Source of the DNA: Streptomyces mutomycini
GTDB taxonomy: Bacteria; Actinomycetota; Actinomycetes; Streptomycetales; Streptomycetaceae
NCBI RefSeq assembly: GCF_001700505.1
Contig: NZ_MAPV01000116.1
Span: 1 to 64,000, forward strand
DNA length: 64,000 nucleotides
Direction of reading: 5' to 3'
Position numbers and translations under genes: made by a program. The notes beneath the pieces were generated by a model, which saw only the letters and a list, made by a program, of their open reading frames with translations, searched no databases and had not been told where the DNA came from. This document shows positions 1 to 64,000 of this stretch, piece by piece; the stretch's first letter is position 1, and the number at the start of each line of letters is the position of its first letter.

Positions 1-957
1 GGCGCGGTCCTTGAGGATGAGGTAGTTGCGCATGCAGTTCTTCGCGGATTCCCAGACGCCGTCGATGCCGTCGGTACGTACGGGCTTGAAGTCGAAGTGG
101 AGTGATCCGGTGTAGTCGGAGGTCTCCAGGAGGTCGACGAGCCAGAAGGCCTGGCGCAGGTCGCCGGCGCCGAAGCGGAAGTCCTGGTCGTACTTGATGC
201 CGGACTGGCCGTTGAGGTCGATGTGGAAGAGTTTGCCGGCCCACAGGGCCTGGGCGATGCCGTGGGGGAAGTTCAGTCCGGCCATCTGCTCGTGGCCGGT
301 CTCCGGGTTCACGCCGACCATCTCGGGGCGCTCGAGGCGCTCGATGAAGGCCAGGGCGTGGCCGATGGTGGGCAGGAGGATGTCGCCGCGGGGCTCGTTG
401 GGCTTGGGCTCGATCGCGAAGCGCAGGTCGTAGCCCTGCTCGGTGACGTGGTCGCCCAGCAGGTCGAAGGCTTCCTTCATCCGGTCCAGGGCGACACGGA
501 CGTCCTTGGCGCCGCCGGACTCGGCGCCCTCGCGGCCGCCCCAGGCGACGTAGGTGGTGGCGCCGAGCTCGGCGGCCAGGTCGATGTTGCGGATGGTCTT
601 GCGCAACGCGAAACGGCGCACGTCGCGGTCGTTGGAGGTGAACCCGCCGTCCTTGAACACCGGGTGGGTGAACAGGTTGGTGGTGGCCATCGGGACCTTC
701 ATCCCGGTGCGCTCCAGCGCGTCCTTGAACCGGCCGATCAGCCGGGCCCGCTCGGCGTCGTCGGACCCGAACGGGATCAGGTCGTCGTCGTGGAACGTCA
801 CACCGTGCGCACCGAGCTCGGCGAGCCGCTCCACCGACTCGACCGGGTCCAGCGCGGGACGCGTCGCGTCACCGAACGGGTCGTTGCCACGCCAGCCCAC
901 GGTCCACAGACCGAAGGTGAACCTGTCCGCAGGGGTGGGAGTGAAGCGCTCCGTCAT
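1..957 (-). CDS. xylA: Xylose isomerase, C-terminus cut off by window edge
   Basis: Converts D-xylose to D-xylulose in the cytoplasm, the first step of bacterial xylose use. The protein starts at the ATG at 957 ([20 protein letters not shown]) and reads without a stop to base 1, giving about 319 residues of a family usually near 388, so the C-terminal part lies outside the window. Visible family blocks include the [12 protein letters not shown] segment, with the catalytic His of the TIM barrel, and the YVAWGGREG and [13 protein letters not shown] metal-site segments. It is divergent from xylB, with a 219-base shared promoter region. This is the usual Streptomyces xylose arrangement, and it would take up xylose freed by the xyloglucan locus at 21-38 kb. 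Confidence 0.95.
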
Positions 958-1012
958 GGTGTGTCCGCCTTCGCCTGCCTGGGTCCGGAACCGCCGTCCG
1001 CAGTCCGAGCCT

Positions 1013-1126
1013 ATTTGTTCACTGACATGATTAATTATGCACACGGTGTTCCGCCTGCGTAACCCCCCGAACGACGAAACGAGGGCCGCCCCTGTTCGGG
1101 GCGGCCTCGATCACGTAATTTGTTTG
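1013..1126. promoter_or_regulatory. xylA/xylB divergent promoter region with XylR-like motifs
   Basis: This is an unusually AT-rich patch for the genome. ATTTGTT occurs at 1013-1019 and again at 1118-1124, within AATTTGTTTG. A near-palindrome CATGATTAATTATG lies at 1026-1039. The T-rich motif resembles half of the known ROK-family XylR box of Bacillus, which contains AGTTTGTTT, and it occurs once near each divergent promoter. I infer xylose-responsive repression by a ROK regulator encoded elsewhere; no such gene is in the window. Confidence 0.4.
1084..1106 (+). other. Stem-loop in the xylB leader
   Basis: GGCCGCCCC at 1084-1092 pairs perfectly with GGGGCGGCC at 1098-1106 around a five-base loop (TGTTC), about 70 bases upstream of the xylB start. 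There is no T-run after it. It could terminate stray transcription between the divergent genes, or be a structured leader or insulating hairpin. The sequence does not decide which. Confidence 0.45.
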
Positions 1127-1176
1127 TCGCACTCCCAAAACCCGCACCACCGGAATCGCACGAGAAGAGGTAGCCC

Positions 1177-2664
1177 ATGCCGCCGCGTACCGTCGTCATC
1201 GGCGTGGACAGCTCCACCCAGTCCACCAAGGCTGCAGTCACCGACACCGAGACCGGTGAGCTGCTCGCCGTCGGCCGCGCCGCGCACGTGGTCAACGGTG
1301 AGGGCGGGGCCCGCGAGACCGACCCCGAGGTCTGGTGGCAGGCGCTCCGCGATGCCGTCGCGGCCGGGCTGAAGGAGTCCGGGCTCTCCGCGTCCGCCGT
1401 CGTCGGCATCGCCGTCGCGGGACAGCAGCACGGCCTCGTGACCCTCGACCGGACCGGGCGCCCGCTGCGCCCCGCACTCCTGTGGAACGACACGCGGTCC
1501 GCGCCGCAGGCGGCCGCACTCGTCGCCGAGCTGGGCGGACCCGAGGCATGGACCGCGCGCACCGGCACGGTGCCCGTCGCGTCCATGACCGCGACGAAGT
1601 GGCGCTGGCTGCGCGAGAACGATCCGGCGAGCGCCGGGGCGACGGCCTTCGTGCGACTGCCCCACGACTTCCTCACGGAGCGGCTCGCGGGCGTCGCGGC
1701 GACGGACCCCGGAGACGCGTCGGGCACCTGCTGGTACTCCACCGCGACGGGCGCGTACGACCCGGAGCTCCTGGACCGCCTCGGCCTGGACACGTCCATG
1801 CTGCCCGAGGTCGCCGCGACGGGCGGGGCCCGGATCGGCTCCCTGACCGAGGCCGCGGCCGGGGCACTCGGCCTGCCGGCCGGGATCGCCGTCGCGGCCG
1901 GCACCGGCGACAACATGAGCGCCGCGGTGGGTCTCGGCCTGGGCGGCGCGGGGCTGCTGGACCACCCGGTCCTGAGCCTGGGCACCTCGGGCACGGTCTT
2001 CGCCGCCTCCCGGACCCGCCCCGCGTCCACGGCCCTGTCGGGGTTCGCCGCGGCCGACGGCACGTATCTTCCGCTGGCCTGCACCCTCAACTGCACCCTG
2101 GCCGTCGACAAGGTGGCCACCCTCCTCGGTCTGCACCGCGACGACGCGACACCCGGTGGCGAGGCCGTCCTCCTCCCCTACCTCGACGGGGAGCGCACCC
2201 CTGACCTGCCCACCTCCTCCGGGCTGCTCACCGGGCTCCGGCACGACACCACGCCGCAGCAGTTGCTGGGCGCGGCGTACGAGGGTGCGGCCTTCACCGT
2301 GCTGCGGGCGCTCGACGAGCTGCTGCTGGCGTGCGGCCTCGACCCGGCCGACCCCGAGGTCGCGGGCCGGCCCCTGCGCCTGGTCGGCGGCGGCGCCCAG
2401 GGCCGCACCTGGGTGGAGACGGTGCGCCGCCTCTCCGGCCGGCCCCTGCTCGTGCCGGGCAGCGGCGAGCTGGTCGCTCTCGGCGCGGCCGCGCTGGCCG
2501 CGTCGGCGGCGGGTTACGGCGACCCGGTCGCCGTAGCGACCCGGTGGAACGCGAAGCCGTCCGACACGGATGCCGAACTCCCGCCGGTGGAGAGGGACAC
2601 CGAGACGTGGGAGCGCGTCGGTTCGGTGCTGGACAGGGCGGCGGAGCCACTGCTCGGCGCATGA
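1177..2664 (+). CDS. xylB: Xylulokinase
   Basis: Phosphorylates D-xylulose to xylulose 5-phosphate for the pentose phosphate pathway. The 495-residue length is normal for this FGGY-family kinase. Visible motifs are the N-terminal phosphate loop GVDSSTQSTKAAV (about residues 8-20), AGQQHGLV with the sugar-contact region near residue 85, the second ATPase-fold loop LSLGTSGTVFA near residue 270, and the C-terminal adenosine motif LVGGGAQG near residue 407. The start is the ATG at 1177, preceded by AAGAGG at about eight bases. It is divergent from xylA. Confidence 0.95.
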   Translation: MPPRTVVIGVDSSTQSTKAAVTDTETGELLAVGRAAHVVNGEGGARETDPEVWWQALRDAVAAGLKESGLSASAVVGIAVAGQQHGLVTLDRTGRPLRPALLWNDTRSAPQAAALVAELGGPEAWTARTGTVPVASMTATKWRWLRENDPASAGATAFVRLPHDFLTERLAGVAATDPGDASGTCWYSTATGAYDPELLDRLGLDTSMLPEVAATGGARIGSLTEAAAGALGLPAGIAVAAGTGDNMSAAVGLGLGGAGLLDHPVLSLGTSGTVFAASRTRPASTALSGFAAADGTYLPLACTLNCTLAVDKVATLLGLHRDDATPGGEAVLLPYLDGERTPDLPTSSGLLTGLRHDTTPQQLLGAAYEGAAFTVLRALDELLLACGLDPADPEVAGRPLRLVGGGAQGRTWVETVRRLSGRPLLVPGSGELVALGAAALAASAAGYGDPVAVATRWNAKPSDTDAELPPVERDTETWERVGSVLDRAAEPLLGA

Positions 2665-2734
2665 CGGCTGCCCCGAAACAGCGCTCGGTGGAACGGTTTT
2701 GGGGATGACTGCGGATCTTCAATAGGATCCGGCG

Positions 2735-4012
2735 ATGATCATAAGAAAACGGCTGACGGCCGGGGTGTGCGTTCTGCTCGCCACCCTGGCCGCCGGGCTC
2801 GGCACCGCCCTGCCGGCCGCCGCCGACGAACCCCCCGCCACCCCATCGCCCAAGGTCGAACTGGTCCTTGACGTCAGCGGTTCCATGCGCACGCGTGACA
2901 TGGACGGAGAGTCCCGCATATCCGCCGCCAAGCAGGCGTTCAACGACGTCCTGGACGCGGTGCCCGAGGAGGTGGAGCTCGGCATCCGTACGCTCGGTGC
3001 CGACTATCCGGGCGACGACCGCAAGGTCGGCTGCAAGGACACCAAGCAGCTCTACCCGGTCGGCCCGCTCGACCGCACCGAGGCCAAGACCGCCGTCGCC
3101 ACTCTGGCGCCGACCGGCTGGACCCCGATCGGCCCCGCACTGCTGGGCGCCGCCGACGACCTCGAGGGCGGTGACGCCACCCGGCGGATCGTCCTGATCA
3201 CCGACGGCGAGGACACCTGCGGCCCGCTCGACCCCTGCGAGGTGGCGCGTGACATCGCCGCCCGGGGGATCCACCTGGTCATCGACACGCTGGGCCTGGT
3301 GCCGAACGCCAAGATCCGGCAGCAGCTGACCTGCATCGCCGAGGCCACCGGCGGCACCTACACGGCGGTCCAGCACACCGATGAACTCTCGGGTCGTGTC
3401 AAGCAGTTGGTGGACCGGGCCGCCGAGCCGGCCGTCACCCCCGTGGCGACCGAGGGCGCGGGCAGCTGCTCCGCGGCTCCCGAGCTGAAGGCCGGGCTCT
3501 ACACGGACCGGCAGGAGATCGGCAAGCACCGCTGGTACCGGGTGGACGTCCTGCCCGGCCAGGAACTGCGCGCCTCCGTGAGTGTGGCGGCGGACCGCGC
3601 CGTGGACAACGACTACGGGGTGCTGCTGCGCGCCGTGACCGCGCACGGCCGCGAGATCGTCCGGGGCGCGGAGTCCGGCACGGGGCGCACGGACGCCATC
3701 TCCACCGGGCTGCGCTATCCCAAGCCCGAAGCGGACGACGTCGATGCCGATGTGAAGCCGGCCGCCGAGGCCGTATGCCTCCAGCTCAGCAACTCCTTCT
3801 CCGCGCCCGAGTCCGTGAAGACCACTCCCGGCATGCCCGTCGAGCTGACCATCGACCTGGTGGACTCCCCCGACGAGGCCGCCGACGCCGCAGCGTTCGG
3901 CCTGGGCCGCGGCTGGTGGCTGCTGGGCGTCATGGTGCTGACCGGACTGATCGCCGGCCTGCTCTTCGGCTGGATCTCGCGCTGGCGTGTGGCCGTATGG
4001 AGGACCAACTGA
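2735..4012 (+). CDS. Secreted, C-terminally anchored VWA-domain protein
   Basis: A 425-residue protein with an N-terminal signal peptide (MIIRKRLTAG, hydrophobic run, AAADE). A von Willebrand A domain begins near residue 47, where VLDVSGSM gives the DxSxS metal-ion-dependent adhesion motif. ITDGEDTCG near residue 150 supplies the later acidic loop. A second beta-rich region follows (about 245-390). A single transmembrane helix near the C-terminus (WWLLGVMVLTGLIAGLLFGW) is followed by a short basic tail. It most likely sits on the outer face of the membrane with its VWA domain outside. Its stop overlaps the next gene's start (ATGA), so the two are coupled and probably form a complex. Ligand unknown. 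Confidence 0.8.
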   Translation: MIIRKRLTAGVCVLLATLAAGLGTALPAAADEPPATPSPKVELVLDVSGSMRTRDMDGESRISAAKQAFNDVLDAVPEEVELGIRTLGADYPGDDRKVGCKDTKQLYPVGPLDRTEAKTAVATLAPTGWTPIGPALLGAADDLEGGDATRRIVLITDGEDTCGPLDPCEVARDIAARGIHLVIDTLGLVPNAKIRQQLTCIAEATGGTYTAVQHTDELSGRVKQLVDRAAEPAVTPVATEGAGSCSAAPELKAGLYTDRQEIGKHRWYRVDVLPGQELRASVSVAADRAVDNDYGVLLRAVTAHGREIVRGAESGTGRTDAISTGLRYPKPEADDVDADVKPAAEAVCLQLSNSFSAPESVKTTPGMPVELTIDLVDSPDEAADAAAFGLGRGWWLLGVMVLTGLIAGLLFGWISRWRVAVWRTN

Positions 4013-4839
4013 TGCGTAGTTCCCGCAGAAACACAGTGCGGCGCGGATGCGTGGGCGCGCTCCTGGCTGCCGTCACCCTCCTCACCTCGGCGGGCGGGGC
4101 CGTAGCCGACGACCCGTCCGCGAGCGCGAGCCCGGCGGACGGCGAGTCACCGGGGCCGACGGAGGCGGGCACCACCTTCCGCACCGCCACGGCGATCCAG
4201 CAGGAGCAGACGGCCACCGCGGACGCGTCCACGGGTGACTACCTGTACTGGGCGTTCCCCGCCGACGCCGGGCAACGCCCCACCGTGCGCGCGAAGGTGA
4301 GCCTGCCGGAGAGCGCCACCCGGAACGGCGCGTCGACCTGGCAGATCGACGTGTACGACGGGCTCCGCCGCCGGCAGGCCTGCATGTACGGCCACCAGAC
4401 CCGGAAGGCGGCGCCGGACGCGGGCACCGTCGAACTGTCCTGCGTACTGCGTACGGTGCGCGCCTGGTCCGAGCCGTGGGCGTCCGACCCGCTGCCGGGC
4501 AGTTACTACGTACGCCTGACGGTGGTCGGCCTGGCCGAGGAGGACCTCGGCCTCCCGGTGCACGTCGAGACCGAGGTCATCTCGGCCGGCCGGGGCGGCG
4601 CCGCCGACGTGGACGGCGCCCTCGCCGAACCCCTGGTGCCGGGCGCGTCCGCCGTCTCGGCGCAGGGCGGTTCCGCCGCGGCCGGCAGCGAGCCGGAGGA
4701 CGGCTGGTCCTCCGGCTGGTGGACCGACCGCTGGCTGTGGACCGTCGGAGGTGGCGTACTCGCCGCGCTGGCAGGGGTGTTCGGCTACTCCCTCACGCGT
4801 GGCCGCGGACGCCCTTCCCACGTCCCGCCGGGCCTCTGA
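4012..4839 (+). CDS. Membrane-anchored exported protein, partner of the VWA protein
   Basis: A 275-residue protein starting at the ATG that overlaps the preceding stop codon. It has a signal peptide (MRSSRRNTVRRGCVGALLAA) and an Ala/Ser/Pro-rich linker. The central beta-rich extracytoplasmic domain (about 50-215, including TYWAFPADAG-like and GSYYVRLTV strands) resembles the end of the upstream VWA protein. One C-terminal membrane helix is present (WTVGGGVLAALAGVFGYSL). Two cysteines, in QACMYG and LSCVLR, could form a disulfide. I do not recognise a named family. Coupled translation and the shared topology suggest it works with the VWA protein at the cell surface. Confidence 0.7.
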   Translation: MRSSRRNTVRRGCVGALLAAVTLLTSAGGAVADDPSASASPADGESPGPTEAGTTFRTATAIQQEQTATADASTGDYLYWAFPADAGQRPTVRAKVSLPESATRNGASTWQIDVYDGLRRRQACMYGHQTRKAAPDAGTVELSCVLRTVRAWSEPWASDPLPGSYYVRLTVVGLAEEDLGLPVHVETEVISAGRGGAADVDGALAEPLVPGASAVSAQGGSAAAGSEPEDGWSSGWWTDRWLWTVGGGVLAALAGVFGYSLTRGRGRPSHVPPGL

Positions 4840-4854
4840 GCGATCCGCGACCGT

Positions 4855-4898
4855 TCCCCCCGGCCGGCCTCGGAGCGCTCCGAGGCCGGCCGGGGGGA
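4855..4898 (+). terminator. Strong hairpin terminator (perfect 22-bp inverted repeat)
   Basis: Bases 4855-4876 are perfectly complementary to 4877-4898: a T, six C, GGCCGGCC and TCGGAGC on the left arm, mirrored on the right. It lies 16 bases after the stop of the VWA partner gene. It has no T-tract, as is common for Streptomyces terminators, and it ends the VWA operon before the stress-protein gene. Confidence 0.8.
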
Positions 4899-5004
4899 CA
4901 CAGGGTCCACCTGACCCACGCCACCAACACCCGTCTGCGACGCTTGTTCCGGAAAATCGGTACGCCCGTCGTGAAGGCCTGCGGCGGCATCATCAGGAGG
5001 CTCC

Positions 5005-5877
5005 ATGCCCGGCACCATCACGGTAGGACTCGACGGAACCGAACACGCCCTCGCCGCCGCGGACTGGGCGGCGCAGGAGGCGGTGCGAAGGGGCACGGAC
5101 CTGCGCCTGGTGCACGCCTGGGTGTGGCACCCCACCGACACGGCCTACGTCGGGGACCGCGCGTCCGAGGAGCGCACGCTGCGCACCATGCTGAGTGAGG
5201 CGGAGTCCCGGGTGGCCGAGGCCCACCCCGCCCTGGACGTCTCCACCGAACTACTGGTCGACGACCCGGTGCCGGCGCTGGTCGCGGAGGCCGCACGGGC
5301 CGGGATGCTGGTGCTGGGTTCGCGGGGTTACGGAACCCTGGCCGGCTATCTGATCGGCTCGGTCTCCCTGCACGTGCTGCGCATGACGGAGCGGCCGGTC
5401 GTGATGGTGCGCGGAACCGGGCAGGACGCCACCGTGCGGCAGCCCGCCGGTGACGTGGTCGTCGGCGTCCAGGACGCGGACGAGGCCGGTGGAGCGGTGA
5501 TCGACTTCGCCTTCGCCGCCGCCTCGGAGCGGGGGACGTCCCTGCGCGCCGTATACGCCTGGAGCATCCCCACGGTCCTTCTCTGGAGCCCCGGGTCCAT
5601 GTGGCTGGCCGAGCAGGAGGGCGGCCTGGAGCCGTTGCACCGGCAGATCCTGGCAGACGCCCTGAGTCCCTGGCGCGAGAAGTATCCCGAGGTAGACGTC
5701 GTCGAACACGTCGAAGCCGGCACGGCCGCCGAGGTCCTGCTGTCCCACAGCGACCGGGCCGGACTCCTCGTCGTCGGGCGCCGCACCCATGACACGGGCC
5801 TGCGCCGCCTCGGCCCGGTCACCCACGCGGCACTTCACCACGCGCGGTGTGCGGTCGCGGTCGTACCTCACGCCTGA
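5005..5877 (+). CDS. Universal stress protein, tandem Usp domains
   Basis: A 290-residue protein with two UspA folds. Domain 1 (about 4-145) ends with the ATP-binding signature LVLGSRGYGTLAGYLIGSVS, matching the G-x2-G-x9-G-S pattern. Domain 2 (about 150-288) has a degenerate loop, VVGRRTHDTGLRRLGP, so probably only the first domain binds nucleotide well. The start at 5005 follows AGGAGG seven bases upstream. It converges on a second tandem Usp gene with only 19 bases between them. Such proteins act in stress or dormancy survival. No hypoxia (DevR-type) box was evident. Confidence 0.9.
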   Translation: MPGTITVGLDGTEHALAAADWAAQEAVRRGTDLRLVHAWVWHPTDTAYVGDRASEERTLRTMLSEAESRVAEAHPALDVSTELLVDDPVPALVAEAARAGMLVLGSRGYGTLAGYLIGSVSLHVLRMTERPVVMVRGTGQDATVRQPAGDVVVGVQDADEAGGAVIDFAFAAASERGTSLRAVYAWSIPTVLLWSPGSMWLAEQEGGLEPLHRQILADALSPWREKYPEVDVVEHVEAGTAAEVLLSHSDRAGLLVVGRRTHDTGLRRLGPVTHAALHHARCAVAVVPHA

Positions 5878-5896
5878 GTCGGTGGACGCCCGTGCC

Positions 5897-6799
5897 TCAC
5901 TGCCCTTCGTACGCCACCACGGCGACGGGCGGTGAGGCATGGTGCATGACGGCATGGGCGACATGGCCGATGTGCTGACCCAACGGCGCATGCCGGACAC
6001 GGCGGCCCACGACCACCAGCTCCGCGCCCTCGGCTGCGGCCGTGAGCTGCTCCCCCGCGGAACCGAGGACCGGCTTCTCGATCACGTCCACCGAGGGGAA
6101 CTTATGCCGGTAGGGCAGCAGCATGTCGCCGAGCGAGCGGGTCACCTCTGCCACCAGGTCGTTCCGCAATGCGGGGTCCAGGACGGGGTACAGGAGTGCG
6201 GAGGGCATCCTCCAGCTGTGCACGGCCGTGAGGGCACAGCCCCGCCGCGCCGCCTCGGCGAAGGCGAACCCGAGGACAGCGTCACAGGACTCGTGGATGT
6301 CCACGCCGACGACCACCCCGCCGCCCCCTGCCGGGCGCCCCTCGCCGAGTGCCGCCGCCGGTGCGTCGTGGGCCTGCGCGGACGCCGGCGCCCGTACGAG
6401 GACCACCGGCTGCTCGGTGGCGGCGATGGTCGCCATCCCGACCGACCCGATCAGGAACCCCGCGACCATGCCCAGGCCGCGCGAGCCCAGCACCAGCACG
6501 TCCGCCTCGGCGCCCTCCAGGGCCAGGGCTGCCGACGGATGCCCTGGCCGCCGCAGCCTGGTCACCTCGAGCCCCGGGTGGCGGCCCCGCAGTGTCCCGG
6601 CGACTTCGTCCAGCAGCGCGTCGGCCCAGCGCTGCTGCACGTCTTCCGGGGCCATGGGGACGGCCGCCGTCGTCGGATACTCCTCCGCGTGCACGAGCCG
6701 CAGTGGCACGCCCCGCAGCACAGCCTCCCCCGCCGCCCACTCGGCGGCGGCACGGCTCTCCTGCGAGCCGTCCAGTCCTACGGTCACTCTGTGCGTCAT
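5897..6799 (-). CDS. Universal stress protein, tandem Usp domains
   Basis: A 300-residue paralogue of the convergent neighbour, with two UspA domains. Domain 1 (about 3-140) carries LVLGSRGLGMVAGFLIGSVG, the intact ATP-binding pattern. Domain 2 (about 160-297) has the weaker loop VVGRRVRHAPLGQHIGH. The ATG at 6799 begins MTHRVTVGLDGSQESRAAAEW, typical of Streptomyces Usp proteins. The two genes point at each other with 19 bases between stops, so their transcripts probably overlap. They may be a duplicated pair that has since inverted. Confidence 0.9.
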   Translation of the reverse strand: MTHRVTVGLDGSQESRAAAEWAAGEAVLRGVPLRLVHAEEYPTTAAVPMAPEDVQQRWADALLDEVAGTLRGRHPGLEVTRLRRPGHPSAALALEGAEADVLVLGSRGLGMVAGFLIGSVGMATIAATEQPVVLVRAPASAQAHDAPAAALGEGRPAGGGGVVVGVDIHESCDAVLGFAFAEAARRGCALTAVHSWRMPSALLYPVLDPALRNDLVAEVTRSLGDMLLPYRHKFPSVDVIEKPVLGSAGEQLTAAAEGAELVVVGRRVRHAPLGQHIGHVAHAVMHHASPPVAVVAYEGQ

Positions 6800-7009
6800 G
6801 ACACCTCGTCACTGTCCGGAACCCTCATCGCGTTCCCGGTTCCACGAAATCCTGTACCGGTTGTTGGTAGGACACTACCCGGGGCTGTTTTCCCGCCCGG
6901 AACCGATTGACCTCAACCTTGGTTGCGGTTTTAGCGTTCCCCGTGTGCCCCGGCCGCCCCGGCCGAGGGGAACCAGGCATTGGCCGACCAGATCCCGGAG
7001 ACACCCTTC

Positions 7010-8902
7010 ATGGACATGGAAGTAACCGCGTGGCATTCGCTGCACAGCACGATGAACGCGCAGAAGGACCGCAGGCCCTTCTCCAGGGCGACGCTGCGCC
7101 GCATCGCGGTGTTCGCCCGGCCGCACCGGGGCAGGATTCTCCGCTTCCTGCTCCTCAGTGTGGTCACCGCGCTGCTGGCGGTGGCCACACCGGTGCTCGC
7201 CGGGTGGGTCGTCGACGCGATCGTGCAGGGGAAGGACGGCGGGACGATCACCCGGATCGCCCTGCTGATCGCCCTGATCGCCGTGGCCGAGGCGGGGCTC
7301 GGACTCCTCACCCGGTGGCTGTCGGCGACCCTCGGTGAGGGCCTGATCCTGGATCTTCGGACCGCCGTCTTCGACCATGTCCAGCGGATGCCGGTCGCCT
7401 TCTTCACCCGCACCCGGACCGGCGCTCTGGTCAGCCGGCTCAACAACGACGTGATCGGCGCCCAGCGGGCGTTCAGCAACACCCTCTCCGGTGTCGTCTC
7501 CAATCTCGTCACGCTGCTGCTCACCCTGGCGGTGATGCTCACGATCTCGTGGCAGATCACGCTGCTGGCCCTGGTGCTGCTGCCGGTTTTCGTCGTCCCC
7601 GCCCGGCGGCTGGGCGCCCGGATGGCCGGCCTCCAGCGGGAGGCCGCCGACCACAACGCCACCATGGGCACCCAGATGACCGAGCGCTTCTCGGCCCCGG
7701 GCGCGACGCTCATCAAGCTCTTCGGGCGCCCGTCGGACGAGTCCGCCGAATTCGCCGCCCGCGCGGGCCGGGTGCGTGACATCGGCGTCCGTACGGCGAT
7801 GCTCCAGTCCACGTTCATCACGGCGCTCACCCTCGTGTCGGCGCTCGCGCTCGCCCTGGTCTACGGCCTCGGCGGCTACTACGCGCTGCGCGGCAGCCTG
7901 GAGCCCGGGGCCGTCGTCGCCCTGGCCCTGCTCCTCACCCGGCTCTACGCACCTCTGACGGCGCTGGCGGGAGCCCGGGTCGAGGTGATGAGCGCACTGG
8001 TCAGCTTCGAACGTGTCTTCGAGATCCTCGACCTCCAGCCGCTGATCGCCGAGAGGCCCGACGCCCGCCGGGTCCCGGACGGGCCGGTGTCCGTCGAGTT
8101 CGACGGGGTGTCCTTCGGCTACCCCTCCGCCGACAAGGTCTCCCTCGCCTCGCTCGAAGAGGTCGCCACCCTCGACTCCGGGAACGGCGAACAGGTACTG
8201 CACGACGTCTCCTTCACAGCGGAGCCGGGCCGGATGGTCGCGCTCGTCGGATCGTCCGGAGCCGGTAAGTCGACGATCGCGCAGCTGCTCCCCCGGCTGT
8301 ACGACACCGACTCCGGCGCTGTGCGGCTGAACGGCGTCGACGTACGCGACCTGACGGCCGACTCGATCCGCGAGACGCTCGGCATGGTCACCCAGGACGG
8401 GCACCTCTTCCACGAGTCGGTGCGCGCCAACCTGCTGCTCGCCCGGCCGGAGGCCACCGAGGAGGAGATCTGGGAGGCGCTGCGCCGCTCCCGCCTGGAG
8501 GGTCTGGTGGCGTCGCTGCCCGAGGGGCTGGACACGGTGGTCGGCGAGCGCGGCTACCGGCTCTCCGGCGGCGAACGCCAGCGGCTCACCATCGCCAGGC
8601 TGCTGCTGGCCCGTCAGCGGGTGGTGATCCTGGACGAGGCGACGGCACATCTGGACTCCACCTCGGAAGCCGCGGTCCAGGAGGCGCTGGCCGAGGCCCT
8701 GGAGGGCCGGACGGCGGTGGTGATCGCCCACCGCCTGTCGACGGTGCGGGCCGCGGACCTGATCCTGGTCGTCGAGGCCGGCCGGGTCGTCGAACGGGGC
8801 ACGCACGACGAACTGCTGGCCGCCGGAGGACGGTACGAGGAGCTGCACCGCACCCAGTTCGAGCGTCCGGGAGCGGAGGAGGCGGACCGGGCGGTGAGGT
8901 GA
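7010..8902 (+). CDS. ABC exporter, fused membrane and ATPase domains
   Basis: A half-transporter of about 630 residues. An N-terminal six-helix exporter domain (about 35-330) is followed by a nucleotide-binding domain. Seen in order in the latter: Walker A GSSGAGKST, Q-loop VTQDG, signature LSGGERQR, Walker B VVILDEA and the H-loop AHRLST. It would work as a dimer, exporting a lipid, drug or peptide; the substrate is not evident. I prefer the ATG at 7010 (GGAG about ten bases upstream). A TTG at 6980 and an ATG at 7052 are in-frame alternatives. No adjacent partner gene encodes the second half, so a homodimer is likely. Confidence 0.85.
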   Translation: MDMEVTAWHSLHSTMNAQKDRRPFSRATLRRIAVFARPHRGRILRFLLLSVVTALLAVATPVLAGWVVDAIVQGKDGGTITRIALLIALIAVAEAGLGLLTRWLSATLGEGLILDLRTAVFDHVQRMPVAFFTRTRTGALVSRLNNDVIGAQRAFSNTLSGVVSNLVTLLLTLAVMLTISWQITLLALVLLPVFVVPARRLGARMAGLQREAADHNATMGTQMTERFSAPGATLIKLFGRPSDESAEFAARAGRVRDIGVRTAMLQSTFITALTLVSALALALVYGLGGYYALRGSLEPGAVVALALLLTRLYAPLTALAGARVEVMSALVSFERVFEILDLQPLIAERPDARRVPDGPVSVEFDGVSFGYPSADKVSLASLEEVATLDSGNGEQVLHDVSFTAEPGRMVALVGSSGAGKSTIAQLLPRLYDTDSGAVRLNGVDVRDLTADSIRETLGMVTQDGHLFHESVRANLLLARPEATEEEIWEALRRSRLEGLVASLPEGLDTVVGERGYRLSGGERQRLTIARLLLARQRVVILDEATAHLDSTSEAAVQEALAEALEGRTAVVIAHRLSTVRAADLILVVEAGRVVERGTHDELLAAGGRYEELHRTQFERPGAEEADRAVR

Positions 8903-8930
8903 CCGGCACGGGGTTGCAGAGCCGGGAGCC

Positions 8931-8959
8931 GCGCGCCGGCGGGTCGGACGCCGGCGCGC
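8931..8959. terminator. Bidirectional hairpin terminator between convergent genes
   Basis: GCGCGCCGGCG at 8931-8941 pairs perfectly with CGCCGGCGCGC at 8949-8959 around a seven-base loop. It sits between the ends of the convergent exporter (stop 8902) and FtsX-like permease (stop 9039), so it can end transcription from both sides. Confidence 0.7.
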
Positions 8960-9038
8960 GCCTGGGCGGCCAGGGTCTTTCGTTCGGATCAGGCTGGATC
9001 AGGGGCACGCGAGCCCAGCATGATCCAGACGAGAGGCC

Positions 9039-10367
9039 CTAGGTGAACCGCAGCTCCGCCGGGTGCGCCACGCGCCGCAGGAGCGGGAGCGATGTCGCCG
9101 CGGCCAGCACGCAGGCCGCGTAGACGGCCACCGGGACGAGCAGCGGCAGCAGAGGTGCTCCGGTGCCTGCGATGGTGGCGTACACCAGGTACACCACCGT
9201 GCCTCCGGTCCCGGCGAGCAGGAGTGCGGGTGCCAGGGGGAGCGCGGTCTCCAGGAGCGCGGCTTTGGCCAGGACCCGGTGGGGTACCCCGGCGGCGGCC
9301 TGGGCCGCGAGGCCCCTGCGGCGGGTGGCCAGTGACTCGGCGGTGCCGACGGCGAGGCCGCAGAGGCTGATCGCCAGGGCCACCAGTACGGCCGATCCCG
9401 CGAGGTCGATGCCGGTGGTGTAGAAGGCCAGGTCCACCGGCCGGTAGCCGACCGACAGCGTCTCGAGCAGAACCCCGCGCACCCCCACGAAGCCCACGCC
9501 GACGACCGTGACGAGCAGCAGCGCGGCGTGCGTCCGCGCGGCGGCCCACGGGTCGTGTGCGAGGCGGCTCGCGGCGATGAGCACCGCAGGGCTCTTCGCG
9601 CGGAGGGTGAGCCTGCGTCCGACGAAGGCCGCGAACGCCCCCGCCGTCCAGATCGCGCCCGCCCCGCTGAAGACCACCAGCCCCAGGACCAGCAGCGCGA
9701 ACGGCGTGAATCCCAGGCTGGCCGGGAACAGTGTGAGCAGGCCCGCCGTGGCGATGAGCGCGGCCGCGAGCATGAAGCCGAGAACGGCCCGGCGGCCCCG
9801 GTCCGGGCCGGTCGTGCGCACGTGGTCGAGGGGTGAGGCGACGACGTGGCGCAGTGCGAAGACGCTCACGAGTGCGGCGACCAGTGGGACGGCGACGACG
9901 ACCGCCGCGAAGCCCGTCCAGGCGACCGGGCGCGGGGCGTGCCCCGTCACGGCGAGGAGTACGGCGAACGCGGCGGAACCGGCCGTCGATCCGGCCAGGC
10001 AGGCGAAGCCCGACTCCGCGGCGGCGATTCTGCGCATCTGCGCGGGGGACGCCCCGGCGAGCCGCATCCCGGCCGTACGCCGATGGCGGTGCACGGCGCC
10101 GATGCGCGCGCACTGGCCGAGGAAGCCCAGCACGGGAATCAGCAGGAGCACGAGGGTGAGCACGACCCCCGCGCGCTGTCCCGGCTGGTCGAGCAGCCCG
10201 TGTGCGTACGGGATGGAGACCTGCCCCGGCACGGCGGCGATGGTCACCGCGGCGAGTGCGAAGCCCGTGGCGAGCAGGGCGCCCAGCAGGGTGAGCGAGA
10301 TCCTCCACCACTCACGGCGTTCCGAACCCCGCGCGAGGGTCCAGGCGATGCGGATATCAGCCTTCAC
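9039..10367 (-). CDS. FtsX-type ABC transporter permease
   Basis: A membrane protein of about 442 residues with the FtsX/MacB-like layout: an N-terminal helix (about 27-50), an extracytoplasmic loop, then hydrophobic segments spread across the protein, including two long helical hairpins. The chosen start is the GTG at 10367 (VKADIRIAW), because it overlaps the end of the upstream ATPase gene by eleven bases and matches how these permeases begin. A longer frame reaches 10469 but only inside the ATPase gene. It pairs with the ATPase encoded immediately upstream and is under the PadR regulator. Such systems export lipids or peptides, or confer resistance to antimicrobials. Confidence 0.85.
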   Translation of the reverse strand: MKADIRIAWTLARGSERREWWRISLTLLGALLATGFALAAVTIAAVPGQVSIPYAHGLLDQPGQRAGVVLTLVLLLIPVLGFLGQCARIGAVHRHRRTAGMRLAGASPAQMRRIAAAESGFACLAGSTAGSAAFAVLLAVTGHAPRPVAWTGFAAVVVAVPLVAALVSVFALRHVVASPLDHVRTTGPDRGRRAVLGFMLAAALIATAGLLTLFPASLGFTPFALLVLGLVVFSGAGAIWTAGAFAAFVGRRLTLRAKSPAVLIAASRLAHDPWAAARTHAALLLVTVVGVGFVGVRGVLLETLSVGYRPVDLAFYTTGIDLAGSAVLVALAISLCGLAVGTAESLATRRRGLAAQAAAGVPHRVLAKAALLETALPLAPALLLAGTGGTVVYLVYATIAGTGAPLLPLLVPVAVYAACVLAAATSLPLLRRVAHPAELRFT

Positions 10368-11097
10368 GGCGAACCGCCTCCTGACCGGCGGCCTGGGCGG
10401 AGCCTGAGTGGACAGCCCCGTCCCGCAGCCCCACCTCACGGTCCGCGTACGCCGCGACCTGCGCGTCATGGGTGATCAGCAGCACCGCCGTGGCCGACTC
10501 CCTCGCGGTGTGCACCAGTGCGGTCATCACCTGTTCCCCTGCGAGCGTGTCGAGGGCCCCGGTCGGCTCGTCCGCGAAGACCGCCCTGGGGCCGGTCACC
10601 AGAGCCCTTGCCAGGGCGACCCGTTGACTCTGACCTCCGCTCATCCCGCCGGGGCGCAGATCCGCCTGCCCGCGGACGCCGAAGCGCTCCAGCCACTCCC
10701 CTGCCCGCTCGTTCGCCTCGCCGCGACGGGTCCCGGCGAGCAGCAGCGGCAGCGCCACGTTGTCGAGCGCGGTGAGCTCGGGGATGAGCTGGCCGAACTG
10801 GAACACCACCCCGAAGTCGCGGCGCCGCAGTTCGCTGAGCCGCCCTTCGGGCAGCCCGCCGAGCTCCTCGCCCCCGTAGGTGACAGTGCCTTCGTCAGGT
10901 CGGACGATCCCCGACAGGCAGTGCAGCAGGGTGGACTTGCCGCTTCCGCTCGCCCCGGTGACGGCCAGGATCTCGCCCTCGTGGAGGTCGAGGGAAGCAC
11001 CCCGCAGCGCCTCGGTCCTGCCGTACGACTTCCGCAGGCCGCGCGCCGAGATCAGCGCGCCCGCCCCCGGGAGGGGCTGTTCGTCCCGTGTGCTCAT
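10357..11097 (-). CDS. ABC transporter ATPase (LolD/MacB type)
   Basis: A 246-residue ATPase that powers the downstream FtsX-type permease. Seen in order: Walker A GASGSGKST (about 44-52), Q-loop VFQFGQL, signature MSGGQSQR, Walker B AVFADEP followed by TGALD, and H-loop ITHD. The start is the ATG at 11097 (MSTRDEQPL), which overlaps the stop of the PadR gene (ATGA); an upstream in-frame codon at 11154 lies inside padR and is not needed. The order padR, ATPase, permease in one coupled operon suggests a self-regulated efflux or stress-response transporter. Confidence 0.9.
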   Translation of the reverse strand: MSTRDEQPLPGAGALISARGLRKSYGRTEALRGASLDLHEGEILAVTGASGSGKSTLLHCLSGIVRPDEGTVTYGGEELGGLPEGRLSELRRRDFGVVFQFGQLIPELTALDNVALPLLLAGTRRGEANERAGEWLERFGVRGQADLRPGGMSGGQSQRVALARALVTGPRAVFADEPTGALDTLAGEQVMTALVHTARESATAVLLITHDAQVAAYADREVGLRDGAVHSGSAQAAGQEAVRREG

Positions 11098-11663
11098 ATC
11101 GCGTTGACCTCCGCGGTCAGGGTGTCGATGCGGGCCGAGGTGGTGGTCATCCACCGCACGTCGGCATCCAGGTGGGCAAGGGCGTAGTCGGCGGAGAGCA
11201 CCGTGCTGAGATCGGCGCCCGGCGCTGTCTTGAGTGCGGTGAGCTCGCGCATCCGCTCCATGTGTGCGGCGCGCTGCGCCCTGAGATGCGCGGCGGCGTC
11301 CGGCTTCCGTCCCTCAGGAGCCGTCCGTGTGCCCGCTGCCGCGACGAGGATCGAGACCACCACCTTGGCGAAGATCTCGTTCGTCACGAAGGGGGCGGGG
11401 GCGGTGATCTCCTCGGCCCAGCGCGCGAGTTCGCCGGAGCCCTCGTCCGTGGACCGGTAGAGGGTGCGTTCGGGACCGCCGTCGGAATCGGTGCCTTCGA
11501 CGGCGGCCAGGCCGTCCCGGACGAGGCGTTGCAGCGTTGTGTAGACCTGCCCGTAGGCGAGCGGGCGGGCCTGCGGGAAGCGTGCGTCGTGCTGCTGCTT
11601 CAGGTCGTAGCCGTGCGTGGGCCCGGCCGCGAGCAGGCCCAGGAGGACATGGCGGGTGCTCAT
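11094..11663 (-). CDS. PadR-family transcriptional repressor
   Basis: A 189-residue regulator with an N-terminal winged helix (MSTRHVLLGLLAAGPTHGYDLKQQ; the GPxHGYxL motif is the PadR hallmark) and a C-terminal helical dimerization part (about 90-189). The start at 11663 is preferred over the in-frame codon at 11687 because the PadR fold begins at MSTRHVLLG. It is followed without a gap by the ABC ATPase and FtsX permease. A perfect 12-bp palindrome 18 bases upstream is the likely operator, so the repressor probably controls its own operon and is released by the compound the transporter handles. Confidence 0.9.
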   Translation of the reverse strand: MSTRHVLLGLLAAGPTHGYDLKQQHDARFPQARPLAYGQVYTTLQRLVRDGLAAVEGTDSDGGPERTLYRSTDEGSGELARWAEEITAPAPFVTNEIFAKVVVSILVAAAGTRTAPEGRKPDAAAHLRAQRAAHMERMRELTALKTAPGADLSTVLSADYALAHLDADVRWMTTTSARIDTLTAEVNAI

Positions 11664-11680
11664 GCGGCGACTATAACCCG

Positions 11681-11692
11681 AGTACATGTACT
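11681..11692. promoter_or_regulatory. Probable PadR operator palindrome
   Basis: AGTACATGTACT is a perfect 12-bp palindrome 18 bases upstream of the padR start. It contains the ATGT/ACAT halves found in many PadR-family operators. Its position, overlapping the expected promoter or leader, fits autorepression of the padR-ATPase-permease operon. Confidence 0.7.
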
Positions 11693-11757
11693 GAGTGAAT
11701 AGTGAGCCAGGAATCCGGACCGGGCCTCATCTCCCGTCTCTCGTATACGGCCTGATA

Positions 11758-11799
11758 CGTCGTCAGCCGCCCCGGCAGGTGCAGGGGCGGCTGACGACG
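11758..11799 (-). terminator. Hairpin terminator after the betaine transporter operon
   Basis: A 16-base arm (11758-11773) pairs perfectly with 11784-11799 around a ten-base loop. It lies about 20 bases past the stop of the betaine-binding lipoprotein gene and separates the five-gene choline/betaine operon from padR, which is read in the same direction. Confidence 0.8.
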
Positions 11800-11820
11800 G
11801 CGGAGGAAACCCGGCTCAGG

Positions 11821-12804
11821 TCACCGGTCCAGCCACTTCTTCCAGGTGTCAGGGTGCTCCTCGATCCAGCGCCCGGCGGCCTCGTCGGGCGACAGCCTCT
11901 CGGAGGCGATCAGCTCGGAGACCTCGTTCTGGTCCTTCTCCGACCACTTGAACTTCTTCAGGAAGGCCGCGGCGTCCCCGCCCCGCTTGGAGAAGTCCGC
12001 GTTGAGGTACTTCTGGAGCGGGGTCGTCGGGTACGCGCAGTCGATGTCCGCCGGATCCTTGGCCGCGCACGCGTCGGAGTACTCGGGGAGCTCCACCTCG
12101 ACCATCGGCACCTCGTTGAACAGCCACTGCGGCTGGTACCAGTAGCTGAGGAAGGGCTTCTTCTCCTTGGCGAACTGCTGGATCTGGGTGATCTGCGCGG
12201 CCTCGGAACCGGCGAAGACGACCTTGTAGTCCAGGCCGAGATTCTTCACCAGCGCCTTGTCGTTGGTGACGTAGGACGGCGAGCCGTCCATCAGCTGGCC
12301 CTTGTCGCCGCTCTCCGGGGTGCGCAGTTCGTCGGCGTACTTGTCGAGGTTCTTCCAGTCCGTGACGTCGGGGTGCTCGTCCGCCCAGTACTTGGGGACG
12401 TACCAGCCGATGTGGCCCGTGACTCCGAGGTCGCCGCCGGAGACGATGGTCTTCTTTTCCTTGACGTACAGCTGCTCCTGGTCGGGATGGCCCCAGTCCT
12501 CCAGGATGGCGTCCACCCGGCCCTGGCTGAGGGCGTCCCAGGCGGGAACCTCGTCGGTCTGTACGAGGTCGACGCGGTAGCCGAGCTCGTCCTCGAGGAT
12601 CTTCTGGGCGACGGCCACGTTGGCCTGCGCCCCGACCCACGACTGGACGGAGAGCGTGACGGTCTTGATGTCGGCGGGGGCCGCGAACGGGCTCCCCTGC
12701 TTGGTCATGTCCGCCGCGCCGCAGCCGGTGACGGCGAGCAGTGCGCCGGCGGAGGCGACGACCGCGGACGCGCGGAGACGGGCGCGGGTACGGGTGCGAG
12801 CCAT
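11821..12804 (-). CDS. Glycine betaine/choline-binding lipoprotein (OpuAC/ProX type)
   Basis: A 327-residue ABC receptor. The signal peptide ends in the lipobox LLAVTGC, giving a membrane-anchored lipoprotein, and the rest is a periplasmic-type two-lobe domain. Many aromatic residues (SVQSWVGAQ, ILEDWGHP, YWYQPQWLFN) suit the tryptophan-lined quaternary-ammonium pocket known for OpuAC. The start is the ATG at 12804 (MARTRTRARL), one base from the end of the permease gene; the longer frame to 12849 lies inside that gene. It is the last gene of an operon that also encodes choline oxidation, so the ligand is choline, glycine betaine or both. Confidence 0.9.
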   Translation of the reverse strand: MARTRTRARLRASAVVASAGALLAVTGCGAADMTKQGSPFAAPADIKTVTLSVQSWVGAQANVAVAQKILEDELGYRVDLVQTDEVPAWDALSQGRVDAILEDWGHPDQEQLYVKEKKTIVSGGDLGVTGHIGWYVPKYWADEHPDVTDWKNLDKYADELRTPESGDKGQLMDGSPSYVTNDKALVKNLGLDYKVVFAGSEAAQITQIQQFAKEKKPFLSYWYQPQWLFNEVPMVEVELPEYSDACAAKDPADIDCAYPTTPLQKYLNADFSKRGGDAAAFLKKFKWSEKDQNEVSELIASERLSPDEAAGRWIEEHPDTWKKWLDR

Positions 12805-12805
12805 G

Positions 12806-14788
12806 TCAGCTCTCCTTCCGCTGGCGGCGGGCGGTGGGCTGGGTGACACGGTCCAGCATCAGTCCCAGGCAGACGATGGCGGCGCCCGCGACGAGGCCGG
12901 TGGCCAGGTCGCCCTGGGCCAGGCCGAAGACGACCTCGTAGCCGAGTGCGCCGGAGCCGACGAGACCGCCGATGATGACGACGGCGAGGACCAGGACGAC
13001 GCCCTGGTTGACGGCCAGCAGCAGTGCCGGCCGGGCGAGCGGGATCTGGACCTGGCGCAGTCGCTGGCCGCTGGTGGCGCCGAGCGAGCGGGCGCACTCC
13101 ATCGCGGCGGGGTCGACGCCCCGCAGGCCCTGGGTCGTGATGCGGACGACGGCGGGCAGCGCGTAGACGACCGCCGCCGCGGCGGCGGGGGCACGGCCGA
13201 CGCCGAAGAGAGCGACGACCGGGATGAGGTAGACGAACTGCGGCATCGTCTGGAAGACGTCCAGGACGGGCCGCAGCAGCCGTTCGAGGCGGCGGCTGCG
13301 CGCTGCTCCGACGGCGATGCCGAAGCCGAGGACCAGGGTGACGGCGACGGCGGCGATGACCTGGCTGAGCGTGTCCATCGACAGTTCCCAGACTCCGAGG
13401 ACCCCGATGGCGGCCATGGCGAGTACGGCGGTGAGCGCGGTGCGCCAGGTGCCGATGGTCCAGGCGAGAGCGGCGACGATCAGCAGGACGGCCCACCAGG
13501 GCAGGCCCTGCAGTCCGTCGCGGAGCGGGTTGAGGACCCAGTTGGTGAAGTGTGCGGCCCAGTCGGCGGTCCCGCCGATGACGGGGATGCCGGTGTAGAG
13601 GTGGTCGACCATCCAGTCCTTGGCGGTGTTGACCGGTCCCGCGATGGCGACGATGCCGCTCTCGGGCCAGATCCGGCCGCCGGTGAAGCGGCCCACGACG
13701 GCGACCGCCGCGGCGATCAGGGCGGCGGTCCCCCAGCCGCGTGCCCCGCGCAGGGCGGCGGGTCCGGTGGGTTCCGTGCCGATCTTGCGTCCGGCCGCCT
13801 CGGTCGTACGGTCCAGGACGACGGCCAGCAGCACAATGGGGATGCCCGCGGCGAGCGCGGCGCCGACGTCGACGGAGGAGAGAGCCTGGTAGACGCGGTC
13901 GCCGAGACCGCCGGCGCCGATGACGGAGGCGATGACGGCCATGGACAGCGCCATCATGATCGTCTGGTTGAGGCCGAGGAGCAGCTCCTTGCGGGCCAGC
14001 GGCAGCCGTGCGCTCAGGAGGCTCTGCCGGCCGGTCGCGCCGAGGGAGGCGACGGCCTCCATGACGCCTGCGTCGGCTCCGCGCAGTCCGAGTGCGGTGA
14101 GCCGGGCCATCGGCGGAGCCGCGTAGACGACGGTCGCGAGGACCGCGCCGGGCACACCGATACCGAAGACCAGCACGACGGGCAGCAGGTAGGCGAAGGC
14201 GGGCAGCACCTGCATCGTGTCCAGGACGGGCCGCAGGACCCGGAACGTACGGTCCGAGAGCCCGGCGGCGAGCCCGAGGAGCAGCCCGAGCACCACCGAG
14301 GCGAGGACCGCGACGGTCATCAGCGCGAGGGTCTGCATGGTCGGCACCCACATGCCGAGCATGCCGCAGACGAGGAAGGACAGTCCGGCGGTCAGCGCGA
14401 GGCGCCATCCGGCCGTCCGCCAGGCGACGAGCGCGGCGACGGCGGTGACACCGGCCCAGCCGAGGGCGAGCAGCGCCAGGTAGACGCCACGCACCGACAG
14501 GACGACGGCGTTGCTGATGTGGCCGAAGAAGTAGAGGAACAGCGGGTGGCTGTCGCGGTTGCCGATGATCCAGTCGTTGACCTCGCCGAGCGGCCCGCTC
14601 AGGTCGACGGTCAGTGCGCCGGGCCAGACCCCGCCGCCCCAGCGGGCGTGCGCGACGGGTACGGCGACGGCGGCGATCACCAGCAGCAGAAGCATCTTGC
14701 CGACGGCGGGGCGGCCGCGCAGGGCGGCGAGCGGGCCGCTCCCCGGGGGGCCCGCGGCGGTTCGGGTGGTGGCTTGGGCGGTGGCCAT
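12806..14788 (-). CDS. Double-length betaine/choline ABC permease (two permease domains fused)
   Basis: A protein of about 660 residues, roughly twice the usual ProW/OpuAB length. It contains two homologous binding-protein-dependent permease domains in tandem. Each has the EAA-loop region: MEAVASLGATGRQSLLSARLPLA in the first and MECARSLGATSGQRLRQVQIPLA in the second. A transmembrane linker with a further hydrophobic block lies between them. One chain can therefore supply both membrane halves of the transporter. The start is the ATG at 14788 (MATAQATTR), overlapping the ATPase stop by one base (TGATG). It works with the upstream ATPase and downstream lipoprotein. Confidence 0.9.
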   Translation of the reverse strand: MATAQATTRTAAGPPGSGPLAALRGRPAVGKMLLLLVIAAVAVPVAHARWGGGVWPGALTVDLSGPLGEVNDWIIGNRDSHPLFLYFFGHISNAVVLSVRGVYLALLALGWAGVTAVAALVAWRTAGWRLALTAGLSFLVCGMLGMWVPTMQTLALMTVAVLASVVLGLLLGLAAGLSDRTFRVLRPVLDTMQVLPAFAYLLPVVLVFGIGVPGAVLATVVYAAPPMARLTALGLRGADAGVMEAVASLGATGRQSLLSARLPLARKELLLGLNQTIMMALSMAVIASVIGAGGLGDRVYQALSSVDVGAALAAGIPIVLLAVVLDRTTEAAGRKIGTEPTGPAALRGARGWGTAALIAAAVAVVGRFTGGRIWPESGIVAIAGPVNTAKDWMVDHLYTGIPVIGGTADWAAHFTNWVLNPLRDGLQGLPWWAVLLIVAALAWTIGTWRTALTAVLAMAAIGVLGVWELSMDTLSQVIAAVAVTLVLGFGIAVGAARSRRLERLLRPVLDVFQTMPQFVYLIPVVALFGVGRAPAAAAAVVYALPAVVRITTQGLRGVDPAAMECARSLGATSGQRLRQVQIPLARPALLLAVNQGVVLVLAVVIIGGLVGSGALGYEVVFGLAQGDLATGLVAGAAIVCLGLMLDRVTQPTARRQRKES

Positions 14789-15852
14789 CAGACGGTCACC
14801 TCGCGGGTTCCCGGGCCCCCGCCCGCCCCGGCGACGACACCGAGCAGGCACGCGTGGTCGACGACTCCGAGCAGCCGGCCGTCCTCCATCACGCGTGCGG
14901 CCGGGTCACCGGAGCGGGCGACGGCCTCGATGGCTTCGGAGACGGTGGCCCCGGGGCGCAGGGCGGGGCCGTTCTCGCCCTCGCCGGAGGTCGGCGGACG
15001 CATGGCGGTGGCGACGGTGAGGACCTGTTCGCGCGGTACGTCGCGGACGAACTCGCGTACGTAGTCGTCGGCGGGCGAGCCGACGATCTCCTCGGGGGTG
15101 CCGAGCTGGACGATGCCGCCGTCGCGCATCAGCGCGATGCGGGTGCCCAGTCGGAGCGCCTCGCTGAGGTCGTGGGTGATGAAGACCATGGTGCGGCCCT
15201 CCTCGCGGTGCAGCCGCACGACCTCGTCCTGCATCTCGCGGCGGATCAGCGGGTCGAGCGCGCTGAACGGCTCGTCGAAGAGGAGTACGGACGGGTCGAC
15301 GGCGAGGGCGCGGGCGAGCCCGACGCGCTGCTGCTGGCCACCGGAGAGCTGGGCGGGGCGGCGGTTCTCGAGGCCGGCGAGGCCGACCTTCTCGACCAGT
15401 TCCGCGGCCTTGGCGCGCCGTTCGGCCTTGCCGAGGCCCTGTATCTCCAGGCCGTAGGCGACGTTGTCGAGCACCGTGCGGTGCGGCAGCAGCCCGAAGT
15501 GCTGGAAGACCATCGCGGCGCGGTGGCGGCGCAGTTCGCGAAGCCGGGTGGTGTCCATGGCCAGGACGTCCTCGCCGTCGATCGCGAGGGTGCCGCTGGT
15601 GGGCTCGATGAGCCGGGTCAGACAGCGCACGAGGGTGGACTTGCCCGAGCCCGACAGGCCCATGACGACGAAGACCTCGCCCTTGTTGACGTCGAAGGAG
15701 ACGTCACGCACGGCGGCGGTGCAGCCGGTGCGCTCGCGCAGTTCGGCGGGCGGGAGGGCGGCGTACTCGCTGCCGGGGATGCGGTCGGCCTTGGGCCCGA
15801 AGACCTTCCAGAGGTCCCGGACGCTGAACACAGGGGTACCGGCTTCACTCAT
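14788..15852 (-). CDS. Betaine/choline ABC transporter ATPase (ProV/OpuAA type)
   Basis: A 354-residue ATPase. Walker [10 protein letters not shown] is near residue 58, followed by Q-loop VFQHFGLL, signature LSGGQQQR, Walker B LLFDEP and H-loop FITHD. A C-terminal tail (about 270-350) looks like a CBS-type module ([29 protein letters not shown]), which in OpuA senses ionic strength. The N-terminus has the VFGP segment typical of ProV. The start is the ATG at 15852 (MSEAGTPVF), overlapping the preceding stop (ATGA). It is the energy source for the fused permease. Confidence 0.9.
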
Positions 15853-17420
15853 CGGACATCGCCTCCGGTGGTCGGGGTCGCTCGGATCAGCTCGGCGCAC
15901 TTCTCGCCCACCATGAGGACGCCGATCATGGGGTTCACGGCGGGCATGGTCGGGAAGACGGACGCGTCGGCGATCCGGATGCCCTCCAGGCCCTGGATGC
16001 GCAGCTGGGGGTCGACGACGGCCGCCGGGTCACCCACGGCTCCCATCCGGCAGGTGCCGGCCGGGTGGTAGACGGTGTGCGCGACCTTGCGGGCGTACTC
16101 GCTGAGGTCCTCGTCGGAGGTGACCTCGGGCCCGGGGCACACCTCGCGCTTGAGCCAGTGGGCCAGCGGTTCGGTCTTCGCGATCTCGCGGGCGAGCTTG
16201 ATGCCGTCGACCAGGGTGCGGCCGTCGTAGTCGTCCTCGTCGGTGAAGTAGCGGAAGTCCAGGGCCGGCTTGGCCTCGGGGTCGGCGCTGGTGAGGTGGA
16301 GCCGGCCGCGGCTGCGCGGCTTGGGGATGTTCGGGGTCATCGACACACCGTGCTCGGGCCTCTCGTAGCCGAGGCGCTCCGGGTTGTCGGTGAAAGGGAT
16401 CTGGTAGAAGTGGAACATCAGGTCGGGGCCCCGGGATCCGGGGTCCCGCCGCACGAAGAGGCCCGCGTCGGAGTCCATCGCGGAGTTCTCCGGGATGGGC
16501 CCGTCGGTCTCCCAGACGATGACGGACTCGGGGTGGTCGAGGAGGTTCTCGCCGACGCCGGGGGCGTCGTGGACGACGGGGATACCGAGCTCGGTGAGGT
16601 CCCTCGCCGGTCCCACGCCGGAGTGCATCAGCAGCCGGGGGGTGTCCACCGCGCCGGCGCAGACGATCACTTCACGGGAGGCTCGCAGGAGCCTCTCCTC
16701 GCCGTCCTTGGTGCGTACGTGCACACCGGTGGCCCGGTTGCCGACGAACTCCAGGCGGTACGCCCATGTCTCCAGCAGGATCGAGAGATTGGGGCGGTCA
16801 CCGGCCTCGATGTGGGGGTGGAGGTAGGCGACGGACGCGGAGGAGCGCTTGTTGTTCTCCGGGTGGTAGGCCAGGTCGAAGAAGCCCGCGCCCTCGTGGA
16901 ACGGCTGCCGGTTGAAGCTCTCCACCCTGGGAACCCCGGCCGCCGCCTGGGCGGCGTCGACGAAGTCGCGGGCGATGGCGTTCCGGTCCTTCTCGTCGAC
17001 GGGCACGATGTTGTTGCGAAGCCGCGCGAAGTACGGGTCCATGGCTGCGGCGTCCCAGCCGTCGGCGCCGGCCTCGGCCCATTCGTCCCAGTCGCCGGGC
17101 AGCGGCTTGAAGCTGATCAGGGTGTTGTGCGAGGAGCAGCCGCCGAGTACGCGGGCGCGGCTGTGCCGGATGTGCGAGTTACCGCGGGGCTGTTCGGTCG
17201 TGGGGTAGTCGTAGTCGAGGTCGCCGCCGAGGAGGCCGAGCCAGCGGCGGAGGGTGAGGACGTCCTCGCGGTCGATGTCGGTCGGACCGCCCTCGATGAC
17301 GGTGACGGTGACGTCGGGGTCCTCGGTGAGACGGGAGGCGATGACCGAACCGGCGGTCCCGCCTCCGACGATCACGTAGTCGACGGGTTCGGGGCGTGCG
17401 GTGCTGGGGGACGGTGGCAT
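15849..17420 (-). CDS. Choline oxidase/dehydrogenase-like GMC flavoenzyme
   Basis: A 523-residue FAD enzyme that most likely oxidises choline to betaine aldehyde, and possibly on to glycine betaine. Seen: the dinucleotide-binding [10 protein letters not shown] (about 16-25), and the segment [11 protein letters not shown], in which His98 matches the covalent FAD-linking His99 of Arthrobacter choline oxidase. Near the C-terminus are [11 protein letters not shown] with the catalytic His and NPMIGV with the conserved Asn. The residue matching Ser101 of the Arthrobacter enzyme is Thr here. The gene sits between betaine aldehyde dehydrogenase and a betaine transporter, which supports the assignment. 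Oxidase versus dehydrogenase activity cannot be settled from sequence. Confidence 0.87.
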
Positions 17421-17495
17421 CGGTCACTGCTCCTTCTGCAAGGTGCTTACGTGTGCGTGGTACTGCGAACAGCCGGGCGGAGAAAGACGGTTCGT

Positions 17496-19028
17496 TCAGC
17501 CGGCGAACCAGCGCTGCGGGCGCGGGTTGAGGTTCTGGTAGATGTGCTTGGACTCGCGGTACTCGGCAAGACCGGTGGGGCCGAGCTCGCGGCCGGTGCC
17601 GGACTTGCCGAAGCCGCCCCACTCGGCCTGCGGGAGATAGGGGTGGTAGTCGTTGATCCAGACCGTGCCGTGCCGCAGCCGGCCCGCGACGCGCCGGGCG
17701 CGGCCCGCGTCGGTGGTCCAGACGGCGCCGGCGAGACCGTAGTCGGTGTCGTTGGCCAGGGTGACGGCCTCTTCCTCGGTGCGGAAGGTCTCGACGGTGA
17801 GGATCGGGCCGAAGGTCTCCTCGCGGACGACCTTCATCTCCCGGTGGCAGCCGTCGAGGACGGTCGGCCGGTAGAAGTAACCGCTCGCGGGCCGGACGTC
17901 CGAGGGCTCGGGGCGCGTTCCGCCGGAGCGGACGACCGCGCCCTCCTCGCGGGCGGACGCCACGTACGCCTCGACCTTGGCGAGCTGCTGGGCGGAGACG
18001 AGCGGGCCGCATTCGACCCCGTCGACGGTGCCCCGGCCCAGCCGGATCGCGTCGGCCCGGCGGGCGAGCTCGGTGACGAACCGGTCGCGGACGGACTCCT
18101 CGATGATGAGGCGGGCTCCGGCGGAGCAGACCTGGCCGCTGTGGAAGAACGCGGCGTTCAGTGCCTGGTCGACGGTGGTGTCGAAGCCTTCGTCGGTGGC
18201 GCACGCGTCGGCGAACACGACGTTGGGGTTCTTGCCGCCGAGCTCCAGGGCGACCTTCTTGACCGTGGGCGCCGCGGCCTGGGCGACTTTCGTGCCGCTG
18301 GCGAGCCCGCCGGTGAAGGAGACCAGGTCGACGTCCGGGTGTTCGGAGAGCCGCGCGCCGACGGGGTCGCCCGCGCCGGTGACGAGGTTAGCGGCGCCGT
18401 CGGGCAGTCCGGCCTCGGCGAGCAGCCGGATCAGGTGGACCGTGGAGAGCGGGGTGACCTCGCTGGGCTTGAGCACGAAGGTGTTGCCCGCGGCGAGGGC
18501 GGGGGCGATCTTCCAGCTGGCCTGGAGCAGCGGGTAGTTCCACGGGGCGATCAGGGCGCAGACGCCGACCGGCTCGTGCACGACGACGCTGTGCACATCG
18601 GGGTCTCCCGCGTCAACGACCCGGCCGCCGCTCTCGTTCATGACGAGGTCGGCGAAGTAGCGGAAGGCCGCTGTCACGTCGTCGACGTCGACGCGGCCCT
18701 CCTCCAGGGTCTTTCCGGTGTCGCGGCTCTCGGTGATCGCGATCTCCTCGCGGTCCCGCTGGAGGAGGTCGGCGACCCGGCGCAGCAGACCGGCGCGCTC
18801 GGCGACGGGCCGGTGGGGCCAGGGGCCGTCGTCGAAGGCGCGGCGGGCGGCGGCCACGGCCGCGTCGGTGTCCTCGGTGCCGCCCTCGGAGACGAGGGCC
18901 AGGACGGTGGCGTCCGCGGGGTCGAGGATCTCGCGGGTGGCGCCTGATCCGGCGGCCTGCCAGATACCGTCGATGTGGAGGGTTTCCAGGGCTGCCGGGG
19001 GGTGAGACGACGAGCGGGGAACCGACAT
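17496..19028 (-). CDS. betB: Betaine aldehyde dehydrogenase
   Basis: A 510-residue NAD-dependent aldehyde dehydrogenase that oxidises betaine aldehyde to the osmoprotectant glycine betaine. Family motifs are APWNYPLLQASWKIAPALAAGN, the catalytic Glu in ALELGGKNPN, and the catalytic Cys in FHSGQVCSAGARL. The C-terminal block EWGGFGKSGTGRELG is typical of BetB/GbsA. The start is the ATG at 19028 (MSVPRSSS); the upstream in-frame region to 19109 is not conserved-looking. It is the first gene of the choline-betaine operon, 75 bases ahead of the GMC enzyme. Confidence 0.92.
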   Translation of the reverse strand: MSVPRSSSHPPAALETLHIDGIWQAAGSGATREILDPADATVLALVSEGGTEDTDAAVAAARRAFDDGPWPHRPVAERAGLLRRVADLLQRDREEIAITESRDTGKTLEEGRVDVDDVTAAFRYFADLVMNESGGRVVDAGDPDVHSVVVHEPVGVCALIAPWNYPLLQASWKIAPALAAGNTFVLKPSEVTPLSTVHLIRLLAEAGLPDGAANLVTGAGDPVGARLSEHPDVDLVSFTGGLASGTKVAQAAAPTVKKVALELGGKNPNVVFADACATDEGFDTTVDQALNAAFFHSGQVCSAGARLIIEESVRDRFVTELARRADAIRLGRGTVDGVECGPLVSAQQLAKVEAYVASAREEGAVVRSGGTRPEPSDVRPASGYFYRPTVLDGCHREMKVVREETFGPILTVETFRTEEEAVTLANDTDYGLAGAVWTTDAGRARRVAGRLRHGTVWINDYHPYLPQAEWGGFGKSGTGRELGPTGLAEYRESKHIYQNLNPRPQRWFAG

Positions 19029-19403
19029 GTAGTGATCTGCCTTCCGTGCCTGATTGCTCCGCACCGGTCCGGCCGAGCACATACGCGCCGGTGGACCGGG
19101 ATTCGGCACCAGCAGTCTGGGACCCTTTCCGTTCCGGCCAGATGTATGCCGAGATATTCACTCTGGGTGATGTGACTCACTTACGGCGTCGAGCGGCCCA
19201 CGCCGGACCGGCCCGGAGACGCCTGGATCAGGGATTCCCGCCGCAGCGGTGGTGGGGCCGAGGGGCCGACGTTTCGGGGCCGCCGGCCGCGGAGTCACTG
19301 AGGGTAGCCGCGTCGCTCCGGCCGAAGCCGGGCCGGTTCCAAGAAGGGCCACAGGATTCGGGCAAAGGGGACTTCACCTTGCGAGTCCCGCGGCCGCAGG
19401 TGC
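19029..19403. other. Gene-free stretch upstream of betB
   Basis: About 375 bases between the betB start and the end of the Imm53 gene. It should hold the promoter of the choline/betaine operon. A relatively AT-rich part near 19140-19185 (ATATTCACTC and TGTGACTCACTTAC) is the most promoter-like. No clear operator palindrome or coding sequence was recognised. Confidence 0.5.
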
Positions 19404-19739
19404 TCACCCGGCTCGTGTCTCCGGCTCTGCGCCGGCAGCGATCGTGGTGGCCCAGGTACGGAACACGGTGAGTGCTTCGGCGAGATTCCCGGGGCCGCAC
19501 GCGGCGTGGAAGGTCTTCTCGGCGGTCCAGGTCCAGACCCAGTCCTGCGTGCTGCGATTGATGTCCTGGCGGGGGTGAACGTGTTCCTCCAGGTCCGTCT
19601 CCTCCAGATCGATCTTGACGGTCCAGCCAGGATTGTCGAGCGTGGCGATCCGGACGCCCCACTCGTGCTCCCAGTCTCCGTCGCACTGCTGCGCATACCA
19701 GTTCTGCAACCAGTCCAGAAGAGGAGTCGAATCGCTCAT
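19404..19739 (-). CDS. Orphan Imm53-family immunity protein
   Basis: A 111-residue protein. Its N-terminal half (WLQNWYAQQCDGDWEHEWGV, then TLDNPGWTVKIDLE) closely matches the Imm53 family of polymorphic-toxin immunity proteins as I know it. The start is the ATG at 19739 (MSDSTPLLDW). The longer frame to 19826 is not favoured because the domain begins right after MSDS. No toxin, secretion or other polymorphic-toxin gene is adjacent, so this is a stand-alone copy. It could protect against toxins of competitors, or be the remnant of a lost cassette. Confidence 0.8.
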   Translation of the reverse strand: MSDSTPLLDWLQNWYAQQCDGDWEHEWGVRIATLDNPGWTVKIDLEETDLEEHVHPRQDINRSTQDWVWTWTAEKTFHAACGPGNLAEALTVFRTWATTIAAGAEPETRAG

Positions 19740-19875
19740 GCCACGAGATATTAGGGGTCGTACGGACGCGGTTTGCCGCGGGCGTATCCGCCCGGCGATT
19801 GCGTGACCGTTCCACCCGGCCGACACTTGAACGTGAAGATTGTGCCCGGAGGGTCAGCGAGGATGTGTACCCATC

Positions 19876-20841
19876 ATGCCCAGCGCAGACGGCGCCGACC
19901 ACGAACGTCAGGACCTGGACACTGACGAGAACGCGCCCACGCAGGGCCAGGCGCCGGGGGTGGGTCCCTCGGATGTCTACCTGGATGTTCCCGCCCTGCA
20001 CGTGAACGAACTGCACCTGGAAGTCGAAGACCTCGAGGCTCACGTCTCCCTGCAGGCGGAGGTGCTGGACCTCCTCAAGCTGAACGTCGGGGCGGACGTG
20101 CGGCTCGGGCGCGTCAAGCTGGACATCGAGGGTGTCGACGTACAGGCGCAGCTCAAGGTGCGGCTCCACCACGTCGCTGCCGTGGTCACCCGGCTGCTGA
20201 CCACGGTGGACAGAAACCCCGAGATCCTCGAGCAGTTGACCCGCAGCGCGGGCGCAGCGGTCGAGAACGTCGGGGCCGGTGCCGGCCGGGCGGTGGGACA
20301 ACTGGGAGAAGGTGCCGGTGAGGCCGTGAGCGATGTCGGGCAGGCCGCCGGCGCCGCGGTCGAGTCCGTCGGCGAGAGCACGGGCACGGCGGTGGAGGGC
20401 GTCGGCGAGAGCACAGGCACGGCGGTCAAAGGCGCCGGCGAGGGAGCGGGGGCCGCCGTCGAGGACGTGGGCCACAGCGGTGCGGACGCGATCGAGAACG
20501 TTCAGGACGACGACGAGCAGGAAGACGGCAACGGGGCAGAAGAACCCGAGCGTCCGCCTGCCCGCCGACGGAGCAGAGCCCCCGAGCAGGACTCCACGGA
20601 GCGGAGCAGGACCGGCCGCGCCGGGACCGCGAAGAAGGGTGGCTCGGGCAAGAAGTCGGCGGCCAGGTCCACCACCGCATCGGAGAGACCTGAACCTTCC
20701 AGGAGAGCTCCAGCCAGGAAGGCCGCGGTCAAGAAGGCGCCTTCGGCGAAACCGACTGCGAAGAAGGCCGGCAGCGGGCGGTCGACCGGCAAACCCGCCA
20801 AGGGTTCGGCGGGTTCGGGCCGCCCAGGGCGCGGGACCTAG
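19876..20841 (+). CDS. Conserved actinobacterial protein with 11-residue repeats and basic tail
   Basis: A 321-residue protein of unknown function. An amphipathic N-terminal region (about 35-120: VYLDVPALHVNELHLEVEDL, then DVQAQLKVRLHHVAAVV) has alternating hydrophobic residues. It is followed by seven consecutive 11-residue repeats of the pattern G-x-A-V-x-x-V/L-G-x-x-x (about 135-212). An acidic stretch (DDDEQEDGNGAEE) comes next. The C-terminal 90 residues are rich in Lys, Ala, Pro and Arg, with KKSAAR, KAAVKKAP and PTAKKAG, like histone H1 tails. I chose the ATG at 19876 over a TTG at 19840. No signal peptide. Repeats of this period suggest an amphipathic helix (LEA-like) and the tail suggests nucleic-acid binding. 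Confidence 0.7.
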   Translation: MPSADGADHERQDLDTDENAPTQGQAPGVGPSDVYLDVPALHVNELHLEVEDLEAHVSLQAEVLDLLKLNVGADVRLGRVKLDIEGVDVQAQLKVRLHHVAAVVTRLLTTVDRNPEILEQLTRSAGAAVENVGAGAGRAVGQLGEGAGEAVSDVGQAAGAAVESVGESTGTAVEGVGESTGTAVKGAGEGAGAAVEDVGHSGADAIENVQDDDEQEDGNGAEEPERPPARRRSRAPEQDSTERSRTGRAGTAKKGGSGKKSAARSTTASERPEPSRRAPARKAAVKKAPSAKPTAKKAGSGRSTGKPAKGSAGSGRPGRGT

Positions 20842-21257
20842 CCCGGCGGACAGCCGAGCGCCGGGGCCGGGCCCTGCTGGAGCCCGGCGGACCGTCTCGG
20901 ACGGACAACGGCCGGATTGCCCAAGTCCCGCGCGATCGCCGGCGCGGGATGGACAGCCTGCGCCAAGGACTCGACGGACGAGTGCTGCGCCTGCCGGATC
21001 CACTCCGGCTTGCGCACCGCCTCGGAGGCTGACCCGGGTCTCGCTCATCGGTCGACGACGCCGGAATCACGGCCTGTCGACCGTCTCGGTCCTGGCGACG
21101 CTGTGGGAGCGGGTCACGGTACTGGACCGGCCACCTGGAACATGCGGGCGTAGGTGCCGTTCATGGCTCTGTGGGGCGAAAGCGTGTGTGCAGGGTCCCC
21201 CCAGGGATCGGGTTCTCCTGGCCTGACAGTGGCTGACCGGCCGCCTCGTCCCCTCGA
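20842..21257. other. Non-coding stretch between convergent genes, possible gene relic
   Basis: About 415 bases without a credible intact gene. Bases 21114-21164 on the minus strand encode MNGTYARMFQV and five further residues before a stop, which looks like the C-terminal end of an ABC exporter ATPase (the usual LNGTYARMF-type ending). Nothing upstream of it in frame continues the family, so it may be a relic. The rest shows no recognisable motif. Confidence 0.3.
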
Positions 21258-21305
21258 CACGTCCGGAGCAGGGAAACGCCGGGGCGTCTCCCTGCTCCGG
21301 ACGTG
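21258..21305 (-). terminator. Long hairpin terminator after the GH3-GH31 operon
   Basis: A 17-base arm (21258-21274) pairs perfectly with 21289-21305. The loop contains a further ACGCC/GGCGT pairing, so the stem may extend. It begins three bases beyond the stop codon of the alpha-xylosidase gene and ends the leftward arm of the xyloglucan locus. Confidence 0.85.
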
Positions 21306-21308
21306 CGG

Positions 21309-23582
21309 TCAGGCGACGGAGACCGTACCCGTCCCCTCCCCCGCGACCCCGGACTCCTCGACGATCACGCGGTAGGGCCGCCCCGTGCCCTCCGCCGTGA
21401 CGCGCACACCGGCACCGTCCCGTACGACGCGGAACACCGCCGCCGGGCTGCCGGCCAGGTCGGGCACCGTGGCCGTGTGCTCGCCGGCATCGGTGCCGGG
21501 CCCGAAGACACGCAGCGTGAGGCCGTCCAGCCAGTCGGCGTCCGGGCGCTGGTCGTCGGCGCCCCACGGAAGCACCGCGCCGTCCCTGACCAGCACGGGC
21601 AGACTGTCGAAGCCGTGCGTCTCGTGCCGCCAGGCGGGGCCGATGACGCGCTCTCCGGTGAGCAGCGAGGTCCAGGTGCCCTCGGGGACGTAGTACTCGA
21701 CCTCGCCGTCCTCCGTGAAGACCGGGGCGACCAGCAGGTCCGGGCCGAGCATGTACTGCCGTTCCAGGGTGCGGGAGGCGGGGTCGCCGGGGAACTCCGC
21801 CAGCATGGGCCGCATCATCGGGACGCCCGTACGGTGCGCCTCGGCGGCCACTCCGTAGAGGTAGGGCATGAGCCGGTGCTTGAGCAGGGTGAACTTCCGT
21901 GCCACGTCGACCGCTTCCTCGCCGAACTCCCACGGCACGCGGTAGGAGACGTTGCCGTGGAGCCGGCTGTGCGAGGAGAGCAGGCCGAAGGCGAGCCAGC
22001 GCTTGAAGACGGCCGGGTCGGGCGTGCCCTCGAAGCCGCCGATGTCGTGGCTCCAGAAGCCGAAGCCGGACAGGGACAGTGAGAGCCCGCCGCGCAGGGA
22101 CTCCGACATGGCGGTGAACGAGGCCCAGCAGTCGCCGCCCCAGTGCACCGGGTACTGCTGCCCGCCGGCCGTGGCCGAGCGGGCGAAGAGCACGGCCTCG
22201 CCCGCACCGCGCTCCCTTTCCAGGAGCTCGAAGACGGTGCGGTTGTAGAGGTGCGTGTAGTAGTTGTGCATGCGCTCCGCGTCGGAGCCGTCGTGCCAGA
22301 CGACGTCGGTGGGGATGCGCTCGCCGAAGTCGGTCTTGAAGCCGTCGACGCCCTGGTCGAGAAGGACCTTCAGCTTGGCCTGGAACCAGGCGGTGGCCTC
22401 GGGGTTGGTGAAGTCGACCAGCGCCATGCCGGCCTGCCACAGGTCCCACTGCCAGATGTCACCGTTGGCCCGCCGCACCAGGTAGCCGTGTTCGGCGCCC
22501 TCCGCGAAGAGGGCCGACTTCTGGGCGATGTAGGGGTTGATCCACATGCTGATGCGCAGTCCGCGCTCCTTGAGGCGGGCCAGCATCCCCTCCGGGTCTG
22601 GGAAGACCTCGGGGTCCCAGAGGAAGTCCGACCACTGGTATTCGCGCATCCAGAAGCAGTCGAAGTGGAAGACGCTCAGCGGGATACCGCGCTCCTCCAT
22701 GCCGTCGACGAACGAGGTGACGGTCTCCTCGTCGTAGGACGTGCAGAAGGAGGTGGTCAGCCAGAGGCCGAACGACCATGCCGGGGGCAGCGCGGGCCGG
22801 CCGGTCAGGGCCGTGTAGCGGGACAGCACGTCCTTCGGGGTCGGGCCGGCGACGACGTAGTACTCGAGGGACTGGTCCTCGACGCTGAACTGCACCTGGC
22901 CGACGGATTCCGAGCCGACCTCGAAGGAGACCTTGCCCGGGTGGTTGACGAAGACGCCGTAGCCGCGTGAGGACAGGTAGAACGGGATGTTCTTGTAGGC
23001 CAGTTCGCTGCTGGTGCCGCCGTCGGCCTGCCAGATGTCGACGCTCTGGCCGTTCTTGACGTACGGGGTGAAGCGCTCACCGAGGCCGTAGACGTTCTCG
23101 CCGACGTCCAGGGCTAGTTGGGCGATCATGTGGTGGGTGCCGTCGGGCGCTGTCGCGAACGCCGTTCCCTTGGGATCCACTTGGGTGAGGCGGCGGCCGT
23201 CACCGTCGAGGAAGGTGATTCCCCAGGGCCCGTCACCGTCCATACGCAGTGTCAGTGGCCCGCTGGTGAGTTCCGTGACCGCGCCGTCCCGGCGGGTTCT
23301 GGCCGCGGGGGCCGTGCCGGAGTCCGCGAGCAACGCGAAGTCCGGCCCCCGCCGGGCCTTTCCCGCGTGATGGGTGGTGCGTACGCCGATGACGCCCTCG
23401 GCCGGGGCGAAGCATTCGACCGTGATCAGCGGGGTGTTGAGCGTGTCGCCGCGTGCCGCGACGCGCTTGACCGCAGCGTACGCGGTGAACCGGTCGGCAT
23501 CGACGCGCAGATCACGGATCTCGGTGGCGTACGAGGCGCGGACGCCCTCACGCATGAGCCAGAAGCCGTCGGTGAACTTCAT
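21309..23582 (-). CDS. Alpha-xylosidase, GH31 (YicI-like)
   Basis: A 757-residue cytoplasmic glycosidase that removes alpha-1,6-linked xylose from xyloglucan oligosaccharides. The N-terminal beta-sandwich (about 1-250) is followed by the (beta/alpha)8 barrel. GFKTDFGERIP holds the nucleophile Asp418, and HWGGDCWAS holds the likely acid/base Asp484. FHFDCFWM, rather than the DIDYM of alpha-glucosidases, is the marker of YicI-type alpha-xylosidases. No signal peptide. The start overlaps the stop of the GH3 gene (ATGA), so both enzymes are made together. The product xylose feeds xylA/xylB. Confidence 0.93.
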   Translation of the reverse strand: MKFTDGFWLMREGVRASYATEIRDLRVDADRFTAYAAVKRVAARGDTLNTPLITVECFAPAEGVIGVRTTHHAGKARRGPDFALLADSGTAPAARTRRDGAVTELTSGPLTLRMDGDGPWGITFLDGDGRRLTQVDPKGTAFATAPDGTHHMIAQLALDVGENVYGLGERFTPYVKNGQSVDIWQADGGTSSELAYKNIPFYLSSRGYGVFVNHPGKVSFEVGSESVGQVQFSVEDQSLEYYVVAGPTPKDVLSRYTALTGRPALPPAWSFGLWLTTSFCTSYDEETVTSFVDGMEERGIPLSVFHFDCFWMREYQWSDFLWDPEVFPDPEGMLARLKERGLRISMWINPYIAQKSALFAEGAEHGYLVRRANGDIWQWDLWQAGMALVDFTNPEATAWFQAKLKVLLDQGVDGFKTDFGERIPTDVVWHDGSDAERMHNYYTHLYNRTVFELLERERGAGEAVLFARSATAGGQQYPVHWGGDCWASFTAMSESLRGGLSLSLSGFGFWSHDIGGFEGTPDPAVFKRWLAFGLLSSHSRLHGNVSYRVPWEFGEEAVDVARKFTLLKHRLMPYLYGVAAEAHRTGVPMMRPMLAEFPGDPASRTLERQYMLGPDLLVAPVFTEDGEVEYYVPEGTWTSLLTGERVIGPAWRHETHGFDSLPVLVRDGAVLPWGADDQRPDADWLDGLTLRVFGPGTDAGEHTATVPDLAGSPAAVFRVVRDGAGVRVTAEGTGRPYRVIVEESGVAGEGTGTVSVA

Positions 23583-26515
23583 GCGGACGCCTTTCCGGCC
23601 ACGACGTCGATCCGGGCGAGGCGCACGGACCCGGTGAGGCCGATGCGCAGTTCCTGCACTCCCCGGAGGCCGAGGCCGGCTTCGAGGGTGCGGTACTCGT
23701 ACGGGCCGCCGCTGTCCGGGAACTGGAGCAGGAAGACCTGTCCGCCGGCGCTCACAGTGATGCTTCCCTCCCCCGAGACCAGGAACGCGAGTCCGTCCAC
23801 GCCCTCACCGAAGTCGCACGCCCTGTAGACGAGACTCCCCTCCCTGCCGGCGGAGGCGGGCGCTACGGCGTCACCCTCCGTCTTCGTGCGGTCGAGGATC
23901 TCCGTGTCCTTCTGCCAGTCGTAGTCGACGGCCTCAAGGCCGCGTGCCGCCACCGGGCGCGGGCCTTGAGCTTCCCCGTCGACGACCGCGGTGCCGGTGA
24001 GCCGGATGTCGGCGCTGGACGCGCCCGCGAGGACCTCGTATGCGCCCGGCTCGACGGACCACCGGCCGTGCGCCACGCTCCAGTGACCCAACTCCTCGAC
24101 AGGTACGTCGAATTCGATACGCTCCGCCGCTCCGGGTGCTAGGTGCACCCGACGGTGGGCGACCAGCTTGCGCAGCGGCAGGTCCGTGGGCTCGTCCAGC
24201 GTCCCGAGCCGGCGCCCCAGGCCCTTCGGAGGGGGCACGGTCTCCGCGGGCACGGCCGCACGGACGTAGACCTGGGCCACCTCGTCGGCGGCGGTCCCGC
24301 CGTCGTTGGTGACGGTCAGTGACACCCGCAGTTGCTCGCCGTCCACCTCCGTCCGCAGCGCGGAGTAGCTGAAGTCGGCGTAGCCGAGGCCGTGTCCGAA
24401 CGCGAAGAGCGGGGTGCCGTCGAAGTAGAGGTATGTCTGGCGGGAGCCGATGATGTCGTAGTCGAGCAGGCCCGGCAGGTCGTCGTCGCTCGCGTACCAG
24501 GTCTGCGGGAGCCGTCCGGCCGGGGACACGTCACCGGCGAGGACGCGGGCGAGCGCGGTGCCGGCGGCCTGGCCGCCGTGCGCCGTCCAGAGCAGGGCGG
24601 GCAGGCTGTCCGCCGCGTCGGTCACCGCGTACGGGTAGGCGGAGGCCAGGACGAGAACCGTACGCGGGTTGGCGGCGTGCGCGGCGCGCCACAGCCGGTC
24701 CTGCTGGGCGGGGAGGGCGAGGGTGGTGCGGTCCTCGGTCTCACGGCCGTTGATGTGGGGGTCGTTGCCCGCGACGACGATCACGGTGTCGGCGGCCGCG
24801 GCGACGCGGGCCACGGCGTCGGCGCCGTGCTCGACGGTCTCCCGCTCGAAGACCGTGGCGTCGTCCCGGGAAATCTTTTCGCCCGCTCCGGCAACCTTCG
24901 CGCCGTCGGCGGCGACGGACACGTATCCACCCGTCCCGATGTGAAGAAGGCGGTGCCCTCCGTCGTGCCCCTCCACCGCTTCCAGGCGGAAGGTCTCCTG
25001 GACGACCCAGCCGCCCGGCTCGTCGGCGGATGCCCTGACGTATCCGTCGTCGGCGACGGAGAGGTACAGCCCTTCGTCGGTACGCAGGGTGAGGACGCCG
25101 TCGCCCCAGTCGACGAGGGCCAGTTCGGTGGCATCGTCGCCGTAGGTCAGCGGGGGCAGGTCGGTGCGGCCGGCGAGGAGTGCCGGATCCAGGGCGCCTT
25201 CCGCGCCCCGCGCCTCTGTGTCCGCCGCGCCGTCGGCCGCGGGCACCTGGAGCCAGCCGTCGGAGGTCTTCAGCCGGACCCGGTCGACGCCCTCCGCGAA
25301 GAGGACGTTCTCGGCGCCGTACCGTTCGCGGATTCCGTCGAGCGGCGTCGAGCGGTGCATGAGCGTGCCGCTGTACCAGTCGAGCTTGCAGGCGTCCGCG
25401 AGAAGTCCGACCACCGCGACGGTCCGGCCCTGCTCGGGCTCCAGGGGCAGCAGGCTGTCGTTCTTGAGCAGGACGACGGCCTGTTCCGCGGCCTCCAGGG
25501 CGAGCGCCCTGTGCTGTTCGGTGTCCAGGTCGTCCACCTCGGCGTACGGATCGAGCTCCGGGTCGAACTCGCCGAGCGCGAACCGCATGGCGAGCAGCCT
25601 GCCGGCCGCCGTGTCGATGTCGCTCTCGTCGATGAGCCCCTTGGCCAGGGCGTCGCGGATGCGGCCGGTCATGACCGAGGAGTCCGTGCCGTGGTCGGTG
25701 AAGCTGTCGACACCCGCCTTGAGGGCGGCCGCTGTGGCCTCCTCGTGGGTGTCGAAGTAGTGCTCGGAATCGACCAGGTTGGAGGGCGCGCCCGCGTCCG
25801 AGCAGACGACGAGCGGCTGGTCGGTCCAGCGCCGCAGGTGCTGCCCAAGGAGTGGCGAGACGTGGTTGGGGCGGCCGTTGACGAGGTTGTAGGCGGGCAT
25901 CACGCCGGCCACCGCCCCGGCCCGCACGGCGTCGCGGAAGGCCCGCAGGTCGTACTCGTGCAGGACGCGGGGGCGGACCGAGGAGGAAGCGGTGTCTCGG
26001 TCGGTCTCGTTGTTGTGCGCGAGCCAGTGCTTGAGCACGGGGGCGGTGCGCCAGTAACGGGGGTCGTCCCCTCGCAGCCCCCGGGTGTAGGCGACGGCGA
26101 TGGCGGAGGTGAGGGCCGGGTCCTCGGAGTACCCCTCCTCGCCACGGCCCCACAGCGGGTGGCGCAGCAGGTTCACCGTGGGCGCCCAGACGTTGAGCCC
26201 GACACGCTCGTCCTGGGCGCGCTTGGCGCGGACCTCGTTGCCGACGGCCTCGCCGATCCGGCGGACCAGGTCGTCGTTCCAGGTGGCGCCGAGGCCGACG
26301 GCCTGCGGGAAGACGGTGGCGGGTCCCATCCAGGCGACCCCGTGCAGGGCCTCCTGTCCGGTGCGGAACGGGCCGATGCCGAGCCGCTCCACCGCGGGGG
26401 CGAACTGGTGCAGCATCGCGATCCGCTCGTCGAGCGTGAGCCGTCCGAGCAGATCGGCGGTGCGCCGGGAGAAGGACAGCTGCGGGTCGCGGAAGGGAAG
26501 CGGATGGTCCGTCAC
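23579..26515 (-). CDS. GH3 beta-glucosidase with inserted beta-trefoil and C-terminal CBM-like domain
   Basis: A 978-residue cytoplasmic enzyme, longer than a usual GH3 protein. Order: GH3 N-terminal barrel with the nucleophile Asp240 in VVCSDAGAPSN; GH3 C-terminal domain starting near 340; an insertion at about 411-563 with fascin-like beta-trefoil character (LRTDEGLYLSVADDGYVRA and HIGTGGYVSVAADG); the rest of the C-domain (about 564-690); an FnIII-like domain (about 710-810); and a C-terminal CBM6-like sandwich (about 850-978, YRACDFGEGVDGL). The start is the GTG at 26515, preceded by AAGGGG; the frame to 26686 crosses the operator and is rejected. It probably cleaves the glucose backbone of imported xyloglucan fragments; beta-xylosidase is the alternative. 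Confidence 0.88.
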   Translation of the reverse strand: MTDHPLPFRDPQLSFSRRTADLLGRLTLDERIAMLHQFAPAVERLGIGPFRTGQEALHGVAWMGPATVFPQAVGLGATWNDDLVRRIGEAVGNEVRAKRAQDERVGLNVWAPTVNLLRHPLWGRGEEGYSEDPALTSAIAVAYTRGLRGDDPRYWRTAPVLKHWLAHNNETDRDTASSSVRPRVLHEYDLRAFRDAVRAGAVAGVMPAYNLVNGRPNHVSPLLGQHLRRWTDQPLVVCSDAGAPSNLVDSEHYFDTHEEATAAALKAGVDSFTDHGTDSSVMTGRIRDALAKGLIDESDIDTAAGRLLAMRFALGEFDPELDPYAEVDDLDTEQHRALALEAAEQAVVLLKNDSLLPLEPEQGRTVAVVGLLADACKLDWYSGTLMHRSTPLDGIRERYGAENVLFAEGVDRVRLKTSDGWLQVPAADGAADTEARGAEGALDPALLAGRTDLPPLTYGDDATELALVDWGDGVLTLRTDEGLYLSVADDGYVRASADEPGGWVVQETFRLEAVEGHDGGHRLLHIGTGGYVSVAADGAKVAGAGEKISRDDATVFERETVEHGADAVARVAAAADTVIVVAGNDPHINGRETEDRTTLALPAQQDRLWRAAHAANPRTVLVLASAYPYAVTDAADSLPALLWTAHGGQAAGTALARVLAGDVSPAGRLPQTWYASDDDLPGLLDYDIIGSRQTYLYFDGTPLFAFGHGLGYADFSYSALRTEVDGEQLRVSLTVTNDGGTAADEVAQVYVRAAVPAETVPPPKGLGRRLGTLDEPTDLPLRKLVAHRRVHLAPGAAERIEFDVPVEELGHWSVAHGRWSVEPGAYEVLAGASSADIRLTGTAVVDGEAQGPRPVAARGLEAVDYDWQKDTEILDRTKTEGDAVAPASAGREGSLVYRACDFGEGVDGLAFLVSGEGSITVSAGGQVFLLQFPDSGGPYEYRTLEAGLGLRGVQELRIGLTGSVRLARIDVVAGKASA

Positions 26516-26594
26516 GTGCGGGTCCCCTTGGAGAGGTGGGAGGTTTTCCGGTCTGCGGGCGCCGAGTGTTCCTTCGACGCTAGGAGAGGATCTT

Positions 26595-26608
26595 TCGAAG
26601 CGCTTCGA
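26595..26608. promoter_or_regulatory. LacI-type operator, GH3-side copy
   Basis: TCGAAGCGCTTCGA, a perfect 14-bp palindrome with the central CG of LacI-family sites, 80 bases upstream of the GH3 start. The same 14-mer recurs at 26777 and at 53264 upstream of the window's LacI gene. Confidence 0.88.
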
Positions 26609-26776
26609 TGCTCTGCGGCCGACCCCGCAGGTGTCAAGGGCACTACCGCCCCCAAAGAGAGCCTTACGGACACATCGGTGCGGCATCGGACCGGGAAACG
26701 GTTCGGAAACAGGTCGGAGGAATATCGAAACGAACTCTTGTGTGGCCGGGACCCTTCACTTAACCTCGCTGCAACA

Positions 26777-26790
26777 TCGAAGCGCTTCGA
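26777..26790. promoter_or_regulatory. LacI-type operator, transporter-side copy
   Basis: A second identical TCGAAGCGCTTCGA, 139 bases upstream of the lipoprotein start. It probably represses the rightward transporter and hydrolase operon until a xyloglucan-derived sugar is present. Confidence 0.88.
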
Positions 26791-26928
26791 CGAGGCAGCC
26801 CGTTGACCGCTTCAGCTCAGCCGGTGCAGTCCCGACCGGCTCGGCCGGTAACGCCCCTACCTCAGACACAGGGCCGAGCGGCAGCAGCCGCCGCGGGCCG
26901 TCCTGTTGCACCACGAAGGGTTGACGCA

Positions 26929-28602
26929 ATGACGCCGAACTCCCCCTCCGCTCCCAGCCGGAGACGATTCCTCGCCTCCTCCGTGGTTGTCGCGGCAGCC
27001 GTGGGCGGCGGGATGCCGCTCCTCGCCGCCTGTGGCGGCGGTTCCGGTGGCTCGAAGAACGAGGGCACGACCACGGGCAAGAAGCTGAAGGACATCCTTC
27101 CGGCCTACGTGCCTTCCAAGGCGGTCACCCCGGACATCCCGAGCAAGAACGGCTCCGCGGTCGGCTTCACCACCGCGCTCCCGGCCGACCAGCTCGCGGT
27201 GTCGGTGCCCAAGAAGCTCGGCAAGGGCAGCGAGCTGAGGATCATGGCACCGCTGTGGGGCACATCCCCGGGTGAGGGCAACCCGTACTGGAAGGCGATG
27301 GACGAGGCCGCCGGCGTCGCGGTCAAGTGGCAGAACCAGGACGGCAACGTCTACGGCCAGAAGCTCGGCGCGGTGCTCGCCTCCAGCGACATCCCCGACG
27401 CGGTCGTCGTCCCCGGCTGGGAACTGGGCGGCAAGATACCGAGCGCCATCGCCAACAAGTTCGCCGACCTAGGCCCCTACCTCTCGGGCGACAAGGTCAA
27501 GGACTACCCGAACCTCGCGGCCATCCCCACGGGTGCCTGGCAGCGGGCGATCTTCGCCGGCAAGCTGCGCGGCCTTCCCATGCCCGCTGAGGCCACACCG
27601 AACATCACACCCTTCTACCGCGCGGACATCTTCGAGGAGAAGGGGTACGAGGTCCCGACCACCACGCAGGAGTTCTTCGACCTCTGCAAGGAGGTCAACG
27701 CCCCGAAGAGCAAGGTGTGGGCGTGCAGCGACATGACGTGGTCCGCGTTCGTCTTCTTCGGAGTGCTGCCGGAGAAGCCGTACTACTGGAAGCTCGTCGA
27801 CGGCAAGCTCGTCAACCGGTACGAGACCGACGAGTACCTCGAGGCGCTGGCGTGGTCCCGCTCGCTGTACTCGGCAGGCTTCGTGCACCCGGACGCCAAG
27901 GCCGAGACGGGTGACATGCGGACCACCTTCTCCTCCGGGAACGTCCTCATGTACAACGCGGACATCTCCGACTGGTACGCCGCGACCGCTGTCCAGCGCC
28001 TGGACAAGCCGGAGTTCCGGATGGGGGCGATGGACTTCTTCGCCGCCGACGGCGGTGACCCGGTCATCTACGAGGCCTCGCCCTCCAACATCTGGTGCTT
28101 CGTCAACAAGAACGCGGACAAGAAGACGATCGAGGACGTCCTCGCCCTCGCCAACTACACCGCCGCTCCCTACGGCACCAAGGAGCAGCGTCTGAAGGCG
28201 TACGGCCTGGAGGGGACCCACCACACCCTCAAGGACGGCGTCCTCACCAAGACGGAGCAGGGAAACAACCAGGTCTTCGCCACCTACGAGTACGTGGCGT
28301 CCCCGGCCCCCTTCCGCGCCTACCCCGACTTCCCGGACGTCGCCAAGGGTGTCGTCGAGTGGCAGCAGCGCCAGGGCGCCCACCTCAGGAAGCCCCTCTT
28401 CCACGGGATGCAGATCCAGGAGCCGACCCGCTTCACCGAGCTCAACGCGCAGTTCGAGGACCTGGAGAAGGACATCGTGCGCGGCCGCAAGAAGGTCAGC
28501 GACATGCAGCAGCAGGTCTCCGACTGGAAGACCAAGGGCGGCGACAAGCTTCGGGACTGGTACAAGAAGCTGCTCGACGAGACCGGTGAGTCGGCCTCCT
28601 GA
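26929..28602 (+). CDS. Xyloglucan-oligosaccharide-binding lipoprotein of an ABC importer
   Basis: A 557-residue extracellular solute-binding protein, in the long class that goes with LplB/YtcP-type permeases. The N-terminus has a twin-arginine-like SRRRFLASS followed by a hydrophobic run and the lipobox LLAAC, so it is exported and lipid-anchored. The start at 26929 follows GAAGGG by eight bases. It is the first gene of the rightward operon, followed two bases later by the permease genes and then four glycosidases, so its ligand is most likely a xyloglucan oligosaccharide. No ATPase gene is present; such Streptomyces importers share the MsiK ATPase encoded elsewhere. Confidence 0.9.
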   Translation: MTPNSPSAPSRRRFLASSVVVAAAVGGGMPLLAACGGGSGGSKNEGTTTGKKLKDILPAYVPSKAVTPDIPSKNGSAVGFTTALPADQLAVSVPKKLGKGSELRIMAPLWGTSPGEGNPYWKAMDEAAGVAVKWQNQDGNVYGQKLGAVLASSDIPDAVVVPGWELGGKIPSAIANKFADLGPYLSGDKVKDYPNLAAIPTGAWQRAIFAGKLRGLPMPAEATPNITPFYRADIFEEKGYEVPTTTQEFFDLCKEVNAPKSKVWACSDMTWSAFVFFGVLPEKPYYWKLVDGKLVNRYETDEYLEALAWSRSLYSAGFVHPDAKAETGDMRTTFSSGNVLMYNADISDWYAATAVQRLDKPEFRMGAMDFFAADGGDPVIYEASPSNIWCFVNKNADKKTIEDVLALANYTAAPYGTKEQRLKAYGLEGTHHTLKDGVLTKTEQGNNQVFATYEYVASPAPFRAYPDFPDVAKGVVEWQQRQGAHLRKPLFHGMQIQEPTRFTELNAQFEDLEKDIVRGRKKVSDMQQQVSDWKTKGGDKLRDWYKKLLDETGESAS

Positions 28603-28603
28603 C

Positions 28604-29620
28604 ATGTCGCTGAGCACAGAGGACCGGCGCGCGCGGGATTCACGGACGCCGCCGGTCAAGACACGGGCGGCCGGCGGTGTGCCGGTCGCCAAGGAGATGC
28701 CGCTGCGGCACCGGCTGCGCCGGGACCGCACGCTGATCCTGATGACCCTGCCGGCGATGGTCCTGCTGCTGGTCTTCGCGTACATCCCCCTGGCGGGCAA
28801 CATCGTCGCCTTCCAGGACTACGACCCGTACATCGCGGACAACGCCTTCCAGGCGATCGCACAGAGCCCGTGGGTCGGCTTCGAGTGGTTCCAGCAGATG
28901 GTGAACGACCGGCTGTTCTGGTCGGCGCTGCGGAACACGCTGGCGATCTTCCTCCTGCAGCTGACGCTGTTCTTCCCGGTGCCGATCCTGCTCGCGCTGT
29001 TCATCAACAGCTTCGTGCGGCCCCGGGTCCGGGCGGTGGCGCAGGCGATCCTCTATCTGCCGCACTTCTTCTCCTGGGTCCTGGTCGTCACCGTGTTCCA
29101 GCAGATGTTCGGCGGCGCCGGCATCGTCGCGCAGACGCTGCGGGAGAACGGTCACGAGGGCTTCGACCTGATGACCGACCCCGGGCTGTTCAAGTTCCTG
29201 ATCACCTTCGAGATGATCTGGAAGGACGCCGGCTGGGGCGTCATCGTCTTCCTCGCCGCCCTGGCGGCGGTCAGCCCGGAGCTCTACGAGGCGAGCGCCA
29301 TGGACGGCGCGAACCGCTGGCGCCGGATGTGGCACATCACCTTGCCCGCCCTGCGCCCCGTCGTGGCCCTGCTGCTCGTCCTCCAGGTGGGCAACGCGCT
29401 GACGGTCGGCTTCGAGCAGATCCTGCTCCAGCGCACGGCGGTCGGACCGGGCGCGTCGGAGGTACTGGACACCTACGTCTGGAACGTCGGTATCACCAAC
29501 GGCGGATTCAGCTACGCGGCGGCCGTCGGAATCATCAAGGGAATCTTCGGTCTGCTGCTGGTCCTCGGGGCCAACAAGGTCGCCCATCTCATGGGTGAGC
29601 AGGGGGTGTACAAGAAGTGA
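28604..29620 (+). CDS. Sugar ABC permease, LplB type
   Basis: A 338-residue inner-membrane permease with six predicted helices after a polar N-terminus. The EAA loop is clear (EASAMDGANRWRRMWHITLPALRP), and the family-typical AFQDYDPY segment lies after the first helix. The start at 28604 is two bases after the lipoprotein stop. It forms the membrane channel with the next gene's product for uptake of xyloglucan oligosaccharides. Confidence 0.92.
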   Translation: MSLSTEDRRARDSRTPPVKTRAAGGVPVAKEMPLRHRLRRDRTLILMTLPAMVLLLVFAYIPLAGNIVAFQDYDPYIADNAFQAIAQSPWVGFEWFQQMVNDRLFWSALRNTLAIFLLQLTLFFPVPILLALFINSFVRPRVRAVAQAILYLPHFFSWVLVVTVFQQMFGGAGIVAQTLRENGHEGFDLMTDPGLFKFLITFEMIWKDAGWGVIVFLAALAAVSPELYEASAMDGANRWRRMWHITLPALRPVVALLLVLQVGNALTVGFEQILLQRTAVGPGASEVLDTYVWNVGITNGGFSYAAAVGIIKGIFGLLLVLGANKVAHLMGEQGVYKK

Positions 29621-30561
29621 GCAGCCTGCTCTCCGGCCTGACCGGCTTGGCCGGTGTGAAGCCGGGAACCCGTGGCCGCCTTCGTCCGGTGTGGGAGGAG
29701 GAACCGTCCAGGGGCGGCCTCGCCTCCAAGGGCGTGGTCCTGGTCCTGATATGCCTGGCCGTTCTCTTCCCCCTCTGGGTCGTGATCGTCACCAGCCTGT
29801 CCTCGGTGAAGACCATCACCGAAGCGGGCGGGCTGGTGGTGATTCCCCGTGGCATCACGTTCATCGCCTACCAGGAGCTCCTGGGCGGCGGCCAGGTCAC
29901 CCGGGCGGCACTGGTCAGCATCTGTGTGACCGTGGTCGGGACGCTCTTCAGCATGGCCGTCTCGGTCCTGTGCGCCTACGGTCTCTCACGGACCGGTTCC
30001 GTGCTGCACCGCCCGTTGCTGCTCTTCATGCTGGCCACGATGTTCTTCGGCGCCGGACTCATCCCCACCTACCTGGTGGTGCAGGGGCTCGGCCTGACCG
30101 ACTCCTACCTGGCGCTGATCCTGCCGAGCGCGCTGAATGTGTTCAACATCCTGGTCCTGCGGGCCTTCTTCATGAGCACGGCGCAGGAGCTCATCGAGAG
30201 TGCCCGCATCGACGGTGCAGGCGACTTCCGCATCCTGTGGCAGATCGTCATGCCGCTGTCCCGCGCGGTCATCGCGGTGATCACGCTGTTCTACGCGGTG
30301 GGCTACTGGAGCGCGTGGTTCAACGCGTCCATCTACATCAGCGACCCGGACATGATGCCGCTGCAGAACGTGATGAACCAGCTGGTCCTCAAGCAGGAGC
30401 GGCCCACCGGTCTGACGCAGGTCATCAACACCGGCCATCTGTCGCTGCTCGCCATCCAGATGGCGGTCATGGTGCTGGCGCTGATCCCGGTCGCGTTCCT
30501 GTCCCCGTTCGTCCAGAAGCACTTCAAGGAAGGCATGCTCACCGGCGCCGTCAAGGGCTGA
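29617..30561 (+). CDS. Sugar ABC permease, LplC/YtcP type
   Basis: A 314-residue permease, the second half of the importer. The GTG start overlaps the previous stop (GTGA). Six membrane segments are visible, with an EAA loop ESARIDGAGDFRILWQIVMPLSR. The C-terminal FVQKHFKEGMLTGAVKG is diagnostic for this subfamily. It is followed after 70 bases by the secreted xyloglucanase gene of the same operon. Confidence 0.92.
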   Translation: MSSLLSGLTGLAGVKPGTRGRLRPVWEEEPSRGGLASKGVVLVLICLAVLFPLWVVIVTSLSSVKTITEAGGLVVIPRGITFIAYQELLGGGQVTRAALVSICVTVVGTLFSMAVSVLCAYGLSRTGSVLHRPLLLFMLATMFFGAGLIPTYLVVQGLGLTDSYLALILPSALNVFNILVLRAFFMSTAQELIESARIDGAGDFRILWQIVMPLSRAVIAVITLFYAVGYWSAWFNASIYISDPDMMPLQNVMNQLVLKQERPTGLTQVINTGHLSLLAIQMAVMVLALIPVAFLSPFVQKHFKEGMLTGAVKG

Positions 30562-30631
30562 GCCCTCTGGCCCGCGTCACCCGTCCCTGCCCCGCATCCA
30601 CCCGTCACTCCCCCACCGGAGGGTCCTCGTC

Positions 30632-32869
30632 ATGCGTGCTTCGTCCGTCCCACAGCCAGAACCCGCCGTGCACCCGCGGCGCCGGACCGTCCTGGCCGGT
30701 GCGGCCGTGGTCGCGGCCTCGGCGTCCGTGCTGCCGGCGGCCGGGACGGCCGCCGCCGCACGGCGGCCGGCGACATCGCAGCCGCACCGCTGGCGCACCG
30801 CCGCGATCGGCGGGACGGGCTTCGTGACGGGCGTCCTGTTCCATCCGGCGGTCCGCGGTCTCGCCTACGCCCGTACGGACATCGGCGGCGCCTACCGGTG
30901 GGACGACCGACGGTCCCGGTGGACGGCGCTCACCGACCACATCGGCTGGGACGACTGGAATCTGCTGGGCGTCGAGGCGATGGCCCTCGACCCGGCGAAC
31001 CCGGACCGCCTCTACCTCGCACTCGGGACGTACGCACAGGCATGGGCGTCCCCCGGCGCGGTGCTCCGGTCCGAGGACCGCGGCGCGACCTGGGCGCGTA
31101 CGGATCTCACCGTGCGTCTCGGGGCGAACGAGGACGGCCGGGGCTGCGGCGAGCGGCTCCTGGTCGACCCGCGCGACAGCGAGAGGCTCTGGCTCGGCAC
31201 GCGCCACGACGGGCTGCTGCGCTCCACGGACCGCGGTGCCACCTGGGCCGCCGACACCTCCTTCCCGGCCACGGCATCGGCGACCGGCCAGGGCGTCACC
31301 CTGCTGGTGGCGGCCGGCCGCACGGTGTACGCGGGCTGGGGCGACGGTGGCACGGCCCTCTACCGCACTGACGCCTCCGGCGGCTGGGAGGCCGTCCCCG
31401 GGCAGCCTTCCGCCGGTGCGGCGACGAGGGTGCCGGTCCGAGCGGCGTACGACGCGGGCAGCCGTGCGCTGTACGTGAGTTACGCCGACGGGCCGGGCCC
31501 GAACAACCAGGCTGACGGCTCGGTGCACCGGCTCGACACGGTGACCGGGACCTGGAGCGACGTGACCCCGGTGGCGCCGGGCGACGGCGACGCGTTCGGT
31601 TACGGCGGGGTCGCCGTCGACGCCAGGCGCCCTGGCACTGTAGTCGTGTCCACGAACAACCGCTGGGGCCCGGTGGACACCCTGTTCCGCTCCACGGACG
31701 GCGGAGCGAGCTGGACCTCGCTCAAGGACTCCGCGGTGCTGGACGTGTCGGAGACCCCGTATCTGAAGTGGGACGCGGAGCCCAAGTTCGGCTGGTGGAT
31801 CCAGGCCGTCGCCGTGGACCCGTACGACTCGCGGCACATCGTGTACGGCACCGGCGCGACGGTCTTCGGGACGCGTGACCTGGTGCACTGGGCCCCGGAG
31901 ATCCGGGGTCTGGAGGAGTCGGCGGTGCGGCAGCTGATCGCGCCCCCCTCGGGCGCACGGCTGCTCAGCGGTCTCGGGGACATCGGCGTCATGCGCCACG
32001 ACTCCCTGACCGTCTCCCCGTCGCGCGGCATGGCGTCGGATCCGGTGTTCGGCACGGCGACCGGACTCGCCCTGGCCACCCTGGAACCGTCGTACGTCGT
32101 GCGGACCGGATGGCCGTCGGGCTCCGACTCGGCCGGTGCGTACTCCCGGGACGGCGGGGCGAGTTGGCAGCCCTTCGCCTCCCAGCCGGCGATCGCCCCC
32201 TCGGCTCCGGGCCCGGTGGCGGTCTCCGCCGACGGGGCGACGCTGCTGTGGTCGTTCGTCCACTGGGACGGCACGAAGTACGCGGCGCACCGCTCCACGG
32301 ACGGCGGCTCCACCTGGGCCGAGGTCCCCTCGTTCCCGAAGGGCGGCACGCCGGTCGCCGACCCGCTCGACCCGAAGCGCTTCTACGTGTACGACACGGA
32401 CGCGGGCGCGGTCTTCCTGTCCACGGACAAGGGCCTGACCTTCACCGAAGGGGCCACCCGACTCCCCTCCGGGGACGTGCAGTTCCGCATCGCGGCGGCT
32501 CCGGGGCGCTCCGGGGATCTGTGGCTCTCCGCCAAGGACGACGGGCTGCTGCGCTCGACGGACGGCGGCCGCACGTTCACGCCGGTGGCCGGCTGCCAGG
32601 CCTCGCACGCCCTCGGCTTCGGGAAGGCCGCCCCGTCGAAGGGACGGGCCGGCTACCCGGCGGTCTTCCAGACCGGGCGGGTCTCCGCGACGTACGACGG
32701 CGTGGCCGTGCTCCGTTCGGACGACGCGGGCGCGACCTGGGTCCGCATCAACGACGACGCCCACCGGTGGGGGTGGACCGGTGAGGTCATCACCGGCGAC
32801 CCCCGCGTCCACGGCCGTGTCTATCTGGGCACCAACGGCCGCGGCATCCAGTACGCCGACCCCCAGTAG
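30632..32869 (+). CDS. Secreted GH74 xyloglucanase
   Basis: A 745-residue endo-acting enzyme that cuts the glucan backbone of xyloglucan outside the cell. The N-terminus carries a twin-arginine signal (HPRRRTVLAGAAVVAAS). The rest is two seven-bladed propellers with repeated sialidase-type Asp-box motifs (SxDxGxxW, for example STDGGASW). RTDIGGAYRWD near residue 80 and GLGDIGVMRHD near residue 450 match the two catalytic Asp segments of GH74. GGAGGG-type ribosome-binding sequence precedes the start. No carbohydrate-binding module is attached. It supplies oligosaccharides to the importer encoded just upstream. Confidence 0.92.
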   Translation: MRASSVPQPEPAVHPRRRTVLAGAAVVAASASVLPAAGTAAAARRPATSQPHRWRTAAIGGTGFVTGVLFHPAVRGLAYARTDIGGAYRWDDRRSRWTALTDHIGWDDWNLLGVEAMALDPANPDRLYLALGTYAQAWASPGAVLRSEDRGATWARTDLTVRLGANEDGRGCGERLLVDPRDSERLWLGTRHDGLLRSTDRGATWAADTSFPATASATGQGVTLLVAAGRTVYAGWGDGGTALYRTDASGGWEAVPGQPSAGAATRVPVRAAYDAGSRALYVSYADGPGPNNQADGSVHRLDTVTGTWSDVTPVAPGDGDAFGYGGVAVDARRPGTVVVSTNNRWGPVDTLFRSTDGGASWTSLKDSAVLDVSETPYLKWDAEPKFGWWIQAVAVDPYDSRHIVYGTGATVFGTRDLVHWAPEIRGLEESAVRQLIAPPSGARLLSGLGDIGVMRHDSLTVSPSRGMASDPVFGTATGLALATLEPSYVVRTGWPSGSDSAGAYSRDGGASWQPFASQPAIAPSAPGPVAVSADGATLLWSFVHWDGTKYAAHRSTDGGSTWAEVPSFPKGGTPVADPLDPKRFYVYDTDAGAVFLSTDKGLTFTEGATRLPSGDVQFRIAAAPGRSGDLWLSAKDDGLLRSTDGGRTFTPVAGCQASHALGFGKAAPSKGRAGYPAVFQTGRVSATYDGVAVLRSDDAGATWVRINDDAHRWGWTGEVITGDPRVHGRVYLGTNGRGIQYADPQ

Positions 32870-32884
32870 AGGAACGAGAAGTCC

Positions 32885-34861
32885 ATGCCGTCCCTGCACG
32901 ACGCCACCCGTGGCCGCGTCCTCTTCGGAGGCGACTACAACCCCGAGCAGTGGCCCGAGGAGGTGTGGGCCGACGACGTCCGGCTGATGAAGGAGGCCGG
33001 GGTCAACTCCGTCACCGTCGGGGTCTTCTCCTGGGCAGCGATCGAACCACGCCCGGGACAACGGGAGTTCGGCTGGCTGGACCGGCTGCTGGACCTCATG
33101 GCCGCCAGCGGGATCGGGGTCGTCCTCGCCACACCGACGTCGTCGCCGCCCCCGTGGATGGGCGCCCTGCACCCGGAGACACTGCCGCGCACCGAGGACG
33201 GCACCATCGTCAACTACGGCTCCCGGCAGCACTTCTGTCCGAGCTCTCCGGTGTACCGGCGCTACGCCGCGGCCCTCACCGAGGACCTCGCCGCGCGGTA
33301 CGCGGACCATCCGGCGCTCACCGTGTGGCACATCAACAACGAGTACTGCACGCACTGCTGGTGCGACGAGACCGCCGCCCACTTCCGGCGCTGGCTGGCC
33401 TCGCGGTACACCACCCTGGACGCGCTCAACGACGCCTGGGGCACGGCGTTCTGGAGTCAGCGCTATGACGGCTGGGGGGAGATCCTGCCGCCGCGCCGGG
33501 CGCAGTACATGCGCAATCCCGCGCAGGAGCTGGACTTCAAGCGGTTCACCTCCGACGCGCTGATGGAGTGTTACGTCGCCGAGCGGGACATCGTCGCCCG
33601 GCACACCCCGCACATCCCGGTGACGACCAACTTCATGCCGCTGTGGTCGGGGCAGGACGCCTGGGCCTGGGCGGAGGAGGAGGACATCGTCTCCGTCGAC
33701 GTCTACCCGGACCCGACGGACCCCGCCGGCGGCCAGTACAACGCGATGCTCGCCGACATGACCCGCTCGCAGGCGCGCGGGCCGTGGATGCTGATGGAGC
33801 AGGCCGCCGGGCCGGTCAACTGGCGCGGGGTCAACCACCCCAAGCCGGAAGGCCTCAACCGGCTCTGGTCGCTGCAGTCGGTGGCCAGGGGCGCGGACGC
33901 CCTCTGCTACTTCCAGTGGCGGCAGTCCCGGCAGGGGGCGGAGAAGTTCCACTCCGGGATGCTGAGCCACGCCGGCGAGCACGGCCGCACCTTCCGCGAG
34001 GTCAAGCGCATCGGCGCCGAACTCGCCCTGATCGGAGCCGAGGTGAGCGGCACGGAGGTACCGGCCGAGGTCGCCGTGCTGCACGACTGGGACGCGTGGT
34101 GGTCAAGCACCCAGGCCGGCCGGCCGTCCTCCCTCGTCTCTTACACCGAGCTGATCCAGGCCTGGCACCGAGGACTGTGGGAGAGCGGAATCGGCACGGA
34201 GTTCGCCCGCCCCGAGGCCGACCTGAGCGCGTACCGCATGGTGCTCGTGCCCCAGCTCCAGCTCCTCGCCGACGCGGCGGTCGACAACCTCGTCGCGTAT
34301 GTGCGGGGCGGCGGGACGCTCGTGTGCGGGTTCTTCACCGGTGTCGCGGACGTGGACGACCGGATCAGGCCGGGCGGCATGGACGGCCGGCTGCGTGAGC
34401 TGTTCGGTATCCGCACGGTGCACGAGTGGTGGCCCCTGGACGCGGACGCGACCGTGGAGTGCGACGGTTTCCGCGGCACCCTGTGGTCGGAGGAGCTGGA
34501 ACCGGACCGCAGCGCGGAGACGGTGGCCGTGTATCGGGGCGGCGAGCTGGACGGGCTTCCGGCGGTGCTCCGCAAGGGCACCGCGTGGTACGTCTCGACG
34601 CTGCCCGAGCCCGAGGCGCTGCGAGGCCTGCTCGGCCGGGCGGCGGCCGGGGCGGGCGTGCGCCCCGTCCTGGAGGGGCTGCCCGCCGGGGTCGAGGCGG
34701 TCCGGCGGGGCGGCCTGCTCTTCCTGCTGAACCACGGCAGGTCCCCGGCCGGGGTGAAGCTGCCCGGCAGGTACGCCGACCTGCTCACGGGTGCGGTGAC
34801 CGACGGCTCCGTGGAGCTGGAGCGCTACGGCGTGGCCGTCCTGAGAGACGCCTCCGCATGA
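32885..34861 (+). CDS. GH42 beta-galactosidase
   Basis: A 658-residue cytoplasmic enzyme expected to remove beta-galactose from xyloglucan side chains. The GH42 barrel starts with LFGGDYNPEQWPEE. The acid/base Glu is in VWHINNEYCTHCWC, whose Cys residues fit the metal site of the family. The nucleophile Glu is in WMLMEQAAGPVNW. A trimerisation domain (about 395-600) and a small beta-domain follow. No signal peptide. Its stop overlaps the start of the fucosidase gene (ATGA), linking galactose and fucose removal. Confidence 0.93.
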   Translation: MPSLHDATRGRVLFGGDYNPEQWPEEVWADDVRLMKEAGVNSVTVGVFSWAAIEPRPGQREFGWLDRLLDLMAASGIGVVLATPTSSPPPWMGALHPETLPRTEDGTIVNYGSRQHFCPSSPVYRRYAAALTEDLAARYADHPALTVWHINNEYCTHCWCDETAAHFRRWLASRYTTLDALNDAWGTAFWSQRYDGWGEILPPRRAQYMRNPAQELDFKRFTSDALMECYVAERDIVARHTPHIPVTTNFMPLWSGQDAWAWAEEEDIVSVDVYPDPTDPAGGQYNAMLADMTRSQARGPWMLMEQAAGPVNWRGVNHPKPEGLNRLWSLQSVARGADALCYFQWRQSRQGAEKFHSGMLSHAGEHGRTFREVKRIGAELALIGAEVSGTEVPAEVAVLHDWDAWWSSTQAGRPSSLVSYTELIQAWHRGLWESGIGTEFARPEADLSAYRMVLVPQLQLLADAAVDNLVAYVRGGGTLVCGFFTGVADVDDRIRPGGMDGRLRELFGIRTVHEWWPLDADATVECDGFRGTLWSEELEPDRSAETVAVYRGGELDGLPAVLRKGTAWYVSTLPEPEALRGLLGRAAAGAGVRPVLEGLPAGVEAVRRGGLLFLLNHGRSPAGVKLPGRYADLLTGAVTDGSVELERYGVAVLRDASA

Positions 34862-37077
34862 TCGACGGAACATGGGAGCCCTGCCCCGCCATCCGCTGGG
34901 AGGACGCGTTCCTCAGCGGCAACGGCCGCCACGGGGCGATGGTGTACGGCGATCCGGCGGACGACCGGGTGATCGTCAACCACCACACCCTGGTCCGGCC
35001 GAACGGCAGCGAGGACCTGCGGCCGCCGGAGCTCGCCGACGGGCTGGGCCGCCTCCAGGACGCTCTCCTGGCCGGCGACACGAAGGCGGCCGAGGGCTTC
35101 GGCGCGGGGCGTCCGCTGGTGTGGGTCCAGCCCTTCCACCCGGCGTTCCGCTCGCGCGTGCGCCGCACCCGGGGGCTGCACGACGCGGTCGCCGGATACC
35201 GGCGCGAGGTCGACTTCACCACGGGTGAGGTGACCGCGTCGTACGAGGCATGGCGCAGCAGTGTCTTCGTCTCACGGGCCGACGACGTGATCGTGCAGCA
35301 CGTCACCGACCTCGGGCTGACCGCCGAGATCATCCTGGACCACACCCTGCCCGGCGCCCCCGCACACCTGGCGGTCGGCCGCTCCACCGTCCTGACCCCG
35401 CAGGGCGCACACCTGGCCCTGCGGGTGGGCTATCCGGGCAGCGCACTCGGGTACACGGGCGTCACGGCGGCGCGGGTGGACGGCGGCACGGTCTCGGTCG
35501 CCGGCGAGGGCATCCGGATCGAGGGGGCGCGGAGCCTCACCCTGACGACCCGGGTCGTCCGCGGGGCCGGCCGCCCGGACCTCGGGGAGCTGTGGGCCGC
35601 TCTGCCGGAAGAGGACTACGCCACGCTGCTGGACCGCCACCGGCCTCTGCACCGTACGGCGTACGGGCGCACCTCCTTCACCCTGCGGGACGCCGCACCG
35701 GAGCGGGAGCTGCCCGGCAGCGAGCTGCTGCGTGCCCCCGGGTCACCCGCGCTCCTGGAGCGGCTCTTCGCGGCGGGCCGCTACCACCTGCTCTCCTCCT
35801 CGGGACTGCTGCCGCCCCGGCTCACCGGTCTGTGGACCGGCGACTGGGACACGGCGTGGTCCGGAGCCTTCACCACGAACGCCAACCTCAACCTCCAGAT
35901 CGCCTCAGCCGCGGCAGCCGCCCTCCCCGAGGTCACCGAGGCCCATGCGGCCCTGGTCCAAGGGCAGTTGGCGGACTGGCAGGACAACGCCCGCGCGCTC
36001 TTCGGGGCTAGGGGCATCGTCGCGCCGTCCCACACGGACGGCACTTCGGGGCACACCCGGCACTTCCAGCGCGCCTATCCGCTGCATCTGTGGACGGCCG
36101 GGGCGGACTGGCTGCTGCAGCCGCTCCTGGAGCACGCCGAGGTCACGGCGGGGACTCCGGACGCCGCGCTGACCGGCGCCCTCATCCAAGCGGCGCTGTT
36201 CTACGAGGACTTCCTCAGCCACGAGGACCCGGACGGAAATCTGGCGGTCGTGCCGTCGTACTCCCCCGAGAACCGGCCGGCCAACGCGAGCTGGGGCACG
36301 GTGAACGCCACGATGGACATCGCCGCGGCCCGCCACGCCCTGACGACGGCCGCCGAGCACGCTCCCGGGCACCCGTCGGCCGGCCTCTGGCAGTCACTCG
36401 CGGCCCGGCTCCCGGACTACCTGGTGAACGAGGACGGCGCGCTCGCCGAATGGGCGTGGCCGGGCCTGCGGGAGACCTACGACCACCGCCACCTGAGCCA
36501 CCTCTACCCGGTGTGGCCGCTGGACGCGATCAATCCGTACGACACCCCGGAGCTGGCCACGGCTGCGCACCGCGCCCTCGAACTGCGCGGCTCGGAGAAC
36601 GACTCCGCCCACGGTCATCTGCACCAGGCCCTGATCGCCGCCCGGCTGCGGGACCCGTCCCGGGTGTCGGCGGCTCTGGGCTCGGTGCTGGGCGGCGACT
36701 TCTTCCACGACTCGCTGATGAGCGCGCACTATCCGTCCCGGAACGTCTACAACGCGGACGCGGCACACACCCTGCCCGCAGCCGTGATCGAGTCACTCGT
36801 CCAGTCGACGCCCGGCCGCCTGGTGCTGCTGCCCGCCGTCCCCGCGGCGTACCCGGCCGGCGAACTCCGGGGGGTACGAACCCGGTTCGGCGCACACCTG
36901 GACCTGCGGTGGTCGGGGGACGGTGCCACGGCCGTGCTGCGTCCCACCCGGGACGCCCGGGTCGACCTGCGTACGGGCGAGGGGCTCGTCCTCACCGAAA
37001 CCTCCGCCGGACATCCCACGGCTCCGCTGGAGCTGACGGCCGGCGTGGACCGCGTCCTCACCCTGGGGCCGCGGTAG
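34858..37077 (+). CDS. GH95 alpha-L-fucosidase
   Basis: A 739-residue cytoplasmic inverting enzyme, expected to remove terminal alpha-1,2-fucose from galactosyl side chains of xyloglucan. Motifs match GH95: N-terminal AFLSGNGRHGAMVYG, TTNANLNLQIA with the two catalytic Asn, the general acid Glu in VPSYSPENRP, DHRHLSHLYPVWP, and VYNADAAHTLPAA with the conserved Asp. The true start is the ATG at 34858; the frame continues open upstream to 34426 but only inside the GH42 gene. A GH95 enzyme implies fucosylated xyloglucan, as in dicot cell walls. Activity on alpha-L-galactose is an alternative known for relatives. Confidence 0.9.
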   Translation: MIDGTWEPCPAIRWEDAFLSGNGRHGAMVYGDPADDRVIVNHHTLVRPNGSEDLRPPELADGLGRLQDALLAGDTKAAEGFGAGRPLVWVQPFHPAFRSRVRRTRGLHDAVAGYRREVDFTTGEVTASYEAWRSSVFVSRADDVIVQHVTDLGLTAEIILDHTLPGAPAHLAVGRSTVLTPQGAHLALRVGYPGSALGYTGVTAARVDGGTVSVAGEGIRIEGARSLTLTTRVVRGAGRPDLGELWAALPEEDYATLLDRHRPLHRTAYGRTSFTLRDAAPERELPGSELLRAPGSPALLERLFAAGRYHLLSSSGLLPPRLTGLWTGDWDTAWSGAFTTNANLNLQIASAAAAALPEVTEAHAALVQGQLADWQDNARALFGARGIVAPSHTDGTSGHTRHFQRAYPLHLWTAGADWLLQPLLEHAEVTAGTPDAALTGALIQAALFYEDFLSHEDPDGNLAVVPSYSPENRPANASWGTVNATMDIAAARHALTTAAEHAPGHPSAGLWQSLAARLPDYLVNEDGALAEWAWPGLRETYDHRHLSHLYPVWPLDAINPYDTPELATAAHRALELRGSENDSAHGHLHQALIAARLRDPSRVSAALGSVLGGDFFHDSLMSAHYPSRNVYNADAAHTLPAAVIESLVQSTPGRLVLLPAVPAAYPAGELRGVRTRFGAHLDLRWSGDGATAVLRPTRDARVDLRTGEGLVLTETSAGHPTAPLELTAGVDRVLTLGPR

Positions 37078-37110
37078 CACTCCTCCATCCCCACATGGAA
37101 GGAACACCCC

Positions 37111-37818
37111 ATGGCACGATCCACCCTGACCAGGCTGCTGCTGGCCCCGACGGCAGCGGTCGCCGCACTGATCGGCTTCGCCGCGGCTCCGGCCCACGCC
37201 GCGATCTGGACCTCGTCGGAGCAGTGGGGCAACTACACCACGTCCGACGGCTACATCCTCTACAACAACATCTGGGGCTCCGGAGCGGGCACCCAGAGCA
37301 TCTGGGCCAACTCGTCGGGCAACTGGGGCGTGACGGCCAACCACCCGAACACCGGCGGCATCAAGTCGTACCCGAACGCCAAGAAGATCGTCAACAAGCC
37401 GATCACGTCACTCTCGTCGCTGACCAGCGGCTACAACGTGACGGTCCCGTCGTCCGGCGCGTACAACACGTCGTACGACATCTGGGACACGGACTACGAC
37501 TACGAGGTCATGCTCTGGGTGAACCACAACGGCGCCGTCGGCCCCCTCGGCACCTCCCAGGGCACCGTCACACTCGGCGGGCACACCTGGGCCGTCTACA
37601 AGGGCGACAACGGCGCCAACGAGGTCTTCTCGTTCCTGCGGACGTCCGACTCCACCGCCGGCACGGTGAATATCCTGCCCATCCTGAAGTGGATCAAGGA
37701 CACCAAGGGCTGGTGGGGCAACGAGACCATCGGCGACGTCCAGTTCGGCTACGAGATCACCTCGTCGTCGGGCGGGCTGAACTTCACGACCAACGGGTTC
37801 AACGTCTCGTCGAGCTGA
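37111..37818 (+). CDS. Secreted GH12 endoglucanase/xyloglucanase
   Basis: A 235-residue exported beta-jelly-roll enzyme with a Sec signal peptide ending AAPAHA. The GH12 nucleophile Glu is in DYDYEVMLWVN and the acid/base Glu in IGDVQFGYEITS; IWTSSEQWGNY is the family N-terminus. It is the last gene of the rightward operon, 33 bases after GH95. In this context it is probably a second endo-xyloglucanase or a general beta-1,4-glucanase complementing GH74. Confidence 0.93.
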   Translation: MARSTLTRLLLAPTAAVAALIGFAAAPAHAAIWTSSEQWGNYTTSDGYILYNNIWGSGAGTQSIWANSSGNWGVTANHPNTGGIKSYPNAKKIVNKPITSLSSLTSGYNVTVPSSGAYNTSYDIWDTDYDYEVMLWVNHNGAVGPLGTSQGTVTLGGHTWAVYKGDNGANEVFSFLRTSDSTAGTVNILPILKWIKDTKGWWGNETIGDVQFGYEITSSSGGLNFTTNGFNVSSS

Positions 37819-37857
37819 TCCGTCCGGTCCGTCCGGTCCGTCCGGGCCGGAGGTGGT

Positions 37858-37891
37858 CGGGGCCATCAGCGCGTACGCGAGGATGGCCCCG
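37858..37891 (+). terminator. Hairpin terminator after the xyloglucan operon
   Basis: CGGGGCCATC at 37858-37867 pairs with GATGGCCCCG at 37882-37891 around a 14-base loop, about 40 bases past the GH12 stop. It marks the end of the rightward xyloglucan operon, just before the VOC gene. Confidence 0.7.
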
Positions 37892-37919
37892 GCATCGGAC
37901 CCGCCTCTACGATGGCCCG

Positions 37920-38351
37920 ATGTCCACGATCAAGCAGGTCCAGATCACCTTCGACTGCGCGGAACCCGAGCGCGTCGCACGCTTCTGGTGCGAGGTGCTC
38001 GGGTACGTCGTACCGCCGCCGCCGAAGGGGTTCGCCACGTGGGACGATTTCGATCGCACGCTGTCGCCCGACCATCAGGGGTCGGCGGCCTGCATCGATC
38101 CGTCAGGTGCCGGCCCGCGCTTGTTCTTCCAGCGCGTTCCCGAAGGCAAGGTCGTCAAGAACCGGCTGCATCTCGACGTGCGGGTCGGCACGGGGCTCGT
38201 GGGTGAGGAGCGCCTCGCCGCACTCGAGGCCGAGTGCACACGGCTGGTCGCGCTCGGCGCGGTACGCGTGCAACTGCTGGCTGCCGATGATGACTACGAG
38301 TCGTGCCTGGTGATGCAGGACGTCGAGGGCAACGAGTTCTGTCTCGACTGA
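37920..38351 (+). CDS. VOC (glyoxalase-like) family protein
   Basis: A 143-residue single-chain vicinal-oxygen-chelate protein of the small Glyoxalase_6-like type. It has two beta-alpha-beta-beta-beta units, with QITFDCAEPERVARFWCEVLGY at the N-terminus and DVEGNEFCLD at the end. KNRLHLDVRV carries a His at a usual metal-ligand position. The function is unassigned; relatives range from lyases to resistance proteins. The start is the ATG at 37920, inside GATGGCCCGATG; the other ATG there is out of frame. Confidence 0.8.
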   Translation: MSTIKQVQITFDCAEPERVARFWCEVLGYVVPPPPKGFATWDDFDRTLSPDHQGSAACIDPSGAGPRLFFQRVPEGKVVKNRLHLDVRVGTGLVGEERLAALEAECTRLVALGAVRVQLLAADDDYESCLVMQDVEGNEFCLD

Positions 38352-38420
38352 GTGGTGCGGCCTGTGGCAGCACGGTTGCGTCGCCAGGACGGCCGCGCGG
38401 ACGGTGCGTCCGGGACCTCA

Positions 38421-38450
38421 ACCGGTGCCGGTGGCCCCACCGGCACCGGT
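38421..38450. terminator. Bidirectional hairpin terminator
   Basis: ACCGGTGCCGGTGG (38421-38434) is perfectly complementary to 38437-38450. It lies between the convergent VOC and erythromycin-esterase-like genes, so it can serve both. Confidence 0.7.
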
Positions 38451-38472
38451 CCGGGTGATCGATCCCCCGGTG

Positions 38473-39678
38473 TCACAGGCGCTGCGGGACGTCCTTGACG
38501 AATACGAGGGCGTCGCTTGCCGCGAGGTGCGCCGGGTCGAGCGGGGCGTAGCCGAACCAGGGGGAAACACGGGGCTCGGGCAGCGTGTCCCCGAGCGCTG
38601 TGGCCAGCCGCGGGGCGTCGATGACGCAGTGGTTCTCCGGGAGCGTGCAGAGGAGCCCTTCGAGGGTGTCCGGCGGCGGCGCGTCCACTCCCTGGTGGCT
38701 GATCGTGCCGAGGGCCGTGGCCACGAAGGCGTACTCCTGGCCGAGCCGGGCGCTCACCAGCGCACCGGCGCTCCACCACTCCAGCGGCATGCCGCCCATC
38801 CGCATCGTGCTCCTCTCCCGCTGGAGGTGGGAGTTGTGGGCGTGGACGAGTGCCGGGCCCCGCGCGGCGACGGCCAGGAGGTTGTGAGCCATCATCTGGT
38901 CCCGCACCGCGACCAGCCGGTTCAGGCGGGCCGGCGAGGTGTCGGCCATCCAGTGGTGGTAGCGCAGCAGGCCGGTCGCGGTGCGCCCGTACAGGTTCGC
39001 CAGGTACAGGGCGTCCTGCGAGGTCGCCGTGACCAGGTGCGGCGTCTGCGCGTCGAGCAGCGCCACCAGGTCGTCGGCGAGCAGCCGTAGCCGGCCGGCC
39101 TCGGCCGACCGGCCCACGGAACGGGCCGGGTCCGTCATCGCGGCGGGGTCGGTCCACCGGTCGTCGGTGCCGAGCAGGCGGTCGAGCGTCTCCCCGGTGC
39201 ACGGGAGCAGGTCCGCGTCCACCTGGCCCGCGAGGTATGCGTGGAGTGCGGTGAGGGCCTGCCGGGGGCTCGCGGCGCCGGTGATCTCCAGCGGGCCGTC
39301 GAAACCGGCGAACCGGAGCCGCTCGGACGCGGGCCGGCCTTCGTTGTGGGCGCGCATCCAGCGCACGAGTTCGCGGTTGGCGGCGAAGCCGCCCCAGCCG
39401 TGGCTGATCCCGTGCTCCATGACCTCGTCGAGAGTGCCCGTGCCCCCGGTGACGTAGTCGTCCACCACCAGGCCCATCACGCAGTCGCTCTCGATCGCGA
39501 TCGTCCGGTAGCCCTCCTGCTCGACGAGCTGCCGGAAGAGCTCGTTGCGCAGGTCGAGCAGGGTCTCCTCGCCGTGGGTGGGCTCGCCCAGGGCGAGCAG
39601 CCGGGGCCGGACCGGGAGCAGCCTCAGGACGGAGGCAGCCTCGACGGCATGGGTGATGTCCTTGATGTCGGTAGCCAT
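38473..39678 (-). CDS. Erythromycin esterase-family protein
   Basis: A 401-residue EreA/EreB-like hydrolase. Family motifs are LGEPTHGEETLLDLRN near residue 30 (with the catalytic-region His and Glu), IAIESD, the His in MEHGISHGWGG, and VHAHNSHLQRE near residue 285. True Ere enzymes open macrolide lactones, but most family members have unknown substrates, so resistance is only a possibility. The start is the ATG at 39678 (MATDIKDITH); the frame extends to 39738 into the divergent promoter. It is divergent from a double-MerR regulator with 58 bases between them, which suggests control by it. Confidence 0.87.
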   Translation of the reverse strand: MATDIKDITHAVEAASVLRLLPVRPRLLALGEPTHGEETLLDLRNELFRQLVEQEGYRTIAIESDCVMGLVVDDYVTGGTGTLDEVMEHGISHGWGGFAANRELVRWMRAHNEGRPASERLRFAGFDGPLEITGAASPRQALTALHAYLAGQVDADLLPCTGETLDRLLGTDDRWTDPAAMTDPARSVGRSAEAGRLRLLADDLVALLDAQTPHLVTATSQDALYLANLYGRTATGLLRYHHWMADTSPARLNRLVAVRDQMMAHNLLAVAARGPALVHAHNSHLQRERSTMRMGGMPLEWWSAGALVSARLGQEYAFVATALGTISHQGVDAPPPDTLEGLLCTLPENHCVIDAPRLATALGDTLPEPRVSPWFGYAPLDPAHLAASDALVFVKDVPQRL

Positions 39679-39736
39679 GCCTTCGACGGTATCGCTGAAC
39701 CTTCGGTTGAAACTTTGCCGCGATATCGTCGGCCCC

Positions 39737-40522
39737 ATGGTGCGAAACCTTCAAAGCGGTGAACGGCTGAGGCCGGTTGATCTGGCGCGCGGGCACGGTC
39801 TGTCCACACAGGCGGTCAGGAACTACGAGGAGGCCGGCATCCTTCCGGCCGCCGGTCGCACACCCCACGGCTACCGCACCTACACCTCGCTGCACGCGGG
39901 GGCCCTGGGCGCGTTCCTCGCCCTGGTGCCCGGCCACGGCCACCGGACGGCGACGTCGATCATGCGGGCCGTGAACAGGGGCGCGGCCGAGGAGGCATTC
40001 CGCCTGATCGACGAGAGCCACGCCCAGCTCCTCGACGACCGGCGGACCCTCCAGGCCGTCGAGAGCGCCCTCCGCGACCTGGAGCGCGGTTCGGCGCCCG
40101 GGCCCGGTCCGGCATCCTGGCAGGCCGTCGGGTCCGGGCCTCGTGCGGAGTCCGGGCAGGCCGCGGCGTCCGGGCCCGGCAGCTTGTTCATCGGGCCGCT
40201 CGCACGGAAGCTCGGGATCCGGCCCGCGACGCTGCGCAAATGGGAGCGCGCCGGGCTGGTCCACCCGCGCCGCGACCCGCGGACCGGGTACCGCGTCTAC
40301 GACGGGGCCGCGGTACAGGATGCGCGGCTGGCCCACCAGCTCAGGCGGGGCGGCTACCTGCTGGAGCAGATCGCCCCGCTGATCGCCCAGGTGAGGGCGG
40401 CAGGCGGGCTGGAGCCGCTGGAGGCCGCCCTGTGCGACTGGCACGGCCGGCTGGCCGCCCGCGGGCGGGCGATGCTGACCGGGGCCGCGGAGCTGGAGGC
40501 GTATCTCCGCGCACGCGGATGA
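39737..40522 (+). CDS. TioE-like regulator with two MerR DNA-binding domains
   Basis: A 261-residue regulator with two MerR-type helix-turn-helix domains in one chain. The first (about 12-60) has VDLARGHGLSTQAVRNYEEAGILP, and the second (about 150-205) has LARKLGIRPATLRKWERAGLVHP. A helical segment and a Gly/Pro/Ser-rich linker (PGPGPASWQ) lie between them. This matches the actinobacterial TioE family as I know it. It lacks an obvious effector domain beyond the short C-terminal helices. It is divergent from the esterase gene, so it probably regulates that gene and itself through the 58-base intergenic region. Confidence 0.85.
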   Translation: MVRNLQSGERLRPVDLARGHGLSTQAVRNYEEAGILPAAGRTPHGYRTYTSLHAGALGAFLALVPGHGHRTATSIMRAVNRGAAEEAFRLIDESHAQLLDDRRTLQAVESALRDLERGSAPGPGPASWQAVGSGPRAESGQAAASGPGSLFIGPLARKLGIRPATLRKWERAGLVHPRRDPRTGYRVYDGAAVQDARLAHQLRRGGYLLEQIAPLIAQVRAAGGLEPLEAALCDWHGRLAARGRAMLTGAAELEAYLRARG

Positions 40523-40570
40523 GACCCGGTAACCCCCTGCCCGCGCCGGCGGGAGTCCACGAACCAGGCG

Positions 40571-42367
40571 TCAGCGGGCGACGGGGCCACCGGCCAGCCA
40601 GCGGGCGGTCTGTGTCCAGCGGTCGGGCGGGGACTCCTCCAGCAGCGCCGCGAACCGCTCGGGCCTGGCGAGCAGCCGCCGGTCGCGCGGATACAGGGCC
40701 GCGTGCGCCAGCAGCCAGCCGGCCAGCGCGTGCGGGTCCAACGGGCCGGTGCCGCTCAGCTGTTCGGTGTACGCCGCGCGTGCCGCCTCGGCGTCCCCCG
40801 CGACCAGCAGCTCATCGGCCGTCGGTGACCTGCCCGCCTCGAACTCCCTCAGCCCGTAGAGGCGCGCACGGTCGTCCTGCCAGTGACCGCGGCCCCGGTC
40901 CGGCGCGACCAGCGGCTCACCGCACGGTACGGGGGCGGTGCCGGAGCGCAGTGCGTTGACCAGGCCGTCCCTGTCACCCTCGGCGCACCGCAGGTTGCGC
41001 AGCCGCCACTCCACCCGGTGGCTGACCGCCGACGCCCGCGCCCTGGCCACGGTCGCGGGTGCCAGGGGCTCTCTCAGCCAGCCGTCGACGGTCTCGCACA
41101 GCCGGGCGACGAGCCGCAGGCCCGGTTCCGTGAGCCGCGCGTGGGTCGCCAGGGTGCGCAGCACCATGCGGGTCTGGAGCCGGCGCATCGCGAAGAGGAA
41201 CGACGCCCGGCCGGCCGGGTCCGCCCCGGTGTCCCTGGTCCGCTCCCGCCAGAAGCCGGTGACACCGACGAACGCGTACGCGCCGTGGAGGAGACCGGGC
41301 AGGTGACGGGGGTCGGCGCGCCAGGGCGCGTAGTGACGCTCCGACCGGTCGTCCTCGATGAGCGGGAACAGGTGGAGCAGCGCGCCGAGTTTGCTGTGCT
41401 GGAACTCGTGGACAAGGGTTTCCGCGAGGGCGAGGCCGTCCCGCGGCCGGGCGATCACCATGGAGGCGAAGGCGTCACCGGTGGAGGCGCTGAGCCCTTC
41501 GGCCGGCACCGGGAGCACCGCGTCGCCGTCCTTGGCCTGCCAGGGCACGATGCGGCTGATCTCCTCGGGCCGCAGCCCGCCGGGTTCCGTGCCGCCCCGG
41601 CGCAGAATGGCCACGGCATCCTGGAACAGCCCGTGCCAGGCGCGCAGTTCGTCGGGCGCGAGGCGGGCGGGGGCTATCGGTTCGTCCAGGTCACGGTAGG
41701 GGTCCAGGTCGTCGAGCCGGACGGCACGCGACCCGGGTCCGGTGTCCAGCCGGTGCACCGGCAGCCAGTGCTCCGATTCCGGCTCGTCGAGCGGGCGTAC
41801 GACGATGTCCGGCCCTTGCACCGTGCGGATGGTGAGGGTTCCGCCGGACACCGACGCCCGTACCGCGTGGAATGTGCCGTCTTCGGGGCCGGGCAGTCTG
41901 ACCATCCCCAGTGCGGGCAGACTCACGGCCGCGTTCCTGGAGGGCAGGAGGAGTTCGGCATCCGTTCCCGCGTGGACGGCTGCCGCCGCGGCCACGGCGG
42001 CGAGCTGTCCGGCATCGGCCCACAGCGGCGGCCCGGAGGCCGTTCCGTGCAGCCGGCGGAGTATGTGGGCGAGCCAGCTGCCGACCTGGGGGGTCAGCAG
42101 CAGTTCGTCGACCGCCTCGGGAGCTCGGGCGGCGGCAGACTCCAGCGTGGGCCAGACAGCCGTCGCGTCCAGAGGACCGAGGATGCCGGGCGTCGCGTCG
42201 AGGAGGTCGAGGAGCTCGCGCAGCAGCAGGATGCGGCGCGTACGTTCGCCCCGGACCAGGAACGCGACGGCCTCCGCCGAGCCGCCGCCTGCGGCGATCT
42301 CGTCGAACAGCGGGCCGGGCATACGGATCGGCGCGTACACGTTGCTCCCTGTCGTGGACGGATTCAT
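40571..42367 (-). CDS. HExxH-motif putative peptide-modifying enzyme (aKG-dependent type)
   Basis: A 598-residue protein matching the family called 'HExxH motif-containing putative peptide modification protein', now described as alpha-ketoglutarate-dependent peptide beta-hydroxylases. The signature LVHEFQHSKLGAL is at about 318-330. PGPLFDEIAAGGGS near the N-terminus and the HYAPWRADPR segment after the motif are also typical. Family members usually sit next to FxsA-like peptides in FxSxx-COOH cassettes, and here such a small gene lies directly upstream. The start is probably the ATG at 42367; a GTG at 42391 that overlaps the upstream TAG is an alternative. It is the last gene of the conflict island. 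Confidence 0.82.
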   Translation of the reverse strand: MNPSTTGSNVYAPIRMPGPLFDEIAAGGGSAEAVAFLVRGERTRRILLLRELLDLLDATPGILGPLDATAVWPTLESAAARAPEAVDELLLTPQVGSWLAHILRRLHGTASGPPLWADAGQLAAVAAAAAVHAGTDAELLLPSRNAAVSLPALGMVRLPGPEDGTFHAVRASVSGGTLTIRTVQGPDIVVRPLDEPESEHWLPVHRLDTGPGSRAVRLDDLDPYRDLDEPIAPARLAPDELRAWHGLFQDAVAILRRGGTEPGGLRPEEISRIVPWQAKDGDAVLPVPAEGLSASTGDAFASMVIARPRDGLALAETLVHEFQHSKLGALLHLFPLIEDDRSERHYAPWRADPRHLPGLLHGAYAFVGVTGFWRERTRDTGADPAGRASFLFAMRRLQTRMVLRTLATHARLTEPGLRLVARLCETVDGWLREPLAPATVARARASAVSHRVEWRLRNLRCAEGDRDGLVNALRSGTAPVPCGEPLVAPDRGRGHWQDDRARLYGLREFEAGRSPTADELLVAGDAEAARAAYTEQLSGTGPLDPHALAGWLLAHAALYPRDRRLLARPERFAALLEESPPDRWTQTARWLAGGPVAR

Positions 42368-42390
42368 AGCGGCGGCCCGTTTCGGCCCCA

Positions 42391-42579
42391 CTACTCGGCC
42401 CGCCCCGGTTCACCGCCCCCCATCGCGTTGGTGCGCGCACGCCGGAGTTCGGCAAGCAGACGTGCCGACCCGTCCGGAGCGGGCAGGCGTCTCAGGTCGG
42501 CGACGCCTACGGATGCCAGGTCCATGAGGTCGGACTCGAGGTGATCGGGTGTGCCGTCAGCGGGCACCGGCTGGTACAA
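42391..42579 (-). CDS. Small FxsA-like candidate substrate peptide
   Basis: A peptide of about 62 residues. The central part (SDLMDLASVGVADLRRL, then SARLLAELRRARTNA) resembles the leader of FxSxx-COOH precursor peptides, which have an (L/M)xDLxxVxxxxLRxL pattern. It lacks the FxSxx C-terminus and ends GGGEPGRAE. I chose the TTG at 42579 because AAGGGGGAG lies six bases upstream; a GTG at 42609 and an inner GTG are alternatives. It directly precedes the HExxH enzyme gene, so it is the likely substrate of that enzyme. Not a proven gene product. Confidence 0.6.
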   Translation of the reverse strand: MYQPVPADGTPDHLESDLMDLASVGVADLRRLPAPDGSARLLAELRRARTNAMGGGEPGRAE

Positions 42580-42667
42580 GGCGCGCTCCCCCTTCGCGAG
42601 CGGTGGCACAGGATGCCACCGTTTACTCCATCATGACGACTGAGACCCCTTACCGAAACCCGTGTGA

Positions 42668-43795
42668 TCACGCCAGCAGATCACGTATCGGGCCCAGGTC
42701 TGCGAGGAAGTCCTGTATCGCTGCCTTCAGTTCGGAGGCACGGGCGGGATCGTCATCGATCAGTGTCACTGCGGCGTACAGCTTCCACAGACCGTCCGGC
42801 TGAGTTCTGAGGGCGCGGAAGATCCCGATCACATCGGTCCGCGGCATGGGGTGCCTCGGCATCCGTGCGACGACGGCGGCGGGCAGCTCGCTGACCAGGG
42901 CCTGCCGTTCGTCACGGTCACTCATCAGCGGATACGCCATCAGGGCCGAGACGACCCGGGCGGTCGGAGGTACTGACGGCCGGGGACGCGCCTCCTTGCC
43001 CCAACCGATGAGCTCGCGGTGTCCTGGCGCTTCGAGACGGAGGCTGGGCGCTTCGAAACGGAGGCCGGGCCCCTGGGTGGTGAGGCCCGCTTGCCGAAGA
43101 GCGTTCATCCTCGCCTTGACCGCGCCGAACAACGGCAGGGGTTCCGGCAGCGGATCGTCCGGCAGTTCGCGCAGGACGATGTCCGAGAACAACCCGAGGC
43201 GGCGTTCCGGGTCGTTGCCCGCCCGCTGCCCGCGGCCCGCGGCGAACATCAGCGTCTGCTCGTGTGCGGCGACGCGCGCCCCGGTGGGAAAACGCTCGGT
43301 GGGCAGCGACTGGGGGAAGTGGTGCATCTCGTCGAAGGTGCGACACGCGTCGACCATCCACATCTGCACTCCGAGGCCCGGGGCCACGTCACTTCTGAGC
43401 CGGGCGAGTGCGGACTCGACGTGTATGTTGCGCCGGTCAGTCTGCGTGGCGTCGGCGGTGTAGAGCCGCGTGTTCTCGTCCTCGTCCAGCACCCCGTGGC
43501 CGCCCCACCACACCCACAGCGCCTCGTCCCGGCGGTCCGGGAGTTCCTGGACGAAGGCGCGCCTCAGGGAGTCGTGGTCCGCCGGGCGGAACGGGATGCC
43601 GGGGGCCGTCCCGGGCAGCGGTGCGAGGTGGAGCTGGATGTGGCCGTCGGGCACCCCGCGGGCCAGCAGCCAGTCGCGGAAGCGCAGGGCGTCCCGGGCT
43701 GGCCCCGGAAGGTCCCAGCCGGATCCGGCGGCGTACCGCTCGATGCCGACGACCAGGGCGAAGATACGGTCCGGCGGCACGGGCCTGCGGTTCAC
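42668..43795 (-). CDS. Caspase-like protease with C-terminal effector-associated domain
   Basis: A 375-residue protein. The caspase/metacaspase fold (about 8-235) has the catalytic His100 in VWWGGHGVLDED and Cys151 in WMVDACRTFDEM. The C-terminal helical domain (about 280-372: VVSALMAYPLMSDRDERQAL, then MPRTDVIGIFRALRTQPDGLWKL) matches effector-associated domain 2 (EAD2) of NTPase-centred conflict systems, a homotypic adaptor. The start is the GTG at 43795, which overlaps the hydrolase stop (GTGA). It is the probable executioner of the island, switched on by the NTPase and VMAP components. Confidence 0.87.
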   Translation of the reverse strand: MNRRPVPPDRIFALVVGIERYAAGSGWDLPGPARDALRFRDWLLARGVPDGHIQLHLAPLPGTAPGIPFRPADHDSLRRAFVQELPDRRDEALWVWWGGHGVLDEDENTRLYTADATQTDRRNIHVESALARLRSDVAPGLGVQMWMVDACRTFDEMHHFPQSLPTERFPTGARVAAHEQTLMFAAGRGQRAGNDPERRLGLFSDIVLRELPDDPLPEPLPLFGAVKARMNALRQAGLTTQGPGLRFEAPSLRLEAPGHRELIGWGKEARPRPSVPPTARVVSALMAYPLMSDRDERQALVSELPAAVVARMPRHPMPRTDVIGIFRALRTQPDGLWKLYAAVTLIDDDPARASELKAAIQDFLADLGPIRDLLA

Positions 43796-44958
43796 GGCAG
43801 CCGCTCCCCGATCGCGCGGTAGACAGCCGGATCGGTCCAGTAGGCGCTGTGCGCCACGGGGAAGGGCTGCCGGCTGTCGGTGGCGACATCGTGTGCCCGG
43901 CCGGGGAAGAGCGGCTCGGCGGCGTACCCCAGCAGGTCGCGGCGATCGTACAGATTCAGCCACGGTGGTACGTGACCGGGCAGCGGAGCGGGATGGGCGA
44001 GCGAGGGCAGCGCGCCCGTCTCGTACAGGAAGGGGCCCTGCGAGCCGACCGTTATCAGGAGTTCGACTCCCGGCAGGGGCCCGGATATGAGGGTGTCGAG
44101 CGCGACGATGCCGCCGAGGCTGTGTCCGAGCAGGACCACGGGCGGCTCCGCTGTCGCCACCAGATCCCGCAGGCCCTGGCGCATGTCCTCACCTCGGGCG
44201 AGGTACTTGAGGATGTCGCCGGCGGCCGGGTGCGCGGCGTCGGTCAGCGCGCGGCGGCGGCGCACGGCGTAGCGGGAGCCGAGGCGCACGATCGGCCTCC
44301 CCGCCAACCGCAGCAGAGGTCCGCGGCCGGTGCCCGCCGGCGGGGCGCCCAGACGCTCGGCAAGCACCGCGACAGTCGCGTCCCTCACGTCGCCGCCACT
44401 CTGCACGGGGCTGTCGGCCGCGAGTTCGGCGGCCACGACGACAGCGGTCAGCGCCCGGGCCAGTACCCATGCCAGGGCCTCCGGGTCGAGGGCCTCGGCG
44501 GCGGGACCTAGGAGAGGGTTGCGCGCCAACTCTGCTGCCGCAAGGGGAAGTCCGGGGCCGAGCGCGCCCGCCCCGAGTTCGGTGTCTCCGGCGATCCCCC
44601 GAAGGAGAGCCCTCGGACGTTCGTCCGGGAAGGCCGCACCGGGCGCCGTGACGCGCGGGCCCGCTCCGGCGGCGGCGGTGGCGAGCTCGGCCGAGGGGTC
44701 CTCGTACAGCCGGGCCCACTCCTCCGCCTCGTCGCTGTCGTCAGGACCCCCGGTGCTCCGACCGGTTCCCGCGCCGGGGGCCGCCGGGATACTGGCGCCG
44801 TCCGCGGCGAGCTTCGCCCCGTACCTCCCGCCCCAGTCGTACGCGATGACACGAGTCCCGGGAGCGGTTGTCGCGAGACCTGAGACGATCCGCGCGAGCA
44901 GCGTGCCGAGATGTGGTTCGCGCACACCTGTGCCGTGAGTGAAGACCACCGTGGTCAT
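43792..44958 (-). CDS. Alpha/beta hydrolase in the conflict operon
   Basis: A 388-residue predicted serine hydrolase. TVVFTHGTGVREPHLG gives the oxyanion-side His-Gly, the nucleophile elbow GHSLGG has Ser280, and the C-terminal FPVAHSAYWTD supplies the likely catalytic His. An insert of about 190 residues, rich in Ala and Gly, separates the first strand from the elbow. The start is the ATG at 44958. It is coupled to the caspase gene downstream. It may be a second effector, for example a lipase acting on membranes; the substrate is unknown. Confidence 0.82.
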   Translation of the reverse strand: MTTVVFTHGTGVREPHLGTLLARIVSGLATTAPGTRVIAYDWGGRYGAKLAADGASIPAAPGAGTGRSTGGPDDSDEAEEWARLYEDPSAELATAAAGAGPRVTAPGAAFPDERPRALLRGIAGDTELGAGALGPGLPLAAAELARNPLLGPAAEALDPEALAWVLARALTAVVVAAELAADSPVQSGGDVRDATVAVLAERLGAPPAGTGRGPLLRLAGRPIVRLGSRYAVRRRRALTDAAHPAAGDILKYLARGEDMRQGLRDLVATAEPPVVLLGHSLGGIVALDTLISGPLPGVELLITVGSQGPFLYETGALPSLAHPAPLPGHVPPWLNLYDRRDLLGYAAEPLFPGRAHDVATDSRQPFPVAHSAYWTDPAVYRAIGERLP

Positions 44959-45049
44959 GTGTCCGCCCCCGTCGTCTCTGTGCCGCCGGTCCTGCCCGTC
45001 GCTGTGGGAGCGGTGGGCAGGACCGGCGGTTCCCCGGTCTGCCTCGACG

Positions 45050-48000
45050 TCACATCGGCAGTGGCGTGATGTCGCACTCGATGCGCTGGTGGAGCCTGGC
45101 CGCCGTGTGCCAGGGGTGGTTCGCGCCGAGCAGACGCGAAAGCCCCTGTGCCGCGACACTGTTCAGCCGGTCGGCCTCCTCCGACTCGCCGAGTCCGCGC
45201 CGGTCGAGCGCCAGATTCGCCGTGCAGGCGAGTGTCAGCGGATGTTCGGGCCCGGCGATCTCCGTGAGCTTGGGGAGCAGGTCCGCGTCGGCGGCCATGG
45301 CCTGTGCGAAGTCCAGCCGCGCGTAATGGTCGTTGGCGCGGCACATCGCCGCCGTCAGCGTACTGATGTGGCGCGTCCCCAGTGTGCTCTCCAGGCCCTC
45401 CAGAGCCTGGGCGTCCAGCGCCTCCGCCCGGTCCGTGTCGCCCTGTGCCCGGAGCGTCGCGGCGAGGTTCACCCTGGCGAAGTGGGTGTAGGGATGGTGG
45501 TCGCCGAGTACCGCGAGGTAGCCGGACAGCGTCTGCTCCCCCAGTTCGCGGGAGCCGACGAGGTCGCCGTTCAGGCGGCGTTCGACCATGGCGTGGTTGG
45601 CGGCACAGAGCGCGTCGGTGTTGTTCAGACCGTAGCGGCTGGTGAACCGCTCGAGGGTCTGCTCGGCGAGGGTGGCTCCGCCCTCGACCACACCGGCCCT
45701 GCGGCGGCACACCGCGAGATTCAGCGCGGCGCGGATGGTGGCCGCGTTCGTTTCCCCGAAGTGGGTCACGTACGGCAGGTAATTGGACTCCTGGAGTGCG
45801 CGGGCACCCAGGTAGTCGCCGGCCTCACGCAGGTCGATGGACAGTCCGTTCAACGTGTTGAGCGTCAGCCCGTTCACGGGGCCGTACAGCAGTTCCCTCT
45901 GCCGCGCGGTCTCTTCGTCGATCTCCCGCGCCAGTGCGAAGTTCCCGTTCAGCCGCAGCGTCACACCGTAGTCGTGCGCCGCGCTCAGCGTCGTGGGGTC
46001 CTCCGGTCCGAACAGGTCGCTCGCCCGGGTGAACGCCTCCTCGGCCAGCACGCGCGCCTGCGTGAACTCACCCTGGTGCCGCAGCGCACCGGCCATCTGC
46101 CACATGGAGTCGATGAGTTCCTCGTCGGGGATCTGCGCCCCTCGTGAGATCGCCAGAGCCCGCTCGTTGTGCACGATCGCCTCGCCCGGGCGCCCCAGCA
46201 GCCGCAGGTAGAAGCCGAGGAGCTTGGTGATCCTGATGACGTGGAGGTCCTCGTCACCGGACTGGGCGCGCCACGCGGCCCAGGCCAGCCGGGCCTGGGC
46301 CGCGCCTGATTCGTGCGCACCCCAGTAGTAGAGGAAGAACACCATGTCGTAGACGAGGTCACGGACCCACGCGTCGGAGCTCTCCACCGCTCCGGACGCG
46401 ATCACGTGCGGGAGGATCGCCTGGTAGGCGGGCCACTGGTCCGGTGAGGCGGGCGCACCGGGCTTGGCCGTCGTGAGCAGCAGGTGGGCGGCCCGCGTCA
46501 TCCTGGCCCGCTCCTCGGGATCCATCCTGGCCACGATCACGTTCTGCATCAGCCGGTGCATCTGCAGGGTGGCGGTCTTGTGGTCCAGCCTCACCAGCGA
46601 CAGCTTGCTGAGGTCCCGGGTCGCGCGGGCCAGCAGCAGGGGGTCACGCAGGACCGGGTCGAGTTCGGGGGTGACCTCGACGTTACGGCCGCCCCTGAAG
46701 AGGTTGAGCGGGATGGGCTCCGGCGCCATGCAGGCGCAGATCTCGAGGAGTTGGCGTGCCGCCGGGTTGTCCCGTGAGAGGCGCCCGAGGGAGATGTCCC
46801 AGACCGCCGCGACCGGCAGCGGGTAGTCGGGGGAAGGGTCGAGTTCGAGGATCTCTGGGCGGCGCTCCTCCAGCAGGCTGAGGTACTCGTCGACCGGCAT
46901 CCCGGTGGCGGCGTGCCAGGCGCCGGCCTGCTCGACCGCGAGGGGCAGGTCCCCGAGCGCCGCGGCGAGCCGGTCCGCGTCACCGTAGCTGAGGCCGCGG
47001 GCGCGGCGCTGCAGGAGCGCGATGCTCTCCTCCCGGTCGAAGACGTCGACGCTGAGAGGCGTGGCGACGCGTTCCCACTCACGGTTGCGAGAGGTGACGA
47101 TGATCTTCCCGGGCCCGCCGTTGGGGAAGTAGGACCGGACGGCCTCGATGTCCTCGGCGTTGTCGAAGACCAGCAGCCAGTTGTCGAACGGCTTGCCCGT
47201 ACGGAGTGCCTCGCGCACGGCGGGCACCGCGGCGTTGGCCTGCGGTCCCACCTCCAGGCCGAGGCTGCGTGCGAGGTCGGCGAGCGCCCCCAGGATCAGG
47301 TTCTCCTGCTCCGAGGGGATCCACCAGATGACGTTGAACTCGCCGCTGTGGCGGTACACGTACTCCACGGCGATCTGTGACTTGCCGACACCGCCCATGC
47401 CGTGCAGCGCGTGCGGGAGTACGGCTGTGGTCTCATCCTCCCGCAACTGCCTCTCCACCGCCGCCAGAAGACTTTCCCGCCCGGTGAAATTCGGGTTCTT
47501 CGGTGGCACGTTGCCCATGATCTTGGGCTGGCCCGTGCGGACGAACCGTAGCTCCGGTGCCGTCGTGTGCGTACGCTCGTCGACCCTCCGGGCATCCGGC
47601 TCGGTGTCTACGGGTGGTGTCGTCGGCGACACAGATCCTCCAGGTGGAACCGTCGATTGCGACGGGGAAGCGGGGCCGTTCTCATTCACATCAGGTGCCT
47701 CTTTATCATCTCTTGTCCCCTCCGCCGGCACTCCCGCGCCGCGCGACATCCCCCGGTTCAGCTGAGCGGCCCGGCGCCGGTACGGCAGACCTCCCAGCGC
47801 CCTCAGCACCGCCAGTTCGATGCGCACCCAGGCCGGCCCCGCCTCGCGGTCCGGGAGCGCCGCTCCCACCGGGTCACGCAGCGCCGCTCGCAGGCGTACG
47901 CCCTGGGACCGGCCGGACCGCGACTCCGCCAGCAGGGCCACCGCCCGCGCGAGTTGGGTGCGGCTGCCGGTGGCCAGCAGGGCCTCGCGTATGCCGTCGG

Positions 48001-49381
48001 CGAAGTCGGGTCCGCCCTCGCCGTCCCGGTTCCAGTCGATGAGGCCGCCCATCATCACCTCGGACAGGTGCTCGGGGCGGGTCTCGGGCAGCGCGCGGTC
48101 CCGCAGTTCCTCGATGACGTCGAACCGCACCGGCGCCACGGCCAGCAGAACGGCGAGCTGGCGTGCGAACGGGCTGGCCAGTGAGAAGAACCTGCGGACG
48201 GCGTCGGCCGCCGAGCGTGGCCCGTCGAGCCTGGGCGTCCTCAGCCCTGGAGCGGACACGCCCTTGGCCATGGCCCCGGCCAGCACGACCGGAAGCGCCC
48301 GGCGTACACCGCGTTCGCCCGTGACCAGATCGGCCCAGGCACGGAACGATCCGGGGCGCAGGCTGAGCACCGGAACGGCCACGGATCCGTCCCCGGTGCC
48401 GGGCAGGACGTGGGGGTGCTCGGGTACGCCCTGGGGAGGGTGGCACAGGACATGGCGATTGAGCGACCCGAAACCGGCGGCGTCGAGCCGGGCCCTGAAG
48501 GGGTAGACCGAGGACCGGTGGCGCAGGTACGGCGGCAGCAGATGGACCAGCGCCGTGGGCCCGGACGACGCGAGCCGCCCCAGCAGTTCGTCGGCGCCGC
48601 CCTCCGCCCACCCGGGTGCCAGCCCGTCGGTCACCACGAGGAACAGCCGCGACCCGCGACCGTCAAGGAGCTCGGCGGGGTCGGCGCGCCTGTTGCCGGG
48701 CCAGCGCAGCACGGGTGCCTCCCCGCCCGGCAGCGTGACGTCGACCGTACGCACGTCCCGGAAGGCCCCGCTGCGCACCGCTTCGTCGGACAGCTGACGC
48801 AGGGATCTGTCCCACACGGGCATGGTGGGCGCCCTGTCCACGAGCAGCATCAGATCGAAGGCGCGCTCCTGCACCGGATCGAGGTAGGGGATCCACAGTC
48901 CGTCGATGACACCGTTCTCCGCGGTGCGTGCCTCGTCGAGCTTGCTCTCGTGGCGTGAGGGCACCCGACGGCCGAAGCCGCGCAGGGCCTTGGCCAGGCG
49001 CAGAGGCACCGCGGGGCGCGTGGGGCGGATCTCGTGGGGCAGGACCGAGTCGGGCAGGTCCTGCCGGCTCTCCTCGACACCGCTGATCTCCGCACCGTGA
49101 AGGCTCTCGCCACTGCTTCCGGCAGGCACGATCTCCGGTGCCCCCTGCTCCACGGAAGGGGCCGGGACATCGGTGGAGTGCTCGGCCACACCGTCAGGTA
49201 AGGATTCCGGGGCCCCGCCCGCCCCTGCGCCGGTGCCGGTGTCGGCTCCATGCCACGCAGCCGCCAGCCAGACCGCGTCGGCGAGGTCCTGCCAGCTCGC
49301 CTCACCGTCGGTTTCCTGGAGGTCGCCGCCGCTCGGCGCGGGCTCCGTATCCGGTGCGCGTTCCCGTGGCGAGCCGTTCAT
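45050..49381 (-). CDS. vWA-like / NB-ARC / TPR signalling NTPase (FxsT/SAV_2336-like)
   Basis: A 1443-residue cytoplasmic switch. Order: a disordered acidic N-terminus (1-120); a vWA-like domain related to the SAV_2336 N-terminal family (about 173-345, LLVDRAPTMPVW and LVVTDGL); a helical region to about 540; a low-complexity linker; NB-ARC ATPase (about 633-900) with P-loop GMGGVGKSQ at 661-669, Walker B WLLVFDNAED, IIVTSRN and the GDLPLAVEQAG switch; then TPR-type helical repeats to the end (about 960-1443). This matches the TPR proteins of FxSxx-COOH systems and the STAND NTPases of conflict systems. The ATG start overlaps the MoxR stop. The TPRs are the likely signal sensor and the NTPase the trigger. 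Confidence 0.87.
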   Translation of the reverse strand: MNGSPRERAPDTEPAPSGGDLQETDGEASWQDLADAVWLAAAWHGADTGTGAGAGGAPESLPDGVAEHSTDVPAPSVEQGAPEIVPAGSSGESLHGAEISGVEESRQDLPDSVLPHEIRPTRPAVPLRLAKALRGFGRRVPSRHESKLDEARTAENGVIDGLWIPYLDPVQERAFDLMLLVDRAPTMPVWDRSLRQLSDEAVRSGAFRDVRTVDVTLPGGEAPVLRWPGNRRADPAELLDGRGSRLFLVVTDGLAPGWAEGGADELLGRLASSGPTALVHLLPPYLRHRSSVYPFRARLDAAGFGSLNRHVLCHPPQGVPEHPHVLPGTGDGSVAVPVLSLRPGSFRAWADLVTGERGVRRALPVVLAGAMAKGVSAPGLRTPRLDGPRSAADAVRRFFSLASPFARQLAVLLAVAPVRFDVIEELRDRALPETRPEHLSEVMMGGLIDWNRDGEGGPDFADGIREALLATGSRTQLARAVALLAESRSGRSQGVRLRAALRDPVGAALPDREAGPAWVRIELAVLRALGGLPYRRRAAQLNRGMSRGAGVPAEGTRDDKEAPDVNENGPASPSQSTVPPGGSVSPTTPPVDTEPDARRVDERTHTTAPELRFVRTGQPKIMGNVPPKNPNFTGRESLLAAVERQLREDETTAVLPHALHGMGGVGKSQIAVEYVYRHSGEFNVIWWIPSEQENLILGALADLARSLGLEVGPQANAAVPAVREALRTGKPFDNWLLVFDNAEDIEAVRSYFPNGGPGKIIVTSRNREWERVATPLSVDVFDREESIALLQRRARGLSYGDADRLAAALGDLPLAVEQAGAWHAATGMPVDEYLSLLEERRPEILELDPSPDYPLPVAAVWDISLGRLSRDNPAARQLLEICACMAPEPIPLNLFRGGRNVEVTPELDPVLRDPLLLARATRDLSKLSLVRLDHKTATLQMHRLMQNVIVARMDPEERARMTRAAHLLLTTAKPGAPASPDQWPAYQAILPHVIASGAVESSDAWVRDLVYDMVFFLYYWGAHESGAAQARLAWAAWRAQSGDEDLHVIRITKLLGFYLRLLGRPGEAIVHNERALAISRGAQIPDEELIDSMWQMAGALRHQGEFTQARVLAEEAFTRASDLFGPEDPTTLSAAHDYGVTLRLNGNFALAREIDEETARQRELLYGPVNGLTLNTLNGLSIDLREAGDYLGARALQESNYLPYVTHFGETNAATIRAALNLAVCRRRAGVVEGGATLAEQTLERFTSRYGLNNTDALCAANHAMVERRLNGDLVGSRELGEQTLSGYLAVLGDHHPYTHFARVNLAATLRAQGDTDRAEALDAQALEGLESTLGTRHISTLTAAMCRANDHYARLDFAQAMAADADLLPKLTEIAGPEHPLTLACTANLALDRRGLGESEEADRLNSVAAQGLSRLLGANHPWHTAARLHQRIECDITPLPM

Positions 49382-50433
49382 CAGCGGCCTTTCGAGAGAT
49401 CGCGGAGAAGCATCTCAAGAAGCTTGAGCCCGTCGGCGTCCGCCCGGAACCCGTGGGCCGTGGTCAGCTGCACCGCGTTGAGCAGCTGGTCGACGGACTG
49501 GGTGCCCCCGCCGTCCAGCCGCCTGACGAAGTCGTCCACGAGGTTCTCGATGCCTTCGGGGCGCCGGCCCAGGTGGCTCACCACGATGGACACCAGCTGT
49601 TCACGGCTGGGCGGGCGCATCTCGAGCGGAAGGCACCTGCGCCGGAAGGCTGCCGGGAACTCGCGTTCTCCGTTGCTCGTGATCACGACGACGGGGAACT
49701 CCGCGCACTCGACACGGCCCGCCTCGATGACGGCCCGGCCCTGGGGGTCGTCGGTGAAGACGGACACCTCGGCCACCCCGGCACGCACCAGTTCCGGGAT
49801 CTCGTAACTGCCGTTCTCCAGGACGTGGAGCAGGTCGTTGGGCAGGTCGATATCGCTCTTGTCCAGCTCGTCGACGAGCAGCACCCGGGGGCGCTCGTAC
49901 GCGAGCAGAGCCGTCCCCAGCGGGCCGAGCGTCACGAAATCCCCCAGGTCAGGGGCGCTTCCCGTGTTGCTCTCCGGCTCCGCGGCGCCCTCGGCGCGCC
50001 AGGCGGCGATGGCCTGGGCCCGGCCGATGGCGTCGTACTCGTAGAGACCGCCGCGCAGTGTGGTCCGGCTGACGATGCTCCACGGCAGCACCCTGCCCAG
50101 CCCCAGTTCCTGGGCGATCAGGTAGGCGAGCGTGGACTTGCCGACTCCGGGCGGCCCGGTGATCAGCAGAGGACGGCGCAGCAGGAGTGCGGCGTTGACC
50201 GCGTTGATCTCGTCCTCGCGTAACTGCGGGCCCTCCTGTACGGTGCCGAGCCGGCGCAGCGCGGACTGCGCGTCGTCGGGAGGAACCTGCTGCAGCGGGC
50301 TTCCCGCGAACACCCGCCAGGGCGGCGGCTGGGGCAGCTCCGGCGCGTCACCGGCGGGCGGTCGCCCCGTTGCGTGGAACACCCTCCAGGAGGGGGGCGT
50401 GACGGACTGCGCCACCGAGACCTGCTCGGTCAT
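49381..50433 (-). CDS. MoxR-type AAA+ ATPase
   Basis: A 350-residue AAA+ protein. Walker A GPPGVGKST is at 93-101 and Walker B RVLLVDELDKSD at about 183-194. Sensor 1 is VVVITSNGERE, and an arginine finger region is AAFRRRCLPLEM. The N-terminal 55 residues are Pro-rich with a repeated (P)SWRVF/PPWRVF motif, perhaps a docking element. The start overlaps the VMAP stop (ATGA). In the ternary conflict systems known from Actinobacteria, a MoxR ATPase works with a VMAP protein and a vWA protein, which is the set found here. Confidence 0.88.
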   Translation of the reverse strand: MTEQVSVAQSVTPPSWRVFHATGRPPAGDAPELPQPPPWRVFAGSPLQQVPPDDAQSALRRLGTVQEGPQLREDEINAVNAALLLRRPLLITGPPGVGKSTLAYLIAQELGLGRVLPWSIVSRTTLRGGLYEYDAIGRAQAIAAWRAEGAAEPESNTGSAPDLGDFVTLGPLGTALLAYERPRVLLVDELDKSDIDLPNDLLHVLENGSYEIPELVRAGVAEVSVFTDDPQGRAVIEAGRVECAEFPVVVITSNGEREFPAAFRRRCLPLEMRPPSREQLVSIVVSHLGRRPEGIENLVDDFVRRLDGGGTQSVDQLLNAVQLTTAHGFRADADGLKLLEMLLRDLSKGR

Positions 50434-51935
50434 GCTGTCAACTCCTCGCAGTCGATCAGGCGGTTGGGATCATCCCACAGAAGTGCCAGATGCTTCCCGA
50501 GGGACCAGTTGTCACGGTTCATCCCCTCGGCCTTCTTGCGCAACGCGCTGACCTTCGAAGGGATTTGTGAGGGTGGGTGCGCCAGCAGCAGCGTCAGCAC
50601 CTCGCCCGACAGCTCGGGGCTTCCCGTTCTGCGGTCCCAGGCCGCAAGACCCACCCCCTGAGCGATCGCGGTGACGAGTGCTTCCAGGCCGAGACCGGGC
50701 AGTGCGGGTACGTCGAGGATGACCGCGGTCAGGCCTGGGTCCGCTATCAGCTTGGCACGCCAGCGGTCGAGCCGCTCCCCCTCTTCGCCGTGCCAGCGGT
50801 AGGACTCGGCCACACCGGCGTTCCTGAGTTGTGTCCAGCGTTCCCGCCACAGAGGCAGATATCCGTCCGTCTGCGCCGCTCTCATGCGTTCGAGCGACCT
50901 CAGGTGGACGTGGTAGCGAAGACTGATCGGCAGCGGGTCGCCACTCCATGTGCCCATTTCCAACCGGGCCATATCGTGGTTCATCAGGGAGAACGGCACC
51001 ACGAACTCCACCTGGGGCGTCGGTTCGCTCTCCGTCACCGGCATGCCCGCCCAGCGCTCCTGACCGCGCCCGATGGCTCGTTCGACCTCGTCCGCCAGTC
51101 CGTCGAGCGTCGTGGGGCGGACCTCCCCGGCCACCGGCTCCCAGTATCCTGGCGCGGCATTGACCCAGTGACGTACGTAGATATCGGCCGAACTGTCGTC
51201 GGCGGGCTCCACCATCACGACGAGGCAACGTGCCACTTCAGGGTCAGCCGTCGGCAGGGCCGCGATCGCGCGCCTGCGTTCCCCCAGCGCCTGCACGGCT
51301 TCCGGGCCGACTTCCCGGGCCCACGCGTCCGACCACTCCCTGAGCTCTTCGCGCAGCGCCGGCTGCTCCAGGAACGCGGTGATCTCGACCAGCACGAGCG
51401 CCGGGGGCAGACCGTCGACCTGGGTGTTGACCCCGCACAGGTGGTCGAAGCGCTGGGCCGGCGTCTGCCCGTAGGGGATGTCGACGCCCAACTCGTGGTT
51501 CAGCAGGGCGTGCAGACGGCCGTCGTCGACGCGCCGTACGTCGGCGAGCAGCCGGTGGATCTCGCGCACCGACCTGTCGGTGAAGTCGGGTGCACCCATG
51601 GCGCCCGCCCCGCCGGACCGGGCGAGCTCCGAGAGCCGGGCGAGCTGGGCGGAGGATTCGGGCCCCCCGATGACACCCACGGTGAAGGCCAGGGCCGCGA
51701 GGCCCGTTTCGTACCTCAGCAGGTCCCTGACGAAGAACAGCATGTCGGCGCGTGGATTCTGACGCCGATAGGTGAACTCCGCGCCGAGCTGTTCGGCGGC
51801 GAAGGCGATGAACTGGGCGCACTGATCGCGATCGGTCACGAAATCCTGCACGCACAGGAATTCGACCAGTCTTCCGATGAGTTGCGCTCTGGTCTCGTCC
51901 GGTTCATCCACTCCGGGCAGCCCGTGCACCACCAC
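50430..51935 (-). CDS. VMAP (vWA-MoxR-associated) conflict-system protein
   Basis: A protein of about 501 residues, probably the scaffold of the system. The C-terminal half (about 230-501) shows the VMAP-C pattern: VEFVVPFSLMNHD, RYHVHLRSLERMR, and the terminal GKHLALLWDDPNRLID. Two helical segments precede it. The second, FTDRSVREIHRLLADVRRVD onward (about 120-205), resembles effector-associated domains and could pair with the caspase's EAD. I prefer the GTG at 51935 (VVVHGLPGVDEPDE), preceded by a GGGGGTGG stretch. The frame opens at 51989 but would then include a TTA codon and the probable promoter. It is the first gene of the operon. Confidence 0.82.
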   Translation of the reverse strand: MVVHGLPGVDEPDETRAQLIGRLVEFLCVQDFVTDRDQCAQFIAFAAEQLGAEFTYRRQNPRADMLFFVRDLLRYETGLAALAFTVGVIGGPESSAQLARLSELARSGGAGAMGAPDFTDRSVREIHRLLADVRRVDDGRLHALLNHELGVDIPYGQTPAQRFDHLCGVNTQVDGLPPALVLVEITAFLEQPALREELREWSDAWAREVGPEAVQALGERRRAIAALPTADPEVARCLVVMVEPADDSSADIYVRHWVNAAPGYWEPVAGEVRPTTLDGLADEVERAIGRGQERWAGMPVTESEPTPQVEFVVPFSLMNHDMARLEMGTWSGDPLPISLRYHVHLRSLERMRAAQTDGYLPLWRERWTQLRNAGVAESYRWHGEEGERLDRWRAKLIADPGLTAVILDVPALPGLGLEALVTAIAQGVGLAAWDRRTGSPELSGEVLTLLLAHPPSQIPSKVSALRKKAEGMNRDNWSLGKHLALLWDDPNRLIDCEELTA

Positions 51936-51956
51936 CGACCACCCCCGTCGAGTCGG

Positions 51957-51989
51957 TAACGCCGTTATGACAGACCGTGAAGTTATCAC
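51957..51989 (-). promoter_or_regulatory. Possible operator and promoter of the conflict operon
   Basis: TAACGCCGTTA (51957-51967) is an 11-base palindrome, and GTGA-AGTTA-TCAC lies at 51977-51989. Both are AT-rich for this genome and sit just upstream of the preferred VMAP start. They are reasonable sites for a repressor or the promoter core, but no cognate regulator is adjacent and the assignment is tentative. Confidence 0.35.
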
Positions 51990-52112
51990 GTCGGATCTTC
52001 AGCAACCAGGTTCGATCCAGGCCCTGTTGACGACCCGTGACGCACGCGTGGCGGTCCGCACGACAGCACGCCGGGACACACACCACCCGGCCGGGTGAAC
52101 GCGCCCCGGCAC

Positions 52113-53120
52113 TCAGACCGGCGCCGGCCCGGAACTCGCGCGCACCGTCAGAACCGGCTCCAGCAGCTCCACTTCGTCGGTACCCCGGCCCGCGAGTTCG
52201 GCAACCACCTGTTCCACCGCTCTGCGCCCCATCTCCTGCGCGGGAATGGCCACGGAGGTGAGCCGCACCGATGCCTGCGTGGCCACCTGTTCGGGACAGA
52301 TGGCCACGACGGACACGTCCTCCGGCACGGCGCGCCCCTGCTGCTGGAGCAGATTGAGCAGCGGCTCGACGGCGGCCTCGTTCTGGACGATGAAGCCGGT
52401 CGTTCCCGGCCGTTCGTCGAAGATCCGGCCCAGGGTGCCGGCCATGGCGGCGTACCCGCCCTCGCAGGGGCGGTGCAGGATCCGCATCCCCGTCTCCTGC
52501 GCCTTGGCCCGTATGCCGTCCACGGTCCGTTCGGCGAAACCGGTGTGCCGCTCGTAGACGGCGGCCGCCTCTCCGATCACCGCCACCTCGCGGTGCCCGA
52601 GGCCGGCGAGGTGGTCCACGCACAGCGCCCCGGTGGCCTCGAAGTCGAGGTCCACGCAGGTCAGCCCCGAGGTGTCGGCGGGCAGGCCGATCAGGACGGC
52701 GGTCCGGCCGGAATCGCGGAGGAGCGGCAGCCGTTCGTCGTGCAGTTCGACGTCCATCAGGATCATGGCGTCCGCCAGCGAGCTCCCCGCGATCCGGCGG
52801 ACGGCCGCCGGGCCCTCCTCGCCGGTGAGCAGCAGGACGTCATGGCCGTGCGTACGGGCGCTCGTGGCGACGGCGATGGCGATCTCCATCATCACCGGCA
52901 CGTACATGTCGGTGCGGAGCGGCACCATCAGAGCGATGATGTTGGACCTGCTGCTGGCGAGGGCGCGCGCACCGGCGTTGGGGTGGTAGCCCAGCTGTTG
53001 GATACTGTCCTCGACCCGTTCCCGGGTGGAGGCCGAGATCGACCGCTTACCACTGAGGACATAGCTCACCGTGCTCGCGGAGACTCCTGCGTGCTGGGCG
53101 ACCTCGGCAAGCGTGACCAT
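52113..53120 (-). CDS. LacI-family repressor, probable regulator of the xyloglucan locus
   Basis: A 335-residue repressor. The N-terminal LacI helix-turn-helix and hinge are intact (TLAEVAQHAGVSASTVSYVLSG, then NAGARALASSRSN), followed by a periplasmic-binding-like sugar-sensing domain (about 60-335). The start is the ATG at 53120. Its upstream region has one perfect and one near-perfect copy of the 14-bp operator that also flanks the xyloglucan promoters at 26.6-26.8 kb. It therefore probably represses itself and that locus and is released by a xyloglucan-derived sugar. The neighbouring pectinesterase gene is upstream in the same direction but its promoter lacks the site. Confidence 0.92.
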   Translation of the reverse strand: MVTLAEVAQHAGVSASTVSYVLSGKRSISASTRERVEDSIQQLGYHPNAGARALASSRSNIIALMVPLRTDMYVPVMMEIAIAVATSARTHGHDVLLLTGEEGPAAVRRIAGSSLADAMILMDVELHDERLPLLRDSGRTAVLIGLPADTSGLTCVDLDFEATGALCVDHLAGLGHREVAVIGEAAAVYERHTGFAERTVDGIRAKAQETGMRILHRPCEGGYAAMAGTLGRIFDERPGTTGFIVQNEAAVEPLLNLLQQQGRAVPEDVSVVAICPEQVATQASVRLTSVAIPAQEMGRRAVEQVVAELAGRGTDEVELLEPVLTVRASSGPAPV

Positions 53121-53161
53121 TCGGCTTCTCCCCTACAGTGGGCGACCGCAAGGGAGAGCGG

Positions 53162-53175
53162 GTGAAGCGCTTCGA
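53162..53175. promoter_or_regulatory. LacI-type operator, imperfect copy (autoregulation)
   Basis: GTGAAGCGCTTCGA differs from the 14-bp consensus only at its first two bases and keeps the 10-bp core GAAGCGCTTC. It lies 42 bases upstream of the lacI-family start, in a position to block transcription. Confidence 0.75.
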
Positions 53176-53263
53176 CAGCGCCTTGCTGTGCTCCCCTTCG
53201 CACTCTGACATGCACAGACACCCTCGAGCCTAGACTCGCTCACAGGCACTGTCCAGAGTGGAG

Positions 53264-53277
53264 TCGAAGCGCTTCGA
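53264..53277. promoter_or_regulatory. LacI-type operator, perfect copy upstream of the regulator
   Basis: TCGAAGCGCTTCGA, identical to the two copies in the xyloglucan divergent promoter, 144 bases upstream of the regulator start and 40 bases beyond the pectinesterase stop. The two sites in front of this gene are 102 bases apart, centre to centre. Confidence 0.85.
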
Positions 53278-53316
53278 CCGCCGCTCACCGGTTCGGTCCG
53301 CTGCCGCCACCGTGAC

Positions 53317-54405
53317 TCAGGACGCCGAGGGTGTCCAGCCTGCCAGCCAGTCGGCGGTCTCCTGCTCGGCGGCCCGGGCATCGGTGAGCTGCGGCCGGTC
53401 GCTGCTCGCCGGACCGGATCCGGGCCCGGTGTTCCTGTACTCCGCGAAGCGGTCGTCCTTCCAGGAGAAGCCGCTCATGTCCGTCCACGGGGCGGACCTG
53501 ACCGCCGAGCTGAGCGTCGTGCCGCGGAAGGTGGCCATCGGGTCGAGCGAGGCGTCGCCGCCCGCGTGCCACGGCCGGCCGAGGTGGAAGGACGAAGCGG
53601 AGACACTGCCGTTGACGGTGGAGCCGGTGATCAGGAAGCCCTTGCGGTCGGCGGCCGTACTGGGGGCCGCGATGTAGCCGCCGGAGCTGCCGTCCCACCG
53701 CTTCTTCAAGGTGATGACCGACTTGTCGATCACCGCCGTGGCGCGGCCGAAGATGAAGTCCACGTTGCCGATGACGTAGGAGTTGGACATGTAGACGCGG
53801 CCGAGCGTCGCCTTGGACGCGGTGTCGAGCAGCAGGGTGTCCTGGTCGCCGGTGACGATCACGGAGTCGAGGAAGACCTTGTCTGCGGCGGTGCGCAGGG
53901 CCACGGCCTGGAGTCCGCTCATGTTCTGGTTGGCGGCCTCGTCGAAGTCGTTGGAGATCGTGAGGTTGCGGGCCTGGAAACCGTTGGCCTCGGCCGCGAC
54001 GGTCGCGCTGCCGCTGGTCCCGTAGGTACCGGAGCCGTCGGGCTTCTGGGTGCCGGAGGCGTTGTTGTAGACGATGACTGTGTCGTTGCGGCTGGATCCG
54101 CTGCCCTGGAGGGTGACGTTCTGCTTGGTGGAGGGGATCTTCACCAGCTCGCGGTAGGTGCCCGGCTTGATGGAGACGACGACCCGCGCGGTGTTGCCCG
54201 AGGGGATCGCGTTCACCGCTGCCTGCACGGTGGTGTACTGCCCGCTGCCGTCCTTGGCGACGGTGAGGGTGGTCGCGGCCTCGGCACCGGATGCGGTGCC
54301 GAAGGACCAGACGGAGGCCACGGCCAGGAGCGCCGCCGCGCCCGCCGTCACCGCCCTGCGCGGTCCGGGGTGGAGGTCGGTGTGTCGTCGTCGCACGGTT
54401 GCCAT
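53317..54405 (-). CDS. Secreted pectinesterase (CE8)
   Basis: A 362-residue exported enzyme that demethylates pectin. The signal peptide (basic start, hydrophobic run, ending near AEAATTL) is followed by the right-handed beta-helix. Motifs are LQAVALRT with the conserved Gln, GDQDTLLLDT, GNVDFIFGRA with the catalytic Asp, and HLGRPWHAGG with the conserved Arg. The start is the ATG at 54405. Together with the arabinanase nearby, it extends the plant cell wall-degrading capacity of this region. Confidence 0.93.
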   Translation of the reverse strand: MATVRRRHTDLHPGPRRAVTAGAAALLAVASVWSFGTASGAEAATTLTVAKDGSGQYTTVQAAVNAIPSGNTARVVVSIKPGTYRELVKIPSTKQNVTLQGSGSSRNDTVIVYNNASGTQKPDGSGTYGTSGSATVAAEANGFQARNLTISNDFDEAANQNMSGLQAVALRTAADKVFLDSVIVTGDQDTLLLDTASKATLGRVYMSNSYVIGNVDFIFGRATAVIDKSVITLKKRWDGSSGGYIAAPSTAADRKGFLITGSTVNGSVSASSFHLGRPWHAGGDASLDPMATFRGTTLSSAVRSAPWTDMSGFSWKDDRFAEYRNTGPGSGPASSDRPQLTDARAAEQETADWLAGWTPSAS

Positions 54406-54480
54406 GGCCTGATCCGTTCGTCGGGAAGAGGTGGGGTTCCGGGCAGTAGTCGCCGCAGCCGACCCGAAGGTTGCCGGGTC

Positions 54481-54564
54481 CCGGTCACGTCCGTAGCCGC
54501 CCAGACGGTGCCGGGTCCGGTCCCGGTCACGTCCGCAGCCGCCCAGACGGTGCCGGGTCCGGTG
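54481..54564. repeat. 42-bp tandem repeat, two copies
   Basis: Copy 1 (54481-54522) and copy 2 (54523-54564) differ at only two positions (T/C near the middle and the last base). A fragment of a third copy (TCACGTCCG) continues into the stop codon of the ATP-grasp gene. The unit is 14 codons long, so variation in copy number would keep frame if it were ever translated. It lies in the pectinesterase leader region and may affect its promoter. Confidence 0.8.
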
Positions 54565-55359
54565 TCACGTCCGCCGGAAGCGTGCGTCCCTCTCCGACAC
54601 GGCGTCACCGGGGCCCGCGGAGCGGAGCACCACGTCGAGCGCGCGGGCGGGGTCGGCGGCGTACACGTTGCTGAACCAGGCCATGTTGGCCTCGACCACC
54701 GCCCACTGCGCGTCCCCCGCCCCGTCGCCCCTGCGCATCTGTCCGACGTCGAGCACCACTCCGCTGGGCCAGGTCTCCGCGTGCGCCGCGGCCAGCCGCC
54801 CGGCGAATTCGCGTACGGCGGGCTCATCCGGGTGGCCCGCCAGGGGCGCCGCGTCGAGCCTGCCGAAGGTGGCGTACTGCGAGCCGGTGCGGATCTCCCC
54901 GTCCAGCACATGGAGCCGGAACTCCCTGACCCAGGTGACCACTTCGCTGATCTGGACGAGGGGATCGCCCTGGGGGCCCGGGGGGACGCGGAGGGCACCG
55001 CCGTCCGCGTACACGGCTGCCGGGAAGCTCTTGCCGGTGGGTGGCTTCACGAAGAGGGGGCCAGGTGTGCGACGGGCCTCGCCGAGCGGTACGCACCGGA
55101 CGTGGCGCCCGGTGAAGGCGTACGGCAGTGCGTCGAGCCAGCCGTCACCCGGCTCCAGGAGCGCGATCCCGAGGCGGACGGCGGCCGTGTCGGCGAAGAG
55201 CGGACCGCCGTAGTAGTGCACCCGGGTGTCCGCGGGCGGCAGGGCGTGCGTCCCGCCGCGCGGCAGGACCGTCACGTCCATGCCGCGCTCGCGGGCCGCG
55301 CCGGCCAGCAGGGTGGCCGTGGTGGAGCGGTGCGGGGCGAGGGCGAGGAGTTCAGCCAT
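54565..55359 (-). CDS. ATP-grasp domain protein
   Basis: A 264-residue protein resembling the ATP-grasp (DUF4343-type) family of Actinobacteria. Visible are LFVKPPTGKSF (nucleotide-binding Lys loop, about 100-110), EVVTWVREFRLHVLDGEI, and the C-terminal metal-binding pattern VVLDVGQMRRG followed by VVEANMAWFSN, with the acidic and Asn ligands. Such enzymes join a carboxylate to an amine or thiol; the substrates are unknown. No obvious operon partners: the pectinesterase and arabinanase genes on each side are secreted enzymes. The start is the ATG at 55359. Confidence 0.78.
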   Translation of the reverse strand: MAELLALAPHRSTTATLLAGAARERGMDVTVLPRGGTHALPPADTRVHYYGGPLFADTAAVRLGIALLEPGDGWLDALPYAFTGRHVRCVPLGEARRTPGPLFVKPPTGKSFPAAVYADGGALRVPPGPQGDPLVQISEVVTWVREFRLHVLDGEIRTGSQYATFGRLDAAPLAGHPDEPAVREFAGRLAAAHAETWPSGVVLDVGQMRRGDGAGDAQWAVVEANMAWFSNVYAADPARALDVVLRSAGPGDAVSERDARFRRT

Positions 55360-55493
55360 GCCGCCGCAGCTTACGGTTGCCGGGGCCCGTGAGCTGCGGC
55401 GGACCTGGAGCTGGCCGGGTGCGGTCCCGGGAGACCGGCACGGGTTCGGCCTGCCGGCTGGTGTGGTTCAGCCGGCGCCACCGCCGCACACGG

Positions 55494-56465
55494 TCAGTAG
55501 GCGACGGGCCATCCGCTGCTCCAGTTCAGGAGGTTGACACCGAGCTTCGGGGTGCCGTTGTCCTGGCCGTCGTAGTAGTGGTAGACGAGCAGGTCGCCGT
55601 CGGAGTCCGCCAGGATCGACTGTCCGCCGGGCCCGATGTAGCGGCCGTGGGACTCCATGACGGGGGTGCCGCCGTTGCTGAGCATGCTGACGCCGTTGCG
55701 GTCCTTGTACGGTCCGGTGACGCTGGTCGCCCTGCCCACCTTGATCTTGTACGTGGAGCTGGTGCCGGCGCAGCAGGTGTCGTACGAGGCGAAGAGGTAG
55801 TAGTAGCCGTCGCGCTTCACGATGGAGGGCGCCTCGACGGCCTTGGTCCCGGTGGGCCGGGAGGCGAGCGAGCGGCGGGTGGTGTCGCCGGCGTACTGCT
55901 TTCCCGTGGACGGATCGAGCCGGATCATCTTGATCCCGGTCCACCAGGAGCCGAAGGACAGCCACCACTTGCCGTCGTCGTCGACGAACAGGTTGGGGTC
56001 GATGGCGTTGAAGTCGCTCGACGAGTTCGACGTGTACACGATCCCGTAGTCGCTCCAGCTGCCGGCCTGCCCGGTGGTGGAGGCCGCCAGGCCGATGGCC
56101 GACGTGTTGGAGCCGAAGGACGAGACGGCGTAGTACATCAGGTACTTGCCGCCCCGGTACGAGATGTCGGGAGCCCAGGGGTCGGACGCCGAGGAGTAGT
56201 TCTTCCACCAGCCGGGCTTGGTGGTGAAGGCGTTTCCGGAGCGGCCGAAGGCGGTGCGGTCGGTGGAGGTGCGCAGCTGGAGACCCTCGCCGGTCGAGTA
56301 GAGCAGGTACTGGCCGGACGAGCTGCGGATCATGCTGGGGTCGTGGACGACGATGTCGCCGTTGACGGCGCCGGGGTTGGGGTAGGCGGACGCGCTGCCA
56401 GGCACGAGGGCCATCAGGAACGCTGCGGGAAGTACGGCGAGGGTTCTCATCGGAGTGCGGCTCAC
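55494..56465 (-). CDS. Secreted endo-1,5-alpha-L-arabinanase (GH43)
   Basis: A 323-residue exported five-bladed propeller enzyme that cuts the arabinan side chains of pectin. The signal peptide ends PGSASAY. The catalytic residues of GH43 are visible: Asp in DIVVHDPSMI, Asp in FNAIDPNLFVDDDG, and Glu in KAVEAPSIVKRDG. The C-terminus lacks an added binding module. The start is the GTG at 56465, seven bases after AAGGAGG; an ATG at 56450 is the alternative. The long frame reaching 57692 is antisense noise over the P450 gene. Confidence 0.93.
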   Translation of the reverse strand: MSRTPMRTLAVLPAAFLMALVPGSASAYPNPGAVNGDIVVHDPSMIRSSSGQYLLYSTGEGLQLRTSTDRTAFGRSGNAFTTKPGWWKNYSSASDPWAPDISYRGGKYLMYYAVSSFGSNTSAIGLAASTTGQAGSWSDYGIVYTSNSSSDFNAIDPNLFVDDDGKWWLSFGSWWTGIKMIRLDPSTGKQYAGDTTRRSLASRPTGTKAVEAPSIVKRDGYYYLFASYDTCCAGTSSTYKIKVGRATSVTGPYKDRNGVSMLSNGGTPVMESHGRYIGPGGQSILADSDGDLLVYHYYDGQDNGTPKLGVNLLNWSSGWPVAY

Positions 56466-56668
56466 GAGGGGACCTCCTTGGGGGTCGGGGTGGGGAGTCC
56501 ACCCCGCAGTCGCCGCCGTGACCGCATCGGTTGCCGCGCGGCGCCTGCTTCCACCGGGAAACCGGACGTCGCGCGAAATCCCGAACAGGGTTATCTGCAA
56601 GTGCAGTTGAGTCATCGGGGCAGATGCACGCCCGTCCGCCCGGACGTGCACCCACAGATGGTCGGCCG

Positions 56669-57892
56669 TCAGCCGTGGAGCAGGACGGGGAAGGCCTCCA
56701 TGTCGTTCTGCGTCATGACCGGCAGCTTGCGGATCTCGTCGTCGGCGATCGCGAGCCGCAGCTGGGGGAAGCGCCCGAACAGTGCGGGCAGCGCGATGCC
56801 CGCCTCGACCCGGGACAGCGCGGCGCCGGGGCAGATGTGCGGCCCGTGGCCGAAGGTCATGTGCCGGATGGGCGTCGGCCGGGTGATGTCGAAGGCGTCG
56901 GCGTCGTCCCCGTGGTGTGCGGTGTCGCGGCCGATGGCGCGGTAGGAGATCACCACACCCTCCCCCTTGGCTATGACCTGGTCGCCGACCTGGATGTCCT
57001 CGGTGGCGAACCGCATCAGCAGGTGCGTGGAGGGCGTGTCCCAGCGCAGGGTCTCCTCGACGACCGTCTCCCACGGGATCTCCCCGTCCAGCACCTTGCG
57101 CAGCTGGCCGGGGTGGGCGAGAAGTGCGCGTACGGCGTTGAGGATGAGCCCGATCGTGGTCTCGTGCCCAGCGGCGACCATCGCCTTGAGGTTGCCGACG
57201 ACCTCCTCCTCGGTGAGGGGCTCCCCGCCTTCCTCGGCGAGGATCAGCGCGCTGGTGAGGTCGTCGGTGGGGTGCGCGGCCTTCTCCCGTACGAGCTCGG
57301 CGTAGAAGACATCGAGCTCGGCCAGCAGTGCCAGCCGGTCCTCCTGCGGGGTGAGCATGGAGAAGAATGCCTTGTACTGCCGGGTCAGCATGGGATGCAG
57401 CGCTTCGTCCACTCCCATCAGCAGCCCGACCACCTTCATCGGGAGCGGCTGGGCGAAGACGGTCTTTAGGTCGACGACCCCGTCCTTGCCCTGCTCCGCG
57501 AGCGCGTCCAGCAGTTCCTCGGTGAACTTCTCGATGTCCGGGCGGATCGCTTCCAGCCGGCGGGGGGTGAGGGCCTGGGAGGTCTTTGTCCGCAGCCGGC
57601 GGTGCTCCGCGCCGTCCACGGTGAACATGGAGCGTCCGGCGTCGATCATGCCGATCAGCGGCCAGGCGTGGGTGACCTCCCCGCTCTGCCATAGCCCCCA
57701 GGCGTCCAGGTCCTTCACCAGGCGCGTGTCCATGAGGAGTTGGCGGGCTTCGGCATGCCGGGTGACGGTCCAGGCAGGTACCCCGAGGAGCTCGATGCGC
57801 GCGAGCGGGACGGAATTCCGCAGCTGTTCGGTCTCACCGTCGAGGTCCTGGACCATGGGGTCGATCACCACGGTCGCGTGGGGGCAGTTCAC
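56669..57892 (-). CDS. Cytochrome P450, CYP154-like
   Basis: A 407-residue soluble P450. The I-helix AAGHETTIG is normal, the ExxR motif is ETLR, and the haem loop FGHGPHICPGAALSR contains the Cys ligand. The overall sequence, ending PVLLHG, resembles Streptomyces CYP154 enzymes. The GTG start overlaps the stop of the upstream P450 (GTGA), so the two are made together. CYP154 and CYP157 members are usually paired downstream of conservon (cvn) genes; none is present here. No ferredoxin or reductase gene is in the window. Confidence 0.87.
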   Translation of the reverse strand: MNCPHATVVIDPMVQDLDGETEQLRNSVPLARIELLGVPAWTVTRHAEARQLLMDTRLVKDLDAWGLWQSGEVTHAWPLIGMIDAGRSMFTVDGAEHRRLRTKTSQALTPRRLEAIRPDIEKFTEELLDALAEQGKDGVVDLKTVFAQPLPMKVVGLLMGVDEALHPMLTRQYKAFFSMLTPQEDRLALLAELDVFYAELVREKAAHPTDDLTSALILAEEGGEPLTEEEVVGNLKAMVAAGHETTIGLILNAVRALLAHPGQLRKVLDGEIPWETVVEETLRWDTPSTHLLMRFATEDIQVGDQVIAKGEGVVISYRAIGRDTAHHGDDADAFDITRPTPIRHMTFGHGPHICPGAALSRVEAGIALPALFGRFPQLRLAIADDEIRKLPVMTQNDMEAFPVLLHG

Positions 57893-59160
57893 AGCTGGTC
57901 TCCTGTCGTCTGTACGGGGGCGAACCGGACGGGAAGCGCGTTCATCCCGCGCAGGAAGGCGGACGGCCGCCGGACGAGGTCCTGGGCGGGGACTGCGAGT
58001 TCGAGGTCGGGCAGGCGGTCGAGGATGACCTCGATGGCCGTACGGGCGATGGTCTCCGCGATCTCCTGGGCCGGGAAGGGGCAGCGGTACTCGCCGTGAC
58101 TGAACGCCAGATGCGCCCCGTTGCCCGCGTGGCGCCCCGTGCCGCCGGATGCGATCTCCTGGCGTATCAGCGGGTCGGTGTTGGCCGCCCCCAGGCCGAG
58201 CAGGAGCATGTCCCCGGCGCGGATGGTCCGGCCGCCGAGCTGCGTGTCGCGTACCGCCCAGCGGCCGGCGAGGATCTGCGTCGGGCTCTCCTCCCAGAGG
58301 ACCTCGTTCATCGCGTCGCCGACACTGCGGTGCCCGCCGGCGAGGGAGTCGGCGAACTGGTCCTCGGTGAGCATGAGCCGCAGGGAGTTGCTGATCCAGT
58401 CGGCTGTGGTGAGGTGCCCGGCGGCCGTGATCGCCATCAGGTCCAGGGCGTACTCCTCGTCCGTGAAGGGCTCCGGGTCGGCGAGCATCCGGGAGGTGAC
58501 GTCGTCTCCGGGCTTCTCCCGCTTGGCCGCCACCAGCCGCTGCATGTGCTCGCCGAAGCTGCCGTACGCCTCCTGGGCACCGGGCCCTCCGTCGGCCAGG
58601 TCCTTCAGGACCCTTGCGATGTCCGTCCCCTCCGCGTCGGGGAAGCCTACGAGGCGCGCGAGCACGAGCACGGGCAGCGGCTCGGCGAACTCGGCGACGA
58701 GGTCGGCGGTGCCCCGGGCACAGATTCCGTCGACGAGCCGGTCGGCGAGCTGCTCGCAGTGCTCCCGGATCTCGAACGGGTCCGCGGCTTCGAGTGCGGG
58801 CACCACCAGGTCGGAGTGCCGCCGGTGCTCGGCACCCGCGGTGAAGTAGATGGACGGCATGGGCCGTCCGACCATGGGGAGCAGCGGCCAGTCGTCGGGT
58901 ATGTGCTCCCACTGGTTCCACAGGCCGACATCCCGGGGGAAGAGCTCGCCGTCGCTGGTGACCTGGTGGAGCTCGCGGTATCCGACGACCAGCCAGGCCG
59001 GAAAGCCGCCGGGGAGCTCGACGGGCACCACGGGCCCGTAGGAGTGCCTCATGGTCCGGTACAGGGCCTGCGGTTCGGTGTGGAAGGCGGGCCCGCTGAG
59101 CGGCACGGGGGCGGTGGCGGAGTGCGCGGGACAGCCGCCGGGCACAGAGGGGGTCGTCAT
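57889..59160 (-). CDS. Cytochrome P450, CYP157-like with altered ExxR and I-helix
   Basis: A 423-residue P450. The haem-loop Cys is present (FSHGEYRCPFPAQE). The canonical ExxR is replaced by EVLW (in NEVLWEESP), and the I-helix reads AAGHLTTAD, without the usual acidic residue before Thr. Loss of ExxR Arg in favour of Trp is the known hallmark of Streptomyces CYP157 proteins. The lack of the I-helix acid suggests unusual or reduced oxygen activation. It is the first gene of the coupled P450 pair, starting at the ATG at 59160. Confidence 0.85.
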   Translation of the reverse strand: MTTPSVPGGCPAHSATAPVPLSGPAFHTEPQALYRTMRHSYGPVVPVELPGGFPAWLVVGYRELHQVTSDGELFPRDVGLWNQWEHIPDDWPLLPMVGRPMPSIYFTAGAEHRRHSDLVVPALEAADPFEIREHCEQLADRLVDGICARGTADLVAEFAEPLPVLVLARLVGFPDAEGTDIARVLKDLADGGPGAQEAYGSFGEHMQRLVAAKREKPGDDVTSRMLADPEPFTDEEYALDLMAITAAGHLTTADWISNSLRLMLTEDQFADSLAGGHRSVGDAMNEVLWEESPTQILAGRWAVRDTQLGGRTIRAGDMLLLGLGAANTDPLIRQEIASGGTGRHAGNGAHLAFSHGEYRCPFPAQEIAETIARTAIEVILDRLPDLELAVPAQDLVRRPSAFLRGMNALPVRFAPVQTTGDQL

Positions 59161-59583
59161 CGTACGGGCTCCTGGGAGACGGCTTCGCGCGTTGCGGCCA
59201 TACGATCAACGCGCCACCACTATAGGGAGGTTGGGTGAAGCTTTGGGCACTGATCAGGAGGGTGCTCGGTGGCGCGGGTCCTCACGCGTTCGCGGCTGGT
59301 CGTCGGGAGCAGTCGGGCGGACCGGGGCCGCCTGGCGCGGTCTCTGCGACCGCGCGGAGGCCGACTTCCACGGGGTGCCGGAATGGCTTGAAGTCAGTTT
59401 CGTACGAATCGACTTCGGCGCCTGGTGCAGTTCGTCAGCTGTGGCCCTCTCCACCGACGCTACGAGCACCCAGCCGAGCACTTCTTCGCCGAGGTGGTGA
59501 CTCCTTCGGGACTCGGCACTTATCGGGCCGCGCACAACTCATAGGGTGGCATGAAGAGTTAAGTGCGAGAGAGGGTGCGGGCA
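59161..59583. pseudogene. Upstream P450 region with a frame-broken coding relic
   Basis: About 420 bases before the next gene. The P450 promoter should lie near 59161-59240. From about 59350 to 59544 two plus-strand frames look protein-like in succession: ADFHGVPEWLEVSFVRIDFG in one, then CGPLHRRYEHPAEHFF and TPSGLGTYRAAHNS in another, ending at a TAG at 59542-59544. There is no single open frame or good start. This looks like a decayed short gene, but the family is not recognised. Confidence 0.35.
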
Positions 59584-60165
59584 ATGGCTTTGCGACAGAG
59601 GCTGGGACTGCGGCGCGAACGTGTCGGCTTTCGGGCACAGGAGATTTCGGTCAAACTATCGATCCCGTTCGTCGCGGAGATCAACGGGGTGTGGGTACCC
59701 GCAGAACCTGAGCGGGAGGCCTCGTGGGAGCTGTACGTCGAACTCGCCACTCGTATCTCGGTTGTCGAGCTGGGAGAGGACGAGGGGCTGCTGCGGGAGG
59801 CGCTGTCCTCGCTGTACACGGTATTCGGGACGACGCGGGAAATTTTGCGTCGGTACGGCCCCGCCGTCGCGCCGCGAGTGGCACCGGGAAACGTGACCTT
59901 CGGCGTGCTGGCCGTCAATGTGCTGAATCTTTCCATCCGGCCGCTGCTGAGCCGATGGCATCCACTGCTGACCGCACACGAGGCGACACGCAGTCCTCAG
60001 GTCGATCCGGTCGCACACGAGCGCCAGTGGGCGCGAGCAGCCGAACTGCGGGCAGAGATCGAGTCCGTGAGGAAGGTGCTGCTCGCGCTCGCACAGACTC
60101 TGAACGAGGTGGCGGGTGTCGGCGACCTGATCACCGTACAGATGCCACGCCAGCAGCAAGTGTGA
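59584..60165 (+). CDS. Conserved hypothetical protein next to the TIR-WD40 gene
   Basis: A 193-residue soluble, mostly helical protein with an N-terminal beta-strand part (SVKLSIPFVAEINGVWVP). The core SWELYVELATRISVVEL, then GLLREALSSLYTVFGTTREILRRYGP looks strongly conserved in style. A C-terminal coiled-coil-like helix (about 150-185) is also visible. No catalytic motif is apparent and I cannot name the family. The start is the ATG at 59584 after a GAGGG stretch; a GTG at 59563 is the alternative. It converges tail-to-tail with the TIR gene and may be part of the same conflict cluster. Confidence 0.7.
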   Translation: MALRQRLGLRRERVGFRAQEISVKLSIPFVAEINGVWVPAEPEREASWELYVELATRISVVELGEDEGLLREALSSLYTVFGTTREILRRYGPAVAPRVAPGNVTFGVLAVNVLNLSIRPLLSRWHPLLTAHEATRSPQVDPVAHERQWARAAELRAEIESVRKVLLALAQTLNEVAGVGDLITVQMPRQQQV

Positions 60166-60292
60166 GGAGCGACCTGAGTCTGTTCCTCAACCCTCGCAGG
60201 TCGGTGGGACCTTCGGGCATCCCCGAGGGACCGGCGGCCGGGGGTTGGGGCGACCGACGACGGTCTTGCCCGATCCGACCCCGGCTTCGCGC

Positions 60293-63067
60293 TCACTTCG
60301 GGCAGAGCGGCCGGGACGCGGGCCCCGGCGGTACGTCCTCACGCCACCGGTCGGCGGTGAACGCGCCGCCTGCCCATCCACACAGTGACCGAACCGGGTC
60401 CACCGTCGCCCGGACGTCCCACAGGCGTGCTGTTCCGTCCTGGGACCAGCTGGTCAACGTCCCACCGCCGGGGTCGAAGGCCACACCGGCGACCCCTGCG
60501 CGGTGACCCTCCAGCAGATCGCCGATCTGGCGTTCGGTGGCGACGTCCCAGAGCCGGACCGTGTAGTCGTTTCCTCCGGTGGCGAGGGTGTTCCCGTCGG
60601 GGCTGAACACCACGGCCGTGACGCCGCCGCGGTGGCCCCTCAGTGGGTCACCGATCTGATCACGTGTGGCCGCGTCCCAGAGCCGGACGGTGTCGTCGCG
60701 GCTCGCGGTGGCCAGCGTCGTGCCGTCCGGGCTCCACGCCACTGCCGCTATCTGCGCGGCGTGACCGGCCGCCGGGGTCTCGCCGATACGGCGGTGCGTG
60801 GTCATGTCCCAGAACGCCACGGTGTCGTCCTCCGTGACGGTGGCGAGGGTGCGGCCGTCGGGGCTGAACGCGACGGCTACGGTCCGGACACCGAGTGCTG
60901 TGCCGGTCGGGGGCTCTGCTGCCAGGTCCCACACACGTACGGAATCCGGGCCGCCACTGACCAGGGTCCTGCCGTCCGGGCTGAAGGCCAGTGCACCGAC
61001 GTCGCTTTTGTCGAGCAGTGGTTCGCCGACGGGGCGGCGGGCTGCGACGTCCCAGAGTCGTAGTCCTTCGGAGCCGACCGCGAGCACGGTGCTGTCGGGG
61101 CTGAACGCGGCGCTGGCGTTCAGGCTGTCAACACCGCTGCCCAGCGGACCGCCGGCCTGGTGTCGTGTGGCGACGTCCCAGAGGCGCACTACGGCCTTGG
61201 AGCCCACGACGGCCAAGGTCCGGCCGTTCGGGCTGAGCACTGTCGCCTGCTGCTCCCCGGTGTTGATCGGCGCTCCGGCTTGCCGTTGCGTGCGGATGTC
61301 CCAGAGGCGGGCCGTGGTGTCTTCACTCGAACTGGCCAGAACCGATCCGTCCGGGCTGAAAGCGACGGCCCGGGCCGTACTGGTATGGCCGATGAGCGGC
61401 CCGCCCACCTGACCGCGCCGCAGGAGATCCCAGAGCCGCACACTGCCGTCCTCGTACGCGGCGGCGAGTCTCGCACTGTCGGGACCGAAAGCAATCGACC
61501 TGATCCTCGTCGAAGGGGAGGCGATCGGCGCCCCGAGCGGGGTCCGTGACGGGGTGTCCCACAACTGGAGGCTGCCGTCGATATCGGCGGCAGCGAAGGT
61601 CCTGCCGTCGGGGCTGAAGGAAAGCGACGTGACGACACTGCCGGACCCCCTCAGTGTCTTTCCCATCGGTGCACGGGAGGCGATGTCCCAGAGCTGTACG
61701 CCGCCCTGGCCCGTTCCGAAGGCCGCACGGCCACCGTCGGAGGTCATGGCGAGGAACTGCCCCAGATCGTTGAGCGGCTTGCCGATCTGGCGGTGGGTCG
61801 CCAGGTCCCAAACCCGTACGGTGCCCCCGTTGCCCTCGTCGGCGGTGACGAGTGTCCGGCCGTCGGCACCGTAGGCGGCCGAATGGACCGTCCCGGCAGC
61901 GGCGTTGAAGGAGGCACCGATCTGCGTACGGTCGGCGACGTCCCAGAGCCGGACGGTGCCGTCGAAGCCAGAGCTGGCCAGCGTCTTTCCGTCCGGTGCG
62001 AAGACGACGGACGTGATGCCCTGGTGGTGCCCGAGAAGCGGACGCCCCGTCTTCCGTTGTGTCCCCGTCTTCCAGAGGCTCACCACGCCGTCGCTCCCGC
62101 CGGAAGCCACGGTCCTGCCGTCAGGGCTGAAAGCCAACGAGTCCACGGGCACCGAGTGGGGAAGCAGTCCGGCCGCGGGATTGACCGCTGAGTCGAGAAC
62201 CGCGAAACGGGTTTCCGGAGAGGAGTCGATACGCCACGCCGCCAACGCCTTCAATCGAGCGGCGAACGGGTCCTTGCCGGCGATCAACGAGCTCTGGGTG
62301 ATCAGTTGTTGTACGACAGCCTGGTCACGCTGCCGGGTTGCCTCGGCACGTGAGAGCACGGCGACCACCGACAGGGTGCTCGCGACCAGCAGCAGGCAGC
62401 CCAGGACGGCGGCGACGATCCTGGCCGTCCGCAGGTTGCGCCTGGTGTCGCGGAGTCCTTCCGACCGGAGTTCGTCCTCGGAAAGGCCACGTACGACGGA
62501 CGCGATACCGAAGGCGACACTGTCGACGTCGGGAGTGAATTCCGCATCGCCGCTGGGGCGGAGGTCCACCGACTTCCAGACGGGTTGCTGCTCGAACTTC
62601 CCCGAGAGCCGGGGCGGAAGCGCCGTCGACAGTTCTGGATCCCAGTCGCCCCGCCGCTCGTCCCACACCAGTTGTCCGGCGGTGACGACGAGCAGGATGG
62701 TGTGCACCGACTTGCGCTCCAACCACCATTCGATTTCCCGGTCGACCCACAGTGAGGACTTCGCCTCCGGTGACGCCAGGACCACAAGCCAGTCGGAGCG
62801 GGCGAGTCCGCCCTCGATCTTGCCCCACAGCTCCGGCCCGATCGACACACCTGTTGCGTCGAGGAAGGCCCTGATACGCGGTGGCTTGTACCAGGGACGG
62901 GACTGCTTTTCGATCACATGCCGCAGACGCGGCAGCCATCGCCGGTCGCGCTCACCGCTGTAGGAGAGGAAGACGCCGTATCCCAGCTCGGCCCTGGACG
63001 ATCCGCGGCGGGCCAAGGAGGACCGCAGCCTGCGAACGCCGTACCGAGCCTCCACCTCCGTATCCAC
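60293..63067 (-). CDS. TIR-domain membrane protein with fourteen WD40 repeats
   Basis: A 924-residue protein. The N-terminal TIR domain (about 28-165) has GYGVFLSYSGERDRRW and WVDREIEWW, where the Glu matches the catalytic Glu of NAD-cleaving TIRs (as in SARM1). One transmembrane helix follows (about 218-240, IVAAVLGCLLLVASTLSVVAVL). An STAND-like helical linker (QRDQAVVQQLITQSSLIAG) precedes fourteen WD repeats (about 305-910), two seven-bladed propellers. It is likely a sensor-effector: the propellers sense and the TIR depletes NAD or signals. The start is the GTG at 63067; a GTG four codons later is possible. It lies 13 bases after a lipoprotein gene. Confidence 0.87.
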   Translation of the reverse strand: MDTEVEARYGVRRLRSSLARRGSSRAELGYGVFLSYSGERDRRWLPRLRHVIEKQSRPWYKPPRIRAFLDATGVSIGPELWGKIEGGLARSDWLVVLASPEAKSSLWVDREIEWWLERKSVHTILLVVTAGQLVWDERRGDWDPELSTALPPRLSGKFEQQPVWKSVDLRPSGDAEFTPDVDSVAFGIASVVRGLSEDELRSEGLRDTRRNLRTARIVAAVLGCLLLVASTLSVVAVLSRAEATRQRDQAVVQQLITQSSLIAGKDPFAARLKALAAWRIDSSPETRFAVLDSAVNPAAGLLPHSVPVDSLAFSPDGRTVASGGSDGVVSLWKTGTQRKTGRPLLGHHQGITSVVFAPDGKTLASSGFDGTVRLWDVADRTQIGASFNAAAGTVHSAAYGADGRTLVTADEGNGGTVRVWDLATHRQIGKPLNDLGQFLAMTSDGGRAAFGTGQGGVQLWDIASRAPMGKTLRGSGSVVTSLSFSPDGRTFAAADIDGSLQLWDTPSRTPLGAPIASPSTRIRSIAFGPDSARLAAAYEDGSVRLWDLLRRGQVGGPLIGHTSTARAVAFSPDGSVLASSSEDTTARLWDIRTQRQAGAPINTGEQQATVLSPNGRTLAVVGSKAVVRLWDVATRHQAGGPLGSGVDSLNASAAFSPDSTVLAVGSEGLRLWDVAARRPVGEPLLDKSDVGALAFSPDGRTLVSGGPDSVRVWDLAAEPPTGTALGVRTVAVAFSPDGRTLATVTEDDTVAFWDMTTHRRIGETPAAGHAAQIAAVAWSPDGTTLATASRDDTVRLWDAATRDQIGDPLRGHRGGVTAVVFSPDGNTLATGGNDYTVRLWDVATERQIGDLLEGHRAGVAGVAFDPGGGTLTSWSQDGTARLWDVRATVDPVRSLCGWAGGAFTADRWREDVPPGPASRPLCPK

Positions 63068-63080
63068 CAGTGCGTCCGCG

Positions 63081-63791
63081 TCAGCCGGTCGGCAGGTAGT
63101 CGTGACCGTCCCAACGCAAGGTCACCTTGGCGGTGGCGCCTTCGGCGCAGGAGGGATCACACCCCTTGATGGAATGGACGATCGCATATTCGCCGTCCTT
63201 TCCGGGGCCGACCGGCCTCGCGTAGTAGAAGGCGAATCTCCCCCCGCTGTAGTGGTCGTCCGCGCTCCTCCAGCCGATGTCCGCGAATCCGTCCGCAGTG
63301 GGTACGAGCACCAGCACCCCGTCGTAACGCCCGGGGTTGTAGACCAGAAAGGTGTTCCCGGTCGAGTCGGTCGCCGGGGCGGCGAAGCGCAACGGGTCCT
63401 CCATGCTCCAGTTGGCGTCCACCTCGATGGGGTCCAGCGCGCGCCCGCTGCCGGTGACGGCCGCGACGCACCCGGCCGGCAGGGGGTAGGGGGCACGCCG
63501 GACCAGGTAGACGCGGACCGGGCCGAGGTCCGGATGCCGGATGTCCCGGTGGTCGAGCACCTTGCCGTCGCACCCGGCGGCGGCGGGCGGGCTCGGCGGA
63601 AACGAAGCGTCCGGGGGAGCCGCCCGAGTTGGCTTGGCATCAGCCGATCCGCTCCGAGCCGACCCGCCCGCCGCGTCACATCCGGCGGCGAGCACCGCCG
63701 CCAGAGCGGAGACCAGCAGGGCGGTCCGAGCCGCGGCCGTTCCGCGCCGGAAGAACTGCCCACGTAAGCACGGCGATGAACTCGGAGACAT
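63081..63791 (-). CDS. Lipoprotein upstream of the TIR-WD40 gene
   Basis: A 236-residue exported lipoprotein. The signal peptide ends in the lipobox LAAGC (near residue 38), followed by a Ser/Ala/Pro-rich linker. A single beta-rich domain (about 75-236) has four Cys (AAGCDGK, PAGCVAA, IKGCDPSCAEG) that may form disulfides. No family was recognised. It precedes the TIR gene by 13 bases in the same direction, so the two are probably co-transcribed, and it might act as an envelope-side sensor or partner for the TIR membrane protein. Confidence 0.7.
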   Translation of the reverse strand: MSPSSSPCLRGQFFRRGTAAARTALLVSALAAVLAAGCDAAGGSARSGSADAKPTRAAPPDASFPPSPPAAAGCDGKVLDHRDIRHPDLGPVRVYLVRRAPYPLPAGCVAAVTGSGRALDPIEVDANWSMEDPLRFAAPATDSTGNTFLVYNPGRYDGVLVLVPTADGFADIGWRSADDHYSGGRFAFYYARPVGPGKDGEYAIVHSIKGCDPSCAEGATAKVTLRWDGHDYLPTG

Positions 63792-64000
63792 GTCGTTTCC
63801 TCTGCTTCGAGGCGAGACCGGTCATGGTTGGAAATGCCTCGAATTCTATCGCGTGCCTGTACGCGGAAGGGGGGCTACGGCCACGAGAGAGCCGGTGACC
63901 CGGCGATGGGGACCGGCCCGGCGCTGCGCCCGGCCGGACCACAGTGTGAGGGGCCGCGCATCCGCCGGTCAGGCTGCGAGAAACGCGCGGGCCGCCGCTG

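What the first reader, a model, noticed from the sequence alone, without database searches (positions are those of the whole stretch)
42391..42579. FxsA-like peptide without the FxSxx tail
The small frame keeps the (L/M)xDLxxVxxxxLRxL leader pattern of FxSxx-COOH precursors but ends GGGEPGRAE, and there is no FxsB radical SAM gene nearby. Only the HExxH enzyme is present. This may be a distinct precursor class whose modification is hydroxylation alone.
Basis: partly seen in the sequence, partly recalled or inferred. Interest (0 to 1): 0.75.

Follow-up and report, generated by a model that had tools for sequence, protein, structure and literature searches.

The report
RxD-tailed precursor peptide beside HExxH oxygenase
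A small conserved Streptomyces protein sits inside an operon thought to act in immunity or cell death and is probably the substrate of the iron enzyme encoded next to it; the peptide class was described in 2020, but what the enzyme does to it, perhaps oxidative trimming of its tail, is untested.

Summary
The frame is on the minus strand, 42579-42391: 62 residues, TTG start, conserved Shine-Dalgarno, ending GGGEPGRAE. It is a real gene: dN/dS is 0.11-0.28 among five close orthologues, and 49 of 55 genomes examined, the window's included, end [AG]RA[DE], against 1 of 368 long control frames ending [AG]R.[DE]. No FxsB lies in the stretch fetched around 33 of 33 loci; 8 of 21 genomes have none above cut-off. 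The next gene encodes an alpha-ketoglutarate-type HExxH enzyme.

The class is not new. The operon fits the VMAP-MoxR-vWA conflict systems with "RxD motif type" peptides of Kaur et al. 2020 (PMC7159879), who took the enzyme for a peptidase.

My reading: the HExxH protein is an iron oxygenase acting on the peptide's C-terminus. The tail resembles the ARMD tail that PosC removes oxidatively, leaving an amide (PMC12636437). "Hydroxylation alone" is possible, but oxidative removal of GRAE (predicted -414.19 Da) is at least as likely. Against a tight link: four GRAD-tailed relatives have an enzyme with Gln where ChlH and PosC have His. One mass-spectrometry experiment would decide.

The parts
42391..42579 (-). 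RxD-type precursor peptide gene, 62 aa, TTG start, TAG stop; tail GGGEPGRAE
42586..42594 (-). Shine-Dalgarno AAGGGGGAG for the TTG start
42601..42621 (-). inverted repeat CGGTGGCA-N5-TGCCACCG just before the Shine-Dalgarno; operator or RNA hairpin, function unknown
42628..42675 (-). conserved blocks (GGCGTGATCACACGGGTTTC and CATGATGG), the first overlapping the end of the caspase gene
40571..42391 (-). HExxH enzyme (aKG-HExxH peptide oxygenase family, TIGR04267), HEFQH at residues 328-332, GLLHG His at 369; start GTG 42391 (overlaps the peptide stop) or ATG 42367
42668..43963 (-). caspase-like protease with C-terminal EAD2 (exact start uncertain); WGGHG and DACR motifs read in the translation
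43792..45159 (-). alpha/beta hydrolase, partner of the caspase (exact start uncertain)
45050..49381 (-). vWA-type (SAV_2336 N-term) + NB-ARC + TPR fusion protein (NF041121, NF040586)
49381..50433 (-). MoxR-like AAA+ ATPase (AAA Pfam models; MoxR by position in the operon)
50430..51989 (-). VMAP core protein (VMAP-C, VMAP-M0, EAD2)

Best explanation
The 62-residue frame is the ribosomal precursor of an RxD-type peptide in a VMAP-MoxR-vWA ternary conflict operon. Its helical front part (residues about 11-53, with the DLxxVxLxxLRxL motif) is the recognition leader, and its flexible glycine-rich tail is the substrate. The adjacent HExxH protein is an iron/alpha-ketoglutarate oxygenase that works without FxsB and oxidises the tail. 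Its most likely action is alpha-hydroxylation of the Gly/Ala before Arg in the C-terminal [AG]-R-A-[DE], which removes that tetrapeptide and leaves a C-terminal amide (...GGGEP-NH2 here), possibly with beta-hydroxylation of a nearby side chain. The product would be a signal or toxin made or used when the NB-ARC/caspase system is triggered. Shown here: the gene is real, linked to HExxH, has no FxsB beside it, has a conserved tail and lies in the operon. Inferred: substrate relation, oxygenase activity, tail removal, signal role. My estimates: precursor and substrate of the HExxH protein 0.85; oxygenase rather than peptidase 0.75; oxidative removal of the tail 0.4.
For: Linkage, found from the peptide side: HExxH downstream on the same strand in 20 of 26 hits (the 6 misses are weak hits, E 0.001 or more), in 30 of 30 best profile hits and in 12 of 13 weaker ones. 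FxsB: 0 of 20 and 0 of 13 loci; above cut-off anywhere in 13 of 21 genomes. Tail [AG]RA[DE]: 19 of 20, 21 of 22 new genomes, 9 of 13 weaker relatives; control 1 of 368 for [AG]R.[DE], 0 of 368 for [AG]RA[DE]. Seen from the enzyme side, the clade (100/100) holds 21 of the 100 HExxH loci: 19 with the tail, one SQAH, one unreadable at a contig edge. Enzyme: model matches 'SjiH-Ni' (22ob, Z 36.4, 396 aligned, rmsd 3.4) and the HExxH domain of ChlB, titled a novel alpha-ketoglutarate dependent oxygenase (8s5f, Z 23.8, 307 aligned, rmsd 3.8). HExxH, PW, an Arg and the following His align with ChlH and PosC-like proteins. PosC/PflC remove a C-terminal ARMD oxidatively, and PosC accepts Gly for Ala in part (PMC12636437). 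Helical front and low-confidence tail.
Against: No experiment. In PosC, Arg, Met and Asp of ARMD are singly dispensable and only the Ala matters, so a shared R and acidic end need not mean shared chemistry; Gly, the window's residue, gave only partial cleavage there. PosA has a different leader (nitrile-hydratase type), and the PosC-like enzymes are very distant in the tree. Four relatives with GRAD tails (L250, L251, L252, L254) have an enzyme with Gln, not His, at the downstream position. Six of 55 genomes have a precursor without the tail motif: SQAH, PRAE, GWAV, GRTA, GGGA, KRFD; a further KRFD case (L102) was kept out of the count. In one GRAD case in another genus (L245) the HExxH gene is not adjacent but on the other strand about 4 kb away. 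The motif is largely clonal, so counts are not independent events; A1 rows were picked by their tails and A1 includes the tail, which favours tail-bearing hits.
Confidence: 0.55

Rival explanations
1. Hydroxylation alone: the HExxH enzyme adds one or more beta-hydroxyl groups (+15.99 Da each) to the tail and leaves the backbone whole, as the first reader proposed and as ChlBH does on Asp and His.
For: Family name and the ChlB HExxH structure; ChlBH hydroxylates Asp and His (PMC12636437 introduction); E, N or Q near the start of the C-terminal block in many rows.
Against: In the published account ChlBH activity depends on a pre-installed cyclophane, which has no maker found here (no FxsB nearby). 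In the tail only A61 is invariant and R60 and G55 nearly so; no Asp, His, Asn or Gln position is.
Confidence: 0.3
2. Proteolysis: the HExxH protein is a zincin peptidase that releases a small C-terminal peptide, as Kaur et al. 2020 wrote.
For: PMC7159879 section 24; PflC hydrolyses truncated substrates lacking the leader.
Against: By sequence and fold the best matches are the aKG-HExxH family; PflC did not hydrolyse its full-length substrate anaerobically.
Confidence: 0.15
3. The small protein is not a substrate but a helical adaptor or inhibitor of the caspase or HExxH protein, the tail being a binding motif (degron or cap).
For: Conserved helical part with invariant R40, L42, E44, R47, R49 and a conserved C-terminus; caspase gene within the fetched stretch in 16 of 20 clade-A loci and 12 of 13 weaker ones.
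Against: No caspase hit in the fetched stretch of 4 of 20 clade-A loci while peptide and HExxH stay together; a short leader stretch aligns weakly with FxSxx precursors.
Confidence: 0.12

Closest known systems
RxD-type peptide-processing system of VMAP-ternary conflict systems (Kaur et al. 2020, PMC7159879)
   Same: VMAP, MoxR-like ATPase, vWA protein fused to AP-ATPase (NB-ARC) and TPR, caspase with alpha/beta hydrolase, small peptide plus zincin-like gene, no radical SAM gene, C-terminal RxD-like motif.
   Different: Their enzyme call was metallopeptidase; evidence here points to an oxygenase. The motif here is [AG]RA[DE], Glu as well as Asp. Their supplementary lists were not seen.
FxSxx-COOH precursors (FxsA, TIGR04268) with FxsB (TIGR04269)
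   Same: Short leader DLxxLxLxxLRxL aligns over 19 columns; many FxsB loci also carry NB-ARC-TPR and HExxH domains.
   Different: No FxSxx tail, no model hit, no FxsB nearby; hhalign only 31.7% probability.
PosA/PosC and PflA/PflC of Pseudomonas (PMC12636437)
   Same: Precursor plus HExxH enzyme; C-terminal A-R-x-D like A/G-R-A-D/E; HExxH and downstream His kept.
   Different: Different leader class, Gln run before the tail, very distant enzyme, MNIO-nitroreductase partner in the published cluster, not described as a conflict operon.
ChlBH HExxH domain (PDB 8s5f) and SjiH (22ob)
   Same: Fold (Z 23.8 and 36.4).
   Different: [quoted passage not shown] SjiH has Gln where the window has His 369.

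Membership tests
FxSxx-COOH precursor family (TIGR04268) | C-terminal FxSxx | tested here: not met
   Tail GGGEPGRAE; 0 of 20 clade-A rows end FxSxx
FxSxx-COOH precursor family (TIGR04268) | Model hit | tested here: not met
   No NCBIfam hit at E up to 1 for the window peptide, none for 20 members at E up to 10; HMMER filters drop most weak matches
FxSxx-COOH precursor family (TIGR04268) | FxsB radical SAM gene alongside | tested here: not met
   0 of 20 and 0 of 13 loci within the stretch fetched; only FxsB match of the genome is on contig C218
FxSxx-COOH precursor family (TIGR04268) | Leader resembling FxSxx leaders | tested here: inconclusive
   19 aligned columns, probability 31.7%, E 0.0005
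RxD-type peptide-processing system (Kaur 2020) | VMAP, MoxR and vWA core | tested here: met
   VMAP-C and VMAP-M0 Pfam and an AAA ATPase, SAV_2336 N-terminal domain; that the last is the vWA component is taken from the operon layout
RxD-type peptide-processing system (Kaur 2020) | AP-ATPase with TPRs fused to the vWA protein | tested here: met
   One 1443-aa frame with NF041121 and NF040586; same fusion in 17 of 20 loci
RxD-type peptide-processing system (Kaur 2020) | Small protein with conserved C-terminal RxD plus zincin-like gene | tested here: met
   RA[DE] end and adjacent HExxH gene; the window itself ends RAE, not strictly RxD
aKG-HExxH peptide oxygenase family | TIGR04267 domain over cut-off and HExxH | tested here: met
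   165.6 bits against cut-off 40; HEFQH
aKG-HExxH peptide oxygenase family | Conserved His downstream as in ChlH and PosC | tested here: met
   GLLHG in 20 of 20 clade-A enzymes; its role as metal ligand is inferred, and SjiH has Gln there
aKG-HExxH peptide oxygenase family | Iron and alpha-ketoglutarate dependent oxidation of the peptide | not testable with these tools
   needs an assay
PosC-like ARMD-cleaving enzymes | Precursor with nitrile-hydratase-type leader and Gln run before ARMD | tested here: not met
   62-aa peptide with short helical front and Gly-rich tail against PosA-like precursors

The most novel reading that the evidence does not exclude
A bacterial NLR-and-caspase-like conflict operon makes a C-terminally amidated peptide: the stand-alone HExxH oxygenase cuts off [AG]-R-A-[DE] oxidatively, and an Arg-specific protease (perhaps the operon's own caspase, at the R-x-R that is invariant in A1 before the tail) releases a short amidated peptide such as TNAMGGGEP-NH2 that acts as alarm signal or toxin. 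The protease step is speculation.
Probability: 0.2. Interest if true: 0.8.

Novelty: new member of a known kind. Interest (0 to 1): 0.5.

Why it matters
The searches made here listed no experiment on an RxD-type conflict-system peptide. This operon offers a simple case, one peptide and one enzyme with no radical SAM partner beside them, so the chemistry and its link to NB-ARC/caspase immunity can be tested with one co-expression. If the tail is removed with amidation, HExxH oxygenases would be a bacterial counterpart of peptide-hormone amidation inside an immune-like system.

Tried and rejected
Membership in FxSxx-COOH was rejected. Chance frame was rejected. FxsB acting in trans as a general requirement was rejected: 8 of 21 genomes have none over the cut-off (some are drafts), though the window's own genome has one on C218.

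I first thought that a downstream His (GLLHG) marks exactly the RxD-tailed enzymes: 20 of 20 clade A, against His in 5 of 40 FxsB loci (34 Gln, 1 Thr) and 9 of 40 other loci (31 Gln; one of the 9, L140, is clade A by enzyme) (which corrects two misread rows). breaks this: four GRAD-tailed relatives have Gln there. The reading that Gln means an inactive enzyme is only NCBI's model name for the fused form (NF040587) and is not tested.

My pairing count of 20 of 20 for A1 is by construction, since A1 rows were taken from loci fetched around HExxH matches and picked by tail; the peptide-side counts are the ones to use. The upstream inverted repeat as a regulon operator: only this site matches with 0-2 mismatches in the genome, and the RNA fold is not unusual (z -0.80), so its role is open. 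In one search (296 genomes of the class) the only hits besides the own genome and G095 were three weak ones that do not reach the tail; they were not examined further.

Dropped rows: one search gave 26 hits, of which 6 (L020, L023-L027) have no HExxH downstream and E of 0.001 or more and were set aside; L022/L102 (G076, tail KRFD) was kept out of alignment A1; L061 was dropped from the FxSxx alignment (it read as an unrelated sequence). Of 150 listed HExxH matches I fetched 100; matches beyond the list were not seen. L140 groups with clade A by enzyme but lies at a contig edge with no readable precursor. PosC-like enzymes were read in 7 of 9 ARMD loci looked at (14 loci in all; a stricter filter found none). 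The tree has long branches and an unsettled bootstrap. Matches below SjiH and ChlB have middling Z and are not used.

Papers: PMC12636437 parts 1-3 of 6 and passages read; PMC7159879 section 24 and passages read; others only as search listings. Haft and Basu 2011 and the Nat. Chem. 2024 paper on ChlB were seen only as citations. Residue masses are recalled.

Full report
WHAT IS THERE. The finding's frame lies on the minus strand: coding 42579-42394, stop 42393-42391, 62 residues. A GTG start ten codons upstream is possible, but the TTG and its Shine-Dalgarno are what is conserved: 19 of 20 rows (18 by script, L104 by eye) and 28 of 30 loci in a wider set (8 of these 30 repeat genomes of the first 20).

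REAL GENE. A protein search of 199 Streptomyces genomes gave hits in 26 at E up to 0.01. Twenty of the 26 are followed by an HExxH gene on the same strand; the other six are weak (E 0.001 or more). Among five close orthologues dN/dS is 0.11-0.28 in all ten pairs, with more than half of the changes in third codon positions; five other pairs of clade-A rows gave 0.39-0.60. A profile of 20 rows (A1) hit 61 of 391 genomes of the order, 60 of them in the same genus, and 5 of 296 genomes of the class, of which three were weak hits not reaching the tail.

THE TAIL. In A1, 19 of 20 rows end [AG]RA[DE]; the exception is SQAH. In the 30 best hits of the wider search 29 do, with PRAE as the exception; 22 of these are new genomes. 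In 13 weaker relatives chosen from the lower part of that list 9 do, the others ending GWAV, GRTA, GGGA and KRFD. Together that is 49 of 55 distinct genomes, the window's included. A1 rows were picked by tail and the profile contains the tail, so this count leans towards tail-bearing rows. The enzyme-side view does not: of 100 loci fetched by their HExxH match, 21 enzymes form the clade, and 19 of these go with the tail, one with SQAH, and one (L140) has no readable precursor. As a control, 1 of 368 distinct C-termini of long high-GC3 frames in the same loci ends [AG]R.[DE] and none [AG]RA[DE]. Just before the tail an R-x-R is invariant in A1. The model of the peptide has helices at 11-22, 26-30 and 37-53 and a low-confidence tail (mean pLDDT 71.4).

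THE OPERON. Upstream on the same strand lie a caspase-like gene with EAD2, an alpha/beta hydrolase, a 1443-aa SAV_2336-NB-ARC-TPR protein, an AAA+ ATPase in the MoxR place and a VMAP core protein. In the 20 clade-A loci, within up to 10 kb before and 4 kb after the HExxH domain (less for L104 and L160), I found NB-ARC-TPR in 18, its fusion to the vWA part in 17, caspase in 16, alpha/beta hydrolase in 15, the MoxR-like ATPase in 15, VMAP in 14 and FxsB in 0. Some misses are cut by the fetched edge or contig; L154 and L167 show no NB-ARC, MoxR or VMAP hit in the full stretch. In the 13 weaker relatives HExxH was found in 13 and FxsB in 0; in 12 HExxH is directly downstream, in L245, from another genus, it is on the other strand about 4 kb away. 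Of the other 80 HExxH loci fetched, 40 have FxsB.

FxsB ELSEWHERE. TIGR04269 is over its cut-off in 13 of 21 genomes carrying the peptide or its KRFD cousin. The window's own genome has one, fused, on contig C218 beside a canonical FxSxx peptide, so action in trans cannot be excluded there. Eight genomes show none over the cut-off.

THE ENZYME. The 606-aa HExxH protein scores 165.6 bits with TIGR04267. By sequence it matches PDB 22nu/22ob (E 1.9e-33) and the ChlB HExxH domain 8s5f (E 3.5e-9). Its predicted structure (mean pLDDT 80.3) matches 22ob, titled SjiH-Ni, with Z 36.4 (396 aligned, rmsd 3.4), and 8s5f, titled a novel alpha-ketoglutarate dependent oxygenase, with Z 23.8 (307 aligned, rmsd 3.8). 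HExxH, a PW pair, an Arg and the following His (GLLHG in the window) align with ChlH and with PosC-like proteins read beside ARMD precursors in Pseudomonas and Rhodoferax. That His is present in 20 of 20 clade-A enzymes, 5 of 40 FxsB loci and 9 of 40 others; the rest have Gln except one Thr. The 20 enzymes and L140 form one clade, support 100/100, in a tree with some long branches. Against a neat rule, four GRAD-tailed relatives and one that lost the tail (L256) have Gln, and SjiH itself has Gln. That the His binds the metal is inference from conservation.

WHAT IS KNOWN. Kaur et al. 2020 (PMC7159879, section 24) describe peptide-processing systems in about 20% of actinobacterial VMAP-ternary systems, with four C-terminal types including an RxD type. 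In RxD and acidic types the AP-ATPase-TPR is fused to the vWA protein, and the SPASM radical SAM gene is given for the FxSxx type. The window fits this description. They propose cleavage by a metallopeptidase and a role as toxin or signal. The later preprint on PosC and PflC (PMC12636437) shows that HExxH enzymes of the family can beta-hydroxylate and also remove a C-terminal ARMD oxidatively, leaving an amide; that Ala is critical and Gly partly accepted; and that R, M and D are singly dispensable.

HOW IT MOST LIKELY WORKS. The peptide's helical front is a leader for the HExxH enzyme. The enzyme oxidises the tail, and the tail's likeness to ARMD suggests oxidative removal of GRAE with amidation. 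The likeness is suggestive only: R and the acidic end are not needed by PosC, and the leaders are unrelated. No NCBIfam model matched these peptides, and the searches made listed no experiment on an RxD-type peptide; most subscription papers are not held.

VERDICT. A correct and useful observation of a known but, as far as seen, untested class. Novelty lies in the link to oxidative HExxH chemistry and in the sharp mass predictions, not in the class itself.

Noticed in passing
window 42601-42675 (minus strand): Upstream of the peptide gene: a conserved inverted repeat (CGGTGGCA-N5-TGCCACCG) right before the Shine-Dalgarno, and blocks GGCGTGATC..ACGG and CATGATGG, kept in many relatives. The repeat has no second copy with 0-2 mismatches in the genome.
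   Followed up: partly
L250, L251, L252, L254: A sister group with tails such as PRVNFAGGDGQPGRAD and the same caspase-peptide-HExxH order, whose enzyme has Gln instead of the downstream His.
   Followed up: partly
L114, L117, L121, L124 (CVS); L105, L119 (GGYNPQRDE); L110, L177 (SRFD); L112 (SRLD); L146 (KDSGGC): Stand-alone HExxH genes without FxsB preceded by small frames with a similar leader (ES/ET.L.DL) but other tails. They look like further precursor classes; their NCBIfam status was not tested.
   Followed up: no
own genome, contig C218 (L001, L029): A separate canonical FxSxx peptide with a fused FxsB-HExxH gene in the same genome.
   Followed up: partly
L193: A PosA-like precursor ending QQQQQARMD with a PosC-like enzyme in Rhodoferax lacus, outside Pseudomonas.
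   Followed up: no
L245 (another family of the order): A precursor-like frame ending PPGRAD without HExxH next to it; HExxH and NB-ARC genes lie on the other strand.
   Followed up: no
window 38473-39738 (minus strand): Erythromycin-esterase family protein (PF05139) next to a double MerR-type regulator on the other strand at 39545-40522.
   Followed up: no
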